This document shows positions 1 through 32,349 of a stretch of 32,349 nucleotides of DNA, piece after piece. Both the position numbers and the translations under genes were made by a program. This DNA comes from Empedobacter falsenii (GTDB lineage Bacteria > Bacteroidota > Bacteroidia > Flavobacteriales > Weeksellaceae), in the NCBI RefSeq assembly GCF_019308355.1, contig NZ_JAAGKM010000029.1, positions 1 through 32,349 of the forward strand. Reading direction: 5' to 3'. Each line of letters opens with the position of its first letter. Within the stretch, counting starts at the first letter, position 1. The notes under the pieces are model-generated. The model saw nothing but the letters and a program-made list of their open reading frames with translations, did not search any database and was not told the DNA's origin.

Positions 1-69
1 CCAGTAAGAAACTGGGGAGTTATTATTGATCAATTTTTAATCCTATATCAAGAAAGGGTTAGACTCTAA
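1..69 (+). mobile_element. IS256-family (mutator-type) transposase, C-terminal end only
   Basis: The first 22 codons, open from the window edge, end at TAA 67-69 and read PVRNWGVIIDQFLILYQERV plus two residues. An Arg-Asn-Trp-Gly stretch followed by an aromatic/hydrophobic helix and a terminal Arg is how many IS256-type transposases finish. A terminal inverted repeat of the same type lies 31 bp downstream, which supports the call. The catalytic DDE residues lie outside the window, so the family rests on this short tail plus the repeat. Confidence 0.55.
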
Positions 70-100
70 AAAGTAGAACCTAACCCAAGCTTAATTTTTG

Positions 101-126
101 AACTTACACACTTTAAGAGACAGTCC
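101..126 (+). repeat. Right terminal inverted repeat of the IS256-type element
   Basis: On the opposite strand this segment begins GGACTGTCTCTTAAAGTGTG, the usual form of IS256-family ends in Bacteroidota (a G-rich outer tip, then TGTCTCTTAAA and TGTGTAA). It lies just after the transposase stop, as expected for a right end. The 8-9 bp target duplication would begin at about 127, but the left end is outside the window, so it cannot be confirmed. Confidence 0.55.
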
Positions 127-213
127 TCAAAAAAAATAAATTACTTAGATATTTTGATTGTTGTTTCAATTATTATTGTCACAATCTCAGTTATAATCAA
201 CTATTTGAATTAA
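127..213 (+). pseudogene. Possible 3' tail of a membrane-protein gene cut by the IS insertion
   Basis: Directly outside the inverted repeat an open frame without a start runs to TAA 211-213. It begins SSKKINYLDILIVV and continues as a single strongly hydrophobic helix ending in NYLN. A C-terminal membrane anchor directly next to an insertion-sequence end is what a disrupted gene would leave behind. The stretch is short and AT-rich, so a chance open frame is possible. No family can be named. Confidence 0.3.
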
Positions 214-233
214 TTTTTTAGAAATACTCGCTA

Positions 234-1283
234 CTACTTCACTTTATCTTTGATCCACTTCGCAACGGGTTTCTCAAAATATTCAAACGTTAATGCACTT
301 AAAATTAAAGCAATTACGAAATAAATTCCAATTTTCTGAAAATCATTGATTTTCGGTAAATATTGATTTCCATATTTTATCACAATCATATGAATCATAT
401 AAAATGCAAAACTAATTTCACCTAAATAAACCAATGTTTTATGTTGAAGAATTCTCGAAAAGAAACCTTTTTGTAAAGCAAAAATTAGGACAATTCCAAC
501 CATCGGAATCCAATAATAAATTCCGTAACGAAAAGCTCTCGCAACATCATTGTGGAAGTAGAAAAAGATTGCCAAAACAGCAATTGCAGCGATTTCTATT
601 AAAGTTCCTCTCGAAAAATTGATAGGCGTATCTTTTATCTTTTTATAGATTTGACAGGTAATAATTCCTAAAATAAAATCGAAACTGCGAACAATTGGAT
701 TGATGTAAAAAATCGCTTTTTCCAATTTCATATTTGTTCTGAAATAAGGTTCTGCAAAAATAATAATCGGAATAATTAGTAATAAAATATATTTCAGTTT
801 CGGGAATTTATGCAACCAAATCACATAAAAAGGAAACATCAAATAGAAAAATAATTCGGTCGAAATACTCCAGGAAACGTTATTAATAGAGAAATAAAAA
901 TCTTTTACCGGAATATAAGATTGCAATAAAAATAAGTTCGCACCTGCAATATCCCAATGAAAATAACCTTGCCAAACATTGATGATAACAAATGGTAACA
1001 TGACACAAAAGGTTAGGACATGAAGTGGATAAATTCGAGCAATTCGCGCGATATAAAACTTCTTTTTATCAAAATTTGGATTGTCGATGACTTTCTTTTC
1101 GTAATTAAGCGCTATAACAAATCCGCTTAAAATAAAGAAAAAACCAACACCAAGATAACCTTCGAAAAAGACGTTATTTTTTAGATAATTATACCAAGCT
1201 AAATCAGTTTTTACAAACGTTAAATGGCTTAAGAAAACGACAAAAGCAAAGAAAAAACGTAAAGAAGTTAAGCTATTTAGCAT
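234..1283 (-). CDS. Acyltransferase family 3 (OafA/YrhL-like) membrane protein
   Basis: This 349-residue protein is an integral-membrane acyltransferase of the acyltransferase-3 family, which moves acetyl or other acyl groups onto cell-surface sugars, O-antigen or secreted glycans. Family marks visible are RFFFA at residues 9-13 with His20 in the first helix, the GVGFFFILSGF motif around 45-55, and ARIARIYPLH around 79-88 with its conserved arginines. About ten hydrophobic segments follow, and there is no SGNH domain at the C-terminus. The start codon overlaps the stop of the upstream yigZ-like gene by one base (TAATG), so the two genes are translationally coupled. The acceptor cannot be told from sequence, and no glycan-synthesis genes are adjacent. 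Confidence 0.9.
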   Translation of the reverse strand: MLNSLTSLRFFFAFVVFLSHLTFVKTDLAWYNYLKNNVFFEGYLGVGFFFILSGFVIALNYEKKVIDNPNFDKKKFYIARIARIYPLHVLTFCVMLPFVIINVWQGYFHWDIAGANLFLLQSYIPVKDFYFSINNVSWSISTELFFYLMFPFYVIWLHKFPKLKYILLLIIPIIIFAEPYFRTNMKLEKAIFYINPIVRSFDFILGIITCQIYKKIKDTPINFSRGTLIEIAAIAVLAIFFYFHNDVARAFRYGIYYWIPMVGIVLIFALQKGFFSRILQHKTLVYLGEISFAFYMIHMIVIKYGNQYLPKINDFQKIGIYFVIALILSALTFEYFEKPVAKWIKDKVK

Positions 1284-1888
1284 TAGTCAATAATTTTAAT
1301 TTCCATTTGATAATATTCGTCAAACATGCGAATAAATTCTTCCAATTTACTTTCTCTTACTGAAATTGTAAACATACATTTATCAGAAAAATGTTTGTCT
1401 TTAATTTCTCCAGAAATCCGATAGACATTGCGTTCTACAATTCCTTGTTGATCATAGTTAAAAACCATTTTCACACGTTTTGAAACAAATTTTTCTACAA
1501 TATTTGCTTCTTCTAACACAACTTGTGCCGCATATTTATAGGCTTTTACCAAACCAGGAATTCCTAATTTTGTTCCACCAAAATAACGTACAGAAACAAT
1601 TAAAACATTGGTGATTTCGCTTGATAAAATTTGATTATAAATTGGTAAACCAGCCGAACCATTTGGCTCACCGTCATCATTTGCACGATGATTTTTACCA
1701 TCTATACCAAGAGCGTACGCGTAACAATGATGATTTGCATCGGGATGAATTTCGCGTAATTGATCCAAATAAATTTTGATGTCATCTTCATTTTCAATTG
1801 GATAAGCAAAATTAATAAACTTACTACCCAATTCTTTGAAAATTACATCTTCCACCGCTTTCTCGATTGTACGATAATTGTCCGTCAT
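1283..1888 (-). CDS. YigZ/IMPACT family protein (UPF0029)
   Basis: The 201-residue product matches the YigZ/IMPACT family over its usual length. The N-terminal IMPACT domain shows GSKFINFAYP at 21-30, HHCYAYALG at 53-61, NDDGEPNGSAGLPI at 70-83 and VRYFGGTKLGIPGL at 100-113. A small ferredoxin-like C-terminal domain follows from about residue 135. Bacterial members are cytosolic and bind nucleic acid or the translation apparatus; their exact role is unsettled, and the eukaryotic relative IMPACT regulates GCN2. The gene is first in a two-gene operon with the acyltransferase. The functional link between the two is unclear and may be only transcriptional. Confidence 0.93.
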   Translation of the reverse strand: MTDNYRTIEKAVEDVIFKELGSKFINFAYPIENEDDIKIYLDQLREIHPDANHHCYAYALGIDGKNHRANDDGEPNGSAGLPIYNQILSSEITNVLIVSVRYFGGTKLGIPGLVKAYKYAAQVVLEEANIVEKFVSKRVKMVFNYDQQGIVERNVYRISGEIKDKHFSDKCMFTISVRESKLEEFIRMFDEYYQMEIKIID

Positions 1889-1907
1889 GTTGTATTGAAA
1901 AGTAGCG

Positions 1908-1939
1908 CAAAGATAGTTTAAATAGTACTTTTAAAGAAA
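1908..1939 (-). promoter_or_regulatory. Candidate promoter for yigZ-like/acyltransferase operon
   Basis: Read on the minus strand, TATCTTTG (1915 down to 1908) is an exact match to the Bacteroidota -7 box TAnnTTTG. A TTTC (1939-1936), close to the -33 TTTG box, lies 20 bp upstream. The box is 19 bp from the ATG at 1888. Confidence 0.5.
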
Positions 1940-1980
1940 AAAGGTTTTATATTTATGAATGATGAAAAAATTTAATATAA

Positions 1981-2447
1981 ATGAAAGCTTATTTATTTTT
2001 ATTCATACTAATGTGTTCGAGTATTCTTTTTGCCAGAGTATTTCAAAGAAGGAATTTAAAAGGATCATTAATAATTCAATGATAGATTATAATTATAGAA
2101 TTATTACAGATAATCAAGATAGTATGTTTTACAAAACTGAAAATCTGAAGATTTATAATAGTTCAATTGGAAAATCTAAATTTCAATTTCGTCGTACAAT
2201 AGAATTTAGATTTTTGAAAAATAATAAAGTAAATTTAATTGATTGCCAAAATTGTAATGAACCATCATTTTGCTATGTAACAAAAAAACAAAATATTTTT
2301 AATTATAAAATTGATAATGTTGGTGGGAAATTAATATTTAAGCTACAAAATAAATTTTATAAAATGAGTTTTCTTGTTGAATCAATAAATAACATAGAAT
2401 TTGAGAAGAATAAATTTTCTGAAATAATTATTAAACGAAAATTTTAA
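1981..2447 (+). pseudogene. Small secreted protein gene with an apparent frameshift at the signal-peptide junction
   Basis: Two frames together look like one secreted protein. From ATG 1981 the first frame gives MKAYLFLFILMCSSILFA, a clean signal peptide ending in a signal peptidase I-type site. It then runs out of frame at about 2032-2034. The neighbouring frame continues from 2034 as QSISKKEFKRIINNS and stays open to TAA 2445-2447, giving a mature part of about 137 residues. Restoring one base near TTTTTGCC would give a continuous LFA-QSIS junction. The alternative is one uninterrupted frame starting at 1959 or 1962, but its N-terminus (KFNINESLFIFIHTN) makes a poor export signal. The A-rich stretch just before 1981 fits a Bacteroidota start. 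No family was recognised. The body is Asn/Lys/Ile-rich, with Cys residues at QNCNEPSFC. Confidence 0.55.
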
Positions 2448-2468
2448 TAAATTCAAATAAATCATAAA

Positions 2469-2498
2469 TAAAAAAAGAACCTTAAAATCTAAGGCTCT
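2469..2498 (-). terminator. Terminator of the ribD operon
   Basis: AGAACCTTA (2476-2484) pairs with TAAGGCTCT (2490-2498) with one mismatch. On the minus strand it is followed by a run of T (complement of 2469-2476). The hairpin overlaps the last codons and stop of ribD. Confidence 0.65.
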
Positions 2499-3541
2499 TC
2501 AATTTCTATTCTATTTTCGAAAATATTTAATTCATCATTCAGAAAACGATGTTTTTCAGTTCGTGTTCCTTTCAGTCGAGGAGCTAAAATTCCTTCATTC
2601 CAAATAGTATCCGAGCTCAAAATTCGTGCTTCATCCCACAAATCAGCATCAATAAAATGTCGTATGGTATCACTTCCACCTTCAATAATTAAGGATTGAA
2701 CATTGTTTTCGTATAAATAATCCATCACTTGTGGCAATATTTTTTGCGTAAAATCTAATTGAACAAGTTCTAAATTTTCTTCAGAACAATTTTCAATCGA
2801 ATTGAAAATTACAGTAGGTTGTGTTTGATCAAACAAATGGAAACTTCTCGGAATCGCTAAGTTTTTGTCAATCGCAATTCTCAACGGATTATTTCCTTTC
2901 CATAATCGTGTGTTAAGTTGTGGATTATCAATCAAAGCGGTGTTTTTTCCAACCAAAATAGCTTGTTCTTCCGTTCGCCATTTATGTACTAACTGTTTTG
3001 TATATTGGTTTGTAATCCACAATTGTACATCATCACGCCCCATGTATCCGTCTTCTGTTTGCGCCCATTTTAAGATAATATATGGACGTTTTTTCTGATG
3101 AAATGTTATAAAACGCTTATTGAGTTTGATACATTCTTTTTCCAAAACACCAAGCGTTACATCAACACCATTTTTCAACAAACGTAAATAACCTTGCCCA
3201 TTTACTTTCGCAAAAGGATCTAAAGTTCCAATTATGACTTTTGGAATTTCTTTTTCTATAATCAAATCCGCACAAGGAGGCGTTTTTCCGTGATGCGAAC
3301 AAGGCTCTAACGTAACATATAACGTAGATTCTTTTAATAATTCTTGATTTTTAACCGAATTAATAGCGTTCACTTCGGCGTGCGGTCCGCCATATTCTGA
3401 CGTAAAACCTTCGCCTATAATTTTGTTGTTATGTACAATAATAGAACCAACAAACGGATTAGGATATGTTGTTCCTAACCCGTTTGTTGCAATTTGTATA
3501 CAACGAGCCATATATTGCTCATCGATAGATTGTTGTGTCAT
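2489..3541 (-). CDS. ribD: Bifunctional diaminohydroxyphosphoribosylaminopyrimidine deaminase / 5-amino-6-(5-phosphoribosylamino)uracil reductase
   Basis: RibD carries out the second and third steps of riboflavin synthesis. The N-terminal deaminase (about residues 1-145) shows the zinc-site motifs HAEVNA (His54, Glu56) and PCSHHGKTPPC (Cys81, Cys90), with TYPNPFVG upstream. The C-terminal reductase (about 148-350) shows RPYIILKWAQTEDG, a VGKNTALIDNPQLNTR substrate loop and IIEGGSDT near the C-terminus. At 350 residues it is close to the family's usual length and looks complete. It is the last gene of the six-gene minus-strand operon, 9 bp after the DUF349 gene. No other rib genes are nearby, as is common when riboflavin genes are scattered. 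Confidence 0.96.
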   Translation of the reverse strand: MTQQSIDEQYMARCIQIATNGLGTTYPNPFVGSIIVHNNKIIGEGFTSEYGGPHAEVNAINSVKNQELLKESTLYVTLEPCSHHGKTPPCADLIIEKEIPKVIIGTLDPFAKVNGQGYLRLLKNGVDVTLGVLEKECIKLNKRFITFHQKKRPYIILKWAQTEDGYMGRDDVQLWITNQYTKQLVHKWRTEEQAILVGKNTALIDNPQLNTRLWKGNNPLRIAIDKNLAIPRSFHLFDQTQPTVIFNSIENCSEENLELVQLDFTQKILPQVMDYLYENNVQSLIIEGGSDTIRHFIDADLWDEARILSSDTIWNEGILAPRLKGTRTEKHRFLNDELNIFENRIEIEEP

Positions 3542-3550
3542 GCCTAAAAA

Positions 3551-5413
3551 TTATGCATTAAAATCAATATTGAATAATGTTTTCAGTTTGATTTCTGCTT
3601 CAATTAATTTTTTACGTTTATCGTCAATTTGTTTGTAAACGTCTTTTAATAAAGGATTATTCTCATTTGCATTCGAAAAGAAATGTACATTATTATCCAA
3701 TTGATTGATTTCTTTTTCTAAATCCTCAATTATTTTACGTGTTTTTCTAATCTCGTCATCCAATAAATTTCCATTATTTCCAGATTTTACTTTATTGACA
3801 AATGATTTCAACTTATAATCGTTCAATTCATTTTTAGAAAGATTTAAAGCATCTAATTTTTTGTGGTAAACATCTGTAAATTCTTGATTGATTGAAATTT
3901 TTTCTGATGGAACTTTTCCTAAACTTGTCCAATTATGTTGGATTTCTTCTAGTTGTTTCAACGCCTCTTCTTTGTTTTCAGAAATCGTTTGATTTTTGAA
4001 ATCGTCTAAGAAAGCTTGTTTCTTTTCTAAATTTTGTTCCATTTTTTGATTCGCTTGTTCGTGACGTTTTTTGTAACGATCAAAGAATTGATTACATGTA
4101 TCTTTGAATTCTTTCCAGATTTTGTCTGAATTTTTTCTTGGAACATGTCCAATTTTTTTCCAATCATTTTGGATTTTTTTAATCACTTGTACAGAAGCAT
4201 TCCAATCCGTGCTTTCCGTATGTTGTTTTGCAATTTCTAACAAAGCCAATTTCTTTTCAAGATTCAGTTGTTGCTCTGATTTTAGATTTTTATAGAAATC
4301 ATTTTTGATGTGATTAAATTGTCTTGTCACTTCTTTGAAAGCTTCCCAAGTTGCAGAATTTTTATCTTTCGGAACACGTCCAATTGTGATAAAGTTCTCA
4401 CGCAAAGAGTTTATTTCAGAAATAGCTTTTTGCCAATCGCCATGCGATTTTGTTGTTGCTTGCTCAGAAATTTCTTTGATACGAGCGATAATTTGATTCT
4501 TCTTTTCTAAATTATCTTTTTGCTCTTGTTTTATTTTTTCATTCAATTCCCCTTTACGGTCATGAATTTTATTTGTTAATTCTTTGAATTTTTGCCACGT
4601 TGGTTCGCGCAAATCTTCTTGTACAGGGACGGCTTCTTCTTTCCATAAACGATGCAAATATTGCAATTCATTCAAAGCTTTTTGCACGTTTTGCTCTCCA
4701 ATTAATTCTTCTGCACGTTTGATAATCGATTGACGAACTTCCAGATTATGTGCATAATCCAATGTTTGCAATTCCTTATTCATATCCAAATATGTGTAGA
4801 AATTATCTAAGTGGAAAAAATAATTTTTGAATACATTTTCAGCATTTTTGCTCGGAATTCTTCCTGCATTGTGCCAACGAGTTTTTAACTCACGAAATTT
4901 CTTGAACATTGCCGCCGAAGAATCACTTGGTTCTTGATACAAGGCTTTCAATTCGTCAATAATTTCTAAACGTTCCTTTAAATTATCAGATTCCTTTTTT
5001 TCGTTTTCTTTATGAAAAACTGCTAATTGATTTTTAAAATCGTTGTAAACAGCGTTAAATTTTGCTCTAAAAGATGTTTCGTATTTAAAATCTAATTCAT
5101 CACCACCTTCACTTAAGAAAGCTTCTTTTTTTGCAGCTTCATCTTCTTCTAATTTAGTTTTGAATGCATCACGAATTTGATTAAAATGCTCGCGAATCTC
5201 TTGAACATCATATTTGCTTAATAGATTTTTTGCTTCGTTAATCAAAACATCAAAACTAAATTTTTCGTAATCTTTGAACGAAATATCGCTTATTTTTTCT
5301 TGGTTCGTTAACTCTACCGTTTTGTAAGATTCCGTGTTAGAGTCGTTTGTATTTGCAGGTTTAGGTAATTGTTCTCCGTCTGCATTTTGCAGGTTATCCA
5401 TTTCAGTATTCAT
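3551..5413 (-). CDS. DUF349 domain-repeat protein
   Basis: The protein has 620 residues and is highly charged and mostly helical, with no signal peptide or membrane segment. About five DUF349 repeats follow an acidic N-terminal region. Each has a Trp followed by a Gly-x-hydrophobic-Pro turn, for example RWHNAGRIPSKNAENVFKNY, FITIGRVPKDKNSATWEAF, DWKKIGHVPRKNSDKIW and NWTSLGKVPSEK. Long coiled-coil linkers lie between them. DUF349 proteins are cytosolic and their biochemical role is not established. Its position between aroE and ribD in a housekeeping operon suggests constitutive expression. Homologues in other Bacteroidota also tend to be large repeat proteins. Confidence 0.9.
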   Translation of the reverse strand: MNTEMDNLQNADGEQLPKPANTNDSNTESYKTVELTNQEKISDISFKDYEKFSFDVLINEAKNLLSKYDVQEIREHFNQIRDAFKTKLEEDEAAKKEAFLSEGGDELDFKYETSFRAKFNAVYNDFKNQLAVFHKENEKKESDNLKERLEIIDELKALYQEPSDSSAAMFKKFRELKTRWHNAGRIPSKNAENVFKNYFFHLDNFYTYLDMNKELQTLDYAHNLEVRQSIIKRAEELIGEQNVQKALNELQYLHRLWKEEAVPVQEDLREPTWQKFKELTNKIHDRKGELNEKIKQEQKDNLEKKNQIIARIKEISEQATTKSHGDWQKAISEINSLRENFITIGRVPKDKNSATWEAFKEVTRQFNHIKNDFYKNLKSEQQLNLEKKLALLEIAKQHTESTDWNASVQVIKKIQNDWKKIGHVPRKNSDKIWKEFKDTCNQFFDRYKKRHEQANQKMEQNLEKKQAFLDDFKNQTISENKEEALKQLEEIQHNWTSLGKVPSEKISINQEFTDVYHKKLDALNLSKNELNDYKLKSFVNKVKSGNNGNLLDDEIRKTRKIIEDLEKEINQLDNNVHFFSNANENNPLLKDVYKQIDDKRKKLIEAEIKLKTLFNIDFNA

Positions 5414-5467
5414 AAGAAATTAAGTTTTGTTTCTCAAATCTAATAAAATTTGAGGACAATATCAAGT

Positions 5468-6205
5468 CTATTTTGTACGATTATTCCAAATTTCCCAAGC
5501 TTTTTCGGCTTGTAGAACCAACATTTCGTGACCATTTTTTATTTTGGCTCCATTTTGTTGACCATTTTCTAAAAATTTTGTCAATGGTGGATTGTAAATC
5601 AAGTCGTACAATAAATGATTTTCGTTGATAAATTGGTAGGGTAGAAGTGGAGCGATTTCAGTATTTGGAAAAGTACCAGCTGGCGAACAATTCACAATAA
5701 TTTGATGATTATGAATGATTTCTTTATTTAATTCATCATATGAATAATGATTTTCAGTTTTTGTTCTTGAAACTATTTTATATTCAATTTTCAATAAATC
5801 AAGAATATAAAAAACCGCTTTTGCAGCACCTCCATTTCCTAACACCAATGCTTTTTTATGATGAGGTTCTAAAATAGGTTCTATCGAATGATGAAAACCA
5901 TAACAATCTGTATTATGCCCGATTCGTTTTCCATCTTGTATCAAAACTGTATTAACCGCACCAATTGCTTTAGCTTCTGGTGATAATTCGTCCAAAAATG
6001 GAATGATTTCTTGTTTGTAAGGAATTGTAACATTAAAGCCCACTAAACCTTCGGTTTCGAATACTTTTTCTACTTCATCGATTTGCTGTAAATCAAAAAC
6101 ATTGTAGACAGCGTCTACAATGTTTTCGTTTTTAAATTTTTCAGCAAAATAAGATTTAGAAAATGAATAGGAAATATTTCTTCCGATTAATCCAAATTGT
6201 CTCAT
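5468..6205 (-). CDS. aroE: Shikimate dehydrogenase
   Basis: AroE reduces 3-dehydroshikimate to shikimate with NADPH in aromatic amino-acid synthesis. Shikimate-binding residues are visible: the Ser pair in SYSFSKSYF (residues 12-20), catalytic Lys64 in NVTIPYKQE, Asn85 in AVNT and Asp100 in GHNTDCYGF. The dinucleotide fold shows VLGNGGAAKAV at 121-131 and SRT at 146-148. Near the C-terminus LQAEKAWEIW supplies the conserved Gln. At 245 residues it is somewhat shorter than the E. coli enzyme, as in other Flavobacteriales. Its ATG overlaps the stop of the DedA gene by four bases, so the two are coupled. Confidence 0.95.
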   Translation of the reverse strand: MRQFGLIGRNISYSFSKSYFAEKFKNENIVDAVYNVFDLQQIDEVEKVFETEGLVGFNVTIPYKQEIIPFLDELSPEAKAIGAVNTVLIQDGKRIGHNTDCYGFHHSIEPILEPHHKKALVLGNGGAAKAVFYILDLLKIEYKIVSRTKTENHYSYDELNKEIIHNHQIIVNCSPAGTFPNTEIAPLLPYQFINENHLLYDLIYNPPLTKFLENGQQNGAKIKNGHEMLVLQAEKAWEIWNNRTK

Positions 6206-6879
6206 TCTTCTGTTTTATTTTTATTGAATTGAGCTTTCACAATTCGGATAATCAACGGCATATTCGCCAATAATATAATTCCGAAAATGAATTTCTCTAA
6301 ATTATTTTTTACAATGTCAAACTGACCTAATGTGTGTCCCAAAAGAGAAATAACACCAACCCAAAGTACCGCGCCTATAAAACTATAGGTAATAAATGTG
6401 CGATAATTAAGGTTTGTAACACCGCAAATAAATGGAATTATTGTACGAACAACAGGCATAAAACGAGCGATAATAATTGCTTTTTTACCATTTTCGTTAA
6501 AAAATTCTGTTGCTTTTTCGATATGTTTCTTTTTAAGAAACCACGAGTCTTTTCGTCCTAAAATCCAGCCACCAAATTTTCGTCCAACATAATAATTTAC
6601 GTTATCACCAAGAATTGCTGCAACCATCAGTAATGGAATAATATATTCGATATGCAAATGGTTTTGATCATCGCTTGCTGCAATCATTCCAATCGAAAAG
6701 ATTAGTGCATCTCCAGGTAAAAAAGGCATTAAAAATGACATGATAATTAAGCCTGTTTCAGCAAAAATTATCAAGAATAAAATAGCATATATCCAATAAC
6801 CGTAATTATTGATAATGTCCATTAATACCTTGTCTGGGCGTTGAACAAAATTAGTGATAAACTCAATAATAGATTGCAT
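6202..6879 (-). CDS. DedA-family membrane protein
   Basis: This is a 225-residue inner-membrane protein of the DedA/VTT family. Members work in membrane homeostasis, and several have been shown to flip undecaprenyl phosphate or phospholipids. Conserved features include FAETG (Glu41), MPFLPGDALIF (Asp57), the GDNVNYYVGRKFGG segment at 91-104 and the family's key ARFMPVVRTIIPFICG at 138-153 with Arg139 and Arg145. Its place directly downstream of murA suits a role in recycling undecaprenyl phosphate for peptidoglycan. That link is inferred from position. The product is complete. Confidence 0.93.
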   Translation of the reverse strand: MQSIIEFITNFVQRPDKVLMDIINNYGYWIYAILFLIIFAETGLIIMSFLMPFLPGDALIFSIGMIAASDDQNHLHIEYIIPLLMVAAILGDNVNYYVGRKFGGWILGRKDSWFLKKKHIEKATEFFNENGKKAIIIARFMPVVRTIIPFICGVTNLNYRTFITYSFIGAVLWVGVISLLGHTLGQFDIVKNNLEKFIFGIILLANMPLIIRIVKAQFNKNKTEE

Positions 6880-6889
6880 TTTTTATTTT

Positions 6890-8200
6890 TTAAGCTCTAA
6901 TTATATCAGCTCCAATAGCACGTAAACGTACATCGATATCTTCATAACCACGGTCAATTTGATCGATATTATGAATAACAGTTTTTCCTTTTGCAGAAAG
7001 GGCAGCTATCAATAAAGACATACCAGCACGAATATCTGGAGAAGTTAATTCGGCTCCTTTTAAAGGAGTTTCGTGATTAAGACCAATAACAGTTGCGCGA
7101 TGTGGATCACATAAAATAATTTGCGCTCCCATATCAATTAATTTATCCACGAAGAATAAACGAGACTCGAACATTTTTTGGTGGATCAAAACGCTTCCTT
7201 TTGCTTGAGTGGCAATTACCAAGATAATTGATAATAAATCTGGTGTAAATCCTGGCCAAGGCGCATCAGAAATTGTTAAGATAGAACCGTCAATAAAACG
7301 CTCGATTTCGTAATGTTCTTGTGCTGAAATATAGATGTCGTCATCACGACGCTCTAATTTGATTCCTAATTTTTTGAACACATCTGGAATAACACCTAAA
7401 TTCTCCCACGAAACATTTTTGATTGTTAATTCAGATTTTGTCATGGCAGCTAAACCAATCCATGATCCAATTTCGATCATATCTGGTAAACATGTATGTT
7501 CAGTTCCGCCTAACTTCTCAACTCCTTCAATCGTTAAAAGATTCGAAGATATTCCAGAAATTTTAGCACCCATTCGGTTCAACATTTTACACAATTGTTG
7601 AATGTAAGGCTCACATGCAGCGTTGTAAATAGTTGTTGTTCCTTTTGCTAAAACTGCAGCCATAATAATATTTGCAGTTCCTGTTACAGAAGCTTCTTCC
7701 AATAACATATAAGAACCTTGCAATCCGTTTTCGTCTACTTCTACACCGTAGAAATCTTCGTCTGGATTGAAGCGATATTTTGCTCCTAACGCAAAGAAAC
7801 CTTCGAAGTGCGTATCTAAACGACGACGCCCAATTTTATCTCCTCCAGGTTTCGGCATAAAAGCTTCTCCGAAACGAGCTAAAAGTGGTCCCATTAACAT
7901 GATTGATCCACGTAATGCAGCACCATCTTTACGAAATTGTTTTCCTTTTAAATAATCTAATCGTAATTCGTCGGCTTGGAAAGTAAAATCTCCTTTTCCA
8001 TTTTTTTGTGTTTTTACGCCTAAATCACCCAAAATTTCAATCAAACGATTGACATCTCGGATGTCTGGAATATTTTTAACACGAACTTGTTCATTGGTTA
8101 ATAAAACCGCACATAAAATTTGTAGTACTTCATTTTTAGCACCTTGCGGAGTAATTTCTCCTTTCAAAGGTTTCCCTCCCTTTATTTGAAATGTAGCCAT
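6890..8200 (-). CDS. murA: UDP-N-acetylglucosamine 1-carboxyvinyltransferase
   Basis: MurA transfers enolpyruvyl from phosphoenolpyruvate to UDP-GlcNAc, the first committed step of peptidoglycan synthesis. The 436-residue product has the active-site Lys22-Asn23 in GAKNEVL, the loop PKPGGDKIGRRRLDTHF at 116-132 and the Arg of DIRAGMSLLIAAL near the C-terminus. In the loop the residue equal to E. coli Cys115, the site alkylated by fosfomycin, is Asp121. An Asp here keeps the enzyme active and makes it insensitive to fosfomycin in Mycobacterium and Chlamydia. The gene lies 24 bp after DUF4290 and 10 bp before DedA, so it is co-transcribed with both. Confidence 0.96.
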   Translation of the reverse strand: MATFQIKGGKPLKGEITPQGAKNEVLQILCAVLLTNEQVRVKNIPDIRDVNRLIEILGDLGVKTQKNGKGDFTFQADELRLDYLKGKQFRKDGAALRGSIMLMGPLLARFGEAFMPKPGGDKIGRRRLDTHFEGFFALGAKYRFNPDEDFYGVEVDENGLQGSYMLLEEASVTGTANIIMAAVLAKGTTTIYNAACEPYIQQLCKMLNRMGAKISGISSNLLTIEGVEKLGGTEHTCLPDMIEIGSWIGLAAMTKSELTIKNVSWENLGVIPDVFKKLGIKLERRDDDIYISAQEHYEIERFIDGSILTISDAPWPGFTPDLLSIILVIATQAKGSVLIHQKMFESRLFFVDKLIDMGAQIILCDPHRATVIGLNHETPLKGAELTSPDIRAGMSLLIAALSAKGKTVIHNIDQIDRGYEDIDVRLRAIGADIIRA

Positions 8201-8224
8201 TTAGTTGTATTAAATAGTTTTGAT

Positions 8225-8962
8225 TTAACCTTTATTGTTTCGAACGTTTTGGTTTCGATTGTTGTTATTTTGATTATTTCGGTTATTGTTGTTTTGACGA
8301 TTATTCGAATTTTGGTTATTATTTCGATTGTTGTTATTTTGATGATTACGATTATTGTTTTGGTAACTTCTATTGTTTTGATTGTTGTTTGAATGATTAT
8401 TATTCGAATTTAAACGATCAGGAGAAACCAAATGATCATCAACTTTTCTCAAATCAATTTTACCATCAGATAATTCGTACAAATGATTAAAAATAACTTG
8501 ATCATCAACAGTATCTTTATTCCAAAGTAAATAACATTTTTTCATGTGATTGGCAATCGCAAAGTACAAACCTTCGCGTTTTTCGCCTTCTTCCCACGTT
8601 ACAGCAACATCAATCATTTTACGAATATTGTTTCCGTAATATCTGTATTTATAGATGCTTTTTGGATATTCTACTTTATTTGGTTTACTATTTACTGTAT
8701 CTTTTTTTGTCGGAATTGAATAAGGAGATTTTACATCCAAATCAAATTCTGCCATGATAAAAAGTTGATCCCAAAGCTTGTGTTGAAAATCTGGTACATC
8801 GCGCAAGTGAGGATTTAATTCTCCCATTACTTCAATTATAATTTCGGCAAATCCGTTGCGTTCTGTTTCGTCTGTTATTGTTTTACAATGATTTACCATT
8901 TCTTGAATATGACGACCATATTCTGGAATAATCAATTGTGAACGAAGTGTATTATATTCCAT
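8225..8962 (-). CDS. DUF4290 protein with an Asn/Arg-rich low-complexity tail
   Basis: The first 180 or so residues form a compact, mostly helical DUF4290 domain, with motifs such as IPEYGRHIQEMV and NPHLRDVPDFQHKLWDQLF. From about residue 183 the protein becomes a roughly 60-residue tail made almost only of Asn, Arg, Gln and Ser, ending NVRNNKG. DUF4290 is a Bacteroidota family of unknown function that often lies just upstream of murA. No signal peptide is visible, so it is probably cytosolic. The tail is likely disordered and could bind nucleic acid or drive condensation, which is inference. This is the first gene of the operon, so its promoter should serve all six genes. Confidence 0.88.
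   Translation of the reverse strand: MEYNTLRSQLIIPEYGRHIQEMVNHCKTITDETERNGFAEIIIEVMGELNPHLRDVPDFQHKLWDQLFIMAEFDLDVKSPYSIPTKKDTVNSKPNKVEYPKSIYKYRYYGNNIRKMIDVAVTWEEGEKREGLYFAIANHMKKCYLLWNKDTVDDQVIFNHLYELSDGKIDLRKVDDHLVSPDRLNSNNNHSNNNQNNRSYQNNNRNHQNNNNRNNNQNSNNRQNNNNRNNQNNNNRNQNVRNNKG
8228..8410 (-). repeat. Degenerate Asn/Arg-codon repeat tract
   Basis: The DNA coding the low-complexity tail is an imperfect array of short units such as TTGTTATTTTGATTATTTCG, with AAT/AAC, CAA and CGA/CGT codons on the coding strand. The units are not identical, so the tract is not a strict microsatellite, but slippage could change its length between strains. Confidence 0.7.
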
Positions 8963-8985
8963 TAAATTTTCTAATGTATTGGTTA

Positions 8986-8993
8986 CAAATTTA
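8986..8993 (-). promoter_or_regulatory. Candidate -7 box for the DUF4290-murA operon
   Basis: Minus-strand TAAATTTG matches the Bacteroidota -7 consensus TAnnTTTG exactly and lies 23 bp from the DUF4290 ATG. No clear TTTG lies at -33, so support is partial. Confidence 0.4.
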
Positions 8994-9294
8994 CAAAATT
9001 CTATCCGATTATTTGGGTAGAAAAGGTGTATTGATTGCTAATTTTTTATTAAATTTTATTCCTTAAAAAAACGATTATAGTCGGAAGAAGATAAGCCGTA
9101 AAACAAGATTTTGTCTATTTAATTCAAAACAGTTAAAAATCTTTATCACCAAGGAAAATTAAGTTAAAACCTTTTGGTTGTCAACAAATATAGTATTTTC
9201 TTTTAATAAAAAGTAAATTTGGGTTTTTGTTTGAATGATTTAAATGAATATATTTTTAATTTAAACTTTATCCTCAAATTACACTCATTCAACG

Positions 9295-9302
9295 TATCTT
9301 TA
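9295..9302 (+). promoter_or_regulatory. Candidate -7 box for the amidohydrolase gene
   Basis: TATCTTTA differs from TAnnTTTG at the last base and lies 20 bp before the ATG at 9323. The -33 position holds only a weak TTTA (9267-9270). Confidence 0.35.
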
Positions 9303-9322
9303 GGGCAATTAAACAATAAATT

Positions 9323-10654
9323 ATGAAAATAAAGTCGATAATAGCACTTTTTTTTCTCGCTACCACTTTTACTTTTGCTCAAACAAAACAGATTTTAATT
9401 GAAAATGTTAGAATTATAGATCATCAAACTCAAGCATTAACATCGCCGATGAATGTTTTGGTTTCTGGGCAAAAAATTGAAAAAATTAGTTCTGCAAAAA
9501 TTTCTTCACCTAATCAAGATGTTGTAAAAATTAATGGAGGAGGAAAAACGTTGATGCCAGGTTTGATAGATGTTCATGTACACATGGTATTTGGTTCATT
9601 GACGATGGCGCAAATGATGTCGCCAGATATGTCCGAAGAAATGTTAATGAATAAGGTTGGCGAAGCTTCCCACAAAATGTTGATGCGTGGTTTTACGAGT
9701 GTTCGTGATGCTGGTGGGCCAATTTTTCCCTTGAAATTAGCCATCGATAAAGGTAAAGTTGCAGGGCCTAGAATTTGGCCTTCGGGTGCAACGATTAGTC
9801 AAACAGCTGGTCACGGAGATTTTAGAACTCCTGATGAACGTTCGCGTCGTTTTTTTGGTAAAGCATCTCGTGCAGAGGAATTAGGAGCTACTTTTATTGC
9901 TGATGGAAGAGATGAAGTTTTGACTGCAACAAGAGAGAATTTACGTTTTGGTGCGAGTCAAATCAAATTAATGGCAGGTGGAGGAACGTCTTCTGCTTAT
10001 GATCCGATTGATGTTACACAATATACTTTTGACGAAATGAAAGCTGCAGTTGATGCTGCTGAAGATTGGGGAACGTATGTAATGGTACATGCCTATACGC
10101 CGAGAGCTGTGCAACGTGCTGTGGAAGCAGGAGTGAAGTCAATTGAGCATGGTCAAATGTTAGATGAAGAAACATTAAAAATTCTTGCCAAAAAAGGAGT
10201 TTGGTTAAGCCTTCAAAATTTGATGGATAATAATGAAAACATGGACGAGCAGCGAAAAGAAAAACGTAAACCAGTTTTGGATGGTCAAGATAAAGTTTGG
10301 CCTTTAGCAAAAAAACTTGGTGTGAAGCTTGCATGGGGAACGGATTTCTTGTTTGAACCTGAGTTGAATGATGATCAAAATAGTTACATATTACGTCTTC
10401 AAAAATGGTTTACAAATGCCGAAATTTTAAAGATGGTTACGCAAGATAATGGAGAATTGTTGCAATTATCTGGTTTAAGAAGTCCATATCCAGGGAAATT
10501 AGGCGTTGTTGAAGAACAAGCTTTAGCCGATTTGATTTTGGTTGATGGAAATCCGTTGAAAGATTTATCATTAATTGCTAATCCTGATAAAAATTTTTTA
10601 GTGATTATTAAAGATGGACAGATCTATAAGAATACAATTAAAACTAAAAAGTAA
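9323..10654 (+). CDS. Secreted metal-dependent amidohydrolase (imidazolonepropionase-/prolidase-like)
   Basis: This 443-residue protein starts with a signal peptide (MKIKSIIALFFLATTFTFA, cleaved before Gln20), so it acts in the periplasm or outside the cell. The amidohydrolase fold has a full set of metal ligands: His85 and His87 (DVHVHM), Lys215 (IKLMAGGG, probably carbamylated), His256 (MVHAY), His276 (IEHGQ) and Asp341 (WGTDF). The pattern fits the clade of Xaa-Pro dipeptidase and other peptide-hydrolysing amidohydrolases, often annotated as imidazolonepropionase-like. A role in dipeptide or acylated-amino-acid hydrolysis is likely, but the substrate cannot be read from sequence. It is a single-gene unit with its own terminator. 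Confidence 0.88.
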   Translation: MKIKSIIALFFLATTFTFAQTKQILIENVRIIDHQTQALTSPMNVLVSGQKIEKISSAKISSPNQDVVKINGGGKTLMPGLIDVHVHMVFGSLTMAQMMSPDMSEEMLMNKVGEASHKMLMRGFTSVRDAGGPIFPLKLAIDKGKVAGPRIWPSGATISQTAGHGDFRTPDERSRRFFGKASRAEELGATFIADGRDEVLTATRENLRFGASQIKLMAGGGTSSAYDPIDVTQYTFDEMKAAVDAAEDWGTYVMVHAYTPRAVQRAVEAGVKSIEHGQMLDEETLKILAKKGVWLSLQNLMDNNENMDEQRKEKRKPVLDGQDKVWPLAKKLGVKLAWGTDFLFEPELNDDQNSYILRLQKWFTNAEILKMVTQDNGELLQLSGLRSPYPGKLGVVEEQALADLILVDGNPLKDLSLIANPDKNFLVIIKDGQIYKNTIKTKK

Positions 10655-10671
10655 AATTATCGTACATCATA

Positions 10672-10710
10672 AAAAAAACGAGGTTAATTTTTATTTTACC
10701 TCGTTTTTTT
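10672..10710 (+). terminator. Rho-independent terminator after the amidohydrolase gene
   Basis: ACGAGGT pairs with ACCTCGT around a loop of about 15 bases, extended by flanking A and T runs, and ends in seven T. The A run on the left side would also let it work in the other direction. Confidence 0.75.
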
Positions 10711-10842
10711 AGTTGTAAAAATTAGAAATTTTAGATCTTATTTATTAGCTTGAAATTTGTTGAAAAAGTCAATGGTTTATTTATAAAAAATATTGATTTT
10801 GAATGAGTAAAACTGTAAATTAATAATTAAATCTTAATAAAA

Positions 10843-11769
10843 ATGTCAATACTAGAAAATATTTATTATAGAGTAATTCTTCCAGAAGATGAGATTAAAG
10901 CAACACTGATAATTGTCCATGGTATGCAAGAACATAGTGGGCGATATGAGAATTTTGCAAAGTATTTGACGGACAAAGGAATTCTAGTTTTGTTATATGA
11001 TCATTTAGGACATGGAAAAACAGCGAAAATAGAAGAAGATTATAGTTTTTTTAGTTTAGATAGTCCAACAGAAAAACTGATTGAAAATACTAAAATTATG
11101 GTAAAATGGTTAGAAGATCAATATCCTTTATTACCACATTTTATTTTGGGGCATTCAATGGGATCGTTTATAACACGTTGCCTACTTCAAGAATATGGAA
11201 ATCATTTTGATGGTGCTATAATTATGGGAACAGGAGGTAGAATTCCTGGAATTAAATTATTGAGTAGTTTTTTAAGTCTTCTAAATAAATTGATTCCTCA
11301 TAAAAGAAGTAAATTACTTAATATTATTTTTTTAAAATCAAATAATAAATATTTTAAAAATGAAGAAAATTTTTATGAAACTAATTGGCTTAGTTTAGAT
11401 GAGTTAAATCGTTTAAATTTTCTGAAAGATCCTCTTTGTGGAATACCTTTTACTGTTAATGGTTTTTATACTTTGATTAATTTAAATATACAAGCAACAA
11501 AAAAGAATTGGACAAAAGCTATACCGCAATCTTTACCTATTTATTTTGTGAGTGGAGCAGATGATCCAATTGGTGATTTTGGTAAAGGAGTTTTGCAATC
11601 GTATAAAGATTTAGAGCAAAATGGTTTTGAAAAAGTTTCAATAAAATTATATCCAAACTTGAGACATGAAATATTGAATGAATCTATTAAAGAGCAAGTT
11701 TATCAAGATATTGTAGATTGGTTAACGGTTTTGATAAATCATAAAAAAATAGAGCAAAAAGACGTTTAA
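10843..11769 (+). CDS. Alpha/beta hydrolase, monoacylglycerol-lipase-like (serine aminopeptidase S33 type)
   Basis: This is a cytosolic serine hydrolase of 308 residues. The oxyanion-hole segment IIVHGMQEHSGRY (23-35) and YDHLGHGKT (52-60) are typical of monoacylglycerol lipases and lysophospholipases. The nucleophile elbow is GHSMG with Ser105. The acid is Asp240 or Asp241 in SGADDPIGD, and the base is His275 in NLRHE. The lid region (about 130-200) is rich in Lys, Leu and Asn. No signal peptide is seen. A role in hydrolysing monoacylglycerol or lysolipid is inferred from the family. It converges on the PNGase F-like gene, with a hairpin overlapping its own 3' end. Confidence 0.88.
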   Translation: MSILENIYYRVILPEDEIKATLIIVHGMQEHSGRYENFAKYLTDKGILVLLYDHLGHGKTAKIEEDYSFFSLDSPTEKLIENTKIMVKWLEDQYPLLPHFILGHSMGSFITRCLLQEYGNHFDGAIIMGTGGRIPGIKLLSSFLSLLNKLIPHKRSKLLNIIFLKSNNKYFKNEENFYETNWLSLDELNRLNFLKDPLCGIPFTVNGFYTLINLNIQATKKNWTKAIPQSLPIYFVSGADDPIGDFGKGVLQSYKDLEQNGFEKVSIKLYPNLRHEILNESIKEQVYQDIVDWLTVLINHKKIEQKDV

Positions 11770-11786
11770 TAAATCTTTTTGCTCTA
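11742..11786 (-). terminator. Terminator of the PNGase F-like gene, between convergent genes
   Basis: AGAGCAAAAAGA (11751-11762) pairs perfectly with TCTTTTTGCTCT (11774-11785). Read on the minus strand, the hairpin is followed by a run of T (complement of 11743-11749). The T run is on that side only, so it best serves the minus-strand gene. The left arm and loop overlap the hydrolase 3' end. Confidence 0.75.
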
Positions 11787-11793
11787 AAAAAAA

Positions 11794-13470
11794 CTATTCT
11801 CCTAAAAGAACACCAGAAACATTCCAATAACTGAAACTATTTCCTTCAGGTTTTCCTTGCGGTATTTTTACTTGTATACTATGTTTTCCGGCTTTTAAAT
11901 TGCCTAAATCTATGAAGTATGGATTTGTGATTGTTCCAGGACACCAATTAGAACGGCTATAATCTGATGATGATAAACCATTATCAAAATTACCAGAAGC
12001 AGGATTATAAGCGCGATACGAACCACAATCTTGTCTCCAAGGAACTATATTAAATACTTTTTGTCCATCAAGAAAAATACTATTTTCTTTTGGAACAAAC
12101 TCATCTCCATTTTCCCAACCGCCATGTCCAGTTGTTGTAAATCTTAATTTAGCATTGTTGTAATCTTCTTTCAGCGTGAATTCTACCGTAAAACCATTCG
12201 GATTTTCGAATAAAGTAGGGTATTCTTGTCCAGCCATTTCCATCACATTTGCAGTGTTGAAAATTGGTAAAGCCTTTTTAATTGGCATTGTTGTAGAACC
12301 TGATGGATGAACAGAAATATTGGCAGAAATAATATGTCCGCCTTGATCATAATTTCCAATAAAGAAACCGATTAAAACCTCTTGATTAGATAATAAACCT
12401 TGGAATTCTGTGATTTCTTGACGATATTTTGCTTCGGTTTCCCAAGTTTGATTTTTTAATTGAATATGATTGAATTTTTTGATTCCAAAAGGTGTGAAAA
12501 ATCGCATTAATTCTATCGTTGGTGAATAATTTTCAGTTAAAAAATAACCTTGATATTTTTTATTATTTGCTGATGTATAAATTGGTAATTGATTGATTCC
12601 TTTTTGTAAACCATCCATAAATGTAATTTTAGAATCACGTGGAATCAAAAATACAGAACCTGTTCTATCGTAAGCATCACCATTTGATTGTTGCGAAACA
12701 TTTAAGAAAACTTGGCTTCCTACTTTAATTTGAGGAATTTTAATTTTTCGAATTACAACAGTTCCATTTGCAAAGCGATAAATTGAATCATTTGACGAAA
12801 AATCTTTACTAAAATTAACTTGTTGATGTGATAAAAGCGGAATATCGACAAATTTACTTTTCCAAATAATATCTTTATATGTCAATAAATCAACTCGATT
12901 TTGATGCAATTCTTTTTGAATAAATTGACTTGGAATCAAATCTTTTTCACGTTCTATTTTTGAAGCTCGAATGGTTGAATTATTATTTCGAGTAAGTTCT
13001 AAAACAAACCCCAAATTCATTCCAACCATTGTTGGTGAGGCATTCAAATCCATATTGTCAACAAACCAAACGTCTATTGTATTCGAATTGATATTTGTCG
13101 TCGCCTTTTTACAACGTAAACCTAAAATTCGTTTCGTTTCTTTAGAAATTGTGAAAACAGATTTATTAAACGCAACCGAATCATTTGTAATGATAGAATT
13201 AGTCGGATCAAATTGTGTAATCAAGGAAATAATTGATGGATTTGTTTTGGTATAATAAAACATTTCATCAGGATAATTTGATGAATAACTAAAACTTTGT
13301 TGCTTTCCAATAACTGTTTCTTTTGTATTAGCAATAACTTGTATGGGGTTATTTTCTTCGACTTTTTTTCCATTCGAAAAGCGTTCATACGTAATTTTGT
13401 AGGTTTCCTGCGCATCAAGAATAATAGCCTGAATACAAAAAATAATAAGTAGAATTGATTTCAATTTCAT
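11794..13470 (-). CDS. Secreted GLPGLI-like/PNGase F-like fusion protein
   Basis: The 558-residue product has a signal peptide (MKLKSILLIIFCIQAIILDA, cleaved before Gln21). Residues 21-175 resemble GLPGLI proteins: a YKITYE start, RILGLRCKKATT at 114-124, VWFVDN and a degenerate VGMNLGFVLEL in place of the GLPGLI motif. Residues 240-558 resemble the two jelly-roll domains of peptide-N4-(N-acetyl-beta-glucosaminyl)asparagine amidase F. By hand alignment, catalytic Asp60 of PNGase F corresponds to Asp268 (YDRTGSVFL) and Glu206 to Glu457 (NGDEF), with Cys482 and RSNWCPG (Cys510) following. The third residue, Glu118, has no clear match near 372-376. It may therefore remove N-glycans from glycoproteins, or be a diverged glycan-binding relative. 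No SusCD pair is nearby. Confidence 0.8.
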   Translation of the reverse strand: MKLKSILLIIFCIQAIILDAQETYKITYERFSNGKKVEENNPIQVIANTKETVIGKQQSFSYSSNYPDEMFYYTKTNPSIISLITQFDPTNSIITNDSVAFNKSVFTISKETKRILGLRCKKATTNINSNTIDVWFVDNMDLNASPTMVGMNLGFVLELTRNNNSTIRASKIEREKDLIPSQFIQKELHQNRVDLLTYKDIIWKSKFVDIPLLSHQQVNFSKDFSSNDSIYRFANGTVVIRKIKIPQIKVGSQVFLNVSQQSNGDAYDRTGSVFLIPRDSKITFMDGLQKGINQLPIYTSANNKKYQGYFLTENYSPTIELMRFFTPFGIKKFNHIQLKNQTWETEAKYRQEITEFQGLLSNQEVLIGFFIGNYDQGGHIISANISVHPSGSTTMPIKKALPIFNTANVMEMAGQEYPTLFENPNGFTVEFTLKEDYNNAKLRFTTTGHGGWENGDEFVPKENSIFLDGQKVFNIVPWRQDCGSYRAYNPASGNFDNGLSSSDYSRSNWCPGTITNPYFIDLGNLKAGKHSIQVKIPQGKPEGNSFSYWNVSGVLLGE

Positions 13471-13479
13471 GTGTGATAA

Positions 13480-13512
13480 AATAAAAAAGGTTTACAAACG
13501 AATTGTAAACCT
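13480..13512 (-). terminator. Terminator of the glutaryl-CoA dehydrogenase gene
   Basis: AGGTTTACAA (13488-13497) pairs perfectly with TTGTAAACCT (13503-13512) around ACGAA. On the minus strand a T run (complement of 13483-13488) follows. It separates this gene from the PNGase F-like gene. Confidence 0.75.
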
Positions 13513-13543
13513 ATAAAATTATCTGATTGTATGGAAAAATATC

Positions 13544-14710
13544 TTACACAAAAGCATTAATTCCTGTCACATCTGCGCCAGTTATTAGTAAATGGACATC
13601 ATGTGTTCCTTCGTAAGTGATTACAGACTCAAGATTTGCAGCATGTCGCATCATAGGGAAATCGCCTACAATTCCCATTGCACCAATGATTTGTCGTGAC
13701 TCTCTCGCAATATCGATAGCCATTTTTACATTATTTCGTTTTGCCATTGATATTTGTTCAGGCGTTGCTTTATTTTCGTTTTTCAGTGTTCCTAATCGCC
13801 AACATAACAACTGAGCTTTCGTTATTTCTGTAATAAATTCAGCTAATTTTTTCTGCTGTAATTGATAAGAAGCAATCGGTTTTCCAAATTGTGTTCGTTC
13901 TAATGAATATTTTAAAGCTGATTCGTAACAATCAATTGCAGCACCAATTACACCCCAAGAAATTCCGTATCTAGCAGAATTTAAACAAGATAATGGTCCG
14001 CGTAAACTACTCACTTCTGGTAAAATTTGAGATTCTTCAATCTTCACATTTTCGAAAACTAATTCACCTGTTTTTGAAGCTCTTAATGACCATTTATTCA
14101 AAGTTTCTGGTGTTGTAAAACCTTGCATACCGCGTTCTACAATTACACCACGAATTTTTCCTTCTTCATCTCTTGCCCAAACAACTGCAATATCACAAAT
14201 TGGTGAATTTGTAATCCACATTTTTGCTCCATTTAAGATATAATGATCACCATTTTTTGTTAAACGAGTTTCCATTCCGCCTGGATTTGAACCATGATTT
14301 GGTTCAGTTAATCCAAAACTTCCAACGAATTCTCCTGAAGCTAATTTTGGTAAATATTTGCGTTTTTGTTCTTCTGATCCAAAAGAAAAAATTGGATACA
14401 TCACTAACGAAGATTGTACTGATGCAGCAGAACGAACAGCCGAATCGCCGCGTTCTAATTCTTGCATGATTAATCCGTACGACATTTGATCCAAGCCTGC
14501 ACCTCCATATTCTTCAGGAATATAAGGTCCTAAAGCACCAATTGCACCTAATTTTTTCATTAAATCTGGAATATCTTTATGATGTTGCGCGGCATCATCT
14601 ATCACAGGTTTTATTTCGTTATCCACAAAATCTCGAACAGATTGACGAATTAATTTATGTTCTTCGGTTAATAAATCATCAATCTTAAAATAATCTGTAG
14701 TTGAATTCAT
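13544..14710 (-). CDS. Glutaryl-CoA dehydrogenase (acyl-CoA dehydrogenase family)
   Basis: The 388-residue flavoenzyme has the complete acyl-CoA dehydrogenase fold. FAD-binding segments include GSFGLTEPNHGSNPG and MWITNSP, and ERTQFGKPIASYQ is present. The catalytic base is Glu367 in TYEGTHDVH, the motif that marks glutaryl-CoA dehydrogenase within the superfamily. It oxidises and decarboxylates glutaryl-CoA to crotonyl-CoA in lysine degradation. It is transcribed away from the aminoadipate-semialdehyde dehydrogenase and lysine 6-aminotransferase genes, which strongly supports this role over a general fatty-acid enzyme. It ends in its own terminator. Confidence 0.9.
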   Translation of the reverse strand: MNSTTDYFKIDDLLTEEHKLIRQSVRDFVDNEIKPVIDDAAQHHKDIPDLMKKLGAIGALGPYIPEEYGGAGLDQMSYGLIMQELERGDSAVRSAASVQSSLVMYPIFSFGSEEQKRKYLPKLASGEFVGSFGLTEPNHGSNPGGMETRLTKNGDHYILNGAKMWITNSPICDIAVVWARDEEGKIRGVIVERGMQGFTTPETLNKWSLRASKTGELVFENVKIEESQILPEVSSLRGPLSCLNSARYGISWGVIGAAIDCYESALKYSLERTQFGKPIASYQLQQKKLAEFITEITKAQLLCWRLGTLKNENKATPEQISMAKRNNVKMAIDIARESRQIIGAMGIVGDFPMMRHAANLESVITYEGTHDVHLLITGADVTGINAFV

Positions 14711-14760
14711 TTTATGCGGTTTTATTTTATTAAATCTAACGATTATTCATTAAATTAAAA

Positions 14761-14775
14761 ATTATTCTGAATAAT
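14761..14775. repeat. Perfect palindrome in the lysine-locus divergent promoter
   Basis: ATTATTCTGAATAAT is a perfect 7-1-7 palindrome about midway between the two divergent starts. It is a candidate operator. No regulator gene is adjacent, so the protein that would bind it is unknown. Confidence 0.4.
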
Positions 14776-14787
14776 ATTTATTAAAAA

Positions 14788-14827
14788 TTTTAATTTATGA
14801 AACTTTTGACTAATTTAGGTAAAAGTT
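14788..14827 (+). promoter_or_regulatory. Candidate promoter with flanking inverted repeat for the lysine operon
   Basis: TAATTTAG (14811-14818) is a near match to the -7 box TAnnTTTG and lies 33 bp before the ATG at 14852. It lies between the arms of an inverted repeat, AACTTTT (14801-14807) and AAAAGTT (14821-14827). A protein on this repeat would cover the promoter. The -33 box is weak (TTTT near 14788). Confidence 0.35.
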
Positions 14828-14851
14828 AAAAACACAAAATAACACAAAAAA

Positions 14852-16381
14852 ATGATAGAAAACGAATTAAAAGAATTAGGTATTTCTTCCGAAAATCTTG
14901 GAACATCAACAGGAAATACTTGGTTTGGAAAAGGTGAAGAGCTTTCTTCTTACTCGCCAGTAGATGGAAAATTGATTGGAAAAGTAAAATCATCAACAAA
15001 AGATGATTATGAAGAAGTGATAAAAGAGGCACAAGTTGCTTTCAAAGAATGGCGAATGGTTCCTGCTCCGAAACGTGGAGAAATTGTGCGTCAATTTGGA
15101 GATAAACTTCGTGAGAAAAAAGCTTCCTTGGGAAAATTGGTTTCGTACGAAATGGGAAAATCCTATCAAGAAGGTTTGGGTGAAGTGCAAGAAATGATTG
15201 ACATCTGTGATTTTGCAGTTGGATTATCGCGTCAATTATATGGTTCGACAATTCATTCGGAAAGACCTTTGCATCGCATGTACGATCAATATCATCCGCT
15301 TGGAGTTGTCGGCGTTATTTCTGCCTTCAACTTTCCAGTTGCTGTTTGGTCTTGGAATACGTGTTTAGCGATGGTTTGCGGTGATGTTGTTGTTTGGAAA
15401 CCAAGTGAAAAAACGCCTTTATGTGCAGTTGCATGTCAGCATATTTTAGCAGAAGTTTTAAAAGCAAATAATATTTCAGAAGGAGTTTCTTCTTTGGTGA
15501 TGGGCGATAAAACAATTGGAGAATTGATTGCACAAGATTCCCGTGTGGCTTTGGTTTCTGCAACAGGTTCTACGCGAATGGGAATTGAAGTGAATAAAGT
15601 TGTTGCAGCTCGTTTGGGTAAAACAATTTTAGAATTAGGTGGAAATAATGCGATTATTGTTACACCAGATGCTGATCTAAAAATTATGTTGACTTCGGCT
15701 GTTTTTGGTGCAGTTGGTACGGCTGGACAGCGTTGTACAACAACAAGGCGTTTGATTGTTCATGAATCGATTTATGATAAAGTAAAAGAATCGTTAGTAA
15801 ATGCTTACAAACAGATAAAAATAGGTAATCCGTTGGATATAGCAAATCATGTTGGACCGTTGATTGATAAACATGCGGTTGAAATGTATTCAAAAGCATT
15901 AGAAAAAATTAATGAAGAAGGAGGAAAGATTATCGTTGAAGGAGGAATTTTAGAAGGAAATGGTTTTGAAAGCGGTTGCTATGTAAAGCCTGTTATTGCT
16001 GAGGTTGAGAATCATTTTGAAATTGTTCAACACGAAACTTTTGCTCCAATTTTATATTTAATCAAATATTCTGGAGATGTGTTAAATGCAATTGAAATTC
16101 AGAATAATGTGTCGCAAGGTTTATCGTCTTCTATCATGACAAATAATCTTCGCGAAGCTGAATTATTTTTGAGTCAACAAGGTTCTGATTGTGGAATTGC
16201 AAATGTAAATATCGGAACTTCTGGTGCTGAAATTGGTGGTGCTTTCGGTGGTGAAAAGGAAACTGGAGGTGGACGTGAGTCGGGTTCGGATGCTTGGAAA
16301 GCGTATATGCGACGACAAACGAATACGATTAATTATTCGACAGAAGTGCCATTGGCGCAAGGAATTAAGTTTGATTTTTAA
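14852..16381 (+). CDS. L-aminoadipate-semialdehyde dehydrogenase (ALDH7 family)
   Basis: This is a 509-residue aldehyde dehydrogenase of the ALDH7 (antiquitin/AmaB) group, which oxidises 2-aminoadipate 6-semialdehyde to 2-aminoadipate. Catalytic residues are Glu261 (LELGGNN) and Cys295 (GQRCTTTRR), and the NAD-binding turn is TGSTRMG at 238-244. The C-terminal run with NVNIGTSGAEIGGAFGG, ETGGGRESGSDAWK and RRQTNTINY is the ALDH7 signature. The next gene, 12 bp away, makes the semialdehyde from lysine, so the two form a lysine-catabolic operon. The start is well supported by an A-rich upstream stretch. Confidence 0.93.
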   Translation: MIENELKELGISSENLGTSTGNTWFGKGEELSSYSPVDGKLIGKVKSSTKDDYEEVIKEAQVAFKEWRMVPAPKRGEIVRQFGDKLREKKASLGKLVSYEMGKSYQEGLGEVQEMIDICDFAVGLSRQLYGSTIHSERPLHRMYDQYHPLGVVGVISAFNFPVAVWSWNTCLAMVCGDVVVWKPSEKTPLCAVACQHILAEVLKANNISEGVSSLVMGDKTIGELIAQDSRVALVSATGSTRMGIEVNKVVAARLGKTILELGGNNAIIVTPDADLKIMLTSAVFGAVGTAGQRCTTTRRLIVHESIYDKVKESLVNAYKQIKIGNPLDIANHVGPLIDKHAVEMYSKALEKINEEGGKIIVEGGILEGNGFESGCYVKPVIAEVENHFEIVQHETFAPILYLIKYSGDVLNAIEIQNNVSQGLSSSIMTNNLREAELFLSQQGSDCGIANVNIGTSGAEIGGAFGGEKETGGGRESGSDAWKAYMRRQTNTINYSTEVPLAQGIKFDF

Positions 16382-16393
16382 AAAATTACAGAG

Positions 16394-17683
16394 ATGAGTA
16401 CAGTACACGAAAGATTAGCAAAACATATATTGGCAGATGGATATCCGATTGTAATGGATATGGACAAGTCGTATGGATCCTATGTTGTAGACGAAAATGG
16501 TGTTGAATATTTGGATTTATTTTCGATGTTTGCTTCGACGGCGATCGGTTATAATCATCCACATTTGATGTCTAAAATTGATTTTTTAGGTCGAAATGCA
16601 GTCAATAAACCTGCTATGTCAGACATTTATACAAAAGATTACGCAGATTTAATTGATACATTTGAGCGTGTTGCGATGCCAAAAGAATTGCAATATTTAT
16701 TCTTTATTTCTGGAGGAACATTGGCAGTAGAAAATGCACTAAAAACGGCTTTTGATTGGAAAACAAGATTAAATTTTTCGAAAGGAATTGAGAAAGAAGC
16801 AAGTGATGTCATTCATTTTAAGCAAGCGTTTCATGGACGTTCTGGTTACACATTATCGCTAACGAATACGAAAGATCCTCGTAAATACGAATATTTTCCA
16901 AAGTTTGATTGGCCAAGAATTGAAAATCCAAAACGAATTTATCCTGTTACAGAAGATAATTTATGCAAGGTTGTTGAGGCTGAAAAACGTGCGATTGAAC
17001 AAATTGAAAATGCTTTAGAAACACGCAAAAATAAAGTTGCTTGTATTATTATTGAGCCGATTCAAGGTGAAGGAGGAGATAATTATTTTCGAAAAGAATT
17101 CTTTCAGAAATTGAGAGAAATTTGTGATAGAGAAGAGATTTTATTGATTTTTGATGAGGTACAAACAGGAATGGGAATGACTGGTAAAATGTGGGCTTTT
17201 CAGCATTATGATGTGATTCCTGATGTGATTTCGTTTGGAAAGAAAACACAAGTTTGTGGAATTTTAGCGAATAAAGAAAAGTTAGATCAAATTCCGAATA
17301 ATGTTTTCAAGGAATCAAGCCGTATTAATTCGACTTTTGGTGGAAATTATATCGATATGTTGCGTTTCAAATTAATTTTAGAAGTGATTGAACAAGAAAA
17401 ATTAGTTGAAAATGCGGAAGAGAAAGGAAAATATATTTTATCAAAATTGAATGAAATCGCAAAAGAAACGAAGAAAATTCATTCGATTCGTGGATTAGGA
17501 TTGTTCATTGCGTTTGATTTTTCATCAGATTTGGATCGTTCAGAATTCATCAAAACATGTTTCGAAAATCATATGATTATTCTTCCTTGTGGTGAAAACT
17601 CGGTGCGAATGCGTCCTCATCTCAATATTTCCGAAGAAGATACCAATAAAGCAATAGAAATTATTAAATTAGCATTAAAATAA
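16394..17683 (+). CDS. lat: L-lysine 6-aminotransferase
   Basis: This is a class-III PLP-dependent aminotransferase of 429 residues. It moves the epsilon-amino group of lysine to 2-oxoglutarate, giving 2-aminoadipate 6-semialdehyde (cyclising to piperideine-6-carboxylate) and glutamate. Features include FHGRSGYTLSLTNT at 146-159, EPIQGEGGDNYF, Asp254 of FDEVQTGMGMTG and the PLP lysine in SFGKKTQVCG (probably Lys283). The DWPRIENPK and FGKKTQVCG segments match the LAT subfamily seen in Mycobacterium and Flavobacterium rather than ornithine or GABA aminotransferases. It is second in the operon and followed by a strong terminator. Confidence 0.93.
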   Translation: MSTVHERLAKHILADGYPIVMDMDKSYGSYVVDENGVEYLDLFSMFASTAIGYNHPHLMSKIDFLGRNAVNKPAMSDIYTKDYADLIDTFERVAMPKELQYLFFISGGTLAVENALKTAFDWKTRLNFSKGIEKEASDVIHFKQAFHGRSGYTLSLTNTKDPRKYEYFPKFDWPRIENPKRIYPVTEDNLCKVVEAEKRAIEQIENALETRKNKVACIIIEPIQGEGGDNYFRKEFFQKLREICDREEILLIFDEVQTGMGMTGKMWAFQHYDVIPDVISFGKKTQVCGILANKEKLDQIPNNVFKESSRINSTFGGNYIDMLRFKLILEVIEQEKLVENAEEKGKYILSKLNEIAKETKKIHSIRGLGLFIAFDFSSDLDRSEFIKTCFENHMIILPCGENSVRMRPHLNISEEDTNKAIEIIKLALK

Positions 17684-17688
17684 ACAGC

Positions 17689-17717
17689 AAAAGCAACCAA
17701 ACAAAGGTTGCTTTTTT
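17689..17717 (+). terminator. Terminator of the lysine operon
   Basis: AAAAGCAACC pairs perfectly with GGTTGCTTTT around AAACAAA, followed by further T. Confidence 0.85.
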
Positions 17718-17743
17718 AATTTTGTAAAAGATAAAACTAAAGT

Positions 17744-18523
17744 ATGATAGATTCTTTTTTCTTCGATTTTGACGGAACATTACAAGGTTTTGAAAACCAT
17801 GAAATCAGTGATTCGACAATCGAAGCGTTGAAATTATTGAAACAAAAAAACAAAAAAATATACATCGCAACAGGACGAAATATGGTGGATATGCCTGAGC
17901 ATATTTTTGATTATGGTTTTGATGGTTACATCAATAATAATGGAGGAATGTGCTCCGACGAAAACCGTCAATCATTTTTTGTAGATTACATCAACCCTAA
18001 TGATATAGAGGCTTTGTTACAATATGATGATGAAAATCCTTTCTCATTTTCGTATATGACGAAAGAAGCGTTTAGTATCAATCGTGTGAATGAGAATGTA
18101 GAAAAATCGTTTGCTTATTTTGGAATGGAACTTCCAGAAGTGGTTGATCCTCGAACTTTGCCGAAAGATAATATTATGCAAATGAATTTTTTTGTGAACG
18201 AAGAACAAGAAGATTATTTGATGAAAAATGTGTTGACAAACAGTGTAGGAACACGTTGGATAGAATATTTTGCTGATATAAATCCGAAAAATATTAGTAA
18301 AATGCGTGGAATAGAGCGAATGGCTGAACGCGATAATTTAGATTTAACTAAAACAATGGCTTTTGGTGATGGTGGTAACGATATTAGTATGTTGAAAGGT
18401 TGTAAAATAGGTGTAGCAATGGGCGATGCGAAAGAGAATGTTCGTGAAGCGGCTGATTATTATACAACTTCTGCAGATAATCACGGAATATGGAATGCGC
18501 TGAAACACTTTGAGATAATTTAG
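17744..18523 (+). CDS. HAD-superfamily hydrolase, Cof type
   Basis: The 259-residue enzyme is a Cof/YidA-type HAD phosphatase with a C2 cap. Motif I is FDFDGTL, with the nucleophile Asp8 and Asp10. Motif II is Thr43 in ATGRN, motif III probably Lys186, and motif IV GDGGND at 208-213. A conserved NNNGG lies at 64-68. Such enzymes hydrolyse phosphosugars or flavin and pyridoxal phosphates in the cytosol. The substrate here is unknown. It forms a single-gene unit between two terminators. Confidence 0.9.
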   Translation: MIDSFFFDFDGTLQGFENHEISDSTIEALKLLKQKNKKIYIATGRNMVDMPEHIFDYGFDGYINNNGGMCSDENRQSFFVDYINPNDIEALLQYDDENPFSFSYMTKEAFSINRVNENVEKSFAYFGMELPEVVDPRTLPKDNIMQMNFFVNEEQEDYLMKNVLTNSVGTRWIEYFADINPKNISKMRGIERMAERDNLDLTKTMAFGDGGNDISMLKGCKIGVAMGDAKENVREAADYYTTSADNHGIWNALKHFEII

Positions 18524-18545
18524 AAACTTATTTTAATTTATATAG

Positions 18546-18577
18546 AAAAAAAACCAACTTAGGTTGGATTTTTTTCT
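18546..18577 (+). terminator. Terminator after the HAD hydrolase gene
   Basis: CCAAC pairs with GTTGG around TTAG, extended by flanking A and T runs, and ends in seven T. Confidence 0.75.
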
Positions 18578-18667
18578 TTTCACAATGTTGTGTTAATTAC
18601 GTGTTCTATTGTTGTAGAATTAAAAAATAAAAATTATTTTAGAGTATTAATTATAAACTACAACATA

Positions 18668-19420
18668 ATGAAACAATTATTATTAGCTGGATTTTTACTT
18701 TTTTCGAATTATGGTTTTGGGCAAGAAAAGCTTATTGTCGATTATAAATACGATATAAAGCATGATGAAGAAAAAATAAAGGAGTTTGAAAGAGAGCAAG
18801 CACAAAAAGGAGGAGGTACAATAAAAATTGGAGGGGCTCCAAATATTTATTATCAATTAGAATATAGTGATCATCAGTCCATTTACAAAAAAATAGAAAC
18901 CATTAATAATAATCAAAATGGTAGCTCTATGGGGGCTTTTTCAATTAATATTGGAGGAGAATATAAAGATCTGATTAATGAAACAAGTAAGAAAGAGTTT
19001 CGTCAAGAAGTCGTTTTAGATAAACAGAATTTTATTGTGGTTACACCATATAAAGATTATGAATGGAAAATTACAGATATTGAAGATACGATTTTGGGTC
19101 ACAAAGTAAAAAAAGCTATTGGTAATGATAAAGGCAAGCAAATAGCAGCTTGGTTTGCGCTAGATATTAAGGTTGATGCAGGGCCAAATCAAGTGAATGG
19201 ATTGCCAGGTTTGATTCTGAAAACGGTGAGCGAAACGGGTGGTAAATTTGGTTCGATTATGACTTATGAAGCGGATAAAATTAACTTAAACCCTAAGAAA
19301 ATGTCTAAAACTAAACCTATAAAAGGTGAAGAAATAACACAAGAAGAGTTTAAAAAATTGCAAGATGAATCTCGTCAAAAAATGAGAGAATCTTTTTCGA
19401 TAAGAGTGGACAAAAAATAA
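18668..19420 (+). CDS. GLPGLI family protein 1
   Basis: The 250-residue product starts with a signal peptide (MKQLLLAGFLLFSNYGFGQ) and so is exported. The body begins LIVDYKYD and has ILGHKVKKAI, AAWFALDI and the family motif GLPGLI at 178-183. The C-terminus is charged (KPIKGEEITQEEF). An in-frame upstream ATG at 18590 would add 26 residues without export character; the start at 18668 is chosen because it opens the signal peptide. GLPGLI (TIGR01200) is a Bacteroidota family of unknown function. It heads a tandem array of three genes with very short gaps, almost surely one operon. Confidence 0.9.
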   Translation: MKQLLLAGFLLFSNYGFGQEKLIVDYKYDIKHDEEKIKEFEREQAQKGGGTIKIGGAPNIYYQLEYSDHQSIYKKIETINNNQNGSSMGAFSINIGGEYKDLINETSKKEFRQEVVLDKQNFIVVTPYKDYEWKITDIEDTILGHKVKKAIGNDKGKQIAAWFALDIKVDAGPNQVNGLPGLILKTVSETGGKFGSIMTYEADKINLNPKKMSKTKPIKGEEITQEEFKKLQDESRQKMRESFSIRVDKK

Positions 19421-19426
19421 TTTTAA

Positions 19427-20152
19427 ATGAAATATTTAGTAATTTTCATTAGTTTTTTTTGTAATTTAGTTCAAGCGCAAGAAGCTCTAGAGATTGAATA
19501 TGAAGAAGTTTTTATTCCTAGAATTATAGGAAAAGATGGGAAGGAAGAAAAATTGGATGATGATTTTATAAAAGCACTTTCTGTTCCAAAAAATTATGTA
19601 CTACAAATAGAAAAAGGAAAAAGTGTTTTTTCTAAGATTGAGAAAATTAATAATTCTCAAGGGAATGCGTTAGTTACGATGTATGGTATTTTTTCGTATA
19701 ATTTTGAACAAGATTTCAATCAAAATAAAATGAAACAAGAATGGATGATAGAGAATAAAAAATACCTTGTAACTGATACCATTTCGACACATTATAAATA
19801 CGAATTAACGCAAGAAAAATCTACTTGTTTGGGTTTTGATGTTAAACAAGCAGTTGTAAAATATGATGACAATAATAAATCAATTATTTGGTACGCACCA
19901 AGTTTACCCAAACGTTTTGGTCCAAAAGAGTTCATTAATCTTCCAGGTTTGGTATTAAAAGTAGAATCTATTCGAAATGGAATTATTGATCCATCTTATT
20001 CTTTGAAAGCAACTTCTGTTACAACAAAAGATCATTTAGAATTTAAGAAATTATTCAAGGCTAAGGAAATTTCTAAAGCCGAATTTGAAAAGCTGAAAGC
20101 TGATTATAACCAACAAAGTTCGAATGAAAATCAAGGAGTAGATAAAGATTAA
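19427..20152 (+). CDS. GLPGLI family protein 2
   Basis: This is a 241-residue secreted protein. The signal peptide is MKYLVIFISFFCNLVQAQ. The family core is CLGFDVKQAVVKY, IIWYAPSL and NLPGLVLKVE, in which the motif has become NLPGLV (171-176). The gene begins 6 bp after the first GLPGLI gene, with 14 bp to the next. The C-terminus KEISKAEFEKLKADYNQQ resembles the tails of its neighbours, including the remnant downstream. Function is unknown. Confidence 0.88.
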   Translation: MKYLVIFISFFCNLVQAQEALEIEYEEVFIPRIIGKDGKEEKLDDDFIKALSVPKNYVLQIEKGKSVFSKIEKINNSQGNALVTMYGIFSYNFEQDFNQNKMKQEWMIENKKYLVTDTISTHYKYELTQEKSTCLGFDVKQAVVKYDDNNKSIIWYAPSLPKRFGPKEFINLPGLVLKVESIRNGIIDPSYSLKATSVTTKDHLEFKKLFKAKEISKAEFEKLKADYNQQSSNENQGVDKD

Positions 20153-20166
20153 TCTAAATAAAAACT

Positions 20167-20916
20167 ATGAAAAAATTACTATTGATTGTATTAAGCAGTT
20201 TGTGTTATTTTGTAAATGCTCAAGATGTTTTAGAAGTAGAATATGATGTATATACAGTATATGACGCAAGTAAAACTCAAGGTTCAGTTACAATTGACAA
20301 CCGCAAATTGAGTAAAGATGAGACGATTAAGTATTTTACTGAACAAATGAAAATTGCTAGACCTTATGTTTTAGTAACAAATAAAACCGCTTCTAATTAT
20401 AATCAAAAACCAACACTAAATGGTGGAAATTCAGTAAGCTATAGTAGTAATCAAGGAAATGGATTGTATTATAAAAATTTGCTTGAAAATTATTATATGC
20501 ACGAATCAGTTGGTTTTGGAATGGATCGAATTATCAAAGATTCTATTCCTAAAATTAATTGGACTATAACACGCGACAAAAAAAAAGTCTTAGGCTTTGA
20601 TGTTCGTAAAGCAACCGCAAAAATCAATAAAGAAGAGCTTACAGCTTGGTTTGCTACTTCCTTGTCTTTTCCTTCGGGACCAGATAAGTATATGGGATTA
20701 CCTGGTTTGATTTTAGAATTAGAAAGAAAAACAAACGACGATGCTGATATGGTTATTACGTACAAAGCAACATCTGTAAAAGAAGCGAAGAAAAATGTAA
20801 CAATAAATCAACCAAAGAAAGGGAAAATTGTTGATTTCAAAACGTATAAAGCAGAAATGGATGCTTTTTTTAAGAAACAACAAGAAATGAATAACCAAGG
20901 AGTGGATAAAAATTAA
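20167..20916 (+). CDS. GLPGLI family protein 3
   Basis: This is a 249-residue secreted protein with signal peptide MKKLLLIVLSSLCYFVNAQ. The family core is VLGFDVRKATAKI, ELTAWFATSLSFPSGP and MGLPGLILELE, with the canonical GLPGLI at 177-182. It carries a Ser/Asn-rich insertion around 77-100 compared with its neighbours. It is the last intact member of the array. The C-terminus VTINQPKKGKIVD resembles the start of the fragment that follows it. Function is unknown. Confidence 0.9.
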   Translation: MKKLLLIVLSSLCYFVNAQDVLEVEYDVYTVYDASKTQGSVTIDNRKLSKDETIKYFTEQMKIARPYVLVTNKTASNYNQKPTLNGGNSVSYSSNQGNGLYYKNLLENYYMHESVGFGMDRIIKDSIPKINWTITRDKKKVLGFDVRKATAKINKEELTAWFATSLSFPSGPDKYMGLPGLILELERKTNDDADMVITYKATSVKEAKKNVTINQPKKGKIVDFKTYKAEMDAFFKKQQEMNNQGVDKN

Positions 20917-20929
20917 GTTTATAGTATAG

Positions 20930-21037
20930 AGAACAATAAATAAACCAACCAAAGGAAAACAGATAAGTCAAGCCGATTTTGAAGAAATGGTTGAAGAAGA
21001 AAACCGAAAATTTAATGAAATGTTTTTACAAAAATAA
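20930..21037 (+). pseudogene. C-terminal remnant of a fourth GLPGLI gene
   Basis: Just after the third GLPGLI gene, an open stretch without a start reads RTINKPTKGKQISQADFEEM, continues ENRKFNEMFLQK and stops at 21035-21037. This is the charged tail of a GLPGLI protein: compare KPIKGEEITQEEFKKL in member 1 and TINQPKKGK in member 3. The rest of the gene is missing, and a TAG (20927-20929) closes the frame upstream. A deletion between tandem copies is the simplest origin. Confidence 0.75.
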
Positions 21038-21043
21038 GATACG

Positions 21044-21072
21044 AAAAAAGGATTTCAATTGAAATCCTTTTT
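21044..21072 (+). terminator. Terminator of the GLPGLI array
   Basis: AAAAAGGATTTC, AATT and GAAATCCTTTTT form a perfect 28-bp palindrome (21045-21072) with the A and T runs built into the stem. It can work in both directions. Confidence 0.85.
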
Positions 21073-21129
21073 GATATTAAGTAATAGTTATTTGTAATCT
21101 GTGAATATTTTTAATCAATATAATTACAC

Positions 21130-21159
21130 TTTTTCTAAAGCAAACAATTCTTATCTTTG
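21130..21159 (+). promoter_or_regulatory. Candidate promoter for yaaA
   Basis: TATCTTTG (21152-21159) matches the Bacteroidota -7 box exactly. A TTTTTC at about 21130-21135 stands at the -33 distance. The leader to the ATG at 21229 would be about 60 bases. No OxyR- or PerR-type site was recognised. Confidence 0.5.
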
Positions 21160-21228
21160 TTAAAGAAGAGTTGAATTAGATTTTATTCTAACAGAATACT
21201 TTTTTTATTAATTAAGATTTTTTGATAC

Positions 21229-21984
21229 ATGAAAATATTACTTTCGCCAGCGAAGATGATGAATTTGGAAACGAATGCTAAATGGAGAGCAACAACACCT
21301 CAATTTTTAGAACATTCGCAAAAAATTATGGATGTTATGAAAGAGATGAGTACAACTGATCTTGAAAAATTAATGAAAATTTCGAAAGATATTGCAGAAA
21401 TGAATGTGGAGCGTAATCAGGTTTGGAATGTTAAACCTACTGCTAAACAAGCTATTCCAGCAGCTTTAGCTTTCAAAGGTGAAGTGTATAGAGGTTTGAA
21501 TGCTGAGACGTTAAACGACGAAGCACTTGATTATTTCAATAAACATGCATTTTTGTTATCTGGGCTTTATGGAATGTTGCGTCCTTCGGATAAAGTAATG
21601 TTGTATCGCTTGGAAATGGGTTCGAAATTAGATGTTCATGGTTCGAAAAATTTGTATGGTTTTTGGAAAGAAATTTTGACACCTTTTCTAAATTCGAAAC
21701 TAAAAAAAGGAGAATTTATCTTAAATTTAGCAAGTAATGAATATGCTAAAGTTTTGGATAAAAAATCGTTAAAAGTTCCGATGATTGATGTAGAGTTTCA
21801 AGATTACAAAAACGGTGAATTGAAAAAAATCATGATGTATTTTAAACATGCTCGTGGTGCAATGGCGCGTTATTGTGCAGAAAATAAAGTTGAAACTTTG
21901 GATCAAGTGAAAGCATTTGACGTGGATGGTTATCGTTTTGATGAGAACCTTTCTACCGAAGAAACTTTGGTATTTACAAGATAA
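21229..21984 (+). CDS. yaaA: Peroxide stress protein YaaA (DUF328)
   Basis: The 251-residue product is a full-length YaaA/DUF328 protein. Visible motifs are the N-terminal ILLSPAKMM, AALAFKGEVYRGL, LSGLYGMLRP and YRLEMG, followed by NLASNEYAKVL and MMYFKHARGAMARY. In E. coli, YaaA lowers free intracellular iron during hydrogen peroxide stress and so limits DNA damage; the fold binds DNA. It is cytosolic. The gene stands alone, with its own promoter-like box and terminator. Confidence 0.94.
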   Translation: MKILLSPAKMMNLETNAKWRATTPQFLEHSQKIMDVMKEMSTTDLEKLMKISKDIAEMNVERNQVWNVKPTAKQAIPAALAFKGEVYRGLNAETLNDEALDYFNKHAFLLSGLYGMLRPSDKVMLYRLEMGSKLDVHGSKNLYGFWKEILTPFLNSKLKKGEFILNLASNEYAKVLDKKSLKVPMIDVEFQDYKNGELKKIMMYFKHARGAMARYCAENKVETLDQVKAFDVDGYRFDENLSTEETLVFTR

Positions 21985-21998
21985 TGACTAAAAAAAAT

Positions 21999-22040
21999 AA
22001 TAACTTGAAGACTGCTTTATTAGTAGTCTTTTGTTATTTT
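21999..22040 (+). terminator. Terminator after yaaA
   Basis: AAGACT (22008-22013) pairs with AGTCTT (22025-22030). An outer stem of AATAAC with GTTATT extends it, and T follows. Confidence 0.65.
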
Positions 22041-22050
22041 TAAATCATAT

Positions 22051-24369
22051 ATGAAAGAAAATTTTATCGATAAATTACCCATCAAAATTATTTACTCGTT
22101 CCAATCGCTGATTGAAGAATTAGAACGATCTGAATACAACTTTGGAGAGTTTAAAGCTTTTTTAGAATATCTGAAAGCTACTCGACCAGAGTTGATTGAT
22201 GGTGTTGAAACATTTGAAGATTTTCAGAAAATTATTAAAGATGTTGAGCCAATTATTGAGAAAATTATTCCTAAACCATTTGTAAAATATAATTTAAAAG
22301 CGATAACTTTTCCTTTTTCTGACAAATTTATTTTTGCAACAGATCGACTTAAAGAGTTGATTGATAATAATGAATCACGACTAAAATTCAATTTTGAAGA
22401 TTTAGATTATGATACATTATATAAGTTTTGTTGTTGCTTCATCTTATCGAAATATTATCATAAAAATTTAGATTTTAATCTATCAAATCAGTTGGTGATA
22501 GACAATCAAAATGGCTACAGAATTTATCTTGGGACTGATATAAACCATGATTATTTTCGTATTTATCCATCCGAAGATAAATTTAAATTGACTGAAGATG
22601 AAATTGAAGAGTTGTTGAATAATTATGAAGATACAGCTTTGTGGATGAGAAAAATTCCAATTGGATCGTGGATTGCAAAAGGGTTTAATCTTGTTTCATT
22701 TTTTGATAATACGACTGAAATTGCACTTTCTAACTTAAAATCTAAATTATTATCTTATGGGGAACCTTTTAATATTGTTCGAAATGATATTATTTCTGCA
22801 TTAAAATCTATTTTTAGAATCAATAATTTAGAAGTCGGTTTTTCAGCTTATAATTCCGATAAAAATCAATTAGAAATTAGTCATTTATTACAATTGAATG
22901 ATAGTTTACTGATTGATAATCATAAAAAAATAAAACTGAATGAAGTTTTTTGTGCTGATTTAGAGAACAAAATATCGAAATCAGATTATTATGTTGTTTC
23001 TAATATTGACGCAGCTTTGGACAAGTTTCCACAAGATAAAATGTTGAGAATGGCAAATGAATCTGGTCTGAAAAGTTTGATTCTTTATCCATTGAAAAAC
23101 GGAAAATCTCATTTAGGTATTTTAGAAATAGGCTCGAAAGAAGCTGGAGTTTTCAATCGAATTAATGCAAACCTTTTACGCGAAATCACGCCTCTTTTAG
23201 AAGAATCTATTTATCGCTATACGGTAGAGTTTGAGAATCAAATCAATGCTTATATACAAACCGAATATACCTCGTTGCATCCAAGTGTAGATTGGAAATT
23301 TAGAGAAAAAGCTCGCGAACATATATTGCATCCGGGAAATACAAAACAAAAATTGCAGATCTCTTTTCAAAATGTATATCCAATTTATGGTGAATTGGAT
23401 GTGAGAAATTCGTCAGTGATTCGAAATCAATGTTTAAAAATGGATTATACTAATCAGATTAATTACTTGATTTTGATTTGTAACGAGTTATATAATCGTA
23501 CAAAAAAGAATAAATTTTTGGATTATAGTGACGATTTGACTGATTTTTTGCAACGAATAGATAATGTAGATAAAATCTATTTCGAAAGCGAATTATTTGA
23601 TTACATTACGTTGCATATTCATCCTGAAATTCCCAAATATGTAAAGGACAATGAGAAATCAATTATCGAAGAATATCTAAAAAAGTTAGATTCTACAACG
23701 GGATTATTTTACGTAGAACGCAAAAAATTTGACCAAACAATTGTAATGACAAATTCACTTTTGTCGAACAAATTAGACACTTTTCAGAAAGATGCTCAAG
23801 ATGTATTTCCGCATTATTACGAACGTTTCAAGACAGATGGAATTGATTACAATTTGTATGTTGGGCGAAGTATTGCGCCGTTCAAAAAATTCTCCTATCA
23901 AAATATTCGAGAAATTAGATATTGGCAACTACAAGCGATGATAGCCTTGGAACAATCTTACAAAGAAATTCAGAAAAAAACACCATTAAAAGTTGAGGTT
24001 GCTTCGTTGATTTTTGCAACGAATACCACTTTAGATATTTTGTTCAAATTAGATGAGAAACGTTTTGATGTTAATGGATATAACAATGCAAAATATGAAA
24101 TAATCAAGAAAAGATTGAGTAAAGCTTTTGTGAAAGGAACAAATGAACGAATCAATTTGCCACACAAAATTTGTATTATTTATACCGAAGATATCCTAAA
24201 AGAAGAATACTCAAATTATATCAATTTATTAATTGATAAGAAATTTTTGAAAAAAGATGTTGAATATTTGGAAATTGATGATTTGCAAGGTATAAGTGGT
24301 TTGCAAGCAATTAGAGTTTCGATTAATTATAAAAATAAACTCGAAAAATATACAAAAATAGAAGAATAA
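22051..24369 (+). CDS. Large GAF-domain protein of unknown function
   Basis: This is a 772-residue cytosolic protein with no signal peptide or membrane helix. A GAF-type sensor domain lies at about 243-390 (IISALKSIFRINN through LLREITPLLEESI). Two further conserved blocks follow: QNVYPIYGELDVRNSS near 440 and FPHYYERFKTDGIDYNLYVG near 586. Flavobacteriales carry homologues of this layout, and none has an established job. No histidine kinase, cyclase or GGDEF output domain was seen. The next gene, three bases downstream, is a START-like protein. That makes a two-gene operon ending in a strong terminator and suggests the pair work together. Confidence 0.75.
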   Translation: MKENFIDKLPIKIIYSFQSLIEELERSEYNFGEFKAFLEYLKATRPELIDGVETFEDFQKIIKDVEPIIEKIIPKPFVKYNLKAITFPFSDKFIFATDRLKELIDNNESRLKFNFEDLDYDTLYKFCCCFILSKYYHKNLDFNLSNQLVIDNQNGYRIYLGTDINHDYFRIYPSEDKFKLTEDEIEELLNNYEDTALWMRKIPIGSWIAKGFNLVSFFDNTTEIALSNLKSKLLSYGEPFNIVRNDIISALKSIFRINNLEVGFSAYNSDKNQLEISHLLQLNDSLLIDNHKKIKLNEVFCADLENKISKSDYYVVSNIDAALDKFPQDKMLRMANESGLKSLILYPLKNGKSHLGILEIGSKEAGVFNRINANLLREITPLLEESIYRYTVEFENQINAYIQTEYTSLHPSVDWKFREKAREHILHPGNTKQKLQISFQNVYPIYGELDVRNSSVIRNQCLKMDYTNQINYLILICNELYNRTKKNKFLDYSDDLTDFLQRIDNVDKIYFESELFDYITLHIHPEIPKYVKDNEKSIIEEYLKKLDSTTGLFYVERKKFDQTIVMTNSLLSNKLDTFQKDAQDVFPHYYERFKTDGIDYNLYVGRSIAPFKKFSYQNIREIRYWQLQAMIALEQSYKEIQKKTPLKVEVASLIFATNTTLDILFKLDEKRFDVNGYNNAKYEIIKKRLSKAFVKGTNERINLPHKICIIYTEDILKEEYSNYINLLIDKKFLKKDVEYLEIDDLQGISGLQAIRVSINYKNKLEKYTKIEE

Positions 24370-24372
24370 AGA

Positions 24373-24786
24373 ATGGAAAAAGATGATGTATTGCTTAATA
24401 TTTCGATAGATAGTACTGTCGAAAATATTTGGAAAATTTTGACTGATGAACAAGCGTTTAATGAATGTTTTGAAAACATAAAAATGACTTGTAACGATTG
24501 GAAAGTAGGAGAGAAGATAAAGTTTGTATCACAAAAAAATAATGAAACGTTGATAGATGAAGCCTTGATTACATCAATTATGGAGAATGAACGTTTGCGA
24601 TATAATTATAAAAAACAAAATACAGACCATGAGATTGAAGTAATTTTTAATCTAAAATCTTCGGGTAATTTTACTTATCTATCAATTGAAGGAAAAGATT
24701 TTGCGGATGATTTTGAACGCTCACATTCAGAGAATGCGTGGATAAATATGATGCAAGCAATCAAGAAATATGTACAAAAAAAATAA
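24373..24786 (+). CDS. START-like/SRPBCC domain protein
   Basis: This 137-residue protein fits the SRPBCC (START-like, AHSA1-related) fold, which forms a deep hydrophobic pocket. The N-terminal beta-helix start NISIDSTVENIWKILTDEQ and the C-terminal long helix WINMMQAIKKYVQ are typical, with KVGEKIKFVSQKN between. A ligand cannot be told. It is co-transcribed with the GAF protein, only three bases away. Confidence 0.8.
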   Translation: MEKDDVLLNISIDSTVENIWKILTDEQAFNECFENIKMTCNDWKVGEKIKFVSQKNNETLIDEALITSIMENERLRYNYKKQNTDHEIEVIFNLKSSGNFTYLSIEGKDFADDFERSHSENAWINMMQAIKKYVQKK

Positions 24787-24813
24787 CCTTCAAATTTTTG
24801 AAGGTTATTTTTT
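24782..24813. terminator. Bidirectional terminator between convergent genes
   Basis: AATAACCTTCAAA pairs perfectly with TTTGAAGGTTATT around TT. A runs on the left and T runs on the right allow it to stop both the START-like gene and the long minus-strand gene. Confidence 0.85.
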
Positions 24814-24819
24814 TATATG

Positions 24820-27800
24820 TTAAAATCCGAAATTCAAACCAAAAACGATTCGCCCTGGATCTTCACCTTTAAAGTATGAAACTGTTGCGGTAATAGATTG
24901 TGCTCCGTTTATCCAAAGTCCACCACCCATAGATGAATGCCATTTATTTGAGTCTTCTCCGTTTAACCAAACTCGTCCATAATCAGCTCCAACAAAAACG
25001 CCTAATCGCAATGGAACAACGGCTTTGAAACGTAAAGCATCAAATCGTAAATCAGATGTTTGTAAGAAAACTTTGTCTCCTGCAAAACGACCTAATCGAT
25101 AACCACGTAAATCCTGATCTCCACCTAAATTAGCCATTTGATAGAATTCCATAAAATTACCCCAAACTGCTTTACCTTTTAGCATAGAAGCAACTGTTAA
25201 TCTTCCATTTGCAGAGATTTTGTGTGTGAAACCTAAATTAAGTTCGGTATAAAAATGATTACGTTCAAAATCTGTCAAATTAGAAATCCACTTTGCATTT
25301 GCTAAAAATGTCATGCCTAATTTTGGCAATGATTCGTTATCGTAATTTTTGAACAAATATTTAGCTCCAATTTCTCCGAAATGTTGTCCTTTGAAAACGT
25401 CTCTATTAATTGATGGGAAATCTTCGACGATACGATCTTTATTCTCTTCAATCTTTTTGTAACTATAAATTGCAGAAAAATCTAAACGACCATTGTTATT
25501 CATAATCTTGAAAATAGACGGTCCAATGCTATAACTTTCTAATCGAACACGGTTATAATCCATTCCAATTTCTTCTTGATTATTCACGGTCTCGTTTCCT
25601 AAACCAAAGAAATTTGTACTATAAGTCGGGCTCGTGTAAGCTGCATTAAGATCTAAATTCCACTTACCCAACGCTTTTGTAAACGTTCCTTTATATTTGG
25701 CATCCCAACCGCCTGTCGCAAAATAATAACTTAATTGCAAATTGTGACGTTGCGAATATGGTTTACGATCAAAACCGTTGACAGTGTAGGTTGGCGATAA
25801 ACCAATTTTTATTCCGTCATCAGGATTGTAGCCAATATTAGGTAACATAGTAAAGAAATTATACATCGGTTGTTTGTAATCGTATGTATTAACCTCGTAA
25901 TCGTTGACAAAATTTTTCGATGTTAAAAAGGTAGATTCAGATGCATCGCTTCCGTTTGCGTAATCATATACTTTTACTTTTGCAGAACGCTTTACTTCGT
26001 ATATATCGTCATCTATTCCACCAATAATACGAACTAAAATAGCGTTATTTGGCTTTCCTTCAACCTTGAATTTATCTTTTCCGTTTAATCCATATAAACG
26101 AATTTCTTTCGTTTCTTTTTTATCAAAATCTTCATCAAGAATTAAAGTTCGATCTTGTCCTGAATAGATTTTTACATTTGTTTTTCCCTTTGGTAAACGA
26201 GTGATCACAAAATCTTCATCTTCGTTTGTTCCTTTCAGAATGATTAATTTGCGAAGAACTTTATTATATTCTTCTGCAAATTTTTCTAATTTAGATTTTC
26301 GGGCAATAAGATTATTGATTACTTCTTGATCGTATTCTTGTTTTGTTTCTTCAGGAATTAATTCAAATGATTGTTTGATATAATCATCACTCAAATTATC
26401 TTGAATATATTTTGCTTCTTTTATCCATAATTCAAGATCGGATGATTCTAAAATGGCTAAATCCAACGGATAAGGTTCTCTATTGAACCATTTTACATTT
26501 TTGATATCATCTTTATAATCTTGCATATGTCTCAAAGGAGGAATTTTCATAATTAAATGAAAGAAAAGTCCATCATAACGTGGAAATGCTTGATCTCTAT
26601 CGCGTGGAATTGGTTTATAAATAGTTTGTTTATTTTCTTTGTAAACGCCCCAACGCCATTGGTCAGAATGTCGATCCCAATCTCCAACTAACATATCAAA
26701 AAGTCGTGCACGAATATAGGCTTGCTTATCCACGACAACATCTTTGTTTTTGTGAATCGCAGCCAACATATCATCTGTGCTAACAATATCTTTTGGTTTT
26801 CCGAAAACACCGTCTTGATATCCGGACATTGGTCGTTCTTCTATCATGTATAATTCATCACCAAAATTTTCATTATATGCTTTCAAGGCTTCTTGTTTTG
26901 GAACATAATATAATTTTGGCGTAGAATGCATAATATTGATCGGTTTCATCAAATTAGCAACTGTTAATGGATAATATGGATGATTGGTTGTATAGAAATC
27001 CATCAAAAATTTCTCTGTGAACGAATCTTCAAACTCATCTGCAACATATTTATTTTTAAATGCAACTTGCTGAATAAATTGGGTGGCACTTTTCTTCACC
27101 GATCGCATATTGTATTCTTCACCTTTTGCATTTGTCAATCTCAAACTTTGCGTTTGATGTCCACCACCCATTCTAACTGGGGTTAAACCTCCATTTAGCT
27201 GACTTAAATTAACGGTATTAGCAGTAATTGTTTGACCATATGTTCGACGATAATGGCGACCAAAAAAGAATTTATACGGATCAGATTTACGTGTAACTTC
27301 TAATGGATATACACTTGTTTCTTTCGTTTTTGGCATTTTTTTATCATCATAAACTTGAGCCAAATATTCCTTTTTCTTTTCTGTAATTTGTTTCGCTAAT
27401 AATAATTCGATTCCACCGTCTTTAAAACCATAGAAATTAGCTTTAGAAGCGCCATTATCATATAAATCTAGTACAACAAAACCATTATCTCCGTAAGAAA
27501 AATCGTTTTTGCCAACCGCTTTTGCCGATTCTTTTTTAGAACCAGAACCGCTGATAATTTGTTTAACATTGTTTTGCTGAATGTATTGCAAGTTGTGATC
27601 GTGTCCAGAAACAACAATTACATTATTTCTATTTTCGATAAGTGTTGCAATACGAGAAGCCATCTCTCTGTATTTGAAATTATTAACGTCTTGAGGGCTA
27701 AGACCTGTTGTACTTCGTAGTAAATTGATAAAAGATCCAATTACAGGTAATGGAACTTTGAAATTATCTCCTAATGGATAAAACTGTTTTTTGAAATCAA

Positions 27801-28542
27801 ATTGTCCACCATGTGTTCCGTTCGAATATAGCGGATGATGCATTGTGATAACAGTTGTTCTGTTTTGATATTTGTTCAATTGCGATTCTAGTTCTTCAAA
27901 GAAAGCTTCGCGCGATTTAATATCACATTTTTCATTTAGACCAGGATGTTTATCCCAGTCTTGCAAATACCATTCAGAATCTATCGCAATAATTCCGATG
28001 CTATCATTTACATTTATTTTATCAATTGGACATGCATCTTTTGGTAAAAAAGCTTTTTTATTACCCAATTGTTTTTTGACTAATTTTTCTTGTTCTTTTA
28101 ATCCTTTTACACCATTTCGCCAATCATGATTTCCTGGAATAAAAAGAGTTTTTCCTTTAAATTCTTTCGCTAAATCAATCTGAAATTGAAGCTTCTCTCT
28201 ACTTGTTGTGTATTCAGCTTTTGTAGAATCCGTTACAATTCCATTTTCGTAAACATTATCACCTAAAAAGAAAAGATAAGAAGAAGAGTCAGCTTTCGCT
28301 AATTGATTCTTTAAAATTTCTAAATTTTGTTTATTTTTTGGTTGATCAAGATCTCCTGCATCGCCAATTAAATAGATAGATTGAATTTTATTTCCTTCTA
28401 CATTTTGTACTTTTTCTGTCTTAATGTTTTTCCCATATTGAGGATGTTGCGTAGCGCAAGATGTCATATAAAGGCAAGAACCTACTAAAGCCAAAAAAGG
28501 ATAATTCAATTTTTTGTTGTTTAGTGTTGGTAATAATTTCAT
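24820..28542 (-). CDS. Lipoprotein with purple-acid-phosphatase-like domain, kinase-like segment and Omp85-type barrel
   Basis: The 1240-residue product starts at 28542, where MKLLPTL leads into a lipoprotein signal (YMTSC, Cys29; VGSC, Cys23, is an alternative). An earlier ATG at 28575 would overlap the divergent gene and spoil the signal. Residues 55-375 are a metallophosphoesterase: GDAGD 60-64, GDN 94-96, GNHDW 137-141, MHHP 234-237 and GHDH 313-316. Residues 455-655 look kinase-like by eye: GGGHQTQSLRLT (459-470), YNMRSVKK (477-484), VGDWDRHSDQW (619-629) and PIPRDRDQAF (644-653). From about 900 to the terminal Phe1240 lies an outer-membrane barrel with GGDQDLRGYRLG (1140-1151), the Omp85/surface-antigen motif. 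It should be anchored in the outer membrane. The exact reaction is unknown. Confidence 0.82.
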   Translation of the reverse strand: MKLLPTLNNKKLNYPFLALVGSCLYMTSCATQHPQYGKNIKTEKVQNVEGNKIQSIYLIGDAGDLDQPKNKQNLEILKNQLAKADSSSYLFFLGDNVYENGIVTDSTKAEYTTSREKLQFQIDLAKEFKGKTLFIPGNHDWRNGVKGLKEQEKLVKKQLGNKKAFLPKDACPIDKINVNDSIGIIAIDSEWYLQDWDKHPGLNEKCDIKSREAFFEELESQLNKYQNRTTVITMHHPLYSNGTHGGQFDFKKQFYPLGDNFKVPLPVIGSFINLLRSTTGLSPQDVNNFKYREMASRIATLIENRNNVIVVSGHDHNLQYIQQNNVKQIISGSGSKKESAKAVGKNDFSYGDNGFVVLDLYDNGASKANFYGFKDGGIELLLAKQITEKKKEYLAQVYDDKKMPKTKETSVYPLEVTRKSDPYKFFFGRHYRRTYGQTITANTVNLSQLNGGLTPVRMGGGHQTQSLRLTNAKGEEYNMRSVKKSATQFIQQVAFKNKYVADEFEDSFTEKFLMDFYTTNHPYYPLTVANLMKPINIMHSTPKLYYVPKQEALKAYNENFGDELYMIEERPMSGYQDGVFGKPKDIVSTDDMLAAIHKNKDVVVDKQAYIRARLFDMLVGDWDRHSDQWRWGVYKENKQTIYKPIPRDRDQAFPRYDGLFFHLIMKIPPLRHMQDYKDDIKNVKWFNREPYPLDLAILESSDLELWIKEAKYIQDNLSDDYIKQSFELIPEETKQEYDQEVINNLIARKSKLEKFAEEYNKVLRKLIILKGTNEDEDFVITRLPKGKTNVKIYSGQDRTLILDEDFDKKETKEIRLYGLNGKDKFKVEGKPNNAILVRIIGGIDDDIYEVKRSAKVKVYDYANGSDASESTFLTSKNFVNDYEVNTYDYKQPMYNFFTMLPNIGYNPDDGIKIGLSPTYTVNGFDRKPYSQRHNLQLSYYFATGGWDAKYKGTFTKALGKWNLDLNAAYTSPTYSTNFFGLGNETVNNQEEIGMDYNRVRLESYSIGPSIFKIMNNNGRLDFSAIYSYKKIEENKDRIVEDFPSINRDVFKGQHFGEIGAKYLFKNYDNESLPKLGMTFLANAKWISNLTDFERNHFYTELNLGFTHKISANGRLTVASMLKGKAVWGNFMEFYQMANLGGDQDLRGYRLGRFAGDKVFLQTSDLRFDALRFKAVVPLRLGVFVGADYGRVWLNGEDSNKWHSSMGGGLWINGAQSITATVSYFKGEDPGRIVFGLNFGF

Positions 28543-28566
28543 ACATTTAAGCGTTAAAAACTTGTG

Positions 28567-29760
28567 ATGAACCAATTGTTATTAAATATAGAAAACTATG
28601 TTTTCAATCTGTTCAAAGATAATCTTTCTTTAGATTTTACGTATCATAATTTTATGCATACCGTAAAAGTTGTAGAAGCAATAAAAACGTTGTCTACTGA
28701 TGAGCAAATATCTACAGATTTACGAGAAAAATTATTAATAGCGGGTTGGTTTCATGATACGGGTTACACAAAAATCGTGCAAGGGCATGAAAGTGAGAGT
28801 GCAAACATTGCAAAAGAGTATTTGATTGAGCATAATTTTGACGAAAATTACATCAAAGAAGTCCAAGATTATATTTTAATCACAGCGCTAAATAATGTTC
28901 CAAAAAATATAGGTGAAGCAATTGTAAAAGATGCAGATAACTATCATTTAGGACAAACTGAATATCCTAAAATTTCTGAGTTATTACGTGATGAAATAGC
29001 TAAAATATGTCACAAAGAATTTTCTGATTATGAATGGCATGTAGAGAATAGAAATTTTTTTCTAAACATACATCATTTTTATACGGATGCCGCAAAAAAG
29101 CTTTGGCAGAAAGGAAAAGAAGAAAATTTGATCTTTACCCAAAATAAAATCAAAGAGATAGAGTTGATTGGTGATATTCCCAATAAGTATGAAATCAAGA
29201 AAAAGAAAAACGATAAGATTCAACAACCAGATCGTGGTGTTGATACACTTTTTCGTGTAACGTTGAACAATCATACTCGTTTAAGTGATATTGCCGATAG
29301 TAAAGCTAATATATTATTGTCTGTAAACGCGATCGTGATTTCGATTGCACTTTCTACTTTGGTTCCAAAGTTAGGAAGTCCAAAGAATGAGTATTTACTT
29401 TTACCTTCAATTGTAATGCTTTTATCAAGTGTTGTTTCAATTATTTTTGCAATTTTAGCAACTAAACCAAATGTAACATACGAAAGTTTTAACGAAGAAG
29501 ATGTCAAAAACAAAAAAGTGAATTTGCTTTTCTTTGGTAATTTTTATCAAATGTCACTTGAAGCCTACGATGATGCTATGCAAGAGTTGATGAAAGACAG
29601 AGATTATGTATATACTTCTTTGACAAGGGATTTGTATTATTTAGGAAAAGTTTTGGAACGAAAATATCGTTTGTTAAGCATAACCTACACAATTTTTATG
29701 ATTGGAACTATTTTATCTGTTCTAACGTTTGCTTACGCGATGATCACAAATGTTGCTTAA
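28567..29760 (+). CDS. HD phosphohydrolase fused to a PycTM-type membrane domain
   Basis: This 397-residue protein starts at ATG 28567; a GTG at 28564 would add one residue. The N-terminal HD domain (about 5-180) has His31 (NFMHTV), His63-Asp64 (GWFHDTGY), His74 (GHES) and Asp122/Asp124 (KDADNYH). This is a complete metal site for a nucleotide phosphodiesterase or phosphohydrolase. The C-terminal part (about 225-397) begins RVTLNNHTRLSDIADSKANI, the start of the DUF5706/PycTM membrane domain known from Pycsar defence effectors. Its helices lie at about 247-266, 277-299 and 368-391. Canonical Pycsar pairs the effector with a cyclase, but none is in this window. It may be a housekeeping relative acting on a cyclic or other nucleotide. 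It is divergent from the phosphatase-Omp85 gene. Confidence 0.85.
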   Translation: MNQLLLNIENYVFNLFKDNLSLDFTYHNFMHTVKVVEAIKTLSTDEQISTDLREKLLIAGWFHDTGYTKIVQGHESESANIAKEYLIEHNFDENYIKEVQDYILITALNNVPKNIGEAIVKDADNYHLGQTEYPKISELLRDEIAKICHKEFSDYEWHVENRNFFLNIHHFYTDAAKKLWQKGKEENLIFTQNKIKEIELIGDIPNKYEIKKKKNDKIQQPDRGVDTLFRVTLNNHTRLSDIADSKANILLSVNAIVISIALSTLVPKLGSPKNEYLLLPSIVMLLSSVVSIIFAILATKPNVTYESFNEEDVKNKKVNLLFFGNFYQMSLEAYDDAMQELMKDRDYVYTSLTRDLYYLGKVLERKYRLLSITYTIFMIGTILSVLTFAYAMITNVA

Positions 29761-30228
29761 TTATTTTTTTACTTTTTCAAAAGTAAAAGCAATTTTACTT
29801 GATTCATCATTGCTAATTTCAGCTTTTAACTGATGACCAATTTTCCAATATTTGATAAGTTTAGGAAAATCATTCTCTTGATTTTCTAATGTAAACGAAT
29901 TTCTATCAGAATTGATTAACTCAAAATCAGTTGTCTCTTTTTTAGTTTTGTCCAAATTAACTTTCAATATCCATTTATCATCAATCTTTGTGATAGTAAG
30001 ATGTTCCTGCGAAATTGTATCATTATTTTTGATTGTAAACCCGCAACCTAAAAAAGTGTTTTTATCAACTTTTTTCCAGTTTTCATACGTTTTTCGATCC
30101 GATTTTTCATTTGTTCTAATCCATTCTCCAACCAAAAAATCAAAACTTGGTTTATCAGCAGAAGTTTTAGTTGATTCGCAAGAATTCAACAAAAAAATAA
30201 ATAAAAGAAGAAAAGTAAATAGTTTCAT
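29761..30228 (-). CDS. DUF6265-like lipoprotein
   Basis: The 155-residue product starts at 30228 with a lipoprotein signal, MKLFTFLLLFIFLLNSC, so Cys17 is the likely lipidated residue. An in-frame upstream ATG at 30363 would add 45 residues of Lys/Phe/His-rich sequence before the signal and is rejected. The body begins FDFLVGEWIRTNEKSD and continues YENWKKVDKNTFLGCGF, the pattern of DUF6265, a lipocalin-like family of unknown function. The gene abuts the stop of the HD gene with no spacer, as a convergent neighbour. Confidence 0.78.
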   Translation of the reverse strand: MKLFTFLLLFIFLLNSCESTKTSADKPSFDFLVGEWIRTNEKSDRKTYENWKKVDKNTFLGCGFTIKNNDTISQEHLTITKIDDKWILKVNLDKTKKETTDFELINSDRNSFTLENQENDFPKLIKYWKIGHQLKAEISNDESSKIAFTFEKVKK

Positions 30229-30391
30229 ATTAGTGTGCTTAATAGTAAAAATAATCAATTTGAAATAGTTAAAATGATAGAAATGATTTTTTCTCAAAAA
30301 TTTTATTCTTTTATGTATTATTGGTTTACTTTTTGTGTAATTCGTGGCAGTTAAATTAGGCAATAAACAAAAGGTACACTATTTTTGAAGT
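30229..30391. promoter_or_regulatory. Divergent spacer between the DUF6265 and ClC genes
   Basis: On the plus strand, TTTTG (30331-30335) and TAAATTAG (30352-30359) sit 16 bp apart and could form a weak promoter for the ClC gene. A better -7 match, TATTTTTG (30380-30387), lies only 4 bp before the ATG and would give a leaderless transcript. No clear promoter was seen for the minus-strand gene. Confidence 0.3.
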
Positions 30392-32200
30392 ATGCGACTT
30401 TCTACAAAACAAAAGTTTTTTCAATACATTAAAAAATCATTTAATTTTTTTCAAAACTTGTTGAACCTGTTAAAATTGGTTTTATCAGAGCGACAATTTT
30501 TGTATTTATCGTGTATTTTAGTAGCTATTTCATCTGCTTTTGCAGTGATTGTGCTAAAAACTTTTGCGCACAATGTTTTTCAATTTACTATTTATATTAA
30601 TAATTTAGTCAAACTACCTTATATCAATAGTATATTGCCAATTATAGGTATTTTGTTGACGGTTTTTGTTGTGCAGAAATTTTTGGATGGTTCGATAGAA
30701 AAGGGAACTTCTCAAATTATGATTGCTGTAGCTAAAAAGTCTGGAATAATGCCTAAAAAACAGATGTATGCTCAGATTTTAACGAGTTCCTTAACAGTTG
30801 GTATGGGTGGTTCGGCTGGTTTAGAATCTCCAATTACAATTACTGGTGCAGCTTTTGGTTCTAATTATGCACAATATTACAGATTCAAATACAAAGAAAG
30901 AACACTTTTGTTGGCTTGTGGTGTTGCAGCTGGTATTGCGACTGCATTCAATGCACCAATTGCAGGTGTTTTGTTCGCGATAGAGATTGTATTAGCGGAT
31001 ATGAGTGTTACTGCTTTTATTCCTTTATTGTTATCTTCTGCAACAGGAGCTTTAATTGCCAATTTAACATTAAAAAGCAATATGTTATTATCCTTTCGTT
31101 ATGCGTTAGGATTTGATTATCATAATGTTATTTTCTATGTGATTTTGGGTGTTTTAGCGGGGTTTGTTTCAGTTTACCATGCTCGATTATTTCGTAAAGT
31201 TGAACATTTGATAGGGAATTATTCGGATAATGTATATTGGCGAGCGATTGTTGGAGCGGGAAGTTTAGCAATATTGATTTTCTTTTTCCCAACATTATTT
31301 GGTGAAGGTTATGAGAGTATAAAATATTTAGCAAATGATGAAGCTGGTTTTATTTTAAATAATTCATTGTTAGAGAGTTTTAGAACGAATCAATGGATAG
31401 TTTTAGGATTTGTTTTTGTCACAATTTTAATCAAATCTATTGCAACAGGTTTAACTTTAGGAAGTGGAGGAAACGGAGGAAACTTCGCGCCTTCGTTATT
31501 TGTTGGGTCATATCTTGGTTTTTTCGTTGCAAAATTCTTTAATTTAATCGGTTTCAAAGAAGTTCCAGTCGGTAATTTTACTGTTGTTGGAATGGCAGCT
31601 GTTTTAAGTGGGTTATTTCATGCGCCATTAACAGCAATTTTCCTAATTGCCGAAATTACGGGAGGTTATGGATTAATTATTCCCTTAATGATTGTTTCTT
31701 CGATAAGTTTTGCAATTTCAAAACGATACGACAAATATTCGATGGATATATACGCAATAGCAGAAAAAGGAATTGTTTTTACATCTGATAAAGACCGAAA
31801 TTTGTTTAATAAAATTGATTTGTTTTCGATTTATATCAAGAATATCAAAACATTGACGGTTTACAATTCAATTGAAGATATAAAAGAAATTTTTTCTACT
31901 ACAACACAAGATTTTATTCCAGTCCTCAATGAAGATAAATCGATTCATGGAATTATAGTTTTAGATAATATTCGATCATTTATTTTTAATGATAATATTG
32001 ATAAAAGTTACTTAGAATGTATAACAGAAGCAACTTCGACATCTATTTTTACGAATGCTGCTAACGTGATGAAAATGATGGAAGCAAAAAAAATAGATTA
32101 TATTTTACTCACTAAAAAAGGTAAATTTGAAGGTTATGTAACCGAAAGTTTATTATTAGAAAGTTATCGAAGTAATTTGAATAAGTTGAGAATTGAGTAG
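30392..32200 (+). CDS. ClC-family chloride channel/transporter with C-terminal CBS pair
   Basis: This is a 602-residue integral membrane protein of the ClC family. Pore motifs are GSAGLESP at 140-147, with gating Glu145 (the usual GREGP), and GSGGNGGNFAPSLFVG (the usual GxFxP). In the helix equal to E. coli ClC residues 202-203 the sequence is FAIEIVLAD: Glu198 is kept but the internal proton glutamate is Ile199. That change is typical of channels rather than proton-coupled exchangers. From about 480 to 595 there is a CBS pair, which usually binds an adenine nucleotide. The N-terminal 35 residues are basic. The start is the only good ATG before the first helix. The gene is monocistronic with a strong terminator. 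Confidence 0.92.
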   Translation: MRLSTKQKFFQYIKKSFNFFQNLLNLLKLVLSERQFLYLSCILVAISSAFAVIVLKTFAHNVFQFTIYINNLVKLPYINSILPIIGILLTVFVVQKFLDGSIEKGTSQIMIAVAKKSGIMPKKQMYAQILTSSLTVGMGGSAGLESPITITGAAFGSNYAQYYRFKYKERTLLLACGVAAGIATAFNAPIAGVLFAIEIVLADMSVTAFIPLLLSSATGALIANLTLKSNMLLSFRYALGFDYHNVIFYVILGVLAGFVSVYHARLFRKVEHLIGNYSDNVYWRAIVGAGSLAILIFFFPTLFGEGYESIKYLANDEAGFILNNSLLESFRTNQWIVLGFVFVTILIKSIATGLTLGSGGNGGNFAPSLFVGSYLGFFVAKFFNLIGFKEVPVGNFTVVGMAAVLSGLFHAPLTAIFLIAEITGGYGLIIPLMIVSSISFAISKRYDKYSMDIYAIAEKGIVFTSDKDRNLFNKIDLFSIYIKNIKTLTVYNSIEDIKEIFSTTTQDFIPVLNEDKSIHGIIVLDNIRSFIFNDNIDKSYLECITEATSTSIFTNAANVMKMMEAKKIDYILLTKKGKFEGYVTESLLLESYRSNLNKLRIE

Positions 32201-32227
32201 AAATATTTGAATATAATATACAAAAAG

Positions 32228-32259
32228 AATCCGTCTCACAACTGAGGCGGATTTTTTTT
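32228..32259 (+). terminator. Terminator after the ClC gene
   Basis: AATCCGTCTCA pairs with TGAGGCGGATT around CAAC, with one G-U pair, and ends in eight T. Confidence 0.85.
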
Positions 32260-32312
32260 GGTTATTATTTTAGATTTTTGTATATTTATGTTTGATAATC
32301 AGATATTTGTCT

Positions 32313-32349
32313 ATGAATTTCAAGTATTACAACCAAAATCAGACGGTGT
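32313..32349 (+). mobile_element. Start of a transposase gene, probably IS1182-type
   Basis: From ATG 32313 the window ends after 12 codons reading MNFKYYNQNQTV. Many IS1182-like transposases of Bacteroidota open with a very similar FKxYNQNQ stretch. The call rests on this short N-terminus alone, and no inverted repeat was identified. The element inserted just beyond the ClC terminator. Confidence 0.5.

Follow-up and report, generated by a model that had tools for sequence, protein, structure and literature searches.

Does a single gene of Empedobacter falsenii encode an outer-membrane protein that joins a phosphatase, a kinase and an Omp85 barrel? The gene lies in a window of 32,349 nucleotides (contig NZ_JAAGKM010000029.1), by which we mean the whole stretch of DNA that was analysed. 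An earlier note, made from the letters alone, had read a phosphatase, a kinase-like segment and an Omp85 barrel in one chain. Domain matches, a kinase-fold model and a conserved site all bear out this reading. By computation we established the architecture of the protein, its predicted fold, the conservation of its sites, the independent occurrence of its parts and its gene neighbourhood.

We refer to the gene as MPE-KL-Omp85 and to its kinase-fold domain as KL (Table 1). The open reading frame covers 24820-28575 on the minus strand, with a TTG at its upstream end (28575) and the first ATG at 28542. Residues are numbered (q) along 24820-28572 (minus strand), which gives 1250 residues; a residue number of the earlier note plus 10 equals q. 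The genome holds a single copy. The full model (q60-1250) reached a pLDDT of 87.8 and a pTM of 0.87.

Table 1. Features of the MPE-KL-Omp85 locus (feature, position in the window, strand, basis)
MPE-KL-Omp85 gene (metallophosphoesterase, kinase-like segment, linker, barrel)	24820..28542	-	from first ATG
Signal peptide and lipobox (..CLYMTSC/ATQHPQYGK), Cys q39	28456..28542	-	sequence
Metallophosphoesterase domain, about q62-375	27448..28389	-	GDAG, GDN, GNHD, HHP, GHDH motifs; PF00149
Kinase-fold domain KL (predicted), about q438-775	26248..27261	-	model pLDDT 89.7; Foldseek and VIA matches
Gly-rich loop region, q461-473 (GG...GGGxQ)	27154..27192	-	conservation; between two N-lobe strands in model
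K494, putative nucleotide-binding Lys	27091..27093	-	95% conserved; ends next N-lobe strand
Putative catalytic loop GDWDRHSDQW, q630-639, with D633	26656..26685	-	profile alignment to CtkA, CotH and HipA catalytic loops
Putative metal site PIPRDRDQAF, q654-663 (D658, D660)	26584..26613	-	aligned to CotH IP-x-D-x-D block; 93% conserved
Beta-rich linker, kinase fold to barrel, about q776-890	25903..26247	-	model secondary structure
Omp85 beta-barrel, about q906-1250	24823..25857	-	Omp85_fam match; Foldseek BamA/TamA; 16 long model strands
HD domain and PycTM domain protein, divergent neighbour	28567..29760	+	PF18967 3.9e-34, PF01966 2.4e-7
772-aa GAF-containing-family protein, recurrent neighbour	22051..24369	+	homologue L242 GAF 4.1e-7

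The phosphatase is a calcineurin-like metallophosphoesterase. PF00149, the sole Pfam match of the protein above cut-off, spans q66-266 (5.6e-9, 37.1 bits against a curated cut-off of 21.5), and the metal-binding motifs are intact, with D71, D105, N148, H149, H246, H324 and H326 all in the window's protein. A phmmer search of the whole protein against PDB gave nine matches (GAP50, purple and tartrate-resistant acid phosphatases, an LRR protein and a carboxypeptidase) and no kinase among them. GAP50, which has the phosphatase fold, was also found by Foldseek with the full model (3tgh, E 2.7e-9, rank 40).

The segment between phosphatase and barrel had no significant family match in Pfam or NCBIfam. 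For its model, the list of Foldseek and VIA matches was led by kinase folds, with the HipA and CtkA kinases as best Foldseek matches. TM-scores of the Foldseek matches were low (TMq 0.14-0.34 for the top 12), in part an effect of the model extending beyond the kinase domain. The predicted strands and motifs run in the order of an N-lobe Gly loop, a Lys strand (model residues 82-90, q486-494), a catalytic loop and a metal site. The ordered Gly loop, Lys strand and two Asp sites in the predicted model, together with their conservation, place KL in the protein kinase-like fold. Thus, the kinase-like segment of the earlier note gains support from a predicted fold and from conserved Lys and Asp residues. 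All of the motifs listed there are in the sequence, for example GGG (q469-471), the stretch ending in KK (q493-494), GDWDRHSDQW (q630-639) and PIPRDRDQAF (q654-663), and the refutation named there, a fold unrelated to kinases, was not borne out by the model and its matches.

At the sequence level, the similarity of KL to any known kinase family appears weak. Pfam and NCBIfam gave the window protein no kinase match at E<=10. Probabilities from hhalign to kinase families were only 24 and 31%, with an unrelated phosphatase control still scoring 24.0. The profile of the KL alignment had six weak matches in PDB, and among the three alignments shown, CtkA alone (E 0.32, rank 3) covers the catalytic loop, where LLGNFDRHNGNW of CtkA aligns to LVGDWDRHSDQW. 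PI4-kinase type II and FAM20-type kinases share about 10% identity with KL, which shows no family relation by sequence. The CotH profile (PF08757) left the window protein unmatched at E<=10, matched 2 of 52 members below cut-off (best 0.013) and had no match anywhere in the window's genome. HipA_C (PF07804) likewise left the protein unmatched at E<=10 and is absent from the 25 families (of 33) listed for the 52 members; three HipA matches in the genome are all on other contigs. We rejected KL as a member of CotH or HipA_C, since it falls short of the profile cut-offs. Of the CotH/FAM20/HipA type proposed for KL, the kinase fold and the motif order have support; by Pfam profile KL lies outside CotH and HipA_C. 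Unlike CotH kinases, KL shares its chain with an Omp85 barrel or is encoded next to one and, unlike HipA and CtkA, the window protein is predicted to be extracytoplasmic and anchored in the outer membrane.

The putative active site is well conserved. We aligned 85 sequences, namely the window's and 84 ORFs matching at E<=1e-10 across q640-700 (duplicate locus L046 dropped), a set rich in Flavobacteriales. Conservation was 95% for K494, 99% for D631, 94% for D633, 92% for H635 and 93% each for D658 and D660; D626 and G668 are kept in 85/85 and D704 in 83/85. Of the Lys483/484 pair highlighted before, Lys484 (q494) is the conserved residue and Lys483 (q493) varies, while Asp623 (q633) and Asp650 (q660) are kept in homologues as anticipated, and D658 (648 in that numbering) is as conserved as D660. 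Q638 is conserved in 94%; typical kinases have Asn in the catalytic loop. CotH forms D228Q and D251A were reported as catalytically inactive in the text of PMC7821199, and the spacing of these two Asp is 23 residues in CotH (D228-D251) versus 25 in KL (q633-q658).

The tetrad K494, D633, D658 and D660 is intact in 77/85 members and, in the close set, in 79/79. By architecture class, as assigned from ORF length, it is intact in 58/59 long (phosphatase-bearing by length), 14/21 barrel-only and 5/5 short members. Seven of the eight changed members are barrel-only. The eight look like pseudokinases, and with tetrad residues lost in 7/21 barrel-only members, a fraction of the family may consist of such proteins. 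The same could be supposed of KL itself, as a kinase-fold pseudoenzyme with a structural or substrate-binding role, leaving the phosphatase as the sole enzyme and the barrel as an anchor. We regard this as unlikely. The eight changed members, the Gln at q638 where Asn is usual and the lack of a known ATP supply in the periplasm would agree with it, but the near-complete retention of the tetrad in long and short members argues against it, and seven of the eight exceptions are without two or more of the four residues, as expected if the site works as a unit.

The phosphatase metal site is intact in 75/79 close relatives and 55/58 of the diverse set. It is altered in L118, L168, L190 and L197, all with an intact kinase tetrad, which suggests that the two activities are not strictly coupled; site changes seen in one domain alone indicate that the phosphatase and kinase-fold domains can decay independently. 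The closest relative among those listed, L118 (3882-7451, Chishuiella), reads GDDDW where the window reads GNHDW, so its phosphatase site may be broken with the kinase tetrad intact.

KL relatives occur in several architectures. There are many near-full-length homologues (35-48% identity in the top rows); the closest named relative among the matches listed is Chishuiella changwenlii, with 79% identity. Among 296 genomes drawn from the phylum, 151 had some match at E<=0.001, a count that takes in partial matches to the barrel or the phosphatase alone. A scan of genome contigs confirmed at least 592 of 594 pattern matches as relatives of the KL segment, and the best 80 of these at least 592 form the close set. 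Apart from full-length proteins (about 1250 aa), relatives include the segment with the barrel but lacking the phosphatase (about 870 aa), ORFs of 429-579 aa with little besides the segment and, at L051 and L052, segment, phosphatase and barrel as three adjacent ORFs. Thus, KL is a separable domain. The short ORFs L048 and L049 start with a hydrophobic stretch resembling a membrane anchor. Barrel-only L053, L063, L065 and L083-L086 have lost active-site residues and are likely pseudokinases. Scanning viral contigs with the KL alignment confirmed 0/7 candidates, and tblastn gave no match to KL in phages. Five plasmid records carry KL genes, labelled 'hypothetical protein' in four and without a feature in the fifth. 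On plasmids of Hymenobacter monticola (L293) and H. radiodurans (L295), KL genes are annotated as hypothetical; PAP2 phosphatases are near one, and an undecaprenyl-diphosphate phosphatase gene adjoins the other.

The C-terminal region is a 16-strand barrel of the BamA/TamA type, which assigns the protein to the Omp85 superfamily. With the full model, Foldseek placed BamA and TamA on top (best E 2.5e-12, to BamA), and NCBIfam Omp85_fam matched q1039-1250 with 6.9e-18 but 65.3 bits, below its 200-bit cut-off. Pfam and NCBIfam matches of the window protein include no POTRA family; Omp85 subfamilies without POTRA have been described (PMC4104836).

On which side of the membrane would the enzyme domains lie? 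A relaxed pattern found a lipobox-like motif in 71/80 close and 39/58 diverse full-length relatives and in only 2/21 barrel-only and 2/5 short ones; it was chosen after a stricter pattern had given 25/80 close relatives. Acidic residues follow the lipobox Cys in 5/71 close and 6/39 diverse relatives. The N-terminal domains of Omp85 proteins are periplasmic, and surface lipoproteins of Bacteroidota carry an acidic export signal. From this family knowledge, a periplasmic rather than surface placement is most likely, because the domains precede an Omp85 barrel and the lipobox lacks the acidic signal. Of 'surface or periplasmic', as first suggested, we would keep the second.

A different view of the barrel is that the protein is mainly a translocating or barrel-assembling Omp85 machine that carries its N-terminal domains to the cell surface as passengers, in the way proposed for PlpD. 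The BamA/TamA-type fold is consistent with it, and in the main text of Heinz and Lithgow (PMC4104836) assembly or translocation is the conservative hypothesis for undescribed Omp85 subfamilies, with surface delivery offered as one option for their 'Metallo' subfamily. However, the kinase-fold domain and the phosphatase also exist without a barrel, no POTRA family was matched, and the absence of acidic residues at +2 to +7 in 66/71 close relatives points to the periplasmic face, so we hold this role to be quite improbable. That the kinase resemblance is a chance convergence of motifs on another fold, as the missing sequence-family match and the weak hhalign probabilities might suggest, we strongly disfavour and consider hardly credible, given the confident model, a match list led by kinase folds and a strand and motif order that fits the kinase layout given above.

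For gene neighbourhood, relatives often adjoin genes for polyphosphate and cyclic-nucleotide enzymes. Among the 80 close relatives, some on contigs that end early, 65 have an HD-PycTM homologue nearby (upstream and divergent in 63 of them) and 55 a member of the 772-aa GAF family. The 772-aa protein itself had no Pfam match at E<=0.001 and an NCBIfam match to PRK15429 (5.4e-6) far below cut-off. We also inspected 60 windows of up to 20 kb (three shortened by contig ends) from 54 genomes, hand-picked for diversity after PPK1 had already been noticed in six loci. They contained HD-PycTM in 29, a propeller protein in 24, PPK1 in 17, a class III cyclase in 15, a SixA-like protein in 11, GAF in 6, Ppx in 3 and CotH in 3. 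Neighbour families were assigned from blastp matches to one or two examples each, and a short or split ORF may therefore represent its family only in part. The propeller example matches PF06977 (SdiA-regulated), which we take to be a propeller family, above cut-off and a phytase-like family below it; the gene precedes KL on the same strand, at a distance of up to about 250 bp, in 22/24 loci (for example L239:7034-7927). The cyclase follows KL on the same strand, no more than 150 bp away, in 9/15. PycTM is a Pycsar effector domain, and the pairing of HD-PycTM with a class III cyclase in distant relatives resembles Pycsar parts but may be phosphate signalling. Elsewhere in the window (18590-20916), three tandem ORFs of about 250 aa have Porph_ging or PNGase_F-II_N-like matches, perhaps a local expansion.

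PPK1 is found beside KL more often than expected: the 54 genomes have 77 PPK1 copies, 16 of them no more than 5 kb from a KL gene, versus 0.33 expected under random placement and at least 68 KL places. Ten of these 16 remain when the six genomes where PPK1 was first noticed are left out. PPK1 is within 20 kb of KL in only 20/54 genomes. The genome that holds the window has its Ppx, PPK1 and SixA-like genes side by side on another contig (L289, contig C16), so the PPK1 link comes from relatives only.

Taken together, we favour as probable an outer-membrane lipoprotein that carries a periplasmic phosphatase and an active kinase-fold phosphotransferase, both working on the envelope. The Omp85 barrel would be the anchor, with the N-terminal enzyme domains facing the periplasm. 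KL would have a kinase fold of the PI4KII/CotH/HipA/CtkA branch with a complete-looking active site and would be a working phosphotransferase, or would catalyse some other transfer reaction known for that fold. It and the metallophosphoesterase could then phosphorylate and dephosphorylate targets in the envelope, as one part of a larger system linked to polyphosphate and cyclic-nucleotide metabolism. We infer the topology, the catalytic activity, the donor, the substrate and a common substrate of both domains. This reading is weakest on the phosphoryl donor, because ATP is scarce and not normally available in the periplasm. The linkage to PPK1 makes polyphosphate a candidate donor, a role that the neighbourhood does not show. 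A more far-reaching idea, which we put forward as doubtful speculation, is that an outer-membrane-anchored phosphotransferase fed by polyphosphate or an exported nucleotide in a periplasm poor in ATP, the phosphatase of the same chain, the propeller, the class III cyclase, HD-PycTM, the SixA-like protein and PPK1 form an undescribed envelope-spanning system of phosphate signalling or storage in Bacteroidota.

Part of this architecture has been reported. The 'Metallo' subfamily of Omp85 proteins (Heinz and Lithgow 2014; PMC4104836) has PF00149 N-terminal to the barrel in a non-POTRA architecture, as the window protein does; the main text takes PF00149 for a metalloprotease, gives the conservation of the subfamily as limited to the genus level and has no occurrence of 'kinase'. 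Its description includes neither a kinase-fold domain nor the separate existence of one; the likeness to the window protein is one of architecture, and the window's family may belong to their set. Of the fusion that the earlier note did not know to be described, phosphatase plus Omp85 was already on record, and the kinase-fold domain has no place in that description. Two works on outer-membrane biogenesis in Bacteroidota (PMC12045153 and PMC12611786) mention no kinase or phosphoesterase in their main text, and titles and abstract openings, mostly outside subscription journals, included none on the kinase-like domain, the fusion or the neighbourhood. A Riemerella OMP76 paper was rejected as a description of an MPE-KL-Omp85 protein; OMP76 is an IreA-family TonB-dependent receptor. 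The metallophosphoesterase of Riemerella anatipestifer, a flavobacterial relative, has reported phosphatase activity and is listed as a T9SS effector (Niu 2021, as cited in PMC10202324); it resembles the window protein in domain type. With PF00149-Omp85 known and KL outside CotH and HipA_C, KL represents a new kinase-fold family inside a known Omp85 architecture type.

These findings bring out a kinase-fold family whose active site is conserved and which was left unannotated, though its relatives are common in Bacteroidota. If KL is active, kinase and phosphatase would be combined in one outer-membrane protein, which raises the question of the periplasmic phosphoryl donor. Finally, the recurrent PPK1, cyclase and HD-PycTM neighbours offer a concrete hypothesis on the MPE-KL-Omp85 system.
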